This document shows, piece after piece, positions 1-64,000 of a stretch of DNA of 64,000 bases; the stretch's first letter is position 1, and the number at the start of each line of letters is the position of its first letter. Location of the stretch: positions 124,001 to 188,000 of the forward strand of contig DYEV01000027.1 in the NCBI GenBank assembly GCA_020725545.1. Direction: 5' to 3'. The DNA is from Desulfobacca sp. GTDB taxonomy: Bacteria > Desulfobacterota > Desulfobaccia > Desulfobaccales > Desulfobaccaceae. The notes under the pieces were generated by a model. The model was not told where the DNA came from, ran no database searches, and saw only the letters and a program-made list of their open reading frames with translations. A program made the position numbers and the translations under genes.

Positions 1-170
1 AGGAAGCGGTCCCACAGCGTATACCCCATGGCCGCATCTCCCATGGGCATGCCCGGATGGCCGGAATGGGCCTGTTGCACGGCATCTACAGCCAGAAACC
101 TGATGGTGTTAACGCATAACTCGTCGATGGCTGAGGCAGGTTGGAGTAGGGTGGCGGCATCCGCTGGCAT
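1..170 (-). CDS. tkt: Transketolase, N-terminal part (cut by window edge)
   Basis: The reverse strand from 170 translates to 56 residues that match the start of transketolase, including the thiamine-diphosphate-side motif A-H-S-G-H-P-G-M-P-M-G followed by a YTLWDRFL-like stretch. Transketolase moves two-carbon units between sugar phosphates in the non-oxidative pentose phosphate pathway and is cytosolic. The ATG at 170 has an AGGAG ribosome site six bases upstream, which fixes the start. The remaining roughly 600 residues lie beyond the left edge. The next gene on the same strand ends at 373, so tkt is probably transcribed from the 200-base gap. The identification rests on a short but highly conserved segment. 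Confidence 0.9.
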   Translation of the reverse strand, partial: MPADAATLLQPASAIDELCVNTIRFLAVDAVQQAHSGHPGMPMGDAAMGYTLWDRF

Positions 171-353
171 GACGTCTCCTTTTTGGTTTGATTGCCGGTT
201 TCCGGTTGGCTATACTTTTATCCGCAACTTTGCAAACAAAGTCGCGCGGCAAGCGAGCCTGTCCGGCGGGCTACTCGCCGGCCCCGGCGCTCGCTCTCGC
301 CGGTTGTTTGTCCGGTGCCCTGTGTCGAGCTTATTATAAAATGAAGACAGGGG

Positions 354-371
354 AAAGCACTTTTTCAACAA
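354..371. repeat. 18-base dispersed repeat, copy 1
   Basis: The 18 bases here, AAAGCACTTTTTCAACAA, are identical to 29533..29550 in front of selB. This copy lies just past the stop codon of the addA-like gene. The rest of the 171-372 gap shows no convincing gene. Confidence 0.6.
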
Positions 372-372
372 T

Positions 373-3300
373 CTATTCGACCAAGACCGCCCGCTGTTTG
401 GCGGTAAAATAAAGAAGCGTCTTGATGGCGGTGGCGTCGGGGAGGCCGAAAAATTTGGCGGCCATGTCCCGGTAGGCCAGCATCTGGGGGCGGTATTTGG
501 CTACCTCGGCGGCCTCGAAGTCTGTCCAGGACTCTTCCGGCCCCGGCCGGGTGGTTTTGTAATCCACCAGCCACCAGTCCTGGCCGTCAAAAACCAGCCG
601 GTCGATCTTGCCCCGATACAAGAAAGGACCCTTGGCCTGCAGCCGAGGCCCGGAATCGACGTCGGGCAAGTCCTCCCAGGCCTCCAAGAGCCATTCACTC
701 CTGGCCACCGGCAGATCCGCAGCCAGCAGCGGCGCCAGGAACGGGTCGGCCTGGCAGGCCTGCACTTCTGCCAGGATTTCTTCGGCCAAGATCAGGGCTG
801 TCTCCGGACCGGCCACCACTCTGGCCAACGCCGCGGCCACCGCTGCGGCTTCGGGGAGGGGGCGGCCGCGGGCGACGTCCTCCAACAGCCGGTGGGTGAG
901 GTCGCCCCGTACCCGGGCCAGGGGCAGAAACAGCGAATCCGACTCGGGAAATTCGACTTCTTCTCTTTCTTCCAGGTTCACTCCGGCTGCCAGGTGCGAA
1001 GGCAGGATCAGCTCATAGGGGCGGCGTTCCGGCTGAATCTCCAGGGCTGGCGGCAGGGCAAGCCCCGCGCCTGAGCCCCCCTCATCTCCCCCCTGGCCCT
1101 GGCCGCCTCCGGCCGCCGGTGCGGACGCCTCCGCCGTGGCGTTGGGGGGGGGAACGCTCACCTGGACCACCAGGGGGGGCTCCCGCCACTCCAGCGCCAG
1201 ATCGGGGATAAGCTCTTCGGCGGCATAGTGTTGCCGCAGCCAGCCCAATGGACTCTGGACCGGAAAATCCCAATCGCCAGAAGCTTTCATCTTGACGCAG
1301 CCGGAGAGGTACAGGTGTTTTTTGGCCCGGGTGACCGCCACATAAAAGAGGCGCCGGGCCTCGCCCAGGGCATTGGCTTGCCCCATCTTCTTGAGAACAG
1401 TGTAGAGGACGCTCTGCTGCTCTTGGTGATAAGGACGACTCAGGGCCATAAGGGCCGTGCCTGTCCCCGGCATTTCCTCCAAAAGGAACGGACTATCGGA
1501 TCTGTTGGTGTTCAAAGGTTGCCAATCCAAAAACGGCACATAGACATGGTCATATTCCAGCCCCTTGGCAGCATGCACCGTGGAAACTTCGATGGCGGCA
1601 TCCTGAGCCCGGGGATCCGGCGGCTGATAGGTTTGGGCCAACAGGTCCTGCAGCCGGCTCAGGGTCTCGGCCGGAGTGGCTGCTGCCGCCGCGGCCACCA
1701 AGTCCAGATAGGTCTGCAGATTGGCCACCCCCTGAGCCCCCTCCCAATGGGCCGCCTGGTCCCAGGCGGCCACGGCGGCCAGCCATTCCCAGAGGATGTC
1801 ATGGAGAGGCACCCGGCCCAGTTTTTCGGCGGCCGCAGCCAAGGGTTGATAAAACCGGCGCATAGCCGGGGGGCCCTGGTCCCCGAGAACGAAGGCCGGG
1901 ATCTTTTCCGACCAAAAATCCCCTGGTAATGCCGCGATAGCAGCCAACAGCGCGAGAGGCTGGGGACCGGCGAATCCCCGGAGCAATCCGGCCCAAGCCA
2001 CATCATCATGGGGCCGGACCAGAGCGGTGGCCACATTATGGGCATGCTGCACCACCCGGCTCGCCGCCAGGGACAGGCCATCCTTGATTCTGAGGTTCAG
2101 GCCGGCCCGGCGCCAGGCCTCCAAGTAGACTTGCAGGTGCGTCCGGGTGAATAAGAGCACCCCTACGGTTTCGCCGGGTTGCAGGGAGTCTTGCAATCGC
2201 TGGAGATCTGCGGCCAGCCAGGCGGCCTCCCGGCGTCGAGCGGTTTGGGTGTTGCTGTCCGCGACCAGAACCAACTGCGGCGGGACGCCGTCCTCGGCTT
2301 GGGGCCGGGGCACCGCGGCATGGAACTTAACCCCGCTCGTTTCCTGCGCCGACATCACGGTCTGGCCAAAAACACCATTCACCCAGTCGATGAGAGCGAC
2401 GGTGGAGCGGAAGTTAGTCTCCAAGGTCATAATTTCCAAAGGCGGCGCCATTGGGCAGGGCAGCCGTTTTTCCTCCCGGGTCCGCAGAAAGAGCTCCACC
2501 CGCGCCTGTCGCCAACCATAAATAGATTGTTTGGGATCTCCCACCACCATCAGGCTGTGGCCCTGTTTTTCTGACCAGCCCGTTAAGAGTTGGCATAAGA
2601 TCTCGATCTGCTGCCGGCTGGTATCCTGACATTCGTCCACTAACAGATGCTGGTAGCGGCTGTCCAGATGGGCCCAGACGTGCGGCAACGCCCCCTGGCG
2701 TAGAAGGGCAAGGGCTTTCTCCTCTAAAGCGGTAAAATCAACGGCGCGCTGTGCCAGACAGAGTTCATTGTAAAGGGCTAAGGCCCGGTCCAGCAGGATC
2801 ATCAGATCCCGCACGGCCTCGGCTTCATCGGGATGGATGAGAATCGTCGGCAGCGTGCGCAAGGTATTGAGACGCTGCAGCAGCGGTTCCGGTAGATCCC
2901 GCAGGAGACCACAGAGGGGGTGGGAGCTGAAGCCTGTAGGAAATTGGGGGCGGCGAAAAGCACGATAACAGGTCCCGTTCGCAGTCAGGATAGCTTTGGC
3001 CAGCTTCACCCAGGCTGGGAGATCGGCTAACTTCGTTCCCGGTACCTTTTCCGGCAAATCCTGGGCAATCTGGGCCTCCCCGGCTTGCAGGCAGAACACC
3101 AACTCCTCCCATTGCCGGCCGATGGGCGCCCGCTTGAATTCCTGGGCCAACCGCTGCAGATCGGGGAGGAGCATCGTTTCTAATTGCTCCTGCAGAACCT
3201 CGGTGTAGGCTCCTTGATCCTGGCTGGCGCGCGCCAGGGCAATGAACTGGGCCAGGATATCCCGCCTAGTCAAGAGGTTTTGCAGCTCCGTAGCCAGGCG

Positions 3301-3861
3301 CGGCCAGGAATTGTTCAAGCGCACCAGGCGCCGCACCAAGGCCTGGCGGTCTGGATGATCGGCGGGCAGCTCAGCCATCTGCCGCCGTAACCGCTCCACC
3401 GCCTCGCTCTGCCAGCGTTTCGCCTCATGCTCCTCCATGACCCCGAACTCCGGCGGCAGGCCGCTGGCATGCGGCAGCAGCCGCAGAATTTGGGCACAAA
3501 AGCTGTGGAACGTGGCAATTTGCAGGCGTTCCAGAAACGGTTCGCCGGGACGGTTAACGTGGCGGAGCCAGGCGGTGCGGACTAACTCCTGCAAGGCCAA
3601 TTCCAGCGGCTGCGGCTCTGGCCGCGTCTCCTTCCTGAGAAATTCCTTTTGGATGCGGGTCCGCAATTCGCCCGCCGCCTTGCGGGTGAAGGTCAAGGCC
3701 AGGATTTCCTCGGGTCTGGTCCCCTCGGCCAAGAGGGTCAGGTAGCGGTGCAGGAGCACCGTGGTTTTGCCGGAACCGGCCGGAGCTTCCAGATGCACGC
3801 TGTGGGCCGGATCAACGGCCAGGTCCCGTTGCTGCTGATCCGGGGGGCTGGTGGACCTCAT
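373..3861 (-). CDS. AddA-like UvrD-family helicase with C-terminal PD-(D/E)XK nuclease
   Basis: This is a superfamily 1A DNA helicase-nuclease of about 1162 residues. The Walker A motif APAGSGKTT sits near residues 26-34. It is followed by LLVDECQDTS (motif II), VVGDPKQSIYGWRQ (III), TLETNFRS (IV), STVHAAKGLEYDHVYVP (V) and LFYVAVTRAKKHLYL (VI). The last 120 residues carry GKIDRL and VDYKTT, the signature of RecB-type nucleases. With the AddB-like neighbour it should process double-strand breaks for recombination. The chosen ATG at 3861 overlaps the upstream TGA by four bases and has GAGGAAG before it; a longer reading to 3918 is possible but would overlap more. An Ala/Gly/Pro-rich linker lies near residues 950-990. 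Confidence 0.92.
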   Translation of the reverse strand: MRSTSPPDQQQRDLAVDPAHSVHLEAPAGSGKTTVLLHRYLTLLAEGTRPEEILALTFTRKAAGELRTRIQKEFLRKETRPEPQPLELALQELVRTAWLRHVNRPGEPFLERLQIATFHSFCAQILRLLPHASGLPPEFGVMEEHEAKRWQSEAVERLRRQMAELPADHPDRQALVRRLVRLNNSWPRLATELQNLLTRRDILAQFIALARASQDQGAYTEVLQEQLETMLLPDLQRLAQEFKRAPIGRQWEELVFCLQAGEAQIAQDLPEKVPGTKLADLPAWVKLAKAILTANGTCYRAFRRPQFPTGFSSHPLCGLLRDLPEPLLQRLNTLRTLPTILIHPDEAEAVRDLMILLDRALALYNELCLAQRAVDFTALEEKALALLRQGALPHVWAHLDSRYQHLLVDECQDTSRQQIEILCQLLTGWSEKQGHSLMVVGDPKQSIYGWRQARVELFLRTREEKRLPCPMAPPLEIMTLETNFRSTVALIDWVNGVFGQTVMSAQETSGVKFHAAVPRPQAEDGVPPQLVLVADSNTQTARRREAAWLAADLQRLQDSLQPGETVGVLLFTRTHLQVYLEAWRRAGLNLRIKDGLSLAASRVVQHAHNVATALVRPHDDVAWAGLLRGFAGPQPLALLAAIAALPGDFWSEKIPAFVLGDQGPPAMRRFYQPLAAAAEKLGRVPLHDILWEWLAAVAAWDQAAHWEGAQGVANLQTYLDLVAAAAAATPAETLSRLQDLLAQTYQPPDPRAQDAAIEVSTVHAAKGLEYDHVYVPFLDWQPLNTNRSDSPFLLEEMPGTGTALMALSRPYHQEQQSVLYTVLKKMGQANALGEARRLFYVAVTRAKKHLYLSGCVKMKASGDWDFPVQSPLGWLRQHYAAEELIPDLALEWREPPLVVQVSVPPPNATAEASAPAAGGGQGQGGDEGGSGAGLALPPALEIQPERRPYELILPSHLAAGVNLEEREEVEFPESDSLFLPLARVRGDLTHRLLEDVARGRPLPEAAAVAAALARVVAGPETALILAEEILAEVQACQADPFLAPLLAADLPVARSEWLLEAWEDLPDVDSGPRLQAKGPFLYRGKIDRLVFDGQDWWLVDYKTTRPGPEESWTDFEAAEVAKYRPQMLAYRDMAAKFFGLPDATAIKTLLYFTAKQRAVLVE

Positions 3862-6551
3862 AACCCTGCTTCCTCGGCTGTTGGTCGCGCAGACCAACAA
3901 AGCAGACCAAAAGGGCAATACTGACAGGCGCTCTCCCGTTGCGGCGGCGCCGGGTCTGGATCCGGGCTAATGCGCCCCGCCTCGATCTTCTGGCCGACTT
4001 CACCCAGAGCCTGTAACTTTTTCTGCAGAATCTCCTGCCAGTCGGCGACGCTGTATTTGAAGTCCTCAAACTTCAGATGTTCCGGCCGGCTGGATTTCAG
4101 GCCGATAATTCCGGCTCGCAGAGTTTGGCGGCCGGGGACTCGGAGGCACTTGTGCTGCACGGCCGCCAAATAGCCCACCAATTGGAAATGCCGCCGTTCA
4201 TCTTGGAGCGCCTTTTTGCTCAGAATTTCCCCAGTCTTATAGTCCCAGAGCATGAGGCCGTGCTCCTGGTGCACATCGAGGCGATCAATCCGTCCCCGCA
4301 GCTGGGTGGGCCAGCCCGTCAGGCGCAACCCCCCAAAGACCTGTTCCTGGGCCAGCCAACGCCAACCCTCCTGGTAGCGCTCTTTCTCCAGGGCCAGCCA
4401 CCGCCGCAAGAGACTGTCCTCCGCCTCCAGCCAGCGGGCCACTTCGGCCTGCCAATGGGGATCGTCCGGCTGTTCGGCGGCCAACTCGGCCACTACCTTC
4501 TCCAGCAATGCCGCGGCGTGGTGGTCCTGCCAAGTGCCGGTTTTGGCTAACAGGCCACTGTAGCGTTTGGTGAAGCGGTAGACCACTTGATGGAGCATCT
4601 GCCCTCGGACCAATGGCGTCAAGCCAGCCTCTTCCTCGGGCAGGGGGGCTAATCCCAGGAGATCGGCGAAAAAAAACTGACATGGGCAAGCCAGGGCCCG
4701 TTCCAAGGCAGTCAGGGAAATGTGTTCGGGCAACGGCAGCGCCAGACATTCTTCGCCGATTGCCGGGGGCTGGGCCTCGGGGTGGCAAAAAGCAGCCCGC
4801 ACCGCCGGGGAGCGCAGCCAGCCGGCATGGAGATGGCTGAGGGGGGCAAAGGTAATTCCCTTTTCTGCTACGGTGGCCGCAATGAGCTGACTGGCCAGCT
4901 GCTCCTCGTCCTGACAGACAAGGGGTCTGGTCAAAATCAATTGGGGCGCCGCAGCCTGCAGGTAGCGATAGCTGATTTCGGCAAACTGATGTTGGGAGCT
5001 GAATGTGCCCCCCAAAACCGCCGCCCGCTCCTGGAAGGTCAGCAGAGGCAAGGTTCGGGGCGGTGGCGGAAAGAAACCCATGTTCAAACCCAGACAAAAA
5101 ACTACGTCATAATCCAGGCCCCGCAGTTCCAACAGACCCTGGATCTGAATGCCCGCTTCCGACGTACCCGGGCCGGGCAGATCCTGACGGGCCGCTCCCC
5201 AGGCCAGCCATTCCAGGAAGTCTGCCGCATTCCAGGGACGGTTGCCGCCGGCTTGGGCCAAGTCGGCCAGCAGGCCTTGCAGCCGACGCCAAGGTTCCAC
5301 GTCAGCGCCCTCTGCCAACACAGGAAAAGCCAGGAAACGCCAGACCTGCATGAGGCGCTCATGCCAAGTGGAGAATGCTGCCGGCCCAGCCGTTAGCAGC
5401 GCCAATGCCTGATCAATCAGGGTTGCCGGGTGTTCGCCATTCTCCACCGGGGTTACCCCTTGCCCGGCTTTTTTTAGGGCCGACCAGCCATAGGCAATGT
5501 TGTTCTCTCGCCAGGTCAGGTCCCAGGTTAAAAACGTCTTCTGCCAATCCCGCCAGACACCGTAATAAGGCGACTGCAGCCAGGCTAGGAGGTCCTGGCG
5601 TCGTTCTCCACCCAACAGGAATGTGAGAGGCAGGAGCGCAGCTTGGAACAGGGAGGCATCAGCCAAGGTGGGACCCAGGGAAAAGTTATAAAGGCTGCCG
5701 CTGGCGGTGGTCGCCGGGCCCAACAACTCCTGGAGCAGGCGCCGCAGCAGCGGTAAATAGTCTTCCAGGTTGGCGGCGGTAATGGCCAAGCGGTGGAGAG
5801 GGTGTTTTTGGGCCAATTCCATAACTTGCGCCGTCACCCAGGCCACTTCCTGCCGTTGATCTGGCAAAGCCAGTGCCAGGCGCTGGCTCTCCTGATCCTG
5901 GCGGCCCCAGACATGGAGTCGCAGCACCGGTCGCCGCTGGGCCACCGCCTGCAGCCATTGTTCCTCCCCGGGCGCCGGAGTCTCCAACCCCACCACCACC
6001 AGATAATCGGGCAGGGCGATCTTTTCAGCCGTCAGGGCCTGCAGGAGCGTTTGCGGGATTTGCGCGCCGGTTCTTAATCCCTCTTGCGCGGCCAGCGCCG
6101 CGAAGTTCTGAAAGACGGTCTGCCGCCAGGCAAGCAAGGGTGAGGCCAGGCTCGCCGGGTCGGGGGCAGGGAGTTGGTACCGCTGGAGCAGGTCATAGGC
6201 CTCATCCAACAAGGCCGCCCAGGTCAGGTCGGCCAGCACCTGACCTTGGAACGGGGTGGCCTCCAGGACCTGCAGCCAGTAGTTTAAACGCTGCCAGAGC
6301 GAGGCCGGTTGCCAGGGAAGCCAAGCCTGCTGCCAGAGCTGCTGCCACCAGCCGCTCAGGGTGGTCATGGCCAAAGGTTCCCAGGCCGCCAGACCCTGAG
6401 CCCGGGCCGCCTGGCGCTGCCGCCGCCAGACCTGGTGGGCCAGCCGCATGTGGGGGACCAGCACCAGCCCACCCGGCTGCTGGCGCAGCAAAAATTCCTG
6501 GAGATCAGCGCTGGTGTAAAATCCTTGACGATATATCCCAGGTGTTGCCAT
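3858..6551 (-). CDS. AddB-like DNA repair protein with iron-sulfur PD-(D/E)XK nuclease
   Basis: This protein of about 897 residues resembles the TIGR03623 'probable DNA repair protein' group and AddB. The N-terminal two-thirds is an inactivated helicase-like scaffold with no intact Walker A motif. The C-terminal third has GRIDRLD near 753 and LWDYKTGE near 770, the metal-binding nuclease motifs. Cys622 or Cys624 together with C876-x2-C879-x5-C885 fits the 4Fe-4S staple of AddB nucleases. The ATG at 6551 has AGGGGAG close upstream and is preferred over a TTG at 6584. The gene overlaps the AddA-like gene by four bases, so the two are surely co-expressed as a two-subunit helicase-nuclease. Confidence 0.88.
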   Translation of the reverse strand: MATPGIYRQGFYTSADLQEFLLRQQPGGLVLVPHMRLAHQVWRRQRQAARAQGLAAWEPLAMTTLSGWWQQLWQQAWLPWQPASLWQRLNYWLQVLEATPFQGQVLADLTWAALLDEAYDLLQRYQLPAPDPASLASPLLAWRQTVFQNFAALAAQEGLRTGAQIPQTLLQALTAEKIALPDYLVVVGLETPAPGEEQWLQAVAQRRPVLRLHVWGRQDQESQRLALALPDQRQEVAWVTAQVMELAQKHPLHRLAITAANLEDYLPLLRRLLQELLGPATTASGSLYNFSLGPTLADASLFQAALLPLTFLLGGERRQDLLAWLQSPYYGVWRDWQKTFLTWDLTWRENNIAYGWSALKKAGQGVTPVENGEHPATLIDQALALLTAGPAAFSTWHERLMQVWRFLAFPVLAEGADVEPWRRLQGLLADLAQAGGNRPWNAADFLEWLAWGAARQDLPGPGTSEAGIQIQGLLELRGLDYDVVFCLGLNMGFFPPPPRTLPLLTFQERAAVLGGTFSSQHQFAEISYRYLQAAAPQLILTRPLVCQDEEQLASQLIAATVAEKGITFAPLSHLHAGWLRSPAVRAAFCHPEAQPPAIGEECLALPLPEHISLTALERALACPCQFFFADLLGLAPLPEEEAGLTPLVRGQMLHQVVYRFTKRYSGLLAKTGTWQDHHAAALLEKVVAELAAEQPDDPHWQAEVARWLEAEDSLLRRWLALEKERYQEGWRWLAQEQVFGGLRLTGWPTQLRGRIDRLDVHQEHGLMLWDYKTGEILSKKALQDERRHFQLVGYLAAVQHKCLRVPGRQTLRAGIIGLKSSRPEHLKFEDFKYSVADWQEILQKKLQALGEVGQKIEAGRISPDPDPAPPQRESACQYCPFGLLCWSARPTAEEAGL

Positions 6552-6592
6552 GATGCTCCCCTGCCACGGCCGCAAATCTGTCAAAGTGATTG

Positions 6593-7480
6593 CTAAGGCT
6601 TGAGAAGCGCCTGAAACCGCTTGGTACGGACCGGTTCCATCTGAGTATTGGCCTCCTGGGCCACCACTTTAATATTGTCCAGCCGGTCAGTAACCGTCGG
6701 ATGGGTGCCCAGGATGCCGCCGCTGCCGCCTTTGGCGCCCATGGCCGTCAGGATAGCCGTCATGGCCGCCGGGTTATAGCCGGCCTGCTGGAGCATGGCG
6801 ACGCCGGCCCGGTCGGCGTTCTCTTCCGCGGCCCGACTATAGCCATTAACAATGACCGTTTTGAAGACGTCATCGATAGCCCCCTCAAATTGGCCCACCA
6901 CCTGTCCCAAGGTTCCCCCGTATTGTTTGGCGATCTCCGTCCCGGCCGTAGTGGCTACTTCGGTCCAACGGGCCTGGCTGATGGAGTTCACCCCATCCCG
7001 GTTGGCCACATGGCCAACTTCATGAGCCAACACCGCCGCCAATTGGTCCTCATTGGCACAGGCCTTGAGCATCCCTTGGGTAATTAGGATAATGCCGCCG
7101 GGACAGGCAAAGGAATTGGCCGGGGTGCCATCCAGGACGGCGAAATGATAGCCTTTATACGGCCGCGCACCGCTGGCCTTTTGCGCCACCGTCTGCCCCA
7201 CCTTATTGACATAAGCATTCAGGGCCTGATCTTTGCTCAAGGGATAACGTGCCAGGATGCGGGCGGCCACGCCGCGGCCCAGGTAGTATTCCTCGGAGGG
7301 GCTGATCTCCCGGGAGGCGGCCACGGCCTTCTCCCCGGTCTTGGCGGCAATGTCCACGGCCGGTTTCACGCTCTCAGGCACCCCCGGCAGGGAAGCCACC
7401 GTTGAGGCTACCGTACCACAACCGGCGCCGCCGCCAACCGCCAACACCACCAACAGCAGGAAAAAGGCAACCATCTTCAT
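6593..7480 (-). CDS. M48-family zinc metallopeptidase, predicted lipoprotein
   Basis: This 295-residue protein has a signal peptide ending in a lipobox (GGAGC, Cys21), so it is likely anchored in the envelope facing the periplasm. The zinc motif HEVGH lies at 153-157 and a downstream EENADRAG supplies the third ligand, as in BepA/LoiP-type M48 peptidases that police outer-membrane proteins. A 'GTHPTVTDRL' segment near 255 is typical of the family. Its ATG overlaps the stop of the SH3 gene by four bases, and the AddB-like gene starts 41 bases downstream. A second M48 lipoprotein lies at 31740. Confidence 0.92.
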   Translation of the reverse strand: MKMVAFFLLLVVLAVGGGAGCGTVASTVASLPGVPESVKPAVDIAAKTGEKAVAASREISPSEEYYLGRGVAARILARYPLSKDQALNAYVNKVGQTVAQKASGARPYKGYHFAVLDGTPANSFACPGGIILITQGMLKACANEDQLAAVLAHEVGHVANRDGVNSISQARWTEVATTAGTEIAKQYGGTLGQVVGQFEGAIDDVFKTVIVNGYSRAAEENADRAGVAMLQQAGYNPAAMTAILTAMGAKGGSGGILGTHPTVTDRLDNIKVVAQEANTQMEPVRTKRFQALLKP

Positions 7481-7974
7481 CGCAGACCTCCTTCCTGCCG
7501 AAAGGCCTGGAGTTCAGCAGCACTGACGCTGAATTTTTCGATCTGGTCCACCTGATCATACCTAAGTTCCGGATGTTTTTGCCGGAAACCGGCTTCCACT
7601 TCCGGCGTGAAGCCCTTGCCAGCCAGGGCCACTTCATCGGTCTTGCTCTCTTTCACGGCCTTGCCCTGCAGCAGACTGGAAAGATCCAATTTTTTGCCGC
7701 CGGCAAAGGCTCGGGCCGGCAGCCAACCCTTCTGCCCCTGATACTCCACCTGGGACCAGTCGCCGCTCTGTTGAACGATGGTCACCTCCGACCCTTCCGG
7801 CACCATTCCCACCACCTCGCCGCTGTAACTCGGCGTCGCGTAGAGCTGTTGCTTGCTCGCCACTGTCTTAAAGATTTGGGCCGTGCCCACGGCCGGCCCG
7901 CTGGCCAGACCGATCAGGGCCAACAGGAGCAGCAGCCGCCACCTTCGCAGCCACACCACGCTTCTTGCCTTCAT
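7477..7974 (-). CDS. SH3-domain (bacterial SH3b) exported protein
   Basis: Starting at the ATG at 7974, which has GGAGGGA upstream, the product is 165 residues with an N-terminal signal segment (RRWRLLLLLALIGLASG). An SH3b domain follows at about 36-85, recognised by TPSYSGEVVGMVPEGSEVTIV, GDWSQVEY and KGWLPARAF. The remainder is polar and not recognised. SH3b domains bind peptidoglycan or peptide partners, so a periplasmic role beside the M48 peptidase is inferred. A longer in-frame reading to 8154 lacks a ribosome site and would bury the signal peptide. Confidence 0.82.
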   Translation of the reverse strand: MKARSVVWLRRWRLLLLLALIGLASGPAVGTAQIFKTVASKQQLYATPSYSGEVVGMVPEGSEVTIVQQSGDWSQVEYQGQKGWLPARAFAGGKKLDLSSLLQGKAVKESKTDEVALAGKGFTPEVEAGFRQKHPELRYDQVDQIEKFSVSAAELQAFRQEGGLR

Positions 7975-8150
7975 CCCTGAGTTCCCTCCTCTGGAATTAT
8001 TGATTTTCTGCTGTTGGATAGGTGCCAAGACGGCGGGGCCATGCAGGCGGACTCTTTCTCCTCTGCATACCACTTTTTCAGAGGAAAAAGCAAGGACGAG
8101 TTGGTATCCTCCTGCCTTGGCCGCAACACGGCCTTCCTGGGAGAGATACT

Positions 8151-8498
8151 TCATTCCTTTTTTAACTGACAGCCCCGATACCTGATTTCCCCATTTACCG
8201 CAATGAAGGCCTCTTCACCCTTGGTCCAGAAGGTGGTTTGGCCATCACTGTATTTGGCCCCGGAAGCGGCCGGCACGGCTGGCAGCTGCAGGCTTTTTTC
8301 CGGCAGGTGCAGATAGACGCTCTCACCTTGCGGGGCAAACTCCACCACAAAGGTGTGGCCGCCCTCCCATTGATAGATCAGACGCCGCGCGCCGCCCTTG
8401 CTCATATCGGCTTGCGCTGTTTCTGGCGAAAAACCGCTAGCCGCGCTGATAATCAGGATCATGAGGGCAAAGCCACAAAACCACCAAGACCATCGCAT
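8151..8498 (-). CDS. MliC-like (C-type lysozyme inhibitor domain) exported protein
   Basis: This 115-residue protein has a signal peptide at about 1-30. Its C-terminal half, with YSDGQTTFWTKGEEAFI and a terminal RGCQL, resembles the MliC/PliC beta-barrel domain that inhibits host C-type lysozyme. It has no lipobox cysteine at the usual place, so it may be periplasmic. AAGGAGG lies just upstream of the ATG. It is first in a same-strand run with the SH3 and M48 genes and then the AddAB-like pair. In an environmental anaerobe the domain may simply protect or sense peptidoglycan. Confidence 0.72.
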   Translation of the reverse strand: MRWSWWFCGFALMILIISAASGFSPETAQADMSKGGARRLIYQWEGGHTFVVEFAPQGESVYLHLPEKSLQLPAVPAASGAKYSDGQTTFWTKGEEAFIAVNGEIRYRGCQLKKE

Positions 8499-8667
8499 GT
8501 CTGAAACCTCCTTGACCTAACCGGCCTCACTGGCAAAGAAGCCGGCGATATCAGTAAATCAGTTTAATTGGCCGGGTGGCGAACAGAGGCTGAACCCGGC
8601 AGGAAGAAACCAAAGCCTGCCCCATTCAGAGAAGGTCCAGCTTCCGAATCAACTCGTCTCCTGGCCG

Positions 8668-10851
8668 CTATTTCCTTTCCGGCCGAAAGACTGCGTCCCA
8701 ATCGGGTGCCGGCGGGCTGGTCTGATAGAGCTGACATCTGTGCAGGAAGGTTCGGGACGGCCCATGACCAGGCCACTGCACCAAGGCCTGTTGGAAGAAC
8801 GCCGCGGCCTGACCAAAAGCGGCCTGGCGGTAGTGGGCCAATCCTGCCGTAAAGGCGGCACTCGCGGCCACCTGGGCGGGGCTGAGCTCGCCCTGTCGCG
8901 CCAGGGCCTGAAAGACCGCCACCGGTTGTTCCCGACCTTTAACGGCCACCCAATCCACCTCTAAAAACTCGATCAGCCCCTGACAATCCTGCACGGTGGT
9001 TTCACTGGCCAGGATGTTGGTGCCATAAAATTTATTCAAACCCTCCAACCGTGAGGCCAAGTTCACCGTATCACCGATCACCGTATAGTCAAACCGCTTC
9101 CGGGACCCCAGATTGCCCACAACGGCCTCGCCGGTGTGCAGACCGATGCGGCAGGCCAGCGGCGGCCAACCCTGTTCGGCAAACCGGCGGTTGAGGTCCA
9201 CCAAGGCGGCCTGTTGGGCCAAGGCGGCGCGGCAGGCCCGCAGGGCATGATCGGCCTGCGGCAGAGGCGCGCCCCAGAAAGCCATAATGGCATCGCCCTC
9301 AAACTTGTCCACCGTCCCTTGCTCCGCCAGGATAATATCGGTCATGGCCGACAGGTATTCATTTAACAACTGCACCAGACGTTCGGGGGCCATTCCTTCG
9401 GAGATGGTGGTAAAGCCCGCCAGGTCCGAAAAAAACAGGGTGAGATACCGGCGTTCCCCCCCCAAGCGCACCTTCTCCGGATGTTCCAGCAGGTGCTGCA
9501 GGACTTCCTCGGACATGTATCGGGAAAACATGGTTCGCAGGGCCGCTTTTTGGCGACCGGTGGTGGTATAACTAAAGGCCGTGGTCAGGCCAAAAGCCAA
9601 CACCAGGGCCGTGGCCGGCAGGATGGGATCGATGAGCCATCCCTGGGTAAAGCAAACGGCACTCAGCACCAGGTGCAGGCCGAGCCCCGCAAGAAACCCG
9701 GCCATCACCAACCCCAGGCGGGGCACCAACAGAATCAGGACCGTCATCCCCACGGCCAGGAACACGGCCCACAGCCAGACCAGCCAGCCGGGGACCGACC
9801 GGAGAAAATCACCCCGGAGCAGGTTATCCAAAGCCGTAGCGTGGAGTTCGACGCCAGGAAATATCGGCGCCAACGGCGAGGGTTTCAGGTCCATAAGGCC
9901 GGGAGCGGTGGCCCCAATCAAAATCCATGTGCCCTGCACGACTTCCGGCGTGTAAATAGGCTCTTGGCCATGTTGCAGCCGGATCTCCGATTGGATGACA
10001 TTGGCTGCACTCAACCGTAGATGTGAGTGGCTGGGCCCCCGAAATTTCAGCAGCAGCTGTCCCTGGGCATCCAAAGGTATGGCCACCTCCCCCTGCCGGA
10101 GATAACCGTCGGCAAACTGCCAGGTGGCGCCGGGGGGCCGGGAGAGCAGGAACGCAGCCAATGACAGGCTGGGCAGCCAACGGTCCTGGAAGGGCACCAG
10201 CAATGGCAGCCGTCGGAACGTGCCGTCCGCATCAGGAGTGGATTCCACGTTGCCCAGGCCTCGGGCAGCCTGCAACAAAGGCGGGATGGGCGTCAGGATG
10301 GATCGGAAGGTTTTTGGGGTGGCCGGAGGAGTGCCAGTCAGGGGCAAGCAGCTTTTGGTCAGGACCTCGACAAGATTACCGTCGTTTTCCGGCCGGCGCT
10401 GCGACAGAAAAATGGGCAGCAGGACATTGCCGGCCCGAGCTGCGGCTTGGGCAAAACGTTGATCATCTTCGCTGCCGTACACGGAAGGTTCGGTAAAGAG
10501 CAGGTCGAAGATGACGGCCACCGCCCCGCCCCGCTGGCAGAAATCCAGAAGAGGGGCATAGAGTTCCCGGGGCCAAGGCCAACCCACCCCCTGTTCTTGG
10601 AAAAAGTCCAGATCACCCTGGTCAATGGTGATGAGCAGTACTTCCGGGGAAGCAGGCGCCAGGGGCAGGCGGAGATGCAGTTGGTCCTGGGCTTTCAGAC
10701 TAAAAGGCGCCAGGATGCCGCCCACCTCAAAAGCAGCCGTTAAAGCCAGACTGACCACGGTCAACACCACCGCTGCCTGCAGCTTGGCCCGGGTCGTCTG
10801 CACAGGGATCCGGATCATACCGTTATGACGAGAAGCTCGCCTCCACGGCAA
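8668..10851 (-). CDS. CHASE2-domain adenylate/guanylate cyclase
   Basis: This is a membrane signalling protein of about 727 residues that makes a cyclic nucleotide, probably cAMP. An N-terminal transmembrane helix precedes a long extracytoplasmic CHASE2 sensor (about 50-345, with AVIFDLLFTEPS and ILIGATAPGLMDLKPSPL). Two to three membrane helices follow near 350-430. The class III cyclase domain at about 450-640 has the metal aspartates in LFFSDLAGFT and DKFEGDAIMAFWGAP; the lysine in DKFEGD favours ATP. The C-terminal 80 residues look like a TPR-type helical tail. The start is uncertain: a TTG at 10851 has GGAGG upstream, while the ATG at 10818 has none. Confidence 0.9.
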   Translation of the reverse strand: MPWRRASRHNGMIRIPVQTTRAKLQAAVVLTVVSLALTAAFEVGGILAPFSLKAQDQLHLRLPLAPASPEVLLITIDQGDLDFFQEQGVGWPWPRELYAPLLDFCQRGGAVAVIFDLLFTEPSVYGSEDDQRFAQAAARAGNVLLPIFLSQRRPENDGNLVEVLTKSCLPLTGTPPATPKTFRSILTPIPPLLQAARGLGNVESTPDADGTFRRLPLLVPFQDRWLPSLSLAAFLLSRPPGATWQFADGYLRQGEVAIPLDAQGQLLLKFRGPSHSHLRLSAANVIQSEIRLQHGQEPIYTPEVVQGTWILIGATAPGLMDLKPSPLAPIFPGVELHATALDNLLRGDFLRSVPGWLVWLWAVFLAVGMTVLILLVPRLGLVMAGFLAGLGLHLVLSAVCFTQGWLIDPILPATALVLAFGLTTAFSYTTTGRQKAALRTMFSRYMSEEVLQHLLEHPEKVRLGGERRYLTLFFSDLAGFTTISEGMAPERLVQLLNEYLSAMTDIILAEQGTVDKFEGDAIMAFWGAPLPQADHALRACRAALAQQAALVDLNRRFAEQGWPPLACRIGLHTGEAVVGNLGSRKRFDYTVIGDTVNLASRLEGLNKFYGTNILASETTVQDCQGLIEFLEVDWVAVKGREQPVAVFQALARQGELSPAQVAASAAFTAGLAHYRQAAFGQAAAFFQQALVQWPGHGPSRTFLHRCQLYQTSPPAPDWDAVFRPERK

Positions 10852-10878
10852 GCCGCCTCCGGCAGGACCTGGCCTTGA

Positions 10879-11094
10879 TTAGAACAGCATCTGCAGAAAG
10901 CGGTCATGGAATTGACTGATCTCCTGATGACATTCGCCACAGAAAAACCGCACCTCCCCCAAAATTTCGGAACGGTCGTTGACTGCCGTAAAACTGCCAT
11001 CCTCATTTTGCACATAGGAGGTGGTGATAGTGACCTCATCGGCTACTTCGTAAAAGTCGGTATCATTGCCACAATACGGGCAGGAAATTCTCAT
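10879..11094 (-). CDS. Small zinc-ribbon-like protein
   Basis: This 71-residue protein has two CxxC pairs (Cys5/Cys8 and Cys52/Cys55) spaced as in a zinc ribbon, with an acidic and aromatic middle. The function is unknown; similar short proteins with a SCPYCGN start occur in Desulfobacterota. Its start overlaps the stop of the upstream lipoprotein gene by four bases, so the two are translated together. The cyclase gene follows 28 bases later. Confidence 0.75.
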   Translation of the reverse strand: MRISCPYCGNDTDFYEVADEVTITTSYVQNEDGSFTAVNDRSEILGEVRFFCGECHQEISQFHDRFLQMLF

Positions 11095-11705
11095 CGCTGA
11101 CGATTGTTCTCCGCAATATTTTTCTGATACATGGTGTTCCCCGGCGCCAACTTCCGAGCCGTCTCAATCTCGATCTGGGCCCGCTTCCGGTGTCGTTCCG
11201 CCATGATCTTATTGCCCTTGGCCTCTTCCATTTTAGCCTGCTGCTGAAACAGACAGGCCAGATAATAATGGGTCCGGGGATCCCGGGGATTGGATTCGTT
11301 GGCCGATTGCAGCGCCTGCCGGGCTTTGTTGTATTTCCTGTTATAGTAATTGGTGATGCCCAAATCCCTCTGGATGATGGCCTGGGACTGCTTATCACTC
11401 TGTGACAACGCGGTTAACAGGACCTTTTCCAAGTTGTTTAAGGTCTGTTCATCCAGAACCGGGGCTATCTCCTCCTGCAGGAGGCGACTGCTGAGCTGGG
11501 TGGCCTCTTCTGGCCTGATCACATTCCGGCCGGCCAACTCCTGGAGGGTAGCCAACTCGCTTTTACTAAAAGTTTTTTCTGCCGTTTTGGGAGCCGGTGC
11601 AGCAACCTTTTGGGTGGGCATTTCTTCCATTTCCACCACTTGCCGCCCGCCGCAGCCCAAAAACAAGAATCCTGATAAGATAAGGATAATGAGGCACAAA
11701 GGCAT
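11091..11705 (-). CDS. TPR-like lipoprotein
   Basis: The 204-residue product has a lipoprotein signal peptide (FLFLGC, Cys18). A linker follows, then helical repeats at about 110-195 resembling tetratricopeptide units (YYNRKYNKARQALQSA, THYYLACLFQQQAKMEEA). It is probably an outer-membrane-anchored scaffold protein with no enzyme signature. It heads a minus-strand unit with the zinc-ribbon gene and probably the cyclase. A good promoter lies about 90 bases upstream at 11795..11822. Confidence 0.75.
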   Translation of the reverse strand: MPLCLIILILSGFLFLGCGGRQVVEMEEMPTQKVAAPAPKTAEKTFSKSELATLQELAGRNVIRPEEATQLSSRLLQEEIAPVLDEQTLNNLEKVLLTALSQSDKQSQAIIQRDLGITNYYNRKYNKARQALQSANESNPRDPRTHYYLACLFQQQAKMEEAKGNKIMAERHRKRAQIEIETARKLAPGNTMYQKNIAENNRQR

Positions 11706-11794
11706 ACAATTCCCCCAGCTGGGTTTTAGTCGCTTGTTGCCGTGCGAAGCCTGTGCGCAGATCTAGCGCCCGATTCTAAGAAAAATCCATCCTT

Positions 11795-11822
11795 ATTATA
11801 GCATCGCCACACCCGGCGTCAA
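11795..11822 (-). promoter_or_regulatory. Sigma-70-type promoter for the lipoprotein/cyclase unit
   Basis: On the minus strand TTGACG is followed by a 16-base spacer and a perfect TATAAT that is preceded by TGC, an extended -10. Transcription would start near 11788 and run into the gene beginning at 11705. Confidence 0.65.
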
Positions 11823-11881
11823 TGCACCGGGGGCAGGTAAGTTCCTTTGTCGGCAACCGGGGCGAGTCCAAGGACAGGATT

Positions 11882-12265
11882 TTATTTCTGGTAGCGATAG
11901 CCCTTCCGGACCACCTGGCGCTTGACCTGACATGGGGCTAAACGACTCGTCAAGACCTCGGCCACCTGCTGAGCCTGTTCTTCCGGACCGCAGGTAAAGA
12001 TGTCCAGCACCAGATAGCCGTACTCCGGCCAGGTATGAAAAGAGATATGAGATTGGGAGAGGAGAGTGAACCCCGTGACGCCGTGGGGCTGAAATCGATG
12101 GAACCGCGATCCCAGGTTGGTCAAACCGGCTTTGTGAACCGCAGCCTTGATTGCTTGACGAAGGAAGGGCAGTGAATCAATCTTTGCGGCGTCGCAGCCA
12201 AAAAACTCGAGCATCAGATGGTAGCCATCCGGGCGAGGATTTTCCAAGACAAGTTCCCTTTTCAT
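11882..12265 (-). CDS. S-adenosylmethionine decarboxylase-like proenzyme (SpeD/SpeH family)
   Basis: This 127-residue protein matches the short bacterial AdoMet decarboxylase group, which self-cleaves at a serine to form a pyruvoyl cofactor and supplies aminopropyl groups for spermidine. The core SHISFHTWPEYGY followed by DIFTCG is intact. The residue before the cleavage serine is Gln instead of the usual Glu, so substrate or processing could differ; some SpeD homologues have become arginine or ornithine decarboxylases. The ATG at 12265 has AAAGGAGG seven bases upstream. No spermidine synthase gene is adjacent. Confidence 0.85.
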   Translation of the reverse strand: MKRELVLENPRPDGYHLMLEFFGCDAAKIDSLPFLRQAIKAAVHKAGLTNLGSRFHRFQPHGVTGFTLLSQSHISFHTWPEYGYLVLDIFTCGPEEQAQQVAEVLTSRLAPCQVKRQVVRKGYRYQK

Positions 12266-12815
12266 CAGCAATCCTCCTTTGTGAACCAGTTTTCGACAAT
12301 TGGCCTTTTTTTCGCCCCCTTTGTCTCAGGCCCCACCCGGACACCGTCTGTCACGGTCCAGGGGAGGTCCTGGCTGGTAATGACCAATTTCTAACCATAA
12401 AAAATTATTTTCCGAATTTTTCCTGGCAAGTCAAGTCTTCAAGGCCGATTTTTCCCTAGGCCGGAGGTTATGCCTGACTCCCCCCGAAGGCCCTTTAAGG
12501 ACTCGGTACCAGAGGCAATGCGTCTCTGGTTCCAGGCAAATCGCGCGGCCGCTCAGCAATCATGGCCCACCGATCCCCCGAAGCCGCGTAAACTGTTTGA
12601 CAAGCAGAAAGGCGGCCGTTATATTCAATTTTTTAATGTATAATAGTTATTCAGCCCACATCGCCACGTCGAGGTTTCTGTCGAGTTGTGCGCCGCAGAC
12701 TTCCTGGCCGAAGTTGCTGACCTTTTCAGAGGCCACTGTCAGATTGGCCAGCCATGCTTTTCCCCTCCAGTCTGCACCGCCGGCGTCCGATGTGTAGGCG
12801 AGCCCAAAGAAATGA
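12266..12815. other. 550-base intergenic region between divergent speD-like and plsB
   Basis: This gap separates two divergent genes. I see the plus-strand promoter at 12597..12625 and a small hairpin with six-base arms CCAGAG/CTCTGG near 12509-12531. I found no convincing gene. A TTGACT with an A/T-rich stretch 17 bases later near 12390-12440 on the minus strand could serve speD, but its -10 is poor. Confidence 0.5.
12597..12625 (+). promoter_or_regulatory. Sigma-70-type promoter for plsB
   Basis: A perfect TTGACA is followed by exactly 17 bases and TATATT. The predicted start is near 12632, which gives a leader of roughly 190 bases before plsB. A second TATAAT at 12639 lacks a matching -35. 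Confidence 0.6.
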
Positions 12816-15506
12816 ATGAGGCGGCACGCCATGGAAGCTCCAACTCCCCAGTCAGACCGGCCCCAGAGTCGGTGGCAACGCGTCAAAAAATGGTTCGCCG
12901 GCATTTTTAGTGGCCGGGAATATCATTATTACGGCTATCTGCCCAGCCGTCCCAGTCTGCTGCTCCGCTATACATTAGATAAACTGTTCACCCGGGTGAA
13001 TATTGCCCCCCGCCGCCTGGAGGAATTGCAGCGGTTAGGGCAAGAAGGCATCGTCGTCTACGCCATCAAGTATCGCAGTCATCTGGATTTCCTATTTTTT
13101 AACCGGCGCTACCGCCAGACCGGCGCCCCTCCCCCAGAATTCGCCTTTGATCTCAGCCTCTGGATGTGGCAGCCCTTATCCCACCTCATCCAGATTATCA
13201 GTGCCTCCATCAACTATTTCACCCGCACCCGGAAGTGGCCCAATCCCTATGCCGACAATTATTTTCAATGGATCCTCGGCCAAAGAACCGCCGGCCTCCT
13301 CTTTCTGGTGGACGAGGTAGGGTTCCGCCAACGCTTCTTCCGGCCCAAAGAAGATCCCATCCGTCATCTTTTGGAAATCCAACGCCAGCAAGAGCTTCCC
13401 ATCTTCCTGGTTCCCCAGATGGTCATGGAAAAGGACCCGGCCCGGGAAGACAAGGGACTCCTGCAACTGTTCTTCGGCGATAGCGAAAACCCTGGCCGGC
13501 TGCGCAAACTGGCCTTATTTTTCTTCCGCGGTGCCAAAGCCGTGGTGGAGGTGGCCGAGCCCCTCAACCTGCAGGAAGTCCTGGCCGACCCGGCCAATGA
13601 ACAGTATCCCCTGGAAGAGGTGGCCCAAAACGTCCGTCGGGAGCTCATCGGGCGCATTGACCTGACCCGGCGGGTCATCTCCGGGCCGGTGGTCAAGTCC
13701 ATGGAAGAGTTCATGGAGCTGACCCTCACCGATCCGGCTCTCAACGACTTCATGGCCCACATGGCCGAAGTGGAAAACCAGCGAATCGCCAAGATCAAAA
13801 AAAAGGCTCAAAGCTATTTTCTCGAGATCGCTTCGGATTACAACGCCCTGCTCACCCATCTGGCCGATAAAACCCTGACCTGGGTCTGGCAGAATATTTT
13901 TGAAGGTATCTCCTCGGACGAGGCTGGTATTGAACGAATCCGCCAGGCCTCTCCCCACGGTACTCTGATCTATGTCCCTTGCCATAAAAGTCATATCGAT
14001 TATCTGATACTCAATTACATCATTTATCACAATAACTTGCACACACCCCGGATAGCGGCCGGCAAAAATTTGGCTTTCTGGCCGGTGGGGACCATCTTTC
14101 GGAAACTGGGAGCCTTCTTTATCCGCCGCCGCTTTCATGGGGCCAAACTCTATGCCGAGGTTTTTGCCACCTACCTGAAAACCCTCATAAAAGAAGGCTA
14201 TAATATCGAATTTTTCATCGAGGGGGGCCGCAGCCGCACCGGCAAGCTGGTCCTGCCCCAACTGGGTCTCCTTAATATGATCGTCCGGGCCTACCAGGAA
14301 GGCGCCACCCCTGACTTGATCTTTGTCCCCTCCTTTATCGGCTATGACCAGGTCATGGAGGAGAAGGCCTATTTGACGGAGCTCAAGGGCAGCCAGAAGA
14401 AGGCCGAATCCTGGCGGCAGCTCTTTCACCTGCGCAAACTCTTAAAGAAGCGCTACGGCCGGGTCTATTTGCGCTTCAGCGCCCCCATTTCCTTTAATGC
14501 CTACTTGCGGGAGCGCCAGATCAGAGGCCGAAACTTTTCCGAAGAAGAACGCCGCCTCATCTGCCGGGATCTGGCCTTTGCCATCATCCAGAGGATCAAT
14601 GAGGTTTCCGTAGTCACCCCCTTTGCCCTGGTCTGCGCCGCCTTGCTGACGTATCCCCGCAAAGGAGTGTATCGGATTGAGCTCTTTGAGATCATTCAGG
14701 TTTTCTATGACTATCTCCAAGACCGCCACGCGCAGATGGCCGAAACCTTAACCCACCTGACGCCGGCCGTGGAAGAGGCCCTGCACCTCTGCGAGGCCCG
14801 CAAGCTTATCAGCCCCATCGAAAAAGAGGAGGAGCTGAAAGGCGAACTGGGCCTGGGCGCCTATACCATCGATGAGAGTAAACGTCTTGTCCTGGAATAT
14901 TATAAGGACAATATCATCCATTTCTTTATCCCCGCCTCCCTGACCGCCATGTCTATTCTGGCCACTCAGGGCGTTGAGTTCACCGGCGCGCAAGTCCTGG
15001 CTGACTATCGCTTTCTGAAAGAATTGTTCAAATATGAATTTGTCTATGATGACCTGGGCTCCGAAGCCAACGTTGCCCGCATGCTCCACTACTTTACGAA
15101 ACGGGGGGTAATCGGCATCATTGACCGGGATGCCGATACCTATCTCCTATCGGCCTCCGGCCTGAAAGAGCTGTCCTATTTCGCCAACCTGCTGCATAAT
15201 TATCTGGAGTCCTATTGGATAACGCTGCGGGCCATTAAATACCTGAAGAAGCGTCCCCGCAACGAACGGGATTTCCTCAAACGGATCCATTCCATCGGCA
15301 GTAAACTCCATAAGGTGGGCGAAGTGGAACGGTCTGAAGCGTTATCTGACGCCAATTTCCGCAACGCCCTGAAACTCTTCGGCGAAAAGGGAGTTATTGT
15401 CCGGAAGGTCAAGGAAGGCAAGCTGCAATCGACCTTCAGCCGGCCCGAAGACGAGGATGCCCGGGACTTTTACGGCCATCAACTGGCCCGCTTTTTGAGG
15501 CGGTAA
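12816..15506 (+). CDS. plsB: Glycerol-3-phosphate 1-O-acyltransferase
   Basis: This large membrane-associated enzyme (about 896 residues) transfers a fatty acyl group to sn-1 of glycerol-3-phosphate, the first step of phospholipid synthesis. The catalytic HX4D motif is CHKSHID at about 389-395. The phosphate-binding block FFIEGGRSRTGK is near 467-477, and further acyltransferase blocks (VPSFIGYD) follow. Length and C-terminal all-helical region match the PlsB family. A degenerate second motif, YRSHLDFLFF, lies at about 86-95. The ATG at 12831, with GAGG ten bases upstream, is an alternative start. Confidence 0.93.
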   Translation: MRRHAMEAPTPQSDRPQSRWQRVKKWFAGIFSGREYHYYGYLPSRPSLLLRYTLDKLFTRVNIAPRRLEELQRLGQEGIVVYAIKYRSHLDFLFFNRRYRQTGAPPPEFAFDLSLWMWQPLSHLIQIISASINYFTRTRKWPNPYADNYFQWILGQRTAGLLFLVDEVGFRQRFFRPKEDPIRHLLEIQRQQELPIFLVPQMVMEKDPAREDKGLLQLFFGDSENPGRLRKLALFFFRGAKAVVEVAEPLNLQEVLADPANEQYPLEEVAQNVRRELIGRIDLTRRVISGPVVKSMEEFMELTLTDPALNDFMAHMAEVENQRIAKIKKKAQSYFLEIASDYNALLTHLADKTLTWVWQNIFEGISSDEAGIERIRQASPHGTLIYVPCHKSHIDYLILNYIIYHNNLHTPRIAAGKNLAFWPVGTIFRKLGAFFIRRRFHGAKLYAEVFATYLKTLIKEGYNIEFFIEGGRSRTGKLVLPQLGLLNMIVRAYQEGATPDLIFVPSFIGYDQVMEEKAYLTELKGSQKKAESWRQLFHLRKLLKKRYGRVYLRFSAPISFNAYLRERQIRGRNFSEEERRLICRDLAFAIIQRINEVSVVTPFALVCAALLTYPRKGVYRIELFEIIQVFYDYLQDRHAQMAETLTHLTPAVEEALHLCEARKLISPIEKEEELKGELGLGAYTIDESKRLVLEYYKDNIIHFFIPASLTAMSILATQGVEFTGAQVLADYRFLKELFKYEFVYDDLGSEANVARMLHYFTKRGVIGIIDRDADTYLLSASGLKELSYFANLLHNYLESYWITLRAIKYLKKRPRNERDFLKRIHSIGSKLHKVGEVERSEALSDANFRNALKLFGEKGVIVRKVKEGKLQSTFSRPEDEDARDFYGHQLARFLRR

Positions 15507-15581
15507 GGGGCATGGGGCGGAGCCGATCGTGAACCCACCTCTGGGCACTCAGAGCCAACGCCGCCAGCCAAAGGAAAAGCC

Positions 15582-16622
15582 GTGACCAGCACTGATCCAA
15601 CCGTCCTCGAGCCCGGTGAGATTGAGCAGACCGATTTTACCGCCCTGGCCCGCCATTTAGACCTGATTCCGGTAAAGCCCTTGGGCCGCCGGGCGTGGTT
15701 GGCCCGGAAAACGACCGGCGATCTGGTGGTCCTCAAGACCGGCCCCGGGGCCTCGGTGGCTCTCCATGATTTTCTCCTGAAAATGGCGGCGCTGCAGCCG
15801 CCGTTCCGCTATCCCCGGATTCTTGCGGTCCGCGCCGGCTGTTACCTGGCTTATGAGTTCATTCCCGGCACCCCCCTCAGTGAGGCTGCTTTTGAGAGCG
15901 ATAAGGTCTTGGCCGCCGTCTTTGACCTCAGCGGCCGGCTCACAGCTCTGTTCCGCAGCTTGAAACTAGCCCCCATGGTGCAAGGATGGCACCGCCAATC
16001 AGCCGGGGCTGGCCAGCCCCAACGGCCGACCGCACAACGTTTGGCCGCGTTGGGGGCCAGTTTGGGCGAGCGCCAGGATGGCTTGGCCGTCCGGCGCTGG
16101 GAGGCCTCTCAGAGCTATACCTGGGCCCAGGAGATACTGTCCTGGTGTGCCACACATTGGCCGGCTGCCGACGTCCAACAAGCCCCACCCTGGACAACCC
16201 TGGCCGAACGCGTCGCCACCGTCACCTCCATCCATCTGGCGGTCCACGGCTCCAGCCTGGCTCACACGGCCTTTACCCCGGCGCACCTCCTTATCTGCCC
16301 CGACGATACCTGGGGGGTGGTGGGCTGGCGGGTGGCCCCCCGGCCCTACAATTATATGCGCTACCGCTGCCTAGCCTGGTGTCTGATACATTCACCACAC
16401 CGCGACATTGAAAACCGCTATCGCCGCTATCTGGAAAAGATGCCCGCCATTCACTCCGCCGCAGCCCATCCCCTGACCTTTGCCCTGACCCTGCTGGAAA
16501 CCTGGGTGGAGACCGGCGGCGCCATTCCTTGGCGGACAGAAAAACTGCAGGCCATTCGGAGTTTTGTCACAGAGGCGCTGGCGCTGCCGGTGGCTGAGCA
16601 GCCAGCCGGCCCTCTGACTTAG
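15582..16622 (+). CDS. Kinase-fold (APH-like) protein with a degenerate active site
   Basis: The 346-residue product looks like an aminoglycoside-phosphotransferase or lipopolysaccharide-kinase fold. VVLKT near 50 could be the ATP lysine, and CYLAYEFIPGTPLSE near 87-101 resembles the hinge. The usual catalytic H-G-D-x-x-x-x-N and D-W motifs appear as HGSSLAHTAF and GVVGW, so the catalytic Asp and metal Asp are missing. It is probably a pseudokinase or is very divergent. The GTG start has AAAGGA upstream. It follows plsB by 75 bases, so a lipid or envelope link is possible but unproven. Confidence 0.6.
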   Translation: MTSTDPTVLEPGEIEQTDFTALARHLDLIPVKPLGRRAWLARKTTGDLVVLKTGPGASVALHDFLLKMAALQPPFRYPRILAVRAGCYLAYEFIPGTPLSEAAFESDKVLAAVFDLSGRLTALFRSLKLAPMVQGWHRQSAGAGQPQRPTAQRLAALGASLGERQDGLAVRRWEASQSYTWAQEILSWCATHWPAADVQQAPPWTTLAERVATVTSIHLAVHGSSLAHTAFTPAHLLICPDDTWGVVGWRVAPRPYNYMRYRCLAWCLIHSPHRDIENRYRRYLEKMPAIHSAAAHPLTFALTLLETWVETGGAIPWRTEKLQAIRSFVTEALALPVAEQPAGPLT

Positions 16623-16809
16623 ATTTTACGGGCTGCGGTTCAGAAAGAAGCAATAATATCTTCTTTGCCGGTCGGCACCACCGCCCGGTTTGGCCCTGCA
16701 GCCTGGGCTACGGTCACAGATGAGTCTGGGCGTTGTTGACGGGGGCAGCTTCTTGGTTTAAACTAGCCACAGTTTAGAAACTGTAGCAAAACCCTAACCA
16801 CCGATTCTA

Positions 16810-16839
16810 TGTCATTCTGAGTGCAGCAAAGAATCTCAT
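16810..16839. repeat. TCATTCTGAG-type intergenic repeat, copy 1
   Basis: A 30-base stretch beginning TGTCATTCTGAG and ending GAATCTCAT recurs in related form at 36891..36914 (opposite orientation) and within 46545..46607. It lies in the 289-base gap before the cysteine desulfurase, which otherwise shows no gene. Confidence 0.6.
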
Positions 16840-16911
16840 CTTTCCAACTAACGTGGCGGCGTCGGTCAAGGCCAGAGGAACTGCTTATCTCGTTCTCTCC
16901 CAGGAGCAGAC

Positions 16912-18036
16912 ATGATCTATCTGGACTATAACGCCACTACTCCCCTGGCAGAGGAGGTCGTCCGCGGGCTGCAGCCGTACCTCCACGAGGAGTACGGCAA
17001 TCCCAGCAGTGATTATGCCTTGGGACAGCGGGCGCGCGCGGCGGTGGCTGGAGCTCGGACTCAGGTGGCAGCGCTCTTGGGGGCGCAGCCCGAAGAAATC
17101 GTCTTTGTCAGCAGCGCCACCGAAGCCAATAATTGGGTTCTGAAGGGCGTCACCCACCAGCGCCGGGAACGGGGCCGTCATCTCATCACCACCACCATCG
17201 AACATCCCGCGGTCCTCAACCCCTGCCTGTTTCTGTTAGAAGAAGGCTGGGAAGTGAGTTTTGTCCGAGTGGACGGCCGCGGTTTGGTGGACCCTGAGGA
17301 TATCCGCCGGGCCATCCGGCCGGAGACGGTTCTGATTTCGGTTATGCTGGCCAACAACGAAACTGGGGCCATCCAACCGGTGGCCGCCATCAGCCAGATC
17401 GCCCGGGAGCATGGCGTTGCCCTACACACGGACGCGGCCCAAGCCGTAGGCAAGATACCGGTCAACGTCCAGGACCTGGGCGTGGATTTCCTCACCGTGG
17501 CCGGCCATAAATTGTATGCCCCCAAAGGTATCGGCGCCTTGTATATCAGGTCCGGCCAAAGGTTGACGCCGCTCCTCCACGGCGCGGCCCAGGAGGGCGG
17601 CCGCCGGGCCGGCACTGAAAACGTTATCCTGGACGTGGCTCTGGGTCTGGCCTGCGACCTGGCCAAAGACCGCCTGGCGGCAGACATGGTCCATTTGCAA
17701 GCCCGGCGGGATCAACTCCATGAGCTCTTGCAGGCCGGCTGGCCCGGCTTGGTCCTCAACGGTCCGGTCCAGGAACGGCTGCCCAACACCCTGAACGTTT
17801 CCTTTCCGGGCCTCAGCGGCGCAGAAATCCTGGCCGGGATCCCGGACCTGGCGGCCTCCACCGGCGCGGCCTGCCATGGCCCGGAAGTCAAACTGTCCCA
17901 CGTCCTGGCGGCTATGGGCGTCCCCCCGCATATCGGCCAAGGCGCGGTCCGCCTCAGCGTCGGCCGCGGCACCACCGCCGCTGATATAGAACAGGCCGCC
18001 GATCTCCTTCTGGAACGCGTCCGGACCCTGGCCTGA
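16912..18036 (+). CDS. Cysteine desulfurase / selenocysteine-lyase-like PLP enzyme (NifS family)
   Basis: This 374-residue class V aminotransferase opens with IYLDYNATTP and has the PLP lysine in VAGHKLYAPKG (Lys200) and the cofactor aspartate in HTDAAQA. The mobile-loop cysteine is Cys321 in STGAACHGPE. The block from this Cys to LRLSVGRGTT resembles eukaryotic selenocysteine lyase more than IscS, which has SGSAC-type loops. It would mobilise sulfur or selenium as a persulfide or selenide. Because selB and a Sec-containing gene lie in this window, a selenium-supply role is a reasonable inference, but general Fe-S assembly is equally possible. CAGGAG precedes the ATG. Confidence 0.88.
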   Translation: MIYLDYNATTPLAEEVVRGLQPYLHEEYGNPSSDYALGQRARAAVAGARTQVAALLGAQPEEIVFVSSATEANNWVLKGVTHQRRERGRHLITTTIEHPAVLNPCLFLLEEGWEVSFVRVDGRGLVDPEDIRRAIRPETVLISVMLANNETGAIQPVAAISQIAREHGVALHTDAAQAVGKIPVNVQDLGVDFLTVAGHKLYAPKGIGALYIRSGQRLTPLLHGAAQEGGRRAGTENVILDVALGLACDLAKDRLAADMVHLQARRDQLHELLQAGWPGLVLNGPVQERLPNTLNVSFPGLSGAEILAGIPDLAASTGAACHGPEVKLSHVLAAMGVPPHIGQGAVRLSVGRGTTAADIEQAADLLLERVRTLA

Positions 18037-18195
18037 AAATTATCGGTAGGACAGACCTCCAGGTCTGGGCCAGCCTTATTATCAGGGCAGAAACCGGAAA
18101 CAGCCGGCAGGTGCAAGTTATAATGCGGCCCAATAAACAGTGCACAGGGTAATTATTTGGTAATTGATATAAGTTAACTGACAACCGCGCCCTTT

Positions 18196-18249
18196 CCCAA
18201 CGCAAGCTTGCCGTTGGGAGCAGGCTCGGGCGGGCACGGAGGTCCGCCC
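18196..18249. repeat. Intergenic hairpin plus GC-rich repeat, copy 1
   Basis: A hairpin with arms CCCAACG/CGTTGGG (18196-18218) is followed by a 22-base GC-rich palindrome at 18228..18249. That palindrome starts GGGCGG, has CGGAGG in the middle and ends CCGCCC. It is repeated with 19 of 22 identities at 23540..23561. The gap 18037-18325 shows no gene. Confidence 0.6.
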
Positions 18250-18325
18250 CAGTGAAAAAATTTATCTAGAGCCCCTTCTTTGGTTAGCATTTAAAACTCA
18301 AGACTTCAAACTCTGATAACAACCC

Positions 18326-19198
18326 GTGACTCACATGGTTTGGCTGCTCTGGGGGTTGGGGTCGGCCCTGGGTTTGGCCACGGCCGACGCCCTCCTGAAG
18401 CGCTTTTTTACGCACCTGACGCCCTATGGCATGATCCTGGTACGTCTGGGCTACGCCGTGCCCATCCTGAGTCTGGGCTGGCTGTGGACGCCGCTGCCGG
18501 CCTTCGGGCCCACTTTTTTTGTGGCCGTGGCCGCGGCCCTGCCGCTGGAGGTGGCGGCCAGCCTGTTGTATATGCGAGCTCTGAAAACTGCGCCCTTGTC
18601 GCTGTGCGCCCCCATGATGGCCTTTACGCCTGTGCTTCTCATCCTCACCGGTTGGCTGCTGCTGCGGGAGGCATTAAATCTGTGGGGCATCCTGGGGATT
18701 GCCGGCATTGCGCTGGGCAGTTATCTCCTCAATCTGCCGGAGCACCGCCAAGGCTGGCTGGCCCCCTGGACCGCCCTCTGGCGCCTGCCCGGCCCCCGTT
18801 GGATGCTCATGGCGGCCGGTCTGTACGCGGTGACCTCAGCTTTGGGCAAGTTGGCAGTTATGCAGTCATCCCCCACATTTTTTGGCCTCTTTTATCCAAC
18901 GGCGTTAAACGGGATCATGCTGGCCAGCTATCCTTGGAGTTCCAAACCCGGCCGCCGCCTTCTACAACGACCCGGCTGTGGCCTGCTGGTAGGAGTCTGT
19001 CTGGCAGGCAGCATCCTCTGCCATTACCATGGCATTCAGCAGGCGCCGGCTGCCTATCTCATCGCCGTGAAGCGCACCAGCCTGCTCTTCAGCGTGTTGT
19101 ATGGCGGCCTCTGGCTGGGCGAAGAACATTGCAGCGCCCGCGCCTTGGGCGCCACGTGCATGGTAGTCGGGGTGATACTCATCAGCCTGTGGGGGTGA
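18326..19198 (+). CDS. EamA/DMT-superfamily permease
   Basis: The 290-residue protein is almost entirely hydrophobic with about ten predicted membrane segments in two repeated halves, the layout of drug/metabolite transporters. The substrate cannot be told from sequence. The second half keeps the typical pattern AAGLYAVTSALGKLAV and KRTSLLFSVLYGGLWLGE. The start may be GTG at 18326 or ATG at 18335; neither has a clear ribosome site. It follows the desulfurase by 290 bases of repeat-containing DNA, so it is not clearly in the same operon. Confidence 0.85.
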   Translation: MTHMVWLLWGLGSALGLATADALLKRFFTHLTPYGMILVRLGYAVPILSLGWLWTPLPAFGPTFFVAVAAALPLEVAASLLYMRALKTAPLSLCAPMMAFTPVLLILTGWLLLREALNLWGILGIAGIALGSYLLNLPEHRQGWLAPWTALWRLPGPRWMLMAAGLYAVTSALGKLAVMQSSPTFFGLFYPTALNGIMLASYPWSSKPGRRLLQRPGCGLLVGVCLAGSILCHYHGIQQAPAAYLIAVKRTSLLFSVLYGGLWLGEEHCSARALGATCMVVGVILISLWG

Positions 19199-19323
19199 AT
19201 ACCGTGGTCAGTTGTAAGGAGTCAAAGGCAAGATAACCGTGGGCTGCCGGTCCAAGGACAAGCAAAGAGCAGCGGCATTATGACAATTTGTTATCGTTGA
19301 CCCCTGAGCCTTGCCCTATTCTT

Positions 19324-20043
19324 ATGGATCAACCCCAATACCGCACCCGGGTAGCCCGGATAAATCTGACGGCCTTTCGGGTCAAAATTCATCAGACTGA
19401 CCTGTTGATTCAGGCCTGCGGGGACCTGCGTGAGCTGGCCACCACCGTGGTCCTGCAGGAGCGCCGGGCATTGGAGGGCTATATTGCCGCCCATCCCGAG
19501 TTCCTGGAGACTCTGACCCCCTGGCCAATGGATCCGCTGGCGCCGCCTCTGGTCCAGACCATGATCCGGGCCGGCCAGGCCGCCCAGGTCGGCCCCATGG
19601 CGGCGGTGGCCGGGGCCATTGCCCAGGCGGTGGGACAAGCCCTGCTCCCCCTCAGCCCCGAAGTCATTGTCGAAAATGGCGGCGACATCTACCTGCACCT
19701 GGCCGCTCCGGCCACGGTGGCCCTCTTTGCCGGCGCCTCGCCGTTAAGTCTTAAAGTGGGCCTGTATCTCGAAGTGGGCCAAACACCTTTGGGGGTCTGT
19801 ACATCGTCGGGAACCGTGGGCCACTCCCTGAGCTTCGGTCAGGCGGACGCCGCCTGTGTCCTGGCGGCAGACGTAGCCCTGGCTGACGCCGCGGCCACAG
19901 CTGTGGGGAACCGGGTGAAAGCCCCGGGCGATATCGCTTCAGCCCTGGAGTGGTTGTCCGGTATTGCCGGTATCCTGGGCGGGGTAGTTATTGCCGGAGA
20001 AAAACTGGGGGCCTGGGGGGAAGTGGAACTGCGACCGCTTTAG
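19324..20043 (+). CDS. UPF0280 (ApbE-like fold) family protein
   Basis: This protein of about 239 residues matches UPF0280. The conserved blocks are YRTRV near the start, GPMAAVAGAIAQAVG in the middle, VENGGDIYL, and CTSSGTVGHSLSFGQADAACVLA. The family is structurally related to the ApbE flavin transferase, but its function is not established. The ATG at 19324 fits the family N-terminus; an in-frame TTG at 19288 would add 12 residues. Neither has a clear ribosome site. The gene converges on the PEP-CTERM-like gene with a shared hairpin between. Confidence 0.85.
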   Translation: MDQPQYRTRVARINLTAFRVKIHQTDLLIQACGDLRELATTVVLQERRALEGYIAAHPEFLETLTPWPMDPLAPPLVQTMIRAGQAAQVGPMAAVAGAIAQAVGQALLPLSPEVIVENGGDIYLHLAAPATVALFAGASPLSLKVGLYLEVGQTPLGVCTSSGTVGHSLSFGQADAACVLAADVALADAAATAVGNRVKAPGDIASALEWLSGIAGILGGVVIAGEKLGAWGEVELRPL

Positions 20044-20076
20044 TCTGCCCATGCTCCCGGCGCCGGGACAAGAAAT

Positions 20077-20096
20077 AGGGCCGGCTGGCCGGCCCT
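20077..20096. terminator. Hairpin between convergent genes
   Basis: The arms GGGCCGGC/GCCGGCCC are separated by TG. On the minus strand the hairpin is followed by ATTTCTT, on the plus strand by no clear T run, so it best terminates the surface-protein gene and may act both ways. Confidence 0.55.
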
Positions 20097-20122
20097 GAGA
20101 TACAGAATGTCTTTATTATAAC

Positions 20123-20893
20123 CTAGCAGCTGCCGACCTTATGCCGGCGACCGGACAGAAGCAGGACGGCTAAGCCTACACTAAAAAGTAGCGCCCCTCC
20201 CGGCAGCGGCACCATAGCAGTTTTTAATTCTTCGGGAGCGCCAAGCTGCACCCAGATGCGGGGCAGCTCCTGGTTAGTCCCGCCGGCAAAGAAGAATTGC
20301 GCCGTAATGTTTAGATCAGCGAAGAGACCGCTACTGTCGGTATATAACTTACTGAACGGCTTATTGTCTTTGGAAACAAAGGAACCCAGGTTCTGCCCGT
20401 TTATCGTAAAATTAAGCAGTTCAGCCCGCTGGCTGACAGATTTCCCTTGCCCCCAGATATTTACATACCGGAAACCTTTGTTGGTCAGACTCGGGGAGGT
20501 GGAGGTCGCAGATTCCTCTGCGTCCAGGTAATCGCCGTCCCGGTTGAAGTCAATTCTCCAGGTGGCCGTGCCGGTGGCCGCTTCATAGGTCAGAAGGAAG
20601 GTGTGAATATCGCCATACTTATTGCCGCCGGCATTCCATACCGGCGCTCCCGCCGGGTTCAGTTGGGTGGCGGCAGTCCCCGGCGCCGGATCACCCGGCG
20701 TAAACAGCACTGCCTCGAAGCCGGTGCCGCCGTTGCGTACCCGGGCCTGGATCTCATAGGTCGCCGGCGCCGGCTCCAGCGATTCTATGGGGGTTGCCAG
20801 GGCCGGGATGGCCAGGGCCAGCATCAAGAAGGACATCATAAGAATCTGGCCAAATCTTGGCCAAGCACTTGTTACCGCAGTTTTACAGATCAT
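20123..20893 (-). CDS. Exported surface protein with VPLP/PEP-CTERM-like sorting tail
   Basis: The 256-residue product begins with a signal peptide (FLMLALAIPALA) and ends with VPLPGGALLFSVGL, a hydrophobic stretch and an RRH basic tail. This is the pattern of PEP-CTERM (VPLP variant) signals cleaved by exosortases. The middle holds DFNRDGDYLDAEE, which fits an EF-hand calcium loop, in a beta-rich domain of unknown role. It should be an extracellular or cell-surface protein, possibly tied to exopolysaccharide. The ATG at 20893 has GGAGAGG upstream. No exosortase gene is in this window. Confidence 0.75.
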   Translation of the reverse strand: MICKTAVTSAWPRFGQILMMSFLMLALAIPALATPIESLEPAPATYEIQARVRNGGTGFEAVLFTPGDPAPGTAATQLNPAGAPVWNAGGNKYGDIHTFLLTYEAATGTATWRIDFNRDGDYLDAEESATSTSPSLTNKGFRYVNIWGQGKSVSQRAELLNFTINGQNLGSFVSKDNKPFSKLYTDSSGLFADLNITAQFFFAGGTNQELPRIWVQLGAPEELKTAMVPLPGGALLFSVGLAVLLLSGRRHKVGSC

Positions 20894-21082
20894 GGCAACC
20901 TCTCCAGATAACAGAATTGACACTATTGCTCAGTTTTATGATAGATATCGGCAGGCTCGGGGGAATCTTGAAAAAAACCCAATGGGGGCCGACAGCCAGG
21001 CCAGGGGGTTCGAGCGCCTCATCCTGTCATGGCCCAGACCCTGGCCGGTTTTTCCCTTGACCAACAACAATGCTCGGCCTAA

Positions 21083-23439
<2,357 letters not shown>

Positions 23440-23539
23440 AGTAAGCATCATATTGCCACTAGTTAACCAGTGTCCATCCGGGAAGGCCTTGATATGAGCT
23501 GAGTGCCTGCTGAGGCGGCTCGCGCCGCGCCCCTATGCA

Positions 23540-23561
23540 AAGCGGGCCCGGGCGGCCCCGG
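23540..23561. repeat. GC-rich palindromic repeat, copy 2
   Basis: This is a near copy of the 22-base element at 18228..18249 (19 of 22 identical). The 222-base gap before hisA also contains a degenerate ACTGAGAATTACGAACT-type string (23591-23626) and an inverted copy of the 13-base sequence found at 19202..19214. No gene is visible. Confidence 0.6.
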
Positions 23562-23661
23562 AGGCCCGCCCTACGAAAGGAATCTTCTGTACAACTGAGA
23601 ATTACGAACTATGAACTCTGAACATGCAACTGACCACGGTATTTTCTTGGTAAGGTAACTT

Positions 23662-24399
23662 ATGCTGATTATTCCAGCCGTTGATATAAAAGAAGGCAAG
23701 TGCGTCCGCCTGCGCCAGGGTTTGAAAGACCAGACCACCGTCTACGGCGATGATCCCGCGGCCATGGCGGTGCGGTGGCAGGAAGCCGGCGCCGCCTGGC
23801 TCCATGTGGTGGATCTGGACGGGGCTTTTAACAAAAAACCGGTTAATGTTAAGGCCATCGAACAGATCCGCCAACGTCTGACCATCCCCATGCAATTGGG
23901 CGGCGGGCTCAGGACCCTAGACCATCTTGAACTGTATGTGGCCATGGGAGTGGACCGGCTGATTTTGGGGACTGCGGTCCTCAAAGATCGGCAGCTCACC
24001 GAAGCGGCCTTGCAGCGCTTTCCCGGCCGGATTGCCATCGCCTTGGACGCCCGGGACGGCAAACTGGCCGTGGAGGGCTGGGTGGAGACCAGTACTCAGG
24101 ACGCCCTGGACGTAGCCCGAGCCCTGGCCCCCCTCAAACCGGCGGTTTTTATCTACACCGATATCCACCGGGACGGCATGCAGACGGGGCCCAATATTGC
24201 GGCCACCCAACGTCTGGCCCGGGGTGTGTCCATCCCCGTCATTGCCTCCGGCGGCGTCAGCAATCTGGCCGATATTGCCAACCTGCTGCCTCTGACCCAA
24301 GACGGCGTCATCGGGGTCATCACCGGCAAGGCCTTGTATGCCGGGACGTTGGATTTCCAGGCAGCCCTGCAAATGGCAGGCCAAGGCCAACGGCCTTGA
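23662..24399 (+). CDS. hisA: ProFAR isomerase (histidine biosynthesis)
   Basis: The 245-residue TIM-barrel protein catalyses the Amadori isomerisation of ProFAR in histidine synthesis. The catalytic aspartates are in IPAVDIKEGKCVRL (Asp8) and YTDIHRDGM, and the phosphate-binding loops GGGLR and ASGGVSN are present. It is not beside other his genes here. AAGG in GGTAAGGTAACTT precedes the ATG. Confidence 0.95.
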   Translation: MLIIPAVDIKEGKCVRLRQGLKDQTTVYGDDPAAMAVRWQEAGAAWLHVVDLDGAFNKKPVNVKAIEQIRQRLTIPMQLGGGLRTLDHLELYVAMGVDRLILGTAVLKDRQLTEAALQRFPGRIAIALDARDGKLAVEGWVETSTQDALDVARALAPLKPAVFIYTDIHRDGMQTGPNIAATQRLARGVSIPVIASGGVSNLADIANLLPLTQDGVIGVITGKALYAGTLDFQAALQMAGQGQRP

Positions 24400-24421
24400 C
24401 CAGTGCGGTTCGCGGCCGGTC

Positions 24422-24477
24422 TGACCAGGTCTCCGAATCTAGCCGAAGTGACGATCTCCTTAGGTGAGACCTGATCA
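24422..24477. repeat. 12-base inverted repeat downstream of hisA
   Basis: TGACCAGGTCTC and GAGACCTGATCA pair at 11 of 12 positions around a loop of about 32 bases. It could be a weak terminator or a protein-binding site; there is no T run after it. Confidence 0.45.
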
Positions 24478-24559
24478 ACGATCCGGAGTTGCGCCCCCAG
24501 GGCAAGAAGGCCTGCCACCCGCCAGCCAAACTATAATTGCCAGAGAGAGGTGAAAAACA

Positions 24560-27100
24560 ATATCCCCATTACCCCCTTTCTTACCGTTTGTCCAGAAGCC
24601 GGGCAGGTATTTGGGGACGGAATACCATGCCGTCCACAAAGACCCGCGCCAGGTCAATCTCCGGGTTGTGCTCCTCTTTCCAGACCTTTATGAAATCGGC
24701 ATGTCCCATCTGGGATTGGAACTGCTGTACCATATCCTCAACTTGAAAGAGGATATCTGGGCCGAACGGGCCTATGCGCCGGCACCGGATCTGGAAGAGG
24801 TCCTGCGCCAGCAGGGGTTACCGTTGGCCAGTCTGGAATCCGGCACTCCCTTGCATAACTTCGACTTGGTAGGCGTCAGCCTCCAATATGAGTTGAGTTA
24901 TACCAATGTTCTTAATATGTTGGATTTGGGTGGCATCACACCGCTGGCCGCGGCACGGGGGCGGCAGGAACCGGTGGTCATCGCCGGCGGCCCGGTCTGC
25001 AGTAATCCCGAGCCCATGGCTCCTTTTTTTGACGCCATGCTGGTGGGTGATGGGGAAGAAGCCATCGTGGAGCTGGCCGAACAGGTGCGGTTCTGGCGGC
25101 AAGCCGGCGGCAGCCGTCAGGAGCTGTACCGGGCTCTCGAGAACATAGCCGGAGTCTATGTCCCGGCCCTGTTCGAACCTGTTTACGACACCCACGACAG
25201 TCTCCGGGAGATGCGGGCCTTGGGTTCCCGGGAGCGGGTGCATCGCCGGGTGCTGGCCGATCTCAACAGTGCCCACCGCCCGCCCCGGCCCTTGGTCTCG
25301 CAGGTGCAGATCGTCCACGATCGCCTCAATGTGGAGATTGCCCGGGGCTGCACCCGCGGCTGCCGCTTCTGCCAAGCCGGGATGATTTATCGACCGGTGC
25401 GGGAACGAGATCCGGAGAGTATCTTGGCCTGGACCGAAGCGGCCCTGGCGGCCAGCGGTTTCGAGGAGGTCTCGCTCCTGTCCCTGAGCACCGGGGATTA
25501 TAGCTGTCTTCCGACTCTCCTGAGCACGTTGATGGATCGCTTGACCCCCCGGCGCATCGCCCTGTCCTTTCCGTCCATGCGGGCCGATACCCTGGAGGCC
25601 GATCTCATGGAACAGATCAAGCGGGTGCGCAAAACCGGCTTTACCATCGCACCCGAAGCCGGCAGCGAGCGGCTGCGGCAGGCTATCAACAAAAACCTGA
25701 GCGAAGCAGAAATCTTGGCGACCGTGCGGCGGGCCTTCGCGGCTGGCTGGCAAGTGCTGAAAATGTATTTTATGATCGGCTTCCCCATGGAAGAACGGGC
25801 CGATCTGGAAGCCATGGCCGATCTCTGTCACCGAGCCTTGGGCGCGGCCCGGGAAGTTTCCGCCAAGGCCCGGCTGCATGTCAGTATCAATACCTTTATC
25901 CCCAAACCCCATACCCCTTTCCAATGGGAGCGGCAATTGTCGCGACCGGCCAGCCAGGAGCGGCTGCATCTCTGCAAAGACTTGCTCAGACACAAACATA
26001 TCGAGATCAAATGGAATCCCAGCGGCCAAAGCTGGCTGGAGGGCATCCTCTCCCGGGGCGACCGCCGTCTAGCGCCGGTGCTGCTGACCGCCCAACGCCT
26101 GGGCTGCCGATTTGACGCCTGGACGGAACATTGCCGTCTGGATCTTTGGGCAAAGGCCTTGGCGGAGCATGGCCTCCAGGCCGACGATTATCTGCGGGAA
26201 CGCCGGGAAGAAGAAATCTTGCCCTGGGAGCACATCGATATGGGCGTGAGCCGCGATTATCTCCTGGCCGAACGCGGGCAGGCCTGGGAGGGGGTCCAGA
26301 CCCCGGACTGCCGCCGCGCCGGCTGCCTGGACTGCGGGGTCTGCGACTGGCAGACCGTTCAACCCCAGCTTTATCAGGAGTCGGCGGGCCAGGGCAGGCC
26401 GGCAAGGCAGCCAGCAGCCCCACCTGTCGAGGTCAAGCGCTATCGCCTGCACTATGGCAAACAAGATGAGGCCAAATGGCTCAGCCATTTGGAGTTTATG
26501 CAGGTCTTCTACCGGGGTCTGCGCCGCTCCGGCCTCCCGCTGCATTTCAGCCAGGGATTTCATCCCCTGCCCCGGGTATCTTTTCATGGGGCGCTGCCCG
26601 TCGGGGTTGCAAGTTGCTGCGAAACGGTGGATATTGAACTGACCGAGGCGGTGGCGCCACAAGCAATCCAGGATCGACTCAACCGGGTGCTGTCGCCGGG
26701 CCTGGAGATCTACCAGGTCGCACTGCTGGATGAACAGGATGGGGTTCCCAAGGCTCCCTATCATCATTTTACCGTATCCAGTCCAACCCCGGTGTTTGAC
26801 CAGGACAAAGCTGCTGCTTTTCTGGAGAGCCGGGAATTTTTTGCTTTGCGGAAAAAACCCAAAGAAACCAAGCGCATCGATATCCGCCCCCTGGTAGCCG
26901 CCATCCATTATGGTGATGCTTGCCACGTTGAGCTTGTGATCCGGCTCCGGGAAAGGGATAATATAAAAATCACCGATCTAGTTGGGGCGGTGTTTCAACT
27001 CCCGGAACCGACCGCCCGACAGCTGGATATCGTCAAACAAAGGATCTCTGCAGAAGATGCCCCAGGATTGATGCCAGGAACCGTCGCCTATGGCCAATGA
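24560..27100 (+). CDS. Radical SAM protein (TIGR03960 type) fused to DUF2344 (TIGR03936)
   Basis: The protein has about 846 residues. An N-terminal B12-binding-like Rossmann region (FPDLYEIGMSHLGL) is followed by a radical SAM domain with CTRGCRFCQAG (C-x3-C-x2-C, about residues 264-271). The last 230 residues (YRLHYGKQDEAKWLSHLEF) form the radical SAM-linked DUF2344. Its reaction is unknown; a tRNA or ribosome role is guessed from its constant partner RNase G, which it overlaps by 11 bases. The conserved family start (LPFVQKPGRYLGTEY) lies upstream of the first usual start codon, TTG at 24611. The only codon spaced behind the AGAGAGGTG ribosome site is ATA at 24560, so a rare AUA start is proposed. 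Confidence 0.85.
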   Translation: MSPLPPFLPFVQKPGRYLGTEYHAVHKDPRQVNLRVVLLFPDLYEIGMSHLGLELLYHILNLKEDIWAERAYAPAPDLEEVLRQQGLPLASLESGTPLHNFDLVGVSLQYELSYTNVLNMLDLGGITPLAAARGRQEPVVIAGGPVCSNPEPMAPFFDAMLVGDGEEAIVELAEQVRFWRQAGGSRQELYRALENIAGVYVPALFEPVYDTHDSLREMRALGSRERVHRRVLADLNSAHRPPRPLVSQVQIVHDRLNVEIARGCTRGCRFCQAGMIYRPVRERDPESILAWTEAALAASGFEEVSLLSLSTGDYSCLPTLLSTLMDRLTPRRIALSFPSMRADTLEADLMEQIKRVRKTGFTIAPEAGSERLRQAINKNLSEAEILATVRRAFAAGWQVLKMYFMIGFPMEERADLEAMADLCHRALGAAREVSAKARLHVSINTFIPKPHTPFQWERQLSRPASQERLHLCKDLLRHKHIEIKWNPSGQSWLEGILSRGDRRLAPVLLTAQRLGCRFDAWTEHCRLDLWAKALAEHGLQADDYLRERREEEILPWEHIDMGVSRDYLLAERGQAWEGVQTPDCRRAGCLDCGVCDWQTVQPQLYQESAGQGRPARQPAAPPVEVKRYRLHYGKQDEAKWLSHLEFMQVFYRGLRRSGLPLHFSQGFHPLPRVSFHGALPVGVASCCETVDIELTEAVAPQAIQDRLNRVLSPGLEIYQVALLDEQDGVPKAPYHHFTVSSPTPVFDQDKAAAFLESREFFALRKKPKETKRIDIRPLVAAIHYGDACHVELVIRLRERDNIKITDLVGAVFQLPEPTARQLDIVKQRISAEDAPGLMPGTVAYGQ

Positions 27101-28601
27101 ACTGATCATTAATGTCTCCCCTTTTGAGAGCCGCGTGGCCCTGCTGGAAAACGGCAATGTGGTGGAACTCTACATTGAACGGGAGGCAGAAAGTTCTTTG
27201 ATTGGCAATATCTACAAGGGGAGAGTGATCAAAGTCCTGCCGGGTATGGGAGCAGCCTTTGTGGATGTGGGCCTGGAGCGTTCCGCCTTTCTCTACGTGG
27301 CTGATGTCGTCGATCACTATGATGATTTCTATACAGAGTGGCGCAAAGATGACCACAGCGGCAACCTCCTGAGCCTGGCCTCCCCGTGCGTCTGCTCCCA
27401 TAGTGTCCCCATTGAAGACATTCTTCAGGAAGGTCAGGAAGTCCTGGTCCAGGTGGCCAAACCCCCACTCTGCGGCAAAGGGGCCCGCCTCACCTCCCAC
27501 ATCACTCTGCCGGGCCGCAACTTGGTGCTCATGCCCACCGTCAACCACGTGGGGGTCTCCCGGCGCATCGCCGACGAAGGGGAACGCCAACGCCTCAAAG
27601 AGGCCCTGGCCGCCATCAAACCGCCGGATTGCGGCCTCATTGCCCGGACCGCCAGCGAAGGTGTGCAGGTGGACAAGCTCCAGGATGAGCTGGAGTTTCT
27701 CTTACAGATCTGGAAAAACATTCTCAGAAAAAAAGAGACAGCCCCCACCCCTTCCCTCCTCCACCGGGAATTGGACATTGTCTTGCGGGTGGTCCGGGAC
27801 CTGTTCACCAAAGAAGTGGACCGCCTTATCGTTGACGATATGGACACCCACGCCAAAATCCTCAGTTTTGTAGAATCCTTCCAACCCTGGATGAAGATGA
27901 ACCTGGAGCTCTATCAGGGTCCGGAGCCATTGTTCGAGTATTACGATATCGAAATCGAACTTCAGCGGGCCCTGGGTAAAAAGGTCTGGCTGAAATCGGG
28001 GGGGTATATTATTATTGAGCCCACGGAGGCCCTGGTGGTCATTGACGTCAATACCGGCCGCTATGTGGGCAAACACAACCTGGAAGAGACCATCCTCAAG
28101 ACCAATCTGGAAGCGGTCAAAGAGATTGCCTATCAATTGCGCCTCCGCAACATTGGCGGCCTCATCGTCATCGATTTCATCGACATGGAAAAAGAGGCCA
28201 ATCGGGACAAGGTATATAATGCCTTAAAGGAGGCCTTAAAAAAAGATCGGGCCAAGACCAGCATCCTGAAGATGTCCGAACTGGGACTGATCGAGATGAC
28301 CAGGCAGCGTTCCCGGGAGAGCCTGCACCACATGCTCACCGAACCCTGCCCCTACTGCGACCAGAAGGGCTTTATCCGCTCCCGGACCTCCGTAGCCTTC
28401 GAAATCCTGCGGGAATTGACTGCCACCCTCACCAGCCTGGGAGGCGAACAGGTCACTGTCGAACTCCATCCGGAACTGGCCAATGTCCTGTTGGACCTGG
28501 GCAGCGCCGTGCTGGAGCAATTGGAAAAGGCCCACCAGCGCAAGATCGTTCTTGTCAACAACCCCAACTTTCATTGGGAAAAATATGCCATCATTTATTG
28601 A
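27090..28601 (+). CDS. rng: Ribonuclease G/E family endoribonuclease
   Basis: This 503-residue enzyme cuts single-stranded A/U-rich RNA and matures rRNA. It has the N-terminal S1 domain (IGNIYKGRVIKVLPGMGAAFVDVG) and the catalytic aspartates Asp319 (VIDVNTG) and Asp362 (VIDFIDM). A zinc-link cysteine pair CPYC at 420-423 supports dimer or tetramer formation. It lacks the long RNase E scaffold tail, so it is G-like. A 30-residue insertion in the S1 domain (about 75-105) is more typical of RNase E-type proteins from this group. Confidence 0.93.
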   Translation: MANELIINVSPFESRVALLENGNVVELYIEREAESSLIGNIYKGRVIKVLPGMGAAFVDVGLERSAFLYVADVVDHYDDFYTEWRKDDHSGNLLSLASPCVCSHSVPIEDILQEGQEVLVQVAKPPLCGKGARLTSHITLPGRNLVLMPTVNHVGVSRRIADEGERQRLKEALAAIKPPDCGLIARTASEGVQVDKLQDELEFLLQIWKNILRKKETAPTPSLLHRELDIVLRVVRDLFTKEVDRLIVDDMDTHAKILSFVESFQPWMKMNLELYQGPEPLFEYYDIEIELQRALGKKVWLKSGGYIIIEPTEALVVIDVNTGRYVGKHNLEETILKTNLEAVKEIAYQLRLRNIGGLIVIDFIDMEKEANRDKVYNALKEALKKDRAKTSILKMSELGLIEMTRQRSRESLHHMLTEPCPYCDQKGFIRSRTSVAFEILRELTATLTSLGGEQVTVELHPELANVLLDLGSAVLEQLEKAHQRKIVLVNNPNFHWEKYAIIY

Positions 28602-28686
28602 CCACCGGACACTGACTACCATGCTGCAGGGAAACATATTTCCTGGCTGCTCCCGATACCAGTCCGGCCGCGAAAGAGGCTAACAA

Positions 28687-29424
28687 ATGGCCCTGACTCA
28701 TGAACTGGAACGACTGGGCAACCGACTCTTCCGTTGGCGGAGCTATCTTCCCCTCCTCTTGGTAGTCGTGTTTCTCCTGGCCCTGGCTGACCTGGCCAAG
28801 ATGCCCCACCGGCCCCTTCCCGGCCACGCCTGGGAGTTGTTCTGTCTGGCAGTCTCCAGCCTCGGATTGATCGTGCGGGTCCTGACCGTGGGCTTTGTGC
28901 CCCGAGGGACTTCCGGACGCAATACCAAAGAGCAGGTGGCCGCGGTCTTAAACACCTCCGGCATCTACTCCCTCGTCCGCCACCCCCTGTACCTGGGCAA
29001 CTTCCTCATGTGGCTGGGCATCGCCCTTTTTCCCAAAGTGTGGTGGCTGGCCCTCATTATCATCCTGATTTTCTGGCTCTACTATGAGAAGATCATGTAT
29101 GCCGAGGAGGCCTTTCTCCGGGAAAAGTTTGGGGAGAGCTTTACGGTCTGGGCCGAGCAGACGCCCTTGCTCATCCCTCGCCTGTCCCGTTGGCAAGCTC
29201 CGGCGCTGCGGTTTTCCTGGCGCAGCGCCTTGAAACGGGAATATGCTTCGTTCTTTGCCCTGATCAGCACTTTCTTCTGCCTGCACCTCCTCTCTCGCCT
29301 GTGGCTGCAGCGGACCCTGGCTCTCGATCCCCTTTGGATGACGATCTTGACCGTGAGCCTGGTTTTTTATCTGACCGTCCGGTTTTTAAAGAAAAAGACC
29401 CGACTCTTGAACGATGATCGGTGA
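28687..29424 (+). CDS. ICMT/PEMT-like membrane methyltransferase
   Basis: The 245-residue integral membrane protein contains GIYSLVRHPLYLGNFLMWLG and, later, EEAFLREKFGESFTVWAEQTP. These are the AdoMet-binding signature of isoprenylcysteine and phospholipid N-methyltransferases. About six membrane segments are visible, the last two after the catalytic region. The substrate is unknown; a lipid is more likely than a prenyl-protein in this organism. AAGAGG precedes the ATG. Confidence 0.75.
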   Translation: MALTHELERLGNRLFRWRSYLPLLLVVVFLLALADLAKMPHRPLPGHAWELFCLAVSSLGLIVRVLTVGFVPRGTSGRNTKEQVAAVLNTSGIYSLVRHPLYLGNFLMWLGIALFPKVWWLALIIILIFWLYYEKIMYAEEAFLREKFGESFTVWAEQTPLLIPRLSRWQAPALRFSWRSALKREYASFFALISTFFCLHLLSRLWLQRTLALDPLWMTILTVSLVFYLTVRFLKKKTRLLNDDR

Positions 29425-29443
29425 TATTCTTAATTTTCAGGCC

Positions 29444-29524
29444 TTTTGGCCCAGCCAAAAGACTGCGCTGGGGTTGGGTGAGGGATTTTAGGTGAGGGGC
29501 CAGGGAGCCGCGCCCCCTGGCCCC
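29444..29524. terminator. Two hairpins between the methyltransferase gene and selB
   Basis: The first hairpin has arms CTTTTGGC/GCCAAAAG with a CCA loop just past the methyltransferase stop. The second (29496-29524) has perfect ten-base arms GGGGCCAGGG/CCCTGGCCCC around an eight-base loop and is followed by CTTCCTT. Either could stop transcription; the T runs are weak. Confidence 0.45.
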
Positions 29525-29532
29525 CTTCCTTA

Positions 29533-29550
29533 AAAGCACTTTTTCAACAA
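29533..29550. repeat. 18-base dispersed repeat, copy 2
   Basis: These bases are identical to 354..371. The copy is directly followed by a GAGAAACTCGAAACTC string that abuts the selB start. Confidence 0.6.
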
Positions 29551-29573
29551 CCTGTGAGAAACTCGAAACTCCC

Positions 29574-31499
29574 ATGACAGAACCGCAACAAGCCATGCCT
29601 CCCATTATTTTGGGCACCGCCGGTCACATCGACCACGGCAAGACCTCCCTGATCCGCGCCCTGACCGGCATTGACACCGACCGGTTAAAAGAAGAAAAGG
29701 CCCGGGGCATCACCATCGAACTGGGCTTCGCCTCCCTCACCCTCCCCACTGGCCAGCGGTTGGGTATTGTGGATGTGCCGGGGCATGAGCGTTTTGTCCG
29801 CCACATGTTGGCGGGGGCCAGCGGCATGGACCTGGTGGCCCTGATTATCGCTGCGGATGAGGGGGTTATGCCCCAGACCCGGGAGCATTTGGAGATCTGC
29901 CAACTCCTGAAAGTGAAACGCGGTCTGGTGGTCCTCACCAAAGTGGATTTAGTGGAAGAAGATTGGCTGGAGCTGGTGGAAGAAGATGTGCGCCTCTTCT
30001 TGAGCGGGACCTTCCTGGATGGTGCGCCCATCGTGCGCTTTTCCGCAGTAACCGGCCAGGGGCAAGACGAATTGCTGGCCATCTTGGCTGACCTGTGCGC
30101 CACTATCCAGCCCAAGCCCGTCTCCGGCATCTTCCGCCTGCCCATTGACCGGGTCTTTACCATCAAAGGGTTCGGCACCGTAGTCACCGGTACCGCCATC
30201 TCCGGGCGGCTGCGGGTGGGGGATCAGGTGGAGATCTATCCACCGCAATTCAAGGCTCGGGTACGCAATCTCCAGGTACATGATGAAAATGTGGAGGAGG
30301 CCCTGGCCGGCTCCCGGACCGCTATCAACCTCCAGGGGGTGGATCGGGTGGAATTGGCCCGGGGCATGGTGGTGGCTACGCCCGGCGCCCTCCTGGACAG
30401 CCTGCGTCTTGATGCCCGTCTGGACATCCTGCCCAGCGCCGGACGGCCGCTGAAGAACCGCCGGGAGGTCCGGCTGCACACCGGTACCAGTGAACAGCTG
30501 GCCGTGGCCGTGCTGTTGGATCAGGATGAACTGCCGCCCGGCGGCAGTGGCTTCGTCCAGTTCCTCCTGACCGAACCCCTGGCCGCGAAACCCTTTGATC
30601 GCTTTGTCATCCGCCAGGTCTCACCGGCTCTGACCATCGGCGGCGGCCATTTTCTCCATATCCACCCCCCCAAACACCGGCGTCATCAGGAACAGATCAT
30701 CAAGGGGCTGGCATTCCTGGAGACCTGCACCGAAGAGGCCCGCCTGACTTTCTTTCTCCAAGAGGCCGGCGCGGCTGGCCTCTCCCAACAGGAATTAGTG
30801 CAATTATCGGCCCTGAACACCGCCGAAGTGGAGCCCCTGTTGGCCGGTCTGGTCAAAAATGGCCAGGCGATCCTCTATGATAATGATAATAATCGCTATG
30901 TCCTGACGGCCGTGGTCAAAGACCTGCAGAATCAGGCCACCACCTTCCTCAAGTCCTTCCATCAGAACCAACCGTTAAAATTAGGACTCTCCAAAGAAGA
31001 GCTGCGCCGCCGCCTGCCCGAAGAGCTGGAAGTCAGATTATTTAATTATCTCTTACAGGATCTGGAACGCCAGCAGCGGGTCGTGGTGGACAAAGAGCTG
31101 GTGCGGTTGGCCAGCCATAAGGTGGTCTTGCAGGAAGACCAGGAACAGTTGGCCCAAAAGGTGGAAGCCCTGTATAACAAGGGCGGGTTGACGCCCCCCA
31201 CCCTCAAGGAGCTGGAGGCCGCGTTGGGCACCACCGGCAGTCGCCTTCAGGATATCCTTAAACTTCTCATCAGCCAGGGGCGCTTAATCAAAGTGAAGGA
31301 AGATCTCCTTTTCCATCAGACCACCATGGCCGCCCTGCAGGAAAAATTGATAGCCTATCTGAAAAAGCATGCGGAAATCTCCGTGTCCCAATTCAAGGAC
31401 CTGACCCAGACCAGCCGTAAGTTTGCCATCCCCCTTATGGAGTATTTTGACGCCAACCGGGTGACGGTGCGGGTGGGGGAAAACCGCCGCCTGCGCTAA
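29574..31499 (+). CDS. selB: Selenocysteine-specific translation elongation factor
   Basis: This 641-residue GTPase delivers Sec-tRNA to UGA codons that carry a SECIS hairpin. The G motifs are [13 protein letters not shown] (G1), DVPGHE (G3) and TKVD (G4), with [10 protein letters not shown] as the switch. After the EF-Tu-like beta-barrels come the SelB-specific barrel and four winged-helix units (about 375-641) that bind the SECIS RNA. Length is normal. No ribosome site is obvious; the start abuts an intergenic repeat. selA, selD and selC are not in this window. Its presence supports reading the in-frame TGA at 56868..56870 as selenocysteine. Confidence 0.95.
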
Positions 31500-31739
31500 T
31501 CTAATTCTTGCCTATCCGGTAAGTCCTTGTTTCCCTCGCCCCGCTCTGCGGAGAGGGACCCCCCTCGAGACCGTCACCCGGCTCGCGCAGACCTGAGGCG
31601 GTGATTACTGGCCAGTCTTGGCATCTTTTGGCTGGAGAACCTCCTATTCTTTATAACCTCTCGCTGCCACTCGTGGCTGGGATCAGGCGGTCCGGAGTGT
31701 TGCTCCAGAGGTGAGTTGGCGTCCGGAAAACCTGCCGTT

Positions 31740-32534
31740 TCACTGTTTCTGGTAATATTTTTCCTTGATCCGGGGCAGCATCCGCTGGATATCTTGGATG
31801 CGGCGCTGGTCGGTGGGGTGGGTGGAGAGGAACGGCGGCGGTTTGGGCCGCCCTTTGCTGCCGGCCACCATCCGTTCCCAAAATCCCACGGCCGCTTCCG
31901 GGTCATACCCCGCCTTGGCCATGAGGATCAGCCCCACTTCATCGGCCTCCAGTTCCTGTTTGCGGCTATAGGGCAGCAGCACCCCGACGGTGGCCCCCAG
32001 CCCATAGATCTGCTGGGCGGCCTGGGCCGCATAAGGATTCTGCCCGGCCATGGCCACCCCCAGACCGAGGCTCCCCAACTGGGCCATCATGGATTGGCTC
32101 ATGCGTTCGCCGGCATGCCGCACCAAGGCATGGGCAACTTCATGGGAGATGACCACAGCCAAGCCAGGTTCATCCTGCGTATACTTCAGAATACCGGTAA
32201 AGATGCCCACCTTGCCGCCGGGCAGACAGAAGGCATTGGGCGTGTTATCCTCAAAGACCACAAACTCCCAGCGATAATCCGGGCGGTTGGCGGCCTCGGC
32301 GATGCGCCGGCCCACCCGGTTGACCAGCTCATTGAGCTGGGGGTCATGGGAAACTTTATATTGTTTTTGAATCTGGGAAAAGGCCTGGTAGCCCAAAGTA
32401 TTCTCATGGCCTTCGGAAGTTAGCAGCAATTGCCGCCGCCCGGTGTAAGGCGCGGTGGCACAGGCCGAGGTCACCAGCAGGGCCGCCAGGACGGCAATCA
32501 GGCCAGAACGGTGCAGCCAACGGATATTTTTCAT
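31740..32534 (-). CDS. M48-family metallopeptidase, predicted lipoprotein
   Basis: This protein of about 264 residues has a lipobox VTSAC (Cys25) and a zinc site HEVAH at 131-135, with a downstream Glu in KQELEADEVGL. It resembles periplasmic quality-control peptidases (BepA/LoiP). The ATG at 32534 has GAGGC upstream; a reading from 32591 would hide the signal peptide. It stands alone on the minus strand between selB and a plus-strand gene. The 240-base gap on its 3' side shows an inverted GAGAGGG-type motif near 31530-31560 but no gene. Confidence 0.9.
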   Translation of the reverse strand: MKNIRWLHRSGLIAVLAALLVTSACATAPYTGRRQLLLTSEGHENTLGYQAFSQIQKQYKVSHDPQLNELVNRVGRRIAEAANRPDYRWEFVVFEDNTPNAFCLPGGKVGIFTGILKYTQDEPGLAVVISHEVAHALVRHAGERMSQSMMAQLGSLGLGVAMAGQNPYAAQAAQQIYGLGATVGVLLPYSRKQELEADEVGLILMAKAGYDPEAAVGFWERMVAGSKGRPKPPPFLSTHPTDQRRIQDIQRMLPRIKEKYYQKQ

Positions 32535-32722
32535 ATTTCTGCCTCGCCAGCAAAGCTGAGATTTTTCATTTTCATTCCAAGCCCCCATCATCAGCGAGGG
32601 CCACGGCGCTTCCCCGCCATCAACCCTCCTATTATTTTCAGAGGGAAAATCCTCCCGTTTTCATTGCTTCTTTATTTTTTATTATTATTTTTCACAAGAG
32701 TAAAGTCAATCAGGAGATGCCT

Positions 32723-33232
32723 ATGGCCACGACCCTCAAGGGAAACCACCAACAACAGCCTTATATTGCGGTCATCGGCGGCGGCACGGCCCCGCCGCCT
32801 ATTCTAGAACTGGCCCAAGCCGTCGGTGGGGAGATCGCTCGCCGAAGCGGCGTCCTCATCTGCGGCGGTTTGGGCGGCGTCATGCAGGCTGCGGCCCAAG
32901 GCGCCCAGGAAACCGGCGGCGTAGTTATCGGTATCTTGCCGGGGCCGGACCGCATTCAGGGAAATCCTTTCTTGACCTATAGCATTGTCACCAACCTGGG
33001 GCATGCCCGCAATATGCTCATCGCCCACAGCGCCAACGGCCTCATCGCCGTGGCCGGTGGCTACGGCACCATCTCGGAGGCGGCCATCGCCCTGAAGTTG
33101 GGCAAGCCCGTCATCGGCCTGGCCACCGAGTGGCAGCTGCCCGGGATGCTGACGGCAACCTCACCATCCGAGGCCGTGGACCGATTATGGCGGGAACTTG
33201 ATCTCCGGCAGGACAGATGCATGAACGTCTGA
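32723..33232 (+). CDS. TIGR00725 (LOG-like Rossmann) family protein
   Basis: The 169-residue protein shows IAVIGGG, then GVLICGGLGGVMQAAAQGA and IAVAGGYGTISEAAIALKLGKPVIGL. This is the SLOG/LOG Rossmann fold used by nucleotide-ribose hydrolases and ligand sensors. The PGGxGTxxE motif of LOG enzymes is changed to AGGYGTISE, so catalysis on cytokinin-like nucleotides is doubtful. The ATG at 32723 has AGGAG with good spacing; one at 32717 is too close to it. Confidence 0.82.
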   Translation: MATTLKGNHQQQPYIAVIGGGTAPPPILELAQAVGGEIARRSGVLICGGLGGVMQAAAQGAQETGGVVIGILPGPDRIQGNPFLTYSIVTNLGHARNMLIAHSANGLIAVAGGYGTISEAAIALKLGKPVIGLATEWQLPGMLTATSPSEAVDRLWRELDLRQDRCMNV

Positions 33233-33282
33233 AAAAACCAGTTGTCTCAAACCCGTATCTTCTTTTCTGAAAGGAGTAGAAC

Positions 33283-33879
33283 ATGCAAACCATCTTTGCC
33301 ATCATCCTGGGGATTGCCTTCTTCCTGGCGCCGACCCTGTCAGCTGCCACTACCTGGCAGATTGATCCGGACCACTCCAGCATCCAATTTAAAATAAAAC
33401 ACTTAGGACTCGCCTACGTCAGGGGCATCTTTGAGAAGTTCCAGGGCTCCATCCAGCTCGATGATCAGGATATATCCAAATCCACGGTGCAGATCAGTAT
33501 CGACGTGGGGTCGATCAATACGGCGGTTCCCAAACGGGATGAACACCTTCGCAGCCCCGACTTTTTTGACGTGGCCGCCTATCCCACCATGACCTTTGTC
33601 GCCAAAAAAGTCACGCCCCGCGGCAAGGATAATCTCCAGGTTTTCGGGGAGTTGACCTTGCGGGGCATCACCAAGGAAGTGGTGCTGAACGTCAGCGGCC
33701 CCACTCCGGCGGTGCAGGATCCCTGGGGACATATCCGGCGGGGGGCCTCGGCCACGGCGACCATTGACCGCCGCGACTTCGGCCTGACCTGGCATAAAAC
33801 CTTGGACACCGGTGTGCCGCTGGTCGGTCACGAAGTGCTCATCCAGTTGGAGATCGAGATGATTCAGGCCAAGGAATAA
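33283..33879 (+). CDS. YceI-family periplasmic lipid-binding protein
   Basis: This 198-residue protein has a clear signal peptide (IILGIAFFLAPTLSA) and the YceI lipocalin-like barrel. Family blocks are WQIDPDHSSIQFKIKHLG, HLRSPDFFDVAAYPTMTF and LTLRGITKEVVL. Members bind isoprenoid-type lipids in the periplasm. AAAGGAG lies before the ATG. A strong hairpin follows 28 bases after the stop. Confidence 0.92.
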   Translation: MQTIFAIILGIAFFLAPTLSAATTWQIDPDHSSIQFKIKHLGLAYVRGIFEKFQGSIQLDDQDISKSTVQISIDVGSINTAVPKRDEHLRSPDFFDVAAYPTMTFVAKKVTPRGKDNLQVFGELTLRGITKEVVLNVSGPTPAVQDPWGHIRRGASATATIDRRDFGLTWHKTLDTGVPLVGHEVLIQLEIEMIQAKE

Positions 33880-34238
33880 AAACCAAGCGAACCCATCTGC
33901 CTCGCTTCCTTGTTGCCAGGTTGTGCCTGGTAACAAGGACTCCCTTCCTTGCCAGCCGGCCATCGGTAAAAAACCTTCAAGTCGGTTCTTTTCTGCTGCT
34001 TTGCCAGCTTCCCGGCTTCCCCCTCCCGCAATCCCCCCTCCTTTGGCCCCCCCTGCGGCCGGCTCCCCTGACCTGTTTGTGGTTATTCCTTGAAATAACA
34101 GAAAATTCTTTCTTTTTTCAGGATGCAGATTAATGAAATTAGCAGCAGTTGCCGATTTATAACATGAAAGTGTTAGTAACTTAAACAAGCTGCGATACCG
34201 CATGGTTTTTTCTCAGGAGCAGACAGAAGAGGCTCGAT
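33880..34238. other. Intergenic region between yceI-like gene and the Tad set
   Basis: Apart from the hairpin at 33907..33939 this 359-base gap is C-rich at first and then A/T-rich (34085-34190), a likely promoter zone for cpaA. A short GTTATT/AATAAC inverted repeat lies near 34081-34100. No gene is visible. Confidence 0.4.
33907..33939 (+). terminator. Stem-loop after the yceI-like gene
   Basis: The 14-base arms start TCCTTGTT and end AACAAGGA around a TTGTG loop, with a single G-T wobble. The tail after it is C/T-rich, not a clean T run. A terminator role is likely from position. Confidence 0.55.
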
Positions 34239-34787
34239 ATGTATTTGGTTTCCCTTCTTCCCCCTGGCGCCTTGTCGCCCCTGCTGTTGTCCTTGGTGAT
34301 GGCGGCCTGGGATTTCCGCACCCGCCGTATTCCCAATTTTCTCACCTTCGGCGGGGCTCTGGCCGGGATCATCTTTCAAACCGCGGTGTTGGGCTGGCCG
34401 GGTTTAGGGCAATCCCTGGCCGGTCTGTCCTTGGGCCTGCTGCTCCTGTTGCTGCCCTATGTGCTCGGCGGCATGGGAGCCGGCGACGTCAAGGCCCTGG
34501 CGGCCCTGGGTGCCTGGCTGGGCCCCAAAGGCATTTTTTCGGTTTTTTGTTTTATGGGCTTAGCCGGCGGCCTCCTGAGCCTGGGAGTACTCCTCTGGAC
34601 CGGCAAACTCTGGCAGTATCTCCGCCAGGGCTGGAGCCGCTTTCTTAACCTGATCCTTTTAAGGGATCAGAAGAAAATCCTCCTGGAAACCATATCGCCG
34701 GGGGAGACAAAAACCGCCGGTATTCCCTATGGCGTGGCCATTGCCATAGGCATGGTGTTGTATCTTTGGCGGGGGAATTTGCTCTAA
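34239..34787 (+). CDS. cpaA: Tad/Flp prepilin peptidase (A24 family, CpaA/TadV)
   Basis: The 182-residue inner-membrane aspartic peptidase would process Flp-type prepilins. Both catalytic aspartates are present: AAWDFRTRRIPN near 22-33 and GMGAGDVKAL near 79-88. About five membrane helices are visible. AGAGG lies before the ATG. It is followed by the secretin gene after 67 bases, but no flp pilin or tadA ATPase is found nearby. Confidence 0.88.
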   Translation: MYLVSLLPPGALSPLLLSLVMAAWDFRTRRIPNFLTFGGALAGIIFQTAVLGWPGLGQSLAGLSLGLLLLLLPYVLGGMGAGDVKALAALGAWLGPKGIFSVFCFMGLAGGLLSLGVLLWTGKLWQYLRQGWSRFLNLILLRDQKKILLETISPGETKTAGIPYGVAIAIGMVLYLWRGNLL

Positions 34788-34854
34788 GGCTGAAAAATGT
34801 TGCGGCCCGGATTACGGGTCGAAAAAAGTTCCACGAACAGATGGAGAGGTTTCA

Positions 34855-36393
34855 GTGCCAATGGTACGGGCCATACAGATGATACGCCTCAGGATAGCCG
34901 AAGACATCTGCCAGTTCGCCTGCCTCGGGAGGATCACCCTCCTGGTGGCCATTTCCATGGTGGCTCTGGCATTGCCGGCCATGGCCGCTCCCAATCTTCT
35001 GGAGCGGTTGGCTGACGAAGAACTGGAACAGACCATCCGCCTGCGGGTAGGCCGCTCCAAGGTGATGCGCACCGCCTTCCCCATCCAACGGATTTCGGTG
35101 GCTGATCCCGAAATTGCCGATATCGTCCTCATCTCCGATCGGGAAGTCTATGTCAACGGCAACGCCAGTGGGGTTACTAACATCAGTCTCTGGGGCAAAC
35201 AGCGCTTCTCAAGTGCCAAGGTGGTGGTGGAACCGGATATCAGCATCCTGAAGGAGAAGCTTCATAAGGTTCTGCCCAAAGAAAAGATTGCCGTCGAAGC
35301 AGCCGGAGACACTGTGGTGTTATCCGGGGAGGTTTCCGGCCCCGTGGCCCAGGAAACGGCCCTGGCCCTGGCCGTGCCCTTCGTGGACGGGAAAAAAGAG
35401 AAGGTGGTCAACCTGCTTCATATCGGCGGTGTCCAACAGGTGATGGTGGCCGTGCGGGTGGCCGAGATCAACCGCTCGGTGGGCAAACAGATTGGCATTA
35501 ACTTCATTTACTCCACTTTGGACGGCCGCAATTTCGGCGCCACCCTGCTGGATCGCCTGAGCGTGCTGTCCAACCTGAATCGCAATATGAAAGATGTCAC
35601 CGCCCCGGGCCTCTTGACGAATACTCTCGGCAATTCCAATGCCATCTCATCCTCTCAGGCCCTTAGTTCCACGGTCAACGCCATTTTCGGCGGCGTCACG
35701 GGCAATATCTTCTGGTCCGCTTTCTTTGACCTGCTCAAACAACAGGGTCTGGGCCGCATCCTGGCGGAGCCGAACCTGGTGACCACCAGCGGTCAGGAGG
35801 CCAGTTTCCTGGCCGGCGGCGAGTTCCCCATTCCAGTGCCGTCAGGCTTGGGGACTACGTCCATTGAATACAAAAAATTCGGCGTCGGCCTGATCTTTAC
35901 CCCCACGGTCCTGGACAACGACAAAATCGCCCTGCGGATCAATCCCGAAGTCTCGGAATTGGACTTTGCCAGCCAGACAACGGTGATCGTGGAAGGTTTC
36001 GTTGTGCCGGGGTTGCGAGTGCGGCGGACCTCCACCCAGGTGGAGATGAAAGACGGTCAGACCCTGGCCATTGCCGGCTTGCTCTCGGATCAACACCGGA
36101 CGGTGGTAAATAAGTATCCCCTCCTTGGCGATATCCCGGTATTGGGAACCCTGTTCCGTTCCAAAAGTTTCCAGAAGAGCGAAACGGAATTGGTCATCCT
36201 GGTAACCCCACACCTGGTGAAGAACCAGCCTCCCGGTCCGCACCGGCTGCCCACGGATAAGTATGTGGAGCCCACGGATACCGAGTTTTATCTGTTGGAT
36301 AGCCTGGAAGGACGGGGACGGCCTCAGCCGCGGCCCTCGGCCGTGGCGCCGACGACCGCCACCCCCCCGGAGTTTGGTCATCAGGGACAATAG
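34855..36393 (+). CDS. cpaC: Tad-type secretin (CpaC/RcpA)
   Basis: This protein of about 512 residues forms the outer-membrane channel of a Flp pilus or related machine. A signal peptide ends near ALPAMA (about 44). A BON/N0-like region with ISVADPEIADIVLIS follows, and the secretin core (about 180-460) has ILAEPNLVTTSGQEASFLAGGEFPIPV and LPLLGDIPVLGTLFRS-like blocks (here YPLLGDIPVLGTLFRS). The Pro-rich C-terminus is typical. The GTG at 34855 has GGAGAGG upstream; ATG at 34861 is possible. cpaB, normally between cpaA and cpaC, is missing. Confidence 0.93.
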   Translation: MPMVRAIQMIRLRIAEDICQFACLGRITLLVAISMVALALPAMAAPNLLERLADEELEQTIRLRVGRSKVMRTAFPIQRISVADPEIADIVLISDREVYVNGNASGVTNISLWGKQRFSSAKVVVEPDISILKEKLHKVLPKEKIAVEAAGDTVVLSGEVSGPVAQETALALAVPFVDGKKEKVVNLLHIGGVQQVMVAVRVAEINRSVGKQIGINFIYSTLDGRNFGATLLDRLSVLSNLNRNMKDVTAPGLLTNTLGNSNAISSSQALSSTVNAIFGGVTGNIFWSAFFDLLKQQGLGRILAEPNLVTTSGQEASFLAGGEFPIPVPSGLGTTSIEYKKFGVGLIFTPTVLDNDKIALRINPEVSELDFASQTTVIVEGFVVPGLRVRRTSTQVEMKDGQTLAIAGLLSDQHRTVVNKYPLLGDIPVLGTLFRSKSFQKSETELVILVTPHLVKNQPPGPHRLPTDKYVEPTDTEFYLLDSLEGRGRPQPRPSAVAPTTATPPEFGHQGQ

Positions 36394-36467
36394 GGGGTAG
36401 GTTCCAGGTCTGACACCGGCCGCATGGCAAGCCCTCCGGCTGTCAAGAGAACAAGGAAGGAGCAAGA

Positions 36468-36809
36468 ATGCCTGATAAAATTAAAAAACACGCGGATGCC
36501 CCAAGGCGCCACCGCCGGTTTTGGTCCGGCCTCTGTATCGGCTGCCTTCTCTGGGCCTGCGGCGGATGTTGCGGCCCCACCGCCTTGGAGCGGGATTACG
36601 GCAAATCCTGGGCCTATAATAAGGCCGTGCAGGTGGTCAATCCCGAGGCCGGCCTGGTAGCCACCCCGGCCACCGGCCTGCCCCCCCGGGCGTCAGAAAA
36701 CGCCATGAAGGCGTATGACAAGAGTTTCTCCGGCAAAGCCACTGGCGGCGGGGGCGGCACGACTATAAATCTGGGTCCGATGTCGACCGGCGGCGGGGGC
36801 GGCAACTAA
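36468..36809 (+). CDS. Small lipoprotein of the Tad set
   Basis: This 113-residue protein has a lipobox-like LLWAC (Cys31) after a basic start. A conserved-looking block (LERDYGKSWAYNK then NPEAGLVATPATGLPP and AMKAYDKSF) follows, and the tail is rich in Gly. Proteins with this block sit after cpaC in Tad loci of Deltaproteobacteria, so it may play the CpaD-like pilotin role. That role is inferred from position only. AGGAGC lies upstream of the ATG. Confidence 0.65.
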   Translation: MPDKIKKHADAPRRHRRFWSGLCIGCLLWACGGCCGPTALERDYGKSWAYNKAVQVVNPEAGLVATPATGLPPRASENAMKAYDKSFSGKATGGGGGTTINLGPMSTGGGGGN

Positions 36810-36890
36810 TGAGACTACAGGTTCTTGCAAAACCTCTTTTCTTGACATCCTGTAATGAAGTGAATGATCTCTAACTAGTCGGCAAGACAC

Positions 36891-36914
36891 GATTCTTCGC
36901 TGCGCTCAGACTCA
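36891..36914. repeat. TCATTCTGAG-type intergenic repeat, copy 2 (reverse orientation)
   Basis: GATTCTTCGCTGCGCTCAGA followed by CTCA is the reverse complement, with few changes, of the element at 16810..16839. Confidence 0.55.
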
Positions 36915-37180
36915 CCTGAAATCGGCTTGCAGGGTTGGGCAACAGCCTCCAGCCCCTCCTGGCTCCCGGTTGCAAGAGAGGCTGGAGCTGGGAACGGCGA
37001 GTTATAACCAAACGTTACCCGAAGTACTCCGTTCTCCCTAAACTTCGCCATCGCTGAGATGGAAGGTTTTTTTGGCTCATCTTCGATCCTTATCAGCTGG
37101 ATTGGCAGCAGGAACGTATTTTCCTGAGTTGCGAAGGATTTTTAAAAATAATGGCCATGATCTCCCAAATTAGGCGATTT

Positions 37181-37259
37181 ATAGCCGCAACCTTTAGATT
37201 GCGCTAATTCACTGCTACCAATCAGGTTGTTGCGAGGGCAGGCTAAAGCCTGCGGCTAT
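37181..37259. repeat. Inverted pair of GGCTAAAGCC-type elements
   Basis: A 22-base arm at 37181-37202 (starting ATAGCCGCA) and one at 37238-37259 (ending TGCGGCTAT) are imperfect reverse complements around 35 bases. The right arm itself contains the small palindrome GGCTAAAGCC. Confidence 0.6.
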
Positions 37260-37351
37260 CAAGCGATTTCTTCAAAACGCTCAATTTCGGTATCTGATGA
37301 ATTTCATCAGCTCCGAAAATTTTCCAGCCGAGAGCAGTGGAGGAAATGAAC

Positions 37352-38521
37352 ATGCACACCATGCCATCCATCCTGGTCCTGATCGGTTTACTCTCACTGG
37401 CCGGCGGCTGCAGCCGGGCCGTGTCGCCGCTGGCCAATGAACAGGAGAAATTCTTCGCCCACGTCAAGGCCGCCGACCCGGCCGAGGAGCGGGCCCTCAG
37501 ATACGCCAAATATTACAGCATCGCCGGTCGCCATGATCTGGCCGTGGCCGAACTGGAGGCGACCTTGCGAAAAGATCCCCAGAACGCCAGGCTGCTCAAT
37601 GCCTTGGGCAATATCTATGATCAGCTGGGCGATTACCGGCGGGCCCAGGAACACTATCAGAAAATTCTGGCCAAAGACGCGGACAATCCTTTGGCCATGA
37701 ATAATCTGGGGTACTCCCATTATTTAGCCGGAGATCTCTCCCAAGCCGAAAAGATCCTCCAGGAATTGCTGGCCAAACATCCGGACAATACCATCGCCCG
37801 CAATAACCTGGGTCTGGTCTGGTGCCGCCAGGGCAAGCAACAGGACGCCGTGGCCCTCTGGGAAAAAAAGGATGGCCCGGAGATGGCCCAGGTAAAGTTA
37901 CAACAGGTCCTGGGCTTTTTAGGCCGGGGCAAAAATGCCACGCCGCCTAACAGCGCCCCCGTGCAGGTCGCCGCAGGGCCCCGGCCGTCCATCTCTGAGC
38001 CGCCTGCCGCCCTCCAGGAAAAAACCGCAACTTCGGAGCCTCCAGCTCAGGCTGAAGCGCCGGCGGGGGCTACTATGCCCGCAAGAAACTTGACAGCGCC
38101 GCCTCTGGCCCAGAAAAGCTCACATGAGCCGAATGCGCTCAAACCCAAGCAGGACACTGCGGCGGCGCCCCAGGTCAAAGTTGAAGAGGTGGCGATGATC
38201 ATCCAACCGGCTTCCTTTAACCCATCGGCGTCAGCACCGTCGCTGCCGCCTGTCTTAAGCACACCGGCAGCACCCAAAAAACCCAATACGGCTGTGACGC
38301 TGTCGCCATCCCGCCCCGGCGCCTCAGACGAGCTGGAGCTCACCGCGCTGGCAGAGCCTCGAGAAGTCAAACCCTGGCGCCGGACGCCCCGGTTTCGTAT
38401 GATCCCGGTACCGCCCGTGGAACTCCCCCAAACGATCAAACCTTTGCGGGAATATATTATCAAACCACACAGCCATCAAGGCCTGAATCCCCCTGCCATG
38501 CCGGAAATGGCGGTGTATTGA
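37352..38521 (+). CDS. TPR lipoprotein (TadD-like) with Pro/Ala-rich tail
   Basis: This protein of about 389 residues has a lipobox SLAGGC (Cys20). Three TPR units lie at about 55-160 (ALGNIYDQLGDYRRAQEHYQ, NNLGYSHYLAGDLSQAEKIL), then a long low-complexity Pro/Ala/Ser region (190-320) and a basic C-terminus. TPR lipoproteins of this kind (TadD) help assemble the Tad secretin. The ATG at 37352 has GGAGG upstream; GTG at 37337 is an unlikely longer start. The next gene begins 14 bases after the stop. Confidence 0.82.
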   Translation: MHTMPSILVLIGLLSLAGGCSRAVSPLANEQEKFFAHVKAADPAEERALRYAKYYSIAGRHDLAVAELEATLRKDPQNARLLNALGNIYDQLGDYRRAQEHYQKILAKDADNPLAMNNLGYSHYLAGDLSQAEKILQELLAKHPDNTIARNNLGLVWCRQGKQQDAVALWEKKDGPEMAQVKLQQVLGFLGRGKNATPPNSAPVQVAAGPRPSISEPPAALQEKTATSEPPAQAEAPAGATMPARNLTAPPLAQKSSHEPNALKPKQDTAAAPQVKVEEVAMIIQPASFNPSASAPSLPPVLSTPAAPKKPNTAVTLSPSRPGASDELELTALAEPREVKPWRRTPRFRMIPVPPVELPQTIKPLREYIIKPHSHQGLNPPAMPEMAVY

Positions 38522-38535
38522 CAAGGAGAACCGCC

Positions 38536-39636
38536 ATGAGACCGCCAACCATTCTCCCCCGGCTGCGGTTGCCGGAGAAAAGGCCGAGCAATCCATTGGC
38601 CCTGCATTTTTGGCAGGTCTTCGGCCTAGGTCTGCTGCTGCCCCTGCTCCTGAGCGCCTGTCTGACCACCCAGGGGAATAAAAAGGCTCCAGCCATGCGG
38701 GGGCTCTCCCCCTCGGAAACCGAACGCCTGGAAACCCTGCACAATCCGGACTGGCGCCATCCGCTGCCGCGGCCCCAGCGGGAGGAGACGCCGGAAAACT
38801 TGGCAGAGACGGCCGAGTTGATGCTGCAAACTGGTGATTATGAGCGGTCTATTTACAATTACAGTAAAATCCTCCACCAGGATCCCCAACGCCACGATAT
38901 CCGCTATAAACTGGGATTGGCCCTACTCATGACCGGTCGTTTGGAGGACGCCAAGCGGGAATTGGCCGCGGTCCTGGTGCAGAAGATGGATATGCCCGAA
39001 GCCCACGAAGCCATGGGCGTCATCTACCTCCAGGAAAACAAACCGGCCGAGGCCCAGCAAGAATTCCGCACGGTACTGGCCCAGAATCCCAACCGCTCTC
39101 AAGCCCGCACGTTGTTGGGAGAGGCCTATCTGCGGGGCGGCCAGTATACCCAGGCGCTCACCGAGTTCAAGGCGGCCCTAGCCCAGGCTCCCCGGAACGC
39201 CCGGGTTATAGGCAACATCGGCTGGGCCCACTACAAGTTGAAACAGTATGATGAAGCCTTGCGTTGGCTGAAGCAAGCCCAGACCATAAGTCCTCAAAAT
39301 CCCCGTATTAATCAGCGCTTGGGCATGGTCTTCGCAGCGCAGAAAAAATACCCCGAGACCCTGGCGGCCTTCCGCCAGGGGGGCGACGAAGCCCTAGCCT
39401 TCAACAACATCGGGGTTTACTACTATCTGGACGGCCGCTATGAGGAGGCCGCCCGTTGTTTCCAGAAAGCCCTGGACTTGCGGCCGACTTATTATGAGGA
39501 GGCCAGAGTGAATCTGGATAAAACCTTGGCCAGGCTGCAGGGCGGACAGCCCATCACAACGGACAGTGAACCCCGGGCTGATGCGCGTCTGTCTTTGCAC
39601 CCCAAACCGCTTCAGAAGCTCCAGGAGGATGACTAG
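38536..39636 (+). CDS. TPR lipoprotein (TadD/PilF-like)
   Basis: This 366-residue protein has a lipobox LLLSAC (Cys42) after a 30-residue basic leader. Seven or so TPR units (about 85-330) follow, including HEAMGVIYLQENKPAEAQQEF and IGWAHYKLKQYDEALRWL. It probably acts as an outer-membrane pilotin or scaffold for the secretin. AAGGAG lies well spaced before the ATG. It is the second TadD-like protein in a row, sharing an operon with the one before and the small gene after. Confidence 0.85.
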   Translation: MRPPTILPRLRLPEKRPSNPLALHFWQVFGLGLLLPLLLSACLTTQGNKKAPAMRGLSPSETERLETLHNPDWRHPLPRPQREETPENLAETAELMLQTGDYERSIYNYSKILHQDPQRHDIRYKLGLALLMTGRLEDAKRELAAVLVQKMDMPEAHEAMGVIYLQENKPAEAQQEFRTVLAQNPNRSQARTLLGEAYLRGGQYTQALTEFKAALAQAPRNARVIGNIGWAHYKLKQYDEALRWLKQAQTISPQNPRINQRLGMVFAAQKKYPETLAAFRQGGDEALAFNNIGVYYYLDGRYEEAARCFQKALDLRPTYYEEARVNLDKTLARLQGGQPITTDSEPRADARLSLHPKPLQKLQEDD

Positions 39637-39639
39637 GCT

Positions 39640-39894
39640 ATGTCCGTGATTACCCGGGGCCACATGGATTCCCGCCCCATTACTCTGAAATTGGTAGACG
39701 GCTCAATAATTACCGGCAAGATTAACCTCATCCAGCGGGGGGAACTTGAACACCGGGTCAGCGATATCTTCGTGGGCCGCAAAGAGCCTTTTGTGGTCAT
39801 CTTTCAGGCCTCGGTGAACGGGGAGCACGATCAGGTATTGGTGGTCAATAAAAGCCATGTCATCTGGGTGAGGCCGGATGATGAGGGAGGGTGA
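39640..39894 (+). CDS. Small conserved hypothetical protein, end of the Tad set
   Basis: The 84-residue protein is a predicted all-beta domain (ITLKLVDGSIITGKINL, RVSDIFVG, PFVVIFQASV, VLVVNKSHVIWVRP). It has no signal peptide and resembles small uncharacterised proteins seen in Geobacter relatives. The role is unknown. It starts three bases after the TPR gene; GGAGG sits 12 bases before this ATG, and a second ATG at 39664 is possible. Confidence 0.65.
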   Translation: MSVITRGHMDSRPITLKLVDGSIITGKINLIQRGELEHRVSDIFVGRKEPFVVIFQASVNGEHDQVLVVNKSHVIWVRPDDEGG

Positions 39895-40339
39895 TGGTTC
39901 CTTCCACACCCCCAGTGCCAACCTGATATTGAAACAATCCTACCCGGCTCAGGGTGTGGCGTTTCTCTTTCCCGGTCTCTCGTTTTTCAGGATTAGAACG
40001 GTTCAGCAGCTTCCATAAGTTGTGGCAAAAGCTATATTGCTCTGGCTTTTCCTTTCCAGCGGGCCACATCGGCCGGCAGGCTATCTTTCAGGAAAATGAC
40101 TCTTTCGGCCGGAGAAGATATCATTCTTCTCCGGTATTCTTATTGCCGTGCCAAAGCAAAAATTTAATTTTCGGAAAACCGGCATGGGAGGTGGGCAGGA
40201 GGGAGGGCTGGCAAGAGGTTTTGGGGGGCGGACACGAGATGCCGGCGGCCGGTGGGGCCAATTCTCATCTATGCCTCATTTTCCTCTTATGATATAGTTA
40301 TATAATATCGCGGAACTGAGGCGAATGGAGAGTCAGACT
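39895..40339. other. 445-base intergenic region before the alkaline phosphatase gene
   Basis: The gap holds the hairpin at 40109..40134 and a TATAAT at 40301..40306, 38 bases before the phosphatase ATG. That TATAAT lacks a good -35. I see no clear Pho box and no gene. Confidence 0.45.
40109..40134 (+). terminator. Intrinsic terminator after the Tad/TPR operon
   Basis: Nine-base perfect arms CCGGAGAAG/CTTCTCCGG flank an eight-base loop and are followed by TATTCTTATT. Confidence 0.6.
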
Positions 40340-42022
40340 ATGCGAATTGGCAGAGTCCCGCGTTGCAAAACAGTGGTCTTGGTCATCTGGTTGTTGTGGG
40401 TGGCCATTTTCTTTGTGGGAACCCCGGCCGGCGCCGCGCCGGTCAAGAACCTCATCGTCCTGATTATGGACGGCTGCGGCGATGAACAGCTCACCCTGGC
40501 CCGCTGGTTCAAAGGTGCCCCTTTAGCCCTGGATGACATGCGCACCGGCGCAGTGAAAACTTACATCAGCGATGCGGTCATAGCCGACTCGGCCCCGGCG
40601 GCCACGGCTTATGCCACGGGTATCCGCAGCGGCAGCGGCATTATCGGCCTGGCGCCGCCGGTCCGGAATATTGCCGGTCTGCCGCCGGCCGCGCCGGCAC
40701 TGGCCCTGAAACCCCAGGCGTCAGTCCTGGAAGGCGCCCGACTCCTAGGCAAGGCCACCGGCATCGTGGTGACCTGTCGGATCAGCCACGCCACCCCGGC
40801 TGCCTATTTTGCCCATGTCCGCAGCCGCAACCAGGAAGAGGATATCACTGAACAGGGAGTATATCAGGGGATCGATGTGGTCCTGGGCGGCGGCCGCCGC
40901 TACCTCCTGCCAACCCAACTCGGCGGCAGTCGCCGGGATCAGGAAGACCTGACCGCGGTCTTGCGCAGCCGCAATTATCAGCTCATTGACAAGCGCCTGG
41001 AGATGTCCGGAGTGACCGGCCCCAAAGTTTTCGGCCTCTTTGCCATGAGCCATCTGGCCCCGGAGATCGACCGGCCGGACCTGGCACCCGAGCAGCCGTC
41101 CCTGGCGGAGATGACCCAGAAGGCCATCAGCCTCTTGTCTGCCAATAAAAACGGCTTTTTCCTGATGGTGGAGGGCTCCCAGATCGATTGGGCCTGTCAT
41201 GCCAATGACCCGGCCCATTTACTCAGCGATCTGTTGATGTTCGATCAGGCCGTTCAGGTGGCGCTGGATTTTGCCAAAAAAGACGGCCAGACCTTGGTCT
41301 TGGCCCTGCCCGACCACAACACCGGCGGCCTGTCCATCGGCAACCGGCGCACGGATGAAACCTATGATCAGCTTACGCCGGAACTCCTTCTAGCCCCCCT
41401 CAAAAAAATGCGGCGCTCCGCCGCGGCCCTTTGGCAAAGCCTGGGCGAGGACAAATCCCCTGATAACATTCAAAAGGCTGTCCACCAGGATTGGGGCGTG
41501 GAGATCACCCGGGAACAGGCCCAGCAGATCGCCGACCTGGCCAAACAATATGGCAAGGAAGGCCACTACGCCCTGGGGGAGGTCATCTGCGCCCACTATA
41601 CCCACCTGGGCTGGACCACCCACGGCCACACCGGCGGCGATGTGCCCCTCTTTGCCTACGGTCCGTTCCGGCCGGTGGGCCTGTTGGACGCCCAGGATAT
41701 CGGCCGGCTCTCGGCCCGGGCTCTGGGCTTTGACCTGGAAACCCTCACTTTGCGCCTCTTTGTCGACGCCACCCAGGCCTTCCCCCCTGAAGCCGTCCAC
41801 CTAGACCACACCGATCCCCACAATCCCGTCTTACAGGTTCAGCATCAAGGCCGGCAGGCGGCCCTGCCCATCAACAAGAATCTCCTCATCCTGAACAAAC
41901 AGGAGCTTCCCCTGGAAGGTCTCGTGATCCATGTGGCCGAGACCGGCAAGACCTATCTCCCCCTGGAAGCCGTGCACCTCATCAGAGGGGAGAGCAAACC
42001 CTTGCCCGCCATCGCCAAATAA
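40340..42022 (+). CDS. Alkaline phosphatase (PhoA family)
   Basis: This protein of about 560 residues has a signal peptide (IWLLWVAIFFVGTPAGA), so it is periplasmic. Catalytic Ser84 sits in ADSAPAATAYATG. Metal ligands are in LIVLIMDGCGD, MVEGSQIDWACHAND, ALPDHNTGGL and THGHTGGDVPLF. The C-terminal 70 residues form a small extra beta domain (PINKNLLILNKQELPL, KTYLPLEAVHLI) not needed for catalysis. The ATG at 40340 has GGAGAG upstream; one at 40325 is less likely. It should release phosphate from organic esters. Confidence 0.92.
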   Translation: MRIGRVPRCKTVVLVIWLLWVAIFFVGTPAGAAPVKNLIVLIMDGCGDEQLTLARWFKGAPLALDDMRTGAVKTYISDAVIADSAPAATAYATGIRSGSGIIGLAPPVRNIAGLPPAAPALALKPQASVLEGARLLGKATGIVVTCRISHATPAAYFAHVRSRNQEEDITEQGVYQGIDVVLGGGRRYLLPTQLGGSRRDQEDLTAVLRSRNYQLIDKRLEMSGVTGPKVFGLFAMSHLAPEIDRPDLAPEQPSLAEMTQKAISLLSANKNGFFLMVEGSQIDWACHANDPAHLLSDLLMFDQAVQVALDFAKKDGQTLVLALPDHNTGGLSIGNRRTDETYDQLTPELLLAPLKKMRRSAAALWQSLGEDKSPDNIQKAVHQDWGVEITREQAQQIADLAKQYGKEGHYALGEVICAHYTHLGWTTHGHTGGDVPLFAYGPFRPVGLLDAQDIGRLSARALGFDLETLTLRLFVDATQAFPPEAVHLDHTDPHNPVLQVQHQGRQAALPINKNLLILNKQELPLEGLVIHVAETGKTYLPLEAVHLIRGESKPLPAIAK

Positions 42023-42182
42023 CCTATAATAGATTTCCTGATACCTTTAAATTATTCGGCCCCAAGGAGGAAGGTTGCCTGTGGGCTGCGCCCATCTTCT
42101 GAGGAGGAGATGAGCGTTCCATACCGGGCCGCGGAGCTGCTAACCCATAACTCGAAACTCAAAACTTTACAGGAGGGCAGAT

Positions 42183-43187
42183 ATGGCAGCCAAAGTCGCT
42201 ATCAATGGCATGGGCCGCATCGGCCGGGCCGCCTTGAAAATCATTCAGGAGACCCCGGAACTGGAACTGGTGGCAGTTAATGATCTCATGGACCTGGACA
42301 ATCTGGTCTATCTCCTGAGGTATGACACGGTCTATGGCCGCTATGACAAGCCGGTGGCTGCGGGCAGCGGCGTGCTCAAAGTGGGGAGCCAGGAAATCAA
42401 GTTCTTGAGCGAAAAAGACCCCACCAAACTGCCCTGGAAGGCCATGGACATCGACATCGTTTTTGAGTGCACCGGCGTCTTCACTTCTCAGGAGGGTTTG
42501 ACCAAACATCTGGATGCCGGGGCCAAAAACGTCATCCTGTCGGCGCCCATCAAAGGGGGCGGCGACGTCCCCATGGTCGTCCATTGCGTTAATACGCCGG
42601 ACGAGAGCTGCCGGATCATCTCCACGGCCAGCTGCACCACCAACTGCATCGCGCCGGTCATGGAGATTCTGGACCGCCGCATCGGCGTCAAAAAGGCCCT
42701 GATGACCACCATCCATGCCTACACTTCCTCTCAGGCCATCGTCGACGGGCCGGCCAAGAAATACCGTCGGGGCCGGGCCGGGGCCGCCAACTTTGTGCCC
42801 ACGTCCACGGGCGCGGCCAAAGCCACGGCAGTAGCCCTGCCGCAGCTAAAAGGCAAGTTCGACGGCCTGGCGGTGCGGGGGCCGGTGCCGGTGGGCTCGC
42901 TGGTGGACATCGTCGTCCTGGTGGCCCGTCCCACCACGGTGGAAGAAATCAATGGGATATTTAAAGAAGAGTCAGAAGGTCCCCGTTACAAAGGCGTCCT
43001 GGGCTACGCCGAAGACGAGATCGTCTCCTCCGACGTCATCGGCGACAGCCGCGCCTCCGTTTTTGACCCCACCGGCACTATGGTGGTGGACGGCGATCTG
43101 GTGAAACTCCTGAGTTGGTATGATAATGAGTGGGGCTATACCAGCCAGATGATCCGGGAAGCCGTCCGGCTCGTCACGGGCGGCTGA
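42183..43187 (+). CDS. gap: Glyceraldehyde-3-phosphate dehydrogenase
   Basis: The 334-residue glycolytic enzyme has the NAD fold start AINGMGRIGRAALK. Catalytic Cys151 is in STASCTTNCIAP, and the substrate blocks TGAAKA and WYDNEWGY are present. The coenzyme-loop residue after strand 2 is Asp (VNDLMDLDN), favouring NAD. AGGAGG precedes the ATG. The upstream gap contains an ACTCGAAACTCAAAACTT-type string at 42150-42168. Confidence 0.96.
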   Translation: MAAKVAINGMGRIGRAALKIIQETPELELVAVNDLMDLDNLVYLLRYDTVYGRYDKPVAAGSGVLKVGSQEIKFLSEKDPTKLPWKAMDIDIVFECTGVFTSQEGLTKHLDAGAKNVILSAPIKGGGDVPMVVHCVNTPDESCRIISTASCTTNCIAPVMEILDRRIGVKKALMTTIHAYTSSQAIVDGPAKKYRRGRAGAANFVPTSTGAAKATAVALPQLKGKFDGLAVRGPVPVGSLVDIVVLVARPTTVEEINGIFKEESEGPRYKGVLGYAEDEIVSSDVIGDSRASVFDPTGTMVVDGDLVKLLSWYDNEWGYTSQMIREAVRLVTGG

Positions 43188-43220
43188 GCAACCTGGAGAT
43201 CTGAGAATGGTAGGAAGGCC

Positions 43221-43243
43221 GGGGCGGGTTTGCCCCCCGCCCC
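43221..43243. terminator. Hairpin between convergent gap and AICAR transformylase genes
   Basis: Arms GGGGCGGG/CCCGCCCC surround a seven-base loop, centred in the 93-base gap. No T run follows on either strand. Confidence 0.5.
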
Positions 43244-43280
43244 ATGAATCAACAACCATCTCCTGGCCACTAACCACTTC

Positions 43281-44570
43281 CTAATGTTTAAAGGCCCGCT
43301 GGCCGGTGAAAACCATGGCCGCCGGCGGCTGGGCTTCGTTGCACGCCTGGATGGACTCAAAATCCCGCAGGGAGCCGCCCGGGTGGGCAATGGCGACAAT
43401 GCCCTGGCGCAGGGCCACGTCGACGCCGTCCCGGAAGGGGAAGAAAGCGTCGGAAATCATGGCCGCACCGATAAGCCCGCCTTTGTCGGTCCTGGTCTGG
43501 GCGTCAATCTCTTCTTTCAGGGCTTTATCCGCCCTGCCCTGCTCTATTTCCAGTTCCAGATCCTTATAAGACTTGCCCAACTTTTTAAAACAGAGGGCGT
43601 CGGCGTATTTGGTATACGCCTTGTAGATGGCGATCTCGGCCACACCCACCCGGTCCTGTTCGCCGGTGCCGATGCCCACGGTACAGCCGTCTTTGACATA
43701 AAGAACCGAGTTGGACGTAACTCCCTGCTCCACCTGCCAGCCGAAGAGGAGATCCTCCAGCTCCGCCGGCGTGGCCGGCCGGGTGCGGTACTCCACCCCC
43801 TGGTGGACACAGACCGCAGGTTTGAAATCCGTAACCTCCAGGATGGCATTGAGGGGCGACTGCTGCACGATGAGACCGCCGTCGTTCAAGCACTTGATGT
43901 CCACGAAGCGCTTGCGGCAGAGTTCCGCGAGCTTGTCGAAACGGGGCACCTGGACGATGCGCAGGTCCTTTTTGGTCTTGAGGATATCCACGACGCCGGC
44001 TTCATAATCGGGTGCGGCGATGACCTCCAGGTAGTTTTGCACCACCAACTCCGCGGTGGTCTTGTCCATGGCCCGGTTAAAGACCGCGCAACCCCCGAAG
44101 GCAGCAATGCGGTCCGCCAGGTTGGCCCGGTCATAGGCTTGGGCCAGGCTGTCGCCATAGGCTACCCCGCAGGGGTTGTTGTGTTTGACAATGACCACAC
44201 AGGGCCGCTTCAGCAGGAATTTCATGATATTCAGGGCATTGTCGATGTCCGTCAGGTTGGTCTTGCCCGGGTGTTTACCGGCCTGGAGCATGGCCGCCTC
44301 GTCAATGGCGCTGACCATGCCATAGCCCGGCTCCAGGAACTTACATTCGCCCAACTCCAGATTACCCTTCACCAGCTCATAGAGGGCCGCTTCCTGCCCC
44401 GGATTCTCGCCGTAGCGCAACCCCTTCTCAATGAGCTCGCCGGTCTTGTCATCGGGCAGCTTCCAGGTGCGCTTGCGATATTTCAACTTCTGGTCGCCGA
44501 ATTCAATGGTAAGCTTTTCCGGAAAATGATCGTCCATAACGGTGCGGTACATTTTTTTGATGTCGCTCAT
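43281..44570 (-). CDS. Stand-alone AICAR formyltransferase (PurH C-terminal domain only)
   Basis: This 429-residue enzyme adds a formyl group from 10-formyl-THF to AICAR in purine synthesis. Family blocks are LRYGENPGQEAALY, VIVKHNNPCGVAYG, FGGCAVFNRAMD and AMISDAFFPFRDGVD. It has no IMP cyclohydrolase (MGS-like) domain, which most bacterial PurH proteins carry at the N-terminus, so IMP closure must be done by another protein. It depends on the same folate pool as the MetF cluster. The gene stands alone. Confidence 0.9.
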   Translation of the reverse strand: MSDIKKMYRTVMDDHFPEKLTIEFGDQKLKYRKRTWKLPDDKTGELIEKGLRYGENPGQEAALYELVKGNLELGECKFLEPGYGMVSAIDEAAMLQAGKHPGKTNLTDIDNALNIMKFLLKRPCVVIVKHNNPCGVAYGDSLAQAYDRANLADRIAAFGGCAVFNRAMDKTTAELVVQNYLEVIAAPDYEAGVVDILKTKKDLRIVQVPRFDKLAELCRKRFVDIKCLNDGGLIVQQSPLNAILEVTDFKPAVCVHQGVEYRTRPATPAELEDLLFGWQVEQGVTSNSVLYVKDGCTVGIGTGEQDRVGVAEIAIYKAYTKYADALCFKKLGKSYKDLELEIEQGRADKALKEEIDAQTRTDKGGLIGAAMISDAFFPFRDGVDVALRQGIVAIAHPGGSLRDFESIQACNEAQPPAAMVFTGQRAFKH

Positions 44571-44737
44571 GGGATTCCCCCTGCTCTAAATTTCCTGAAA
44601 TAATTGCGAGACCATTCTATCCGAAAACCGCGGCAATGACAAACCCCTCTTCAACGCCTCTCATCCAAGCCGTGCGTGTCAGCGAGAGGTCAATTGATCA
44701 ACCACTCCCTGACGGTCGGGGCTCGGCTAGATATCTA

Positions 44738-46105
44738 TTATCTCGTCAGCCAGCGCCGGTCTCGGACGGTCAAAAAGGCATAGGGGTAGATCCACTGAAA
44801 GAGGAAAAAGGCGTAGTAGCTATAGACGATGCCGTAGACAAATTCCAGGTCTCGTTCCAGCCAGAGGTAGTAGACCAGGCCAAACAGGGACATAATTCCC
44901 AGGAAAGCCATGATCTTGAAAAAAATCAGGGGGTAGAGCCAGACTGCGGTGAGAAAGAAGCCGAATCCCAGGATGAGCATGGGCAGCTCCAGTTGGGTGA
45001 GGAAGAATTCAATGATGGGGATGAGGCGGTGGCGGTCTCGGTAGCGGGTAAACAGGTAGCCTAACTGCACGAAGGATTCCCGGACATTGCCCCGCTCCCA
45101 ACGCAGGTACATGTTCACCACGCCCCCATAGGTCTCCGGGACGATGGTATACACCTTGGCAGTCCGTTGGTAGTAGGTATACCAGCCGTGGCGCAGGACC
45201 AGGTTGGTGAGAGCCCGGTCCTCGCTGTGCACGCAGGGCGCGCCCAGAAAGGTCTGGCGGCGCCAGGCCTCCAGATGAGGCATCAACGCCCCCCGCCGGT
45301 AAGCGGCCAGAGAACCGGGGGTGCAGGTCACGGTTTTATAAACGGACTGGGCGGCCCGCAGGAAGTCCAGGTTGACATAGCGGACCCACTGCATCTTGCC
45401 CATGAGGCTGGCGTGACGGTTATAGACCCGGACGTTGCCGGCCACGGCGCCGATCGTGGGATCATGCTGCAGGGGGGCCACCAGGTGGCGCAGGGCCTGG
45501 CGTTCAATGACGCTGTCGGAGTCTACGGTGACAAAGACCTCGCCCCGGCCCTGGGTAAAACCGGCGTAAAGACCCTCTTTCTTGCCCCGGTTCTCCGGGA
45601 AGCGGATGGTTCTGATGAGATCGGGATAACGCCGGGCCGCCTTAGCGATATACTCCCAGGTATCATCCGTGGAACCGTCGTCGATGCAGATAATCTCTAA
45701 CCTATCCCGAGGATACTCCGCCCGGGCCACCGAATAGAGGGAGTGCTCCACCATGGCCCCTTCGTTGTAGGCGGGGATGATCACCGTCAGGCTGGGCAGG
45801 TCGTCATCTTTCGGAGCAAACGGCCGGTACACGGCCCACAGAATGGTCCGCACCCCCTGAAAAAAAAGCATGAGCACAGTGTAGACTGCCACCAGGCCGG
45901 CCAGGTTGGCGGTGTAGGTGCTGGCCTGAAAGAGCTGCCAGAAATATCCCCACGAGCCCACCTGCAGGGATATGAGCAGGCAGATCACTAACCCCACCGG
46001 CACGCCAAATTTAATAATTCGGTCCCAGCGGCAGGGCCAGATCGTTGTTTGGGTTGATTGGTGTTGCATATCGGCCTTGTCTTCGGTCCGTTCCGGGCGC
46101 GGCAT
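44738..46105 (-). CDS. Family 2 glycosyltransferase (hyaluronan/poly-GlcNAc synthase-like)
   Basis: The 455-residue membrane protein has two N-terminal helices and a GT-A domain, followed by four to five C-terminal helices. The GT-A domain has VIIPAYNEG, CIDDGSTDDT, TVDSDSVI, TCTPGSLAAYRR, SEDRALTN and a Q/RxxRW-like LRWERGN. This is the processive synthase layout that extrudes a polysaccharide. The product cannot be told; cellulose-type PilZ is absent. GAGG lies nine bases before the ATG. The 167-base gap on its 3' side shows no gene. Confidence 0.88.
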   Translation of the reverse strand: MPRPERTEDKADMQHQSTQTTIWPCRWDRIIKFGVPVGLVICLLISLQVGSWGYFWQLFQASTYTANLAGLVAVYTVLMLFFQGVRTILWAVYRPFAPKDDDLPSLTVIIPAYNEGAMVEHSLYSVARAEYPRDRLEIICIDDGSTDDTWEYIAKAARRYPDLIRTIRFPENRGKKEGLYAGFTQGRGEVFVTVDSDSVIERQALRHLVAPLQHDPTIGAVAGNVRVYNRHASLMGKMQWVRYVNLDFLRAAQSVYKTVTCTPGSLAAYRRGALMPHLEAWRRQTFLGAPCVHSEDRALTNLVLRHGWYTYYQRTAKVYTIVPETYGGVVNMYLRWERGNVRESFVQLGYLFTRYRDRHRLIPIIEFFLTQLELPMLILGFGFFLTAVWLYPLIFFKIMAFLGIMSLFGLVYYLWLERDLEFVYGIVYSYYAFFLFQWIYPYAFLTVRDRRWLTR

Positions 46106-46846
46106 AGATCAAAACCTCAATTTGTGGCGTAATATGGCTTGCCCAGCCCCCCTGCGCAATTATTCTAATTTATCATAGCGGCGAACAGATACCAGCAGAA
46201 TCCGCCAAATCCTCTTGTCGGTGCGATGGGACTCACGATTTGGCGCGCCGTTTTGCTTCATGGTCTGCCGATTCATCTTGCTCCAAGCCGGATAATTTAG
46301 TAAATTAATCGTTACCATGAGGATGCAGCCTCCCCTCGGCTTTTGGTTTCCAGTATGAGCCGCCCAGGGGGGCAACAGGGGGGGAAGCTGGTTGCGGAGA
46401 GTAATTACCAGTACCACTCAAAACTTAAAACTTTCATGCACCCTCAAACCATGAAAAAAACCTTGGAGGTTTGCTAAGTGGTGTCCGGTAAGATTCTTGC
46501 ATCCAGCACAGCGCTTTGCGAATTTATCTCAAGGTGGCCCAAGCTGTCATTCTGAGGCAGCGAAGCGACCGAAGCAGCTCAGATCTTGCGCGGCGTTCAG
46601 GATGACAAGATAAGATTTTCCCTTTGGGGGGGGAAATTTTTTCTCCGTTGGAAGGCGTTTATAACCCCCTGCAAGAAGATTGCCGGACAGGGATGAGGTT
46701 TTGTCTTTTTGCCCGAAAAGTAAAGCTACATCCAGCAGAAGACCTTTATCTGGCCATTAACACCTGACAAGAACTAGACGGTCGCCATCCTGACCTCCTC
46801 TCAAAACGGGAAACTCAGAATTCGAACCTCTGTTGGGGAGTCTGCC
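46106..46846. other. 741-base intergenic region with MITE-like element
   Basis: No gene is visible. The region holds two strings of the ACTCAAAACTTAAAACTT type (46414-46438 and 46801-46832) and the inverted-repeat-bounded element at 46482..46689. Confidence 0.5.
46482..46689. mobile_element. MITE-like element, 208 bases, 20-base terminal inverted repeats
   Basis: The ends, TGTCCGGTAAGATTCTTGCA and TGCAAGAAGATTGCCGGACA, are reverse complements at 17 of 20 positions. Inside lies a palindrome opened by TGTCATTCTGAG and closed by TTCAGGATGACA (46545-46607), related to the repeats at 16810 and 36891. There is no coding capacity. No clear target duplication is seen. Confidence 0.5.
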
Positions 46847-47539
46847 ATGAGTGATATTCTGCAGCAATCAGCCCGGGACCCCTTCTGGTTCCGGGATTGC
46901 TTCCTGATGCGCATGCCCATCGGTCGCAAGGCCAGCAACTTGAGGGAGTTGTTACAAATCCTGCGGGAGGCCTCGGAGGATGTGCTCTACTATCACATTT
47001 TCCAGAGCCGCCTGGCCCTGACCGATCCGGAGATCGAGTACCCCAATGATTTCGCCCTCTGGGCTGCCAATGCCCTGCAGGACACCAAATTAGCCGAAAA
47101 GCTCAGCTCCTTTGATCCGTTTGAGTATGGGAGCATGTCCGCGGTGCGGGAAGCCGTCTTGGAGATCCTCGAAGAGTACCTCTGGGATATGCCGTATGTG
47201 CCTTGGGCCCGCCCGGGGTTTGAGCTCTATCTTTGCCAGGCTCAGACTGCGGTCATCCAATCGCCGACGCCGTCCTATACTCTGGCGGAATTCTGTCAAG
47301 GTCTGCAGCGGGTGGGTCTGGATTCCATTTATTACCATTTTTTTGAAGCCCCTTGGCGCCTGGGTGTCAGCAAAGTGGACGACTTCTCCTTTTGGATCGA
47401 ATATAATTTTGACCTTCCCAGGTTGGTGAAAGACATCCGGCAGATTGACGTCTATTTTTACAGCCTGCCGGAACTGCGCGCCACCTTATTGGCCCTGATC
47501 AACGAGCACATGGGAGTCTATTGTGAACGGACTGCATGA
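46847..47539 (+). CDS. DUF5752-family protein
   Basis: The 230-residue protein has two similar halves, each with a YYHIF/YYHFF motif (about 46 and 163), and resembles DUF5752 proteins. The function is unknown. It overlaps the next gene, a TreT-like glycosyltransferase, by 17 bases. In this and related genomes such proteins sit with trehalose or glucosyl-glycerol genes, so a role in compatible-solute sugar metabolism is possible. GGGGAG precedes the ATG. Confidence 0.7.
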   Translation: MSDILQQSARDPFWFRDCFLMRMPIGRKASNLRELLQILREASEDVLYYHIFQSRLALTDPEIEYPNDFALWAANALQDTKLAEKLSSFDPFEYGSMSAVREAVLEILEEYLWDMPYVPWARPGFELYLCQAQTAVIQSPTPSYTLAEFCQGLQRVGLDSIYYHFFEAPWRLGVSKVDDFSFWIEYNFDLPRLVKDIRQIDVYFYSLPELRATLLALINEHMGVYCERTA

Positions 47540-48746
47540 TTATACGCCCATTGTCGGCCAGGAAGTTATTGAGCAGCTGCAACGGTTGGCCGAACGCTTG
47601 ACCAGACGCCGTTTCGTGCACATCAACTCCACCCGGACGGGCGGCGGCGTCGCCGAAATCCTCTCCCGGGCCGTGCCCCTGTTAAATCAATTGGGGCTGG
47701 AGACGACCTGGGAGGTTATCATCGGCGATCCCGAGTTCTTTGAGATCACCAAGGCTATGCATAATGGGCTCCAGGGCGACCGGGTGCGCTTCACGCCCCG
47801 GATGATGGAGCATTACCGGGAGATTAACCGGGAAAATGCTAAGCGTTTCGATTGGGAGGCCGACTTTGTGCTGGTCCACGACCCACAGCCTGCCGCATTG
47901 ATCGAACACCTGCGCCCCCGGGCCCCCAAATGGGTCTGGCGCTGCCACATCGATGCTTCCCGGCCACAGCGGCATGTGTGGAAGTTTCTGCGAGAGTATG
48001 TCATCAGATACGACGCCTCGGTCTTTTCCATGTCCAGCTTCGCCCAGAACCTGCCCCATCCCCAGTATCTGATCCACCCCTCCATAGATCCTTTGAGCGA
48101 CAAAAACCGGGACCTGACGGCCGGCGAAGTGCAGGCTGTCATGGATCGCTTGGGCATCCGCAAGGATCGGCCCATTATTCTGCAGGTTTCCCGGTTCGAT
48201 TCCTTTAAAGACCCCATGGGGGTAATCCAGGCCTTTAAGATGGTGCGTCGGCACACCTCTTGTCAGCTCCTCCTGGTGGGCGGGGAAGCCACCGATGACC
48301 CGGAAGGACCGGAAATTTTTGCCCGGGTCAAGGAGGCTGCGGCCGGTGACCCGGATATCACCATCCTGCTCCTGCCGCCGGACAGCCATTATGAGGTCAA
48401 TGCCCTGCAACGGGCCGCGGACGTCATCGTGCAGAAATCGGTGCGGGAGGGCTTCGGGCTGACCGTCACCGAAGCCATGTGGAAGGGAAAGCCGGTCATC
48501 GGCGGAGCGGTGGGCGGCATCGTCCTGCAGATCCGGGATTACCATACCGGTTTTCTGGTCCATTCTCCCGAGGGCTGCGCCTTCCGCATCCGTTACCTTT
48601 TGCATCGTCCGGAGATGGCCCGGCGCATGGGGAAATTGGCCAGGGAATTTGTCCGCCGCCATTTCCTCATCACTCGCCATATCAGGGATTATCTCACCCT
48701 CATGCTCTTTATCGATAACCCGGGCAGCCGGTTTATCGAATTATAG
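47523..48746 (+). CDS. GT4 glycosyltransferase, trehalose synthase (TreT)-like
   Basis: This 407-residue GT-B enzyme carries HINSTRTGGGVAEIL near the start, HDPQPAALI, WRCHIDAS, and the GT4 donor block SVREGFGLTVTEAMWKGKPVIGG. It matches trehalose glycosyltransferring synthase, which joins NDP-glucose and glucose to make trehalose, although the acceptor could be different. The GTG start lies inside the end of the DUF5752 gene, so the two are translationally coupled. The permease gene follows after seven bases. Confidence 0.85.
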   Translation: MNGLHDYTPIVGQEVIEQLQRLAERLTRRRFVHINSTRTGGGVAEILSRAVPLLNQLGLETTWEVIIGDPEFFEITKAMHNGLQGDRVRFTPRMMEHYREINRENAKRFDWEADFVLVHDPQPAALIEHLRPRAPKWVWRCHIDASRPQRHVWKFLREYVIRYDASVFSMSSFAQNLPHPQYLIHPSIDPLSDKNRDLTAGEVQAVMDRLGIRKDRPIILQVSRFDSFKDPMGVIQAFKMVRRHTSCQLLLVGGEATDDPEGPEIFARVKEAAAGDPDITILLLPPDSHYEVNALQRAADVIVQKSVREGFGLTVTEAMWKGKPVIGGAVGGIVLQIRDYHTGFLVHSPEGCAFRIRYLLHRPEMARRMGKLAREFVRRHFLITRHIRDYLTLMLFIDNPGSRFIEL

Positions 48747-48753
48747 GGAGATC

Positions 48754-50073
48754 GTGGCGGCCATTCCCAAACAGGAACTTTCCCTCTTTGACTCGACCTG
48801 CATTATTGTGGGCATTATTATCGGCGCCGGGATTTATGAAACCGCGCCGACGGTGGCCAGTTGTGTGGGCTCCACTACCGGAGTCCTAATCATCTGGCTG
48901 TTGGGTGGTAGTCTGGCCCTGGCCGGGGCGTTGTGTTACGCCGAGTTGGCCACCGCCCTGCCCCAGGCGGGGGGTGATTATGTTTATCTGAGTCGAGCGT
49001 ATGGCCCCTGGGTAGGCTTTCTCTTCGGCTGGTCCCAGTTGGCCGTGATCCGGCCCGGCGACATCGCCCTCATGGCCTTTATTTTTGCCCGCTATGCCCA
49101 AAAGCTCTGGCCGGCCGGGGGGCTGAATCAGATAGTTTGCGCCGGCAGCGCCGTGGTCGTCCTCACTGCCATCAACATTGTGGGCGTCACCACGGGAAAA
49201 TGGACCCAAAATATCCTCACGGCCACGAAGGTCCTGGGGATGGCGGTAATTATTGCGGTGGGCTTCAGCGCCCCGGCGCCGTTGGCACCTACGTCTGCCC
49301 CTCCCCCCCCATCCTGGGGCGGGGTTGACCTGGCCCTCATCCTGGTGATGTTCACCTATGGCGGCTGGAATGAAATGGCCTATGTGGCGGCGGAAATCAA
49401 AAACCCCCGCAGGAACATCGTCCGGGGGCTGGTGGCTGGGACGGTAACCGTCACCGTGCTCTATCTCCTTATGAATGGGGCCTTTATTGCCGCTTTGGGC
49501 CTGGGGCCCATGGCCGCCTCGCAGGCCGTGGCTGTGGACACCGTGGCCCGGGTCTTCCCCGACGCCGCGGCCCGGGCTATCGCCGTGCTCATCTGCATTT
49601 CAGCCTTGGGCGCGGTGAACGGCCTCATTCTCACCGGGGCCCGCATCTCCTATGCCTTGGGAGCCGGCCACCCGGCTTTCCGCCTTCTGGGGGTTTGGCA
49701 TCCCCGCTTGGGCACCCCGGTATGGTCTCTGGCAATCCAGGGCGCCATCAGCCTGGGCATCATCCTGCTGGCCGGATCCTTTCTGGATACCATTATCTAC
49801 ACAGCCCCGGTCGTCTGGCTTTTCTTATGCGGCACCGGCCTTTCGGTGTTCGTGCTGCGACGCCGGGAGCCCGAACTGGCGCGGCCCTACCGCGTCAGCG
49901 CCTATCCTTTGCCCCCCCTCATCTTCTCCCTGAGCGCCCTCTTTATGCTTTACAGTTCTGCCACTTATGCCCTGGTCAAGGTCCCTTGGGGACTGATCTT
50001 ATTGCTCGGCGTGCTGCTCAGCGGGGCGTTGCTATATTATCTGACTGAGCAACGTTCATGGCACCAAGACTAA
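48754..50073 (+). CDS. APC-family amino acid/polyamine permease
   Basis: This protein of about 439 residues has 12 predicted membrane segments. The APC signature IIVGIIIGAGIYETAP is in helix 1 and CYAELATALPQAGGDYVYLSRAYG in helices 2-3. It is a proton- or sodium-coupled permease or exchanger for an amino acid or amine. The GTG at 48754 has GGGAG just upstream; longer readings start inside the glycosyltransferase gene. It is the last clear member of the DUF5752-TreT unit. Confidence 0.88.
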   Translation: MAAIPKQELSLFDSTCIIVGIIIGAGIYETAPTVASCVGSTTGVLIIWLLGGSLALAGALCYAELATALPQAGGDYVYLSRAYGPWVGFLFGWSQLAVIRPGDIALMAFIFARYAQKLWPAGGLNQIVCAGSAVVVLTAINIVGVTTGKWTQNILTATKVLGMAVIIAVGFSAPAPLAPTSAPPPPSWGGVDLALILVMFTYGGWNEMAYVAAEIKNPRRNIVRGLVAGTVTVTVLYLLMNGAFIAALGLGPMAASQAVAVDTVARVFPDAAARAIAVLICISALGAVNGLILTGARISYALGAGHPAFRLLGVWHPRLGTPVWSLAIQGAISLGIILLAGSFLDTIIYTAPVVWLFLCGTGLSVFVLRRREPELARPYRVSAYPLPPLIFSLSALFMLYSSATYALVKVPWGLILLLGVLLSGALLYYLTEQRSWHQD

Positions 50074-50252
50074 AGATTGGCGTGATATTTCACCCTCGGG
50101 CCAGCCGGAACATTTTAACCTGCACCGGTTGACGAACCAGCTTTATGGTATTACCATTTCGGAAGGATAAATCTGCCATCGGGACCGTTTTCCACCAGTG
50201 CAAGTGCACAACGGCCTTATGGCGAATGTTGCAGCAAGCGAGGAAACATATT

Positions 50253-50519
50253 ATGTTAGATGCATATGGCACCGGTCTGGATCCCCTGCCCCAAGAAGAA
50301 GTCCTGGGAGTTCCCTTGGTGGCAGTTTTCCCCCATCCCTTGCATGGCCGGCTCATTGAGCGGGTGGTGCTGATGGTGAGCAATACCATCAATTTCAAGG
50401 GCACCAGATATAAGTACAGTTGGAAACACAATGGCGAGGTCTACTATATCCCCAAAGCCCTGGAGCCGGAAACACAGAGTTTGGGACGGATAGCCCCCTA
50501 CCCCGGCGAAGATGATTAA
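50253..50519 (+). CDS. Small hypothetical protein
   Basis: An open frame of 88 residues starts at an ATG with GAGG nine bases upstream. The product is mixed (PLVAVFPHPLHGRLIERVVLMVSNTI, KYSWKHNGEVYYIPKAL), with no signal peptide and no recognised domain. It may be a real short gene between the permease and the terminator; a frame starting at 50145 would be longer but has no ribosome site. Confidence 0.45.
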   Translation: MLDAYGTGLDPLPQEEVLGVPLVAVFPHPLHGRLIERVVLMVSNTINFKGTRYKYSWKHNGEVYYIPKALEPETQSLGRIAPYPGEDD

Positions 50520-50547
50520 CGGTTATCTCTAACCACTGACAATTCCT

Positions 50548-50578
50548 ATAAAAAAAGGGCAGCGGGTCGCTGCCCTTT
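50548..50578 (-). terminator. Strong intrinsic terminator of the Hdr-Met operon
   Basis: Eleven-base perfect arms AAAGGGCAGCG/CGCTGCCCTTT close on a three-base loop. On the minus strand they are followed by a run of Ts, 25 bases past the last gene of the cluster. It may also act for the plus-strand small gene. Confidence 0.85.
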
Positions 50579-50602
50579 GCGCGTGGCTTATAATGCGTCC
50601 GA

Positions 50603-53521
50603 TTAAGCCGACCGCAGGAACTCCTTCACCAGACGGTCCCAACCCAGTTCCGGGCATTGGCCAATAACATCATCGATGAGCCCACCACCGGCCTGCAGGG
50701 TGGCGCCCACCGCGGGATCCAACATTTCCAGGAGGCGCCCAGTTTCCTCTTCGATCCAGTGGGTGGCATCCTGGCCGGTATAGAGGTTATCCAGATCCTG
50801 GGGCAGATGGGTGGGGGCGACGACGCAGAGCCAGCCATCGCCATACGGGTCGTCGTGGGCCAGACGGGGGTAACGCACCACGTCCTTATTGATTTTTTCA
50901 ACGACCCCCCGAACGGGGGCCAGGACCCCGGCTTTGGCGCTCTGGCGCTGGATGGCCAGGGAGACCTTATCCCGCCGGATCTCCTCGCCGATCTTGGGCA
51001 GGCGGATCTCATCACTGGCGCCAAAGAGCTTCTGGGAGAAATCGTCCATGCCGACGCGTACCCGACCGCCGGTATCCTGGAGCACCCAGGTATGGCCCTG
51101 GTGCAGGAAGCGGGAGGTGGGGACTTTGATGCCGAAAACCTCTTCCAGGTGTTCCACCAGCTTTTCCAGCTGCACGGCCAGCCCCTCGGAGGACTGGAAA
51201 CCACTGGCCGGCACCGGCGCCCCCTGCAGGAGGATGTTGATGGCATCCTTGAGGAAGTGGCGAGGCAAGAAGGCCGTCCCGGGGCGCAGGCGGTCGCTCA
51301 CCATGGCCGTGGCGGTAATCAGGCCCTCCGGGCTCTTGGTCTGAAGGCGCTCCCCGGAGCGGATGCCCAGGCGTTGGGCGTCCGTCGGACTGATTTCGAT
51401 GACCACTTCCGGTTCACCCTTCCCCTCAAGGGCATAGGTATAAGTCCGGGGCACGGTGCGATGCTGCCGATAAGCTGCGCCGATGGTCAATAGGATGGGG
51501 TAATCCTCGCTGGGGGCTACTTCCAGGCGCCGCAGGTTGGCCATCAGGGTGTCCATGGCAGCCACGAAATCCCCAGGGGAGTTGGCTGCCAGGGATTGAT
51601 AAAGCAACCGCGCCGGTTCGATTCCCGCTTCCGCCAACATCCCCTGGACCTGTTCCACGGCCCATTGGGCACAGGTATTGCCGTGTTGGGATTTGCAGTT
51701 ATCGTGCGGGCAGCCCATGACCATGACCCCGGCCGCGCCTCCATTAAAAGCCTGGAGCAGGTAATTGGGATCCACCTTGCCGGCGCAGGGCACCTTGATG
51801 GGCGTAAACCCCTGCGGCAAAGCTGCATCGTGCAGCTTCACGGCGTTTTCATAGGCTTCCCAGGCCGAATTGCGGCACATAAAGGCCACAATCCGGGGGC
51901 TGAGGGAGGGATCCAGGCTGGCCAGCAGGGTGCCGATCTGTTGATCGCTGTAATTCAGCACCTGGATGGCCTCCTGGGGACAGGCGCTGGCGCAGATGCC
52001 GCAGCCCTGGCAGGCTGCTTCGTTAATGATGGCCCGGTTGTCCCAAGTAATGGCGCCGTGGGGGCAGAGGCGGTAGCAGGTGAGACAGAAGACGCATTTG
52101 CCCCGGGCCACCGTGGCCCGGCCCAGGGGCGCCACCAACTCCCCCTCTCCCAACAGGTCCCGGACCTCTTTCAGGGCCGCGGCCACATCCGCTACTGTTT
52201 CCTCCCGGCCCATAATACCCCGGGCCGGTCCTATCACATAGATCCCCCGGCGAGGCGTCCCGACCGGTTGCTGGTGGACGTTGCCCGTTTGCAGGTAGCC
52301 ATTGCTGCCGGTGGGCAGCCGCAGCAGTGCGGCCAGCCTGCCATTATCGGGACAGGCCTGGTAACATTCGTCATAAACCAGCAGATTGACTTTGAGTCCT
52401 AACCGTTCCCGCACCGAGGGTTCCAGGAAGGTAACCAACAGGCCGTTGTCCTGGGGTTGGATATCGGGGGCTTCGTCCAATTTCATGGTGATCAGGCCGG
52501 CATCATGGGCTTCCTTGATAAGCCGTTGCAGATCGGGCCCGGCCACTTTGGCGCTGCCCATAAGCAGATAGACCTGGCTGCCGGCGGCCAACATTGTGGC
52601 CGCGGACACCAAAGCCCGTTCCAAGGCCAGGGGATGACTCTCCCAGGCCAGACCCAGCATGATGGCGATGCTGGTCGGCCTCCCGGCTTCGCCGGCCAGT
52701 TTCTCTTCTAGGCCGGCCAAGGATATTATCTGGGGATGTGCCGGGATCCCATAGGCCTGGAGATCTCCCTGGGAGTGGAGTTCCGGGGCCAGGACCAGAG
52801 CGCCGACCGTGGCCGTCAAGCAGGCCTCGGGGGTATCCAGGCGCACCTGGAAGTTGCCGGCCACCCCGTTCACCTCCCGCAGGCTGGCTGACAGATGGAT
52901 CTGAATATTGGCATGATGCTGGATCTGCTGGATGAGGATGTCTTTGCCTTCGCCGCCATACTCCCAAGGGACCGGGCGCAGGTCGGCATGGGGACAGGCC
53001 AACAGCACCTGGTAGCCGGCTTTGGCCAAATCCAGGGCTGATTGTAAAGCCGCACCGGAATCGCCCCAAACCAGAACCTGGCGGCTGACGCTCAACTTCC
53101 GGGTAGTAATGGGCTGGCTGAGACTGGCCTGCACCGCGGCCTGACGGATGATGTCCAAGCCTTTGGCCGCCCGCCGATCGGGATCAGGTTGGTCCAAAGC
53201 CGGGGTCAAATCCACCGGCAGGAGCTGTTCCAGGTTTAACTGGAACTCTCCCAAAAGCAGTCTGGCGATGTCCGCCCCCCGCAGTTGCGGGTCCTGGCCC
53301 ACCAACAGCACAGGGTGCAGATCCGAGGTCTGCCCGAGGAAGCCACGGACCTGCTCTTCCTGTTCAGCGGTGGGACGGGCTGTGTCCATGGACAGCACCC
53401 GGCAATGGGGTAGGCTGGCCACCGCCTGGAAAAAGTTTTGCGGATCGAGCCCGGCCCGGCTCAGTTCCGGACCGTGCAGGAACAGGATATTCAACGGTTT
53501 CAATGTTTCTGAGAGATTCAT
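50603..53521 (-). CDS. QmoB-like HdrA/ferredoxin/MvhD fusion with molybdopterin-binding-like and GcvH-like domains
   Basis: This 972-residue multidomain protein starts with a region (1-140) that is not recognised. Residues 145-450 are an HdrA-like flavoprotein fold with a weakened dinucleotide motif (GDSGAA). Two 4Fe-4S sites follow (C476/479/482/486 and C504/507/510/514). An MvhD-type domain (about 541-665) has C549, C579, C604 and C609. Residues 690-765 (EISPTDAQRLGIRSGERL, DRLRPGTAFLPRHF) look like the Molydop_binding domain of molybdopterin oxidoreductases. Residues 795-905 look like glycine-cleavage H protein, with Lys863 two residues off the usual lipoyl position. It is probably the end module of the Hdr-Met electron path. 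The order of fused domains is unusual. Confidence 0.82.
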   Translation of the reverse strand: MNLSETLKPLNILFLHGPELSRAGLDPQNFFQAVASLPHCRVLSMDTARPTAEQEEQVRGFLGQTSDLHPVLLVGQDPQLRGADIARLLLGEFQLNLEQLLPVDLTPALDQPDPDRRAAKGLDIIRQAAVQASLSQPITTRKLSVSRQVLVWGDSGAALQSALDLAKAGYQVLLACPHADLRPVPWEYGGEGKDILIQQIQHHANIQIHLSASLREVNGVAGNFQVRLDTPEACLTATVGALVLAPELHSQGDLQAYGIPAHPQIISLAGLEEKLAGEAGRPTSIAIMLGLAWESHPLALERALVSAATMLAAGSQVYLLMGSAKVAGPDLQRLIKEAHDAGLITMKLDEAPDIQPQDNGLLVTFLEPSVRERLGLKVNLLVYDECYQACPDNGRLAALLRLPTGSNGYLQTGNVHQQPVGTPRRGIYVIGPARGIMGREETVADVAAALKEVRDLLGEGELVAPLGRATVARGKCVFCLTCYRLCPHGAITWDNRAIINEAACQGCGICASACPQEAIQVLNYSDQQIGTLLASLDPSLSPRIVAFMCRNSAWEAYENAVKLHDAALPQGFTPIKVPCAGKVDPNYLLQAFNGGAAGVMVMGCPHDNCKSQHGNTCAQWAVEQVQGMLAEAGIEPARLLYQSLAANSPGDFVAAMDTLMANLRRLEVAPSEDYPILLTIGAAYRQHRTVPRTYTYALEGKGEPEVVIEISPTDAQRLGIRSGERLQTKSPEGLITATAMVSDRLRPGTAFLPRHFLKDAINILLQGAPVPASGFQSSEGLAVQLEKLVEHLEEVFGIKVPTSRFLHQGHTWVLQDTGGRVRVGMDDFSQKLFGASDEIRLPKIGEEIRRDKVSLAIQRQSAKAGVLAPVRGVVEKINKDVVRYPRLAHDDPYGDGWLCVVAPTHLPQDLDNLYTGQDATHWIEEETGRLLEMLDPAVGATLQAGGGLIDDVIGQCPELGWDRLVKEFLRSA

Positions 53522-53543
53522 GGCCTTGCCTCCGGTTTAAAAA

Positions 53544-53652
53544 GTGGTCAGTGAGCAGTGGTCAGTATTCGGGAAACCGGTCTTGGTTTCAGGGAAAGTA
53601 TATTAAGAATAAAACCTTAACCCTTGACCCTGACCCTTCACCTTTGACCTTT
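53544..53652. repeat. Degenerate short repeats in the gap between qmoB-like and qmoA-like genes
   Basis: GTGGTCAGT occurs twice 14 bases apart (53544-53552, 53558-53566). A string of CCTTAACCCTTGACCCTGACC-like units fills 53612-53652. The 152-base gap has no gene. Confidence 0.55.
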
Positions 53653-53673
53653 CTGCCGATCACTGTAAAAGGT

Positions 53674-54918
53674 TTACGTGCTTGCTTCGAGATACTCCCG
53701 CACCCGTTGGACCGATTGCGTCGCCTGGGCGATGCACTCCAGGATGCTTTGCGGACCGGTGGCGGTGCCGGCCAGGAAGATACCCCGGTTCTCGGGCCCG
53801 GCTGCCAATCCATCCTTGAGGAAGCCATCCGGGGTTAATTCCAGGAGCAACATCGCCGCCAATTTCGGGTTATCCTCTCCCGGCCAGATGCCCACCGTCA
53901 GGACCAGGAGGTCCACCACCCGGAACAGGCCTTGGCCGGTTTCCTCGTCCAGAAAGCGCAATCGCAGACTGCCGTCGGCCGTGGCCATGAGGTCGCCGGG
54001 CAAGGCCCGGATCAGTTCAATCTCCTGCCGCAGCTCCTCCTCAAAGGCCTTGGGATCAGGCCCAACATTCTGCAGGTCCATGTAAAAGGTGGTCACCTGA
54101 CATTCGGGCCAACGGTGGCGCACCAGCCGGGCCAGGCGCAGGCCGTAGGCACAGCAGACCCGGGAACAATAGGTATGTTCCTGGTCCCGGCTGCCCACAC
54201 ACTGGATAAAGGCCAGGTGCCGCACCGGCCGGCCGTCACTGGGCCGCAGCAACCGGCCGCCCTCTTTCATCAGCTCTTCCAGTTCCCAGCCGGTAATGAT
54301 GTTGGGCAGCTCATAGTTGGTATAGTCGCCCCGGCACGGTGGCGAAGCCGGTTGGAAACCGGTGGCCACGATGAGACTGCCGGCGTCCACCTGCCTTGCA
54401 ACACCGGGCTGGGCCAGATCGATGGCCTGGGTGGGGCAGACCTCCTGGCAGCGCGTGCAGGACTGGTCCAGGAAATACCGGCAGAGCGCGGGATTCAACG
54501 CATAACGGGGGTGATTCTCGGCGGAGGCGGTAGTCTGGATAGCCCCCGGCACCGGACACTCTTCCAGACAAACGCCGCAGTCGTTGCACCGCTGGGGATC
54601 GATCACCCGGGGTCGGGACTGCAAAGTTAGATGCCACCCCCCGTTGTTAGGCCGGCTGGCCACTAATTCCGTCTGGGTATAGAGGGTCACACCCGGCGCC
54701 GCCATGAGATCCCGCAAACCCTGCTCCACCCGGCAGGCCCCGCACTTCTGGCAGGCATCGGTAGCCTTGCAGCCGAAGGTGGCCGCCTTACCGCCTAAGA
54801 AGGGGCTCTTCTCCACCAAAACGGCCGGCACGCCTGCCTTGCTCAACTCCAATGCCGCCGTGATACCGGCGATACCGCCACCCAGAATGACTACCGGCTT
54901 CATATCTGTCTTCTCCAT
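53674..54918 (-). CDS. QmoA/HdrA-like iron-sulfur flavoprotein
   Basis: The 414-residue protein has the length and layout of QmoA. An FAD fold VVILGGGIAGITAALEL lies at the start. A GCKATDACQKCGACR cysteine cluster (C50-C62) follows, then ferredoxin sites at C111-C121 and C146/154/157/161. The HdrA signature IQCVGSRD...CSRVCC spans C240-C256. It should accept or split electrons through FAD. A start six codons later (54903) is also served by GGAG. It sits between metF and the QmoB-like gene, so it probably pairs with the latter. Confidence 0.88.
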   Translation of the reverse strand: MEKTDMKPVVILGGGIAGITAALELSKAGVPAVLVEKSPFLGGKAATFGCKATDACQKCGACRVEQGLRDLMAAPGVTLYTQTELVASRPNNGGWHLTLQSRPRVIDPQRCNDCGVCLEECPVPGAIQTTASAENHPRYALNPALCRYFLDQSCTRCQEVCPTQAIDLAQPGVARQVDAGSLIVATGFQPASPPCRGDYTNYELPNIITGWELEELMKEGGRLLRPSDGRPVRHLAFIQCVGSRDQEHTYCSRVCCAYGLRLARLVRHRWPECQVTTFYMDLQNVGPDPKAFEEELRQEIELIRALPGDLMATADGSLRLRFLDEETGQGLFRVVDLLVLTVGIWPGEDNPKLAAMLLLELTPDGFLKDGLAAGPENRGIFLAGTATGPQSILECIAQATQSVQRVREYLEAST

Positions 54919-55034
54919 GGGAGTTTCCTATTCTTCACCAACCAGAAGGCAATTACTTGCATCATCCGTCCCTTCCTGGGGCCGGAGTCTGAACCGACGC
55001 GGAGGGAGGCCATGGTTCCCTCTGTAACCGGTGG

Positions 55035-55916
55035 TTAAATCCCCGCCTGCTCCAGGATGGCGGCCATGAGCTCGCCTTTGCCCCTGGCCTTGAGATACAC
55101 GCCGTCGGCCAGGTTTTTGGCCTTGATCTCTTTCAGGAGTCTGGCCGCCAGGGCCGCCCCCTTCTTTTCGATTTCAGCGGGATCGTCGGCCTTGAGTTCC
55201 TGGGCCACCGATGCGGGCAGGGTATAGACCTTGCGGAGCTTGCCCTGCAGGGCCTGCTCTACCTCCGCAGCCTTGGGAACCTTGACCGTGGCAATGATTG
55301 CTGCCCCAGCCCCCAATTTCTGCCGGAACTCTTGCAGCTTGGTCAGGTCGTAGACGGGTGCTGTGATTAAAAAATCAACACCTGCTGCTGTTTTTTTCTT
55401 CACTTTCAACAGTTGCGGCCCCAAGGGGTCGGCCTCGGGGATGGCCACGGCGCCCAGATAAAACCGGGGTGCGCCCTTTAATTCATTGCCGGCACTGTCG
55501 TGGCCCGCCATCATACCCTTAGCAATTTGCAATAACTGTACCGAATCCGCATCGTAGACCGGTTTGGCATCGGGGTGATCGCCTTGATTAACGAAATCGC
55601 CGCTGACGATCAGGACGTTTTCCACCCCCAGGGCCGCCGCGCCCAGCAGCTCGCTTTCCAAAGCCAGGCGGTTGCGGTCTCGGCAGGTCAGATGAATCAT
55701 GGGTTCGGCCCCCGCGGCTTTGACGAGCTGAGCTGCGGCCACCGGCGACAGCCGCATCTTGGCATGTTCATTATCCGGTATGCTGAAGGCGGTGACCCGG
55801 CCGTTGAGCGACTTGACGGGCGCCAGCATGGCCTCGGGGTCAATACCCTTGGGCGGTTTAATCTCCACTACGATGGGAAACTTCCCGCCTGCTAATGCTT
55901 CCTGGAGTTTACTCAT
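55035..55916 (-). CDS. metF: Methylene-tetrahydrofolate reductase, MetF catalytic subunit
   Basis: This protein of about 293 residues is a TIM-barrel flavoprotein interconverting methylene-THF and methyl-THF, the last folate step of the Wood-Ljungdahl methyl branch. VEIKPPKGIDPE, HLTCRDRNRLALESELLGA and NVLIVSGDF match the short MetF type that works with MetV. The ATG at 55916 overlaps metV by eight bases and has AAGGAG upstream. Without its own NADH domain it must take electrons from MetV/Hdr partners. Confidence 0.9.
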   Translation of the reverse strand: MSKLQEALAGGKFPIVVEIKPPKGIDPEAMLAPVKSLNGRVTAFSIPDNEHAKMRLSPVAAAQLVKAAGAEPMIHLTCRDRNRLALESELLGAAALGVENVLIVSGDFVNQGDHPDAKPVYDADSVQLLQIAKGMMAGHDSAGNELKGAPRFYLGAVAIPEADPLGPQLLKVKKKTAAGVDFLITAPVYDLTKLQEFRQKLGAGAAIIATVKVPKAAEVEQALQGKLRKVYTLPASVAQELKADDPAEIEKKGAALAARLLKEIKAKNLADGVYLKARGKGELMAAILEQAGI

Positions 55917-56589
55917 GGCCGCCGTATCTCCTTTTGTAAGCCGGGTGGATGATGGCCCCCGGGGTGGTGGTCCGGGCATGCGGATGGAGGGGCAGGATGG
56001 GATCGATGAGATCCAGGCGCCCCTGCCGATCCAGGCGTTCGTAGATGGCGCACCAGGCGCAGTCATTGTCCGGATTAACTTCGCACTTGCCCTTGAGGTT
56101 GCCGCCGCAGGGACCGTTAAGCAGCCCTTTAGGGCACATGGTCACCGGGCAGATGCCCCCGGTAGTACCCAGGTAGCAGTTATGGCAGGCCCGGCAACGC
56201 TCGGTATAGAAGCCGGCCTCTTCGTTGACCCCGATAAACGTGGTGTTCAGGGCCGGGATGACCGGTTTCATCTCGGGCATGGCCGCTAAAAACTGCACCC
56301 CGGCACCGCAGGCCGTGGACAGGACGATCTCGTAATCAGCCACCGCATCGCTTAGGGGTTGCATAAACTCCCGATCGCACTGGCGCTCCACGGTGATCTC
56401 ACCGACTTTAACGGGTTTGCCGTTCTGACCCCGGGCCAGTTTTATCTGCGAGGCCAACAGCCCCACTTCTTTTTCCCCGCCCGCCAGACAGACGGCCACA
56501 CAGGTGCCGCAGCCGACGATGAGGATCTTTTCATAGGGCTCCAGGGCCGCTTTGATCTCTGCAAATGGTTTGCGCTCTGCTATTATCAT
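55909..56589 (-). CDS. metV: MetV, iron-sulfur/zinc partner of MetF
   Basis: The 226-residue protein begins with VGCGTC (C27, C30, C34) and has C71 and C94. A dense C-terminal cysteine region follows: C132/135/138, CP at 147, C152, C161, C169 and C177/180. This is the pattern of the methylene-THF reductase C-terminal family (MetV), which links MetF to electron carriers. It overlaps the selenoprotein gene by four bases (ATGA) and metF by eight, so the three are translated together. Confidence 0.9.
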   Translation of the reverse strand: MIIAERKPFAEIKAALEPYEKILIVGCGTCVAVCLAGGEKEVGLLASQIKLARGQNGKPVKVGEITVERQCDREFMQPLSDAVADYEIVLSTACGAGVQFLAAMPEMKPVIPALNTTFIGVNEEAGFYTERCRACHNCYLGTTGGICPVTMCPKGLLNGPCGGNLKGKCEVNPDNDCAWCAIYERLDRQGRLDLIDPILPLHPHARTTTPGAIIHPAYKRRYGGHE

Positions 56590-57065
56590 GGTTGCACCGC
56601 CAGTTCCTGCTGTTCGCTGGGTTGTTCACCTGCCCAAGTCCCCGCTTTCCTCCGGAATTGCGGATTCAACGGACTGGGACCGAGCGCCTTCACCCTGTCG
56701 GTCATTTCCTTGACGACAGCCACCCACTTAGGGGCATCAGAGGCGGCGATTTCATACATTGCCAACCGCTCCCCACCGATGCCGCATTCATCCAATAAGT
56801 GTTTGGCATATTCCACCCGCTCACGAGCTCTTAAATTTCCTTCCAGGAAATTACAGGTCCCGGCTTCTCAGCCACCCACAAAGATGGCGTCGGCACCGGC
56901 CTCAAATCCTTTCAAGATATGAATGATATCGATCCGCCCGGTGCACAGATACTTGACAATGCGCACGGTGGCCGGATACTGCATCCGGGCCGAACCGGCC
57001 ATATCAGCGGCTGTATAGGTGCAGTAGGTGCAGACCAGGGCCAAAATCCTCGGTTCGAAGTCCAT
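56586..57065 (-). CDS. mvhD: MvhD/FrhD-type hydrogenase iron-sulfur subunit, selenoprotein (in-frame TGA)
   Basis: Read through the TGA at 56868..56870, the frame gives a complete 159-residue MvhD. It has C12/C15 (VCTYC), C41, then Sec66 in VGGUEAGTC with Cys71. Most relatives have Cys at this place (GC-x4-C), so the TGA replaces a cluster ligand. Family sequence continues smoothly after it (NLRARERVEYAKHLLDECGI). A SECIS-like hairpin follows the TGA and selB is present in the window. The ATG at 57065 has AAGG upstream, ten bases after hdrA. MvhD carries electrons between HdrA and its donors; here it links HdrA to MetV. Confidence 0.88.
56834..56852 (-). promoter_or_regulatory. Bacterial SECIS-like hairpin
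   Basis: Perfect seven-base arms AATTTCC/GGAAATT close on the loop TGGAA. The loop begins 22 bases past the TGA and has G at its second position, matching the published general bSECIS pattern (loop 16-37 bases from UGA, G among the first two loop bases). Confidence 0.7.
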
Positions 57066-57075
57066 GCCAGTCACC

Positions 57076-60000
57076 TTAGCTCCTCCCACCCCAGCCAAGC
57101 GCCGCCCAGAAGGGGTTCAGGGCCTCAATCTTGGCAATAAATTGTTCATCCAGATTGTGTTTCACACTGATGGCCTTGCGGGGGCAGGCGCTGGCACAGT
57201 TGCCGCAGCCCTGGCAGGCCGCGGCATCGATGACCACCACGCCCTCGCTTTCGTCCATCTTCGGCACCCCATACGGACAGGTGCGCACGCAGGTGAGACA
57301 GGCCACACACTTCAGCGGGTCCACCACGGCCACTGCGCCAGGCACAAACATTTCGGCCTTGGACACGACTCCCAGAGCCCGGCCCGCCGCGCCTTTGGCC
57401 TGAGCAATGCTCTCCTCCAAAAACTTGGGACTATGCGCCAGGCCGCAAACAAAAACACCTGCTGAGGCAAAATCCACCGGCCGCAACTTCAGGTGGGCTT
57501 CCATGAAAAAGCCATCGGCGTCAAAGGGCAGCTTCAAGACCTTGGCGATCTCCTGGCTCATGGGATGGGGCCGCACCGCCGCCGATAGCACCAGATAATC
57601 AGCCGGCAGGGCTAAATCCATCTGCAAGGCCTGGTCATGGACCAGCACCTGCAGCCCTTGGGGGGTCGCAGTCACCTGGGGTTTGCGCTCCAGCTCAAAG
57701 CGCACAAACTGCACGCCCAAGTCCCGGGCTTCCTTATAAGCAAGTTCCTTCAAGCCGTAGGTCCGCATATCCCGATAGAGGATAAAGACCTGAGCTTGGG
57801 GGTTCAGCTTTTTGATGGTTATGGCATTCTTGACCGCTTCACCGCAGCAGATGCGGCTGCAGTACATGTGCTCCGGCTCCCGGGAACCCACACACTGGAT
57901 CATGACCACCCGGGATCCCGCCTGGAAGGCAGTGGGGTTGGTGTGCAGCTTCTCCTCCAGCTCCAACTGCGTCAACACCCGCTCATCCTGGCCGTAGAGG
58001 TATTCCGTGGGCTTATATTCGATGGCACCGGTAGCCACCACGATGGCGCCGAAATCCACCTCCCGTTGGTCGTCACCGTTCACCAGGGTGCCCCGGAACT
58101 TGCCGATACTGCCGGACACGTGCGCTATGGCAGTGTTGGGCAGCCACTCGATGAGGGGATGCGCCTCCACCCGCTGACTCAGCTCATTGATGAGAGACAG
58201 GATTTCATGGCCTTCCATGGTCTTGACCATTCTTTTGGCCAGACTGCCGCTGAGTTTGTCGCCGGATTCCGTCAGATAGACCTGGTAACCGGCCTCAGCA
58301 ATGGTCAAAGCCGCCATCAAGCCGGCCAACCCGCCGCCCGCCACCAGGGCCTTCTGACTCACCGGGAACAGCAGGTCCTGGATCGGCTGCAAGGTCATCG
58401 CCCGGCCCACGGCCATACGCGCCAATTCCTTGGCCACCTCGGTGGCTTCGGCATGATCCGCCTGATGCACCCAGGAGTCCTGGTCCCGGATATTGGCCAT
58501 CTCAAAGAGATACTTGTTCAGGCCGGCCTTGCGCAGGTTCTCCTGAAACAAAGGTTCGTGGGTCCGAGGGCTGCAGGAGGCCACCACCACCCGATTGAGT
58601 TTATGCTCTTCGATCACCTGCCGCATGTTGTCCAACGAATCGGTGGCGCAGGTAAAGGTATAATGATCCGCATAGACCACATGGGGCAAAGTCTTGACAT
58701 ATTCGGTAACCGCCTCGACATCCACCACCCCGGCGATGTTGATGCCGCAGTGGCAGACAAAGACGCCGATGCGGGGTTCTTCGGCCCAAATATCCCGCTC
58801 TTCGGGATACTCCTCCATGGTCAGTAAGGTCCCTTTAGCCTCCGCCAGGAAGGCAGCGGCGGCCCCGGCTGCGGCCGAGGCATTGCCCACCGTCTCCGGG
58901 ATGTCCCGGGGCGCCTGGAAGACGCCGCAGGTGTAGATCCCCGGCTGAGTGGTGGCCACGCTGTCCAGCGGCAGACTTTCCACAAAACCATACCGGTCGG
59001 TCTGGATGTCGCAGATGGCGGCCAACTCCTTGCTGGCCGGATGGGGGTTGAGGCCCACCGAGAGAACCACCAGGTCGAAGATTTCGGTGGTCACCTGCCC
59101 GGCTTCGTCCACATAGGTCAGCTCCAGGTTCTTGGTCTGGGGATCCTGGGCCACCCGGGAGACCATACTGCGCACATAGCGCACGCCATGGGAAGTCTTG
59201 GCCCGCTCGTAGTAGCGGTCAAAACCCTTGCCCTGAGCCCGGATATCAATATAGAAAATGCTGGGTTTGATATGGTGATCATGCTCCTGGGCAATAATGG
59301 CCTGCTTGGTGGCATACATGCAGCAGACATAGGAGCAGTATTCCCGGCCGCAGGAAGCATCCCTGGAACCCACGCATTGGATCCAGGCCACCTTCTGAGG
59401 CGCGCGGTTATCGCTGGGCCGCAGCACGTGCCCACCGGTGGGGCCGGTGGCCGACAGCAGCCGCTCAAACTGCAGCGAGGTAATGACGTTGGGGTAACGG
59501 CCGAAGCCATACTCCGGCTTCAGGCTGGCGTCAAACGGCCGGAAGCCGGGGGACAGGATCAGGGCCCCCACTTCCAGCTGCCGGGTCCGGGGCTCCATAT
59601 TGTGCTCGATGGCCCCAGCCTTACAGGCCGCCACGCACTGCAGACATTCGGAACAGATGCCGCAGTTCAGGCAGCGCTCGGCCTCGGCCATGGCCGCTTC
59701 CCGGGTAAAGCCCAGGTTGATCTCCTTGAAGCCCTTCACCCACTCACTGTGGGGCAGCTCCGGCATGACGGCCCGGGCCTCTTTGGGAGTGTTGGGCGGA
59801 ATGGGCGCCCAGCGGCCCTCCTCGTCGGGCACGGGACGCAGGGGCAGTTCCCGATCGGCTTTCAGGTCCTGGCCGTTGAGAAAGCGGTCAATGGAGATGG
59901 CCGCTTCCCGGCCGGCCGCCACCGCGGCAATGGCGATGTATGGACCCGTGACCACGTCTCCCCCGGCAAAGACGCCGGGACGGCTGGTGGCCAGGGTGTC

Positions 60001-61632
60001 GGGATCGGTTTCGATCAGGCCCCGGGGCGTCAGCTTGATGCCGTCCGCCTCGGTGAGGAACTTTAGGTTGGCCCGCTGACCGATGGCCATGATGACGATA
60101 TCGGTTTTGCGGGTCTCGGTCTTGGCTTCGTCATAGGTGGGGGCAAAACGGCCCTGCTCGTCAAAGACCCGGGTGACGGCCTTGAGCACCAGGCCCGAGA
60201 CCTTAGCATCCTGGGCCTGGATCTCTTTGACCCCCCAGCGGTGGTTGATCTTGATGCCTTCCTGCTCGGCCTCAGCGATCTCCCACGGGGAGGCCGGCAT
60301 CTCCTCCCGGTTTTCCAGACAGACGATCTGGACCTTGCCACCCTGCCGCCGAGCGGTGCGGGCCACGTCCATGGCCACGTTGCCGCCGCCGATGACCGTC
60401 ACCGTCTTGCCGGTGAAGTCAAAGGGCTTCCCTGAGGAAGAATCTTTCAAGTATTCCACGCCCCAGAGGACGCCTTCGGCCTCCGCCCCCGGCACCAGCA
60501 GACGCACCGAATCCTGGGTGCCCACGCCCAGGAAGGCGGCCTGGAAGCCGCCGCTGGTGAGCAGATCGTTCAGGGTCCGACCCTCGCCGCCGATGGGCGA
60601 GTTATAGTGGATCTTGACACCCAGGCGCTGGATATAATCCACTTCCCGCTGCAGGACCGCCCGGGGCAGGCGATATTCGGGAATGCCGTAGCGCAGCCAA
60701 CCCCCGGCCTCGGCCGCCGCCTCAAAGATCTCCACCTGGTAGCCCTGCAGGGCCAGATGGTAGGCGCAGCTCAGACCCGAGGGCCCGGCGCCAATGATGG
60801 CTACCTTTTCCTCCCGGGAAGTGATCTCCGGTATGGGCAGGGTGGCCCAATCCACCTGGTCGGCCACAAAGCGCTTCAGGCTGCAGATGGCCACCGGCTC
60901 GTCCACCTCCTGGCGCCGACAGTCCGACTCGCAGGGATGGGGACAGATGCGGCCGATGGTGCCCGGCAGGGGCAGCCGCTCCATGATCAGGGCCAGGGAT
61001 TCCTGGAATTTCTCTGCTTTGATGAGCTGCACATAGCCCTGCACCGTCAGGTTGGCCGGACAGGCCCGCACACAGGGGGCCCGATCCAGCTTCTTGATGG
61101 CGTATTGGGCCGGAATGGCCTGGGGGAAATGCCGGTAGGCGGCATGGCGCTGCCCCAACCCTTCGTCAAAGGTGGAGGGCATGAGGACCGGGCAGGCCTC
61201 GGCACAGGCCCCGCAGGCGTTGCATTTGGACGAATTGATATAGCGCGGCTCCTGACGCAGGGTCAGGGTAAACCGGCCCGGTTCCCCGGCCAGCGCCGCC
61301 GCCTCGGACTGCGTGATGATCTCGATATCGGGATGGCGGGCCACCTCGATGAGTTTCGGCGAAATCAAACAGGTGGAGCAATCGTTGGTGGGAAAGGTCT
61401 TATCCAATTGGGCCATGACGCCACCGATGGAGATATCCTTTTCCACCAGATAGACCTTAAAGCCGGCATTGGCCGCATCCATGGCAGCCTGCATACCGGA
61501 GATGCCCCCGCCGATGACGGCCACTGCCCCGATTTTGCTCTGCTCAGTTGTTTTCCTAGTCATCGTCTGATCTACCTCTGGGTCTGCTGACGTGGGACCC
61601 CGACTCTTGCCTTTGCCTGTCCCTTTCTTCAT
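57076..61632 (-). CDS. hdrA: Giant HdrA: HdrA-GltD-HdrA multidomain flavoprotein
   Basis: This protein has about 1518 residues. In order: an HdrA FAD fold (GGGISG, 41-46) with a ferredoxin site C137/140/143/147; a GltD-like NAD(P)H/FAD oxidoreductase (about 180-590; GAGPSG 281-286, GGGNVAMD 415-422, GVFAGGDVV near 553); and cysteines C654-C670. The first HdrA core follows (IQCVGSRD at 751, C761-C771). A second HdrA unit carries CHCG at 960, SCSPRTHEP at 1019, GGGLAG at 1099 and CVGSRE..CSRICC at 1247-1263. Two ferredoxin sites end it (C1442-C1452, C1473-C1483). Several flavins could bind, so it fits an electron-bifurcating hub using NAD(P)H. The ATG at 61632 overlaps hdrB by four bases; 61563 is an alternative. 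Confidence 0.9.
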   Translation of the reverse strand: MKKGTGKGKSRGPTSADPEVDQTMTRKTTEQSKIGAVAVIGGGISGMQAAMDAANAGFKVYLVEKDISIGGVMAQLDKTFPTNDCSTCLISPKLIEVARHPDIEIITQSEAAALAGEPGRFTLTLRQEPRYINSSKCNACGACAEACPVLMPSTFDEGLGQRHAAYRHFPQAIPAQYAIKKLDRAPCVRACPANLTVQGYVQLIKAEKFQESLALIMERLPLPGTIGRICPHPCESDCRRQEVDEPVAICSLKRFVADQVDWATLPIPEITSREEKVAIIGAGPSGLSCAYHLALQGYQVEIFEAAAEAGGWLRYGIPEYRLPRAVLQREVDYIQRLGVKIHYNSPIGGEGRTLNDLLTSGGFQAAFLGVGTQDSVRLLVPGAEAEGVLWGVEYLKDSSSGKPFDFTGKTVTVIGGGNVAMDVARTARRQGGKVQIVCLENREEMPASPWEIAEAEQEGIKINHRWGVKEIQAQDAKVSGLVLKAVTRVFDEQGRFAPTYDEAKTETRKTDIVIMAIGQRANLKFLTEADGIKLTPRGLIETDPDTLATSRPGVFAGGDVVTGPYIAIAAVAAGREAAISIDRFLNGQDLKADRELPLRPVPDEEGRWAPIPPNTPKEARAVMPELPHSEWVKGFKEINLGFTREAAMAEAERCLNCGICSECLQCVAACKAGAIEHNMEPRTRQLEVGALILSPGFRPFDASLKPEYGFGRYPNVITSLQFERLLSATGPTGGHVLRPSDNRAPQKVAWIQCVGSRDASCGREYCSYVCCMYATKQAIIAQEHDHHIKPSIFYIDIRAQGKGFDRYYERAKTSHGVRYVRSMVSRVAQDPQTKNLELTYVDEAGQVTTEIFDLVVLSVGLNPHPASKELAAICDIQTDRYGFVESLPLDSVATTQPGIYTCGVFQAPRDIPETVGNASAAAGAAAAFLAEAKGTLLTMEEYPEERDIWAEEPRIGVFVCHCGINIAGVVDVEAVTEYVKTLPHVVYADHYTFTCATDSLDNMRQVIEEHKLNRVVVASCSPRTHEPLFQENLRKAGLNKYLFEMANIRDQDSWVHQADHAEATEVAKELARMAVGRAMTLQPIQDLLFPVSQKALVAGGGLAGLMAALTIAEAGYQVYLTESGDKLSGSLAKRMVKTMEGHEILSLINELSQRVEAHPLIEWLPNTAIAHVSGSIGKFRGTLVNGDDQREVDFGAIVVATGAIEYKPTEYLYGQDERVLTQLELEEKLHTNPTAFQAGSRVVMIQCVGSREPEHMYCSRICCGEAVKNAITIKKLNPQAQVFILYRDMRTYGLKELAYKEARDLGVQFVRFELERKPQVTATPQGLQVLVHDQALQMDLALPADYLVLSAAVRPHPMSQEIAKVLKLPFDADGFFMEAHLKLRPVDFASAGVFVCGLAHSPKFLEESIAQAKGAAGRALGVVSKAEMFVPGAVAVVDPLKCVACLTCVRTCPYGVPKMDESEGVVVIDAAACQGCGNCASACPRKAISVKHNLDEQFIAKIEALNPFWAALGWGGRS

Positions 61633-62465
61633 AACAGCCCCCGTTTCTGGAGCAGCGGCCGGGGGTCCACCAGGTGCCGGGACAACCACTTGGCCGTGTC
61701 CGTATGCCCCATGGCCAGGCCCATAAGTTCGGTAAAATAGAACACTGGCAGATAATACTTTTTACCGGCCTGCTTGGAGATACGTTCCTGAGACATATCC
61801 AGGTTGGCCTGACACATCTGACAGGAGACCACAAAACACTCCGCCCCTGCGGCCAAGGCCCGGTCATAGAGGCGGCGCACCAGGGTGTCCACCAAATCCG
61901 GCCGGGCCAGAGTCAGGCCGGCGCCGCAGCAATCGGTTTTATAGGACCAATCCAGGGGTTCGGCCTGCAGCACGGTGAGGAGCTTCTCCATGTTCTGGGG
62001 ATTTTCGTAATCAAGCTTATCGGTAATGGCCGGCGGCCGGGAGGCCAGGCAGCCATAATACCCCACCGCCTTGAGCCCTTTGAGGGGCCGCCTGACCTTT
62101 TTGGCCAAGGTCTGCAAGAAAGAGGGCTGGGTCAGAAAATCCAGCAGGTCCCAGATTTTTTTATCTAAGGGAGTCTGGCCGGTTTCCTTCTCGGCCTCCT
62201 TCTCTGCGGCCTTGAGCCGGTTGAAACAGAGGGCACAGGGCACCACCACGTCCAGACCGGCCTTTTTGGCCAGGCCCAGGTTGCGGGCCGGCAATTCATA
62301 GGAGAGGCGGTGGCTCAGGCTGTGGGCCGCACTGGCACCACAGCAGCTCCAATCCTCCAACTCCGCCAACTCCAAGTCCAATAAGGGGCTTACCCCCGCA
62401 ATGGAGGCGGCATAATCCGCGGCGGTGCCTTCCAAAGAACATCCGGGATAATAGGATACCTTCAT
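61629..62465 (-). CDS. hdrB: HdrB-like subunit (two CCG domains)
   Basis: This 278-residue protein has two cysteine-rich CCG motifs, C9..C41-C42..C77/C80 and C139..C179-C180..C215/C218. In true HdrB these bind the non-cubane 4Fe-4S clusters that reduce a disulfide. Methanogen CoM-CoB disulfide is not expected here, so the acceptor may be another thiol or the subunit may only relay electrons. It lies eight bases after hdrC and overlaps hdrA by four. Confidence 0.92.
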   Translation of the reverse strand: MKVSYYPGCSLEGTAADYAASIAGVSPLLDLELAELEDWSCCGASAAHSLSHRLSYELPARNLGLAKKAGLDVVVPCALCFNRLKAAEKEAEKETGQTPLDKKIWDLLDFLTQPSFLQTLAKKVRRPLKGLKAVGYYGCLASRPPAITDKLDYENPQNMEKLLTVLQAEPLDWSYKTDCCGAGLTLARPDLVDTLVRRLYDRALAAGAECFVVSCQMCQANLDMSQERISKQAGKKYYLPVFYFTELMGLAMGHTDTAKWLSRHLVDPRPLLQKRGLL

Positions 62466-62473
62466 GGCTCTCT

Positions 62474-63055
62474 TCAGACCCCCGCGCGCTGAAAGATTGA
62501 CTGAATCTCGCCCTTGCCTTTGATGACCGGCGGCCGTCCCAGACGCAGACGGCGCCGTTTGAAGAGGGCCAACCCCAGCTTGGCGTTGTCCAATAATTCT
62601 TTGAGATTAGGCTGGCGCCGGAGCTTATAGATCAGAAACCGCTGCATCAGGGCCATTTCTGACAGACGCCCGCCCGCCTTGCGGATGCTCTCCAAAAAGA
62701 AACGATGGGCCGTGGCCACCTCGGGCTGGTCCACTGCCGCCTTCTGCTTCAGGGCCTCTTCCTTGAGCCAATCCATCACCCCGGCGATGTCAATGCCGTT
62801 GGGACACCGGGTAGTGCAGGTCACACAGGAAGCACAAACCCAGATGGTCCGAGAGCCCAACAACCGCTCCATCTGCCCTAAGAGGGCCAACCGGATGACC
62901 TGATCGGGCAGCAGATCCATAGCAAAAGTAAGAGGACAGCCGGCCGAACATTTTTTACACTGATAACAGGCCGACACCGAGATGGCGGTGGTTTCTGCCA
63001 AACGGCTTGCCAAATGAGTGGCCGGCATCAGCGGCTGCATTTGTGGTATATTCAT
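62474..63055 (-). CDS. hdrC: HdrC-like ferredoxin subunit
   Basis: This protein of about 193 residues has two 4Fe-4S sites, C30/33/36/40 (CYQCKKCSAGCP) and C74/77/80/84 (CASCVTCTTRCP). It relays electrons from HdrA to HdrB in the cytosol. The ATG at 63055 has a GGAG site upstream and matches the family start. A longer frame up to 63217 runs over the putative promoter and shows no conserved protein. It is first in the cluster. Confidence 0.9.
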   Translation of the reverse strand: MNIPQMQPLMPATHLASRLAETTAISVSACYQCKKCSAGCPLTFAMDLLPDQVIRLALLGQMERLLGSRTIWVCASCVTCTTRCPNGIDIAGVMDWLKEEALKQKAAVDQPEVATAHRFFLESIRKAGGRLSEMALMQRFLIYKLRRQPNLKELLDNAKLGLALFKRRRLRLGRPPVIKGKGEIQSIFQRAGV

Positions 63056-63153
63056 GAAACCCTGCTCCTGCGTCGTCAGGCCCCGTCCGAGCTTTACCTC
63101 AGCCCGAAACCGGCCGCAGAGATTATCTTTTGAGCAATCTTTGCCTTGTTTGA

Positions 63154-63171
63154 TTGCATAACCTGTACCAA
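63154..63171 (-). promoter_or_regulatory. Sigma-54-like promoter for the Hdr-Met operon
   Basis: On the minus strand TTGGTACAGGTTATGCAA keeps the GG and GC pairs ten bases apart and matches most of the TTGGCAC-N5-TTGCA consensus. A start near 63143 leaves a leader of about 88 bases before hdrC. No activator-binding site was identified. Confidence 0.4.
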
Positions 63172-63314
63172 AAATGGAATTTCGTGGGAGGCGGCCGTAT
63201 TCCTGACATTTGTTCACCTCATGAAAAGCAACCGATTAATTTTCTGTAGTATTCTTCAACAGGGCGTTATTGCGATTTATTTAGTATATTGATATCATTA
63301 ATTATTTTTGGTGC

Positions 63315-63761
63315 TTAATATTTCAACAGAGGTGTTGGCATATTATCCCTTGGCCCCCCGTCTTTACCCCGCCCGGCCAGGACCCGCTGGATACAGGCGG
63401 TGATTTCTTCCTCGGTAAAGGGTTTTTCCAGATAATCAGCGGTTCCCAAGCGCAGGGCGGCAAGAGCTGTGGCCAACGAACTATAGCCGGTAATGACGAT
63501 GACCGGTACTGGCGGGTGCTGCACCCTTGCCTGCCGCACCACCTCTAAACCGTCCATATCCGGCAGATAGAGGTCGGCCAACAGGAGGTCAAAGGATGTC
63601 TGGGCCAACAATTCCAAGGCCCGTTGGCCGGTGGCGGCCCACGCCACCTGGTAGCCGGCCTCCCGGAGAACCATCTGCAGGGCGGTGGCCACATGGACCT
63701 CGTCTTCCAAGAGCAGGATCTGCACCAGACCCTGAGACGCTGATGGAGTGGCAACGGACAT
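63315..63761 (-). CDS. Receiver-only response regulator
   Basis: The 148-residue protein is a CheY-like receiver with the acidic pair in LLLEDEVHVA, the phospho-acceptor Asp63 in LLLADLYLPDMDG, Thr in VIVITGYSS and Lys in YLEKPFT. There is no output domain, so it signals by protein contact or as a phosphorelay step. Its kinase is not in the window. It lies just upstream of the Hdr-Met operon in the same direction; a regulatory link is only suggested by position. A GTG one codon upstream is an alternative start. Confidence 0.9.
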   Translation of the reverse strand: MSVATPSASQGLVQILLLEDEVHVATALQMVLREAGYQVAWAATGQRALELLAQTSFDLLLADLYLPDMDGLEVVRQARVQHPPVPVIVITGYSSLATALAALRLGTADYLEKPFTEEEITACIQRVLAGRGKDGGPRDNMPTPLLKY

Positions 63762-63890
63762 CACAATGGCTCAATCTCCTGGCGAAAGTACATTCTCCTC
63801 CTTACTCCAGCAATCATCATGCCATTCCCGGCTGATAGATATCCCATTATAGTTATTGATTTTTTACTAAGGGGAAGGAGTTTGTCGGAG

Positions 63891-63982
63891 GAGGTTCGTA
63901 TAATTATTTATACGACCTCTTTTCTTCTGGAAGAAAAAATATAAATAAAATCAAATTGTTGAAGTTGTATATAATCTTATAC
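63891..63982. promoter_or_regulatory. Two matching AT-rich palindromes (possible operators; first also terminator-like)
   Basis: GTATA-N6-TATAC occurs at 63898-63913 and again at 63967-63982, 69 bases apart centre to centre. The first is enclosed by GAGGT/ACCTC arms (63891-63919) and followed by TTTTTCTTCT on the plus strand, so it could end a short plus-strand transcript. The rest of 63765-64000 is AT-rich with no gene. Confidence 0.4.
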
Positions 63983-64000
63983 GGTCAGAAGCCGGCCGTA

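Follow-up and report, generated by a model that had tools for sequence, protein, structure and literature searches.

The window analysed here, the whole stretch of 64,000 nucleotides from Desulfobacca sp. (contig DYEV01000027.1), belongs to a 38-contig draft genome of 2.94 Mb that is 99.96% complete. It contains a cluster of redox genes on the minus strand, one of which, mvhD, carries an in-frame TGA codon. The relevant features, with positions counted from the first nucleotide of the window, are as follows.

56586..57065, minus strand: mvhD (FlpD, PF02662), 159 aa with a predicted selenocysteine (Sec) at residue 66; its stop codon TGA (56588..56586) overlaps the ATG start of metV
56868..56870, minus strand: in-frame TGA predicted to be read as Sec (residue 66), at the position of an invariant Cys; tca on the plus strand
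56834..56852, minus strand: bSECIS hairpin, with 5′ arm AATTTCC (56852..56846), loop TGGAA (56845..56841) and 3′ arm GGAAATT (56840..56834)
55909..56589, minus strand: metV-like gene (PF12225)
55035..55919, minus strand: metF-like gene for methylene-tetrahydrofolate (methylene-THF) reductase (PF02219)
57076..61689, minus strand: gene for an HdrA-like protein with an inserted GltD-like NAD(P)H domain, the likely redox partner; the true start may lie elsewhere than the GTG at 61689
61629..62465, minus strand: hdrB-like gene
62474..63217, minus strand: hdrC-like gene
29604..31496 (ORF 29574..31499), plus strand: selB, Sec-specific elongation factor (TIGR00475, 388 bits, above the cut-off)

The order of the cluster is hdrC-hdrB-hdrA (with the GltD-like insert)-mvhD-metV-metF, and all six genes of the HdrCBA-MvhD-MetVF type are found together. 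At orthologue loci of sufficient length, the neighbours hdrA and metV recur almost without exception; this locus survey was used for neighbours only, and its Sec/Cys labels are unreliable at loci with two MvhD domains. The HdrA-like protein is up to 1537 aa long, has its GltD/NADPH-glutamate-synthase-like insert between HdrA-type parts, and contains no in-frame stop.

The mvhD frame is open from the ATG at 57065 to the stop at 56588..56586, and the TGA at codon 66 is its sole interruption. When this TGA was translated as Sec, the product matched PF02662 over positions 1-123 of 123 (E value 4e-44; 149.9 bits against a curated cut-off of 22.3), which bears out the description of one uninterrupted MvhD protein in the first-pass annotation of this DNA. 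Against the VhuD model NF045873, an NCBI exception model, it scored 174.5 bits, below the curated cut-off of 215, and is thus homologous but outside this narrower model. The mvhD stop and the metV start share the bases ATGA. Termination at codon 66 would leave translation far short of metV, and would cost the product Cys71 and about 60% of its length. Automated annotation could well split mvhD, and the present reading corrects the gene.

MvhD domains were translated from the source genome, from relatives out of a 119-genome search and from 42 GTDB loci, and the codon at each cysteine site was read. Of the 132 distinct domains, 103 have a Cys codon at site 66 and the remaining 29 have TGA; no other codon, and neither TAA nor TAG, occurs there. 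All 132 carry Cys at sites 41 and 71, and 128 of 130 do so at site 12; site 15 is variable (Cys in 70, TGA in 33, other residues in 28, including Ser in HdrA-fused copies). The near-invariant cysteines of MvhD are therefore 12, 41, 66 (Sec here) and 71, and the TGA replaces one of these four. No domain had TGA at both sites 15 and 66 among the 62 TGA-bearing domains of the 132. A codon-by-codon check of 40 extra relatives, which were chosen from matches flagged with an internal TGA and whose frequencies are not those of a random sample, found internal TGA confined to sites 15 and 66. The codon position, like the gene context, is established computationally. The TGA had earlier been placed at a cluster-ligand cysteine: the alignment part of that claim stands, with Cys or the same TGA at codon 66 of relatives, while the ligand role is likely on the strength of this conservation. 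Cysteines 12, 41, 66 and 71 would probably hold the [2Fe-2S] cluster of MvhD.

These codons also bear on whether the gene is a decaying pseudogene with a nonsense mutation, as an in-frame stop codon might indicate. The reading frame, however, continues undamaged to either side of the TGA, relatives can be aligned through it with high identity, and in the family TGA occurs at two Cys sites only and is never replaced by TAA or TAG. The pseudogene reading was rejected on these grounds and has an almost negligible probability. A sequencing or assembly error, with TGC or TGT as the true codon, would fit the draft state of the 38-contig assembly and the TGC present at codon 66 in several close relatives. 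But the same TGA is found in 19 other distinct close orthologues, or 20 of 53 with the window copy counted, including some that are 77-86% identical with the same gene order, and therefore it is not a private error, a possibility that the first-pass annotation had named as a ground for refutation. In addition, the silent sites of the hairpin are conserved in the TGA orthologues and not in Cys copies, and two paralogues in the source genome have the same kind of TGA. The error reading was rejected, and we regard it as highly improbable.

A seven-base hairpin with a G in its loop had been noted 22 bases past the TGA. The hairpin AATTTCC-TGGAA-GGAAATT is indeed present, but its stem begins 15 nt after the TGA and the figure of 22 nt is the distance to the loop. 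The published rules for a bSECIS (PMC13188914) ask for a 3-9 nt loop that has G in its first two positions, 4-16 bp in the stem, a spacing of 16-37 nt and a minimum free energy (MFE) no higher than -7.5 kcal/mol. The mvhD hairpin agrees with all four, having a loop TGGAA (or GGA), 7-8 bp and a spacing of 22-23 nt, and folding of a 51-nt stretch gave an MFE of -14.1 kcal/mol (z = -2.0 for the region by itself). Synonymous redrawing of the codons 3′ of the TGA, weighted by local codon usage, produced a stem fitting the SECIS rules with at least 8 pairs in 1.1% and with at least 7 pairs in 2.6% of redraws, so that the hairpin alone is only moderately improbable; it is the cross-species comparison that makes the SECIS case decisive.

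An unbroken stem is present in every one of the 29 site-66 TGA copies, versus 6 of 71 Cys copies sharing the F/Y..G motif (Fisher p = 1e-19, a value that ignores relatedness, the 29 TGA copies being related to each other). The TGA copies combine Phe73 with GGA in 25 cases and Tyr73 with GGT in 4, with no mismatches, whereas in the Cys copies this Gly codon ends in any of the four bases. Since the silent change from GGA to GGT accompanies every Tyr, no Phe to Tyr change in the 5′ arm goes uncompensated in the 3′ arm. Pair counting gave UA in 24 and AU in 4 for pair 23-33, with both sides changed in 4 sequences; slid controls showed little or no covariation, and RNAalifold predicted the same stem independently. 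The hairpin thus conforms to the bSECIS rules and covaries, and both its constraint and the compensatory change are shown computationally.

The presence of selB in the window, claimed previously, was confirmed at 29604..31496. The other three genes of the set were found in the source genome: selC (80.5 bits, above the cut-off), which lies outside the window, selA (618 bits) and selD (368 bits), the last of which carries its own in-frame TGA. Within the 64-kb window itself, no match was obtained with Rfam at the gathering threshold and no tRNA gene was found. Two further TGA-bearing mvhD paralogues in the source genome both have hairpins that fit the rules, ATTACC-TGGAT-GGTAAT for the TGA at site 66 in L002 and CGGACCT-GGC-AGGTTCG for the TGA at site 15 in L003. 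The genome, as judged from its genes, uses selenocysteine routinely. Two probable selenoproteins were also seen in it, as an in-frame TGA is present in an hdrA match (L142, G000:C29:212732-214036) and in a formate dehydrogenase match (L154, G000:C34:117506-118255). A TGA at site 15 (CxxU) is shared by paralogue L003 (G000:C6:8600-8968) and many of L104-L141, and in these site-15 paralogues a GGACCT-GGC-AGGTTC hairpin is strongly conserved.

Some bacteria have tRNAs able to suppress UGA, and the codon might then stand for another amino acid, either Trp if the code has changed or Cys if the stop is suppressed; alternatively, the gene might be deliberately split into two proteins. However, TGA serves here as a gene-ending stop, including that of mvhD itself, site 66 holds only Cys codons or TGA and never Trp, and the Sec machinery is complete, with a SECIS whose presence goes with that of the TGA codon. 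A different meaning of UGA was rejected on these grounds, and its chances are very slight.

We conclude with very high confidence that the gene encodes a selenoprotein MvhD, in which UGA codon 66 is read as Sec, and which probably has a relay role. The earlier interpretation of the TGA as a selenocysteine codon is therefore supported, the computational checks proposed with it having all been positive. In the mechanism we propose, SelB, guided by the hairpin just 3′ of the codon, would bring Sec-tRNA(Sec) to the UGA, and the ribosome would complete the 159-residue MvhD and not halt after residue 65. The selenium so inserted would stand in, as Sec, for one of the near-invariant cysteines 12, 41, 66 and 71, the probable holders of the [2Fe-2S] cluster. 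For methanogen MvhD, a [2Fe-2S] cluster and a role as relay to HdrA are known (PMC6019823). Because the present gene sits in an hdrCBA-mvhD-metVF cluster, its product probably passes electrons to the methylene-THF reductase, as a carrier between the HdrA flavoprotein and MetVF in an HdrCBA-MvhD-MetVF assembly.

Selenoproteins of the FrhD/MvhD/VhuD family, PF02662, are listed with up to two Sec (PMC9312934, PMC13188914) and belong to the same Pfam family as the window MvhD; VhuD is a known selenoprotein in methanogens (PMC2933860). The motif given for PF02662 in a 2026 review is CxxU (site 15), whereas the Sec of the window MvhD is at site 66 (GUxxGxC), and archaeal SECIS elements are of another type, in contrast to the bacterial one of mvhD. 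In the VhuD structure PDB 9sfi_K, the nonstandard residue X occurs at exactly sites 15 and 66. No paper describing 9sfi was found in a literature search, and we therefore infer that X is Sec; as X is found there, the site-66 position is probably already known. The archaeal chain has X at both sites, while the bacterial MvhD domains compared here have TGA at 15 or 66 and never at both.

Among sulfate reducers, the accessible text on Desulfobacterium autotrophicum HRM2 reports four MvhD selenoproteins, mvhD1, 2, 3 and 5 (PMC2702500). That sulfate-reducing deltaproteobacterium resembles the present case in having Sec-MvhD beside HdrA/HdrL together with selA, selB, selC and selD; it differs in that, in the same text, the Sec position is not given and no MetVF-linked copy is singled out. 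An HdrCBA-MvhD-MetVF methylene-THF reductase has been proposed in Moorella thermoacetica and studied in Sporomusa ovata, where pull-downs linked MvhD with HdrA, HdrB and MetF (PMC9430772). Its gene set is that of the window cluster, and the paper does not mention selenium. Sec in MvhD/VhuD is established in methanogens and sulfate reducers, and the window gene is a well-supported further example. In the open-licence literature we found neither the assignment of a Sec-MvhD to the MetVF complex nor a repeated Sec/Cys exchange among close relatives with SECIS loss; these two points are modest additions to the known picture.

A tree of 96 rows required at least 10 Sec/Cys changes at site 66, although well-supported branches force only 4. 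The independent-pairs test gave 2.6 for, 0 against and 1.4 uninformative of 4, too few supported contrasts for significance. The sisters L032 and L033 have TGA and TGC, respectively, at site 66. Since close relatives manage with Cys, Sec at this site is not indispensable. For the phylum as a whole, we lean towards the view that a subset of HdrCBA-MvhD-MetVF methylene-THF reductases contains selenium, with Sec fixed at the probably cluster-ligating site 66 of MvhD, that bacterial MvhD carries Sec at 66 or 15 and never at both, and that replacement of Sec by Cys has recurred among close relatives, the SECIS eroding afterwards. With Sec in the window MvhD, an electron-transfer complex of one-carbon metabolism would acquire a need for selenium in this anaerobic, Desulfobacca-like lineage. 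Closely related orthologues, in which the SECIS is preserved where Sec is encoded and has decayed where Cys is, offer a natural system for the study of selenium as a presumed iron-sulfur ligand.

Downstream of metF in the same cluster, a gene at 50603..53521 (minus strand) encodes a fusion protein of 972 aa. It joins a C-terminal portion of HdrA to an MvhD domain, PF01568 (a molybdopterin-dinucleotide-binding domain) and a GcvH-like lipoyl domain (PF01597), in which the lipoyl lysine (QSAKAG) is apparently kept. The MvhD domain of this fusion has Cys at site 66 and Ser at site 15, and such a Ser15 paralogue is found alongside mvhD in many relatives.
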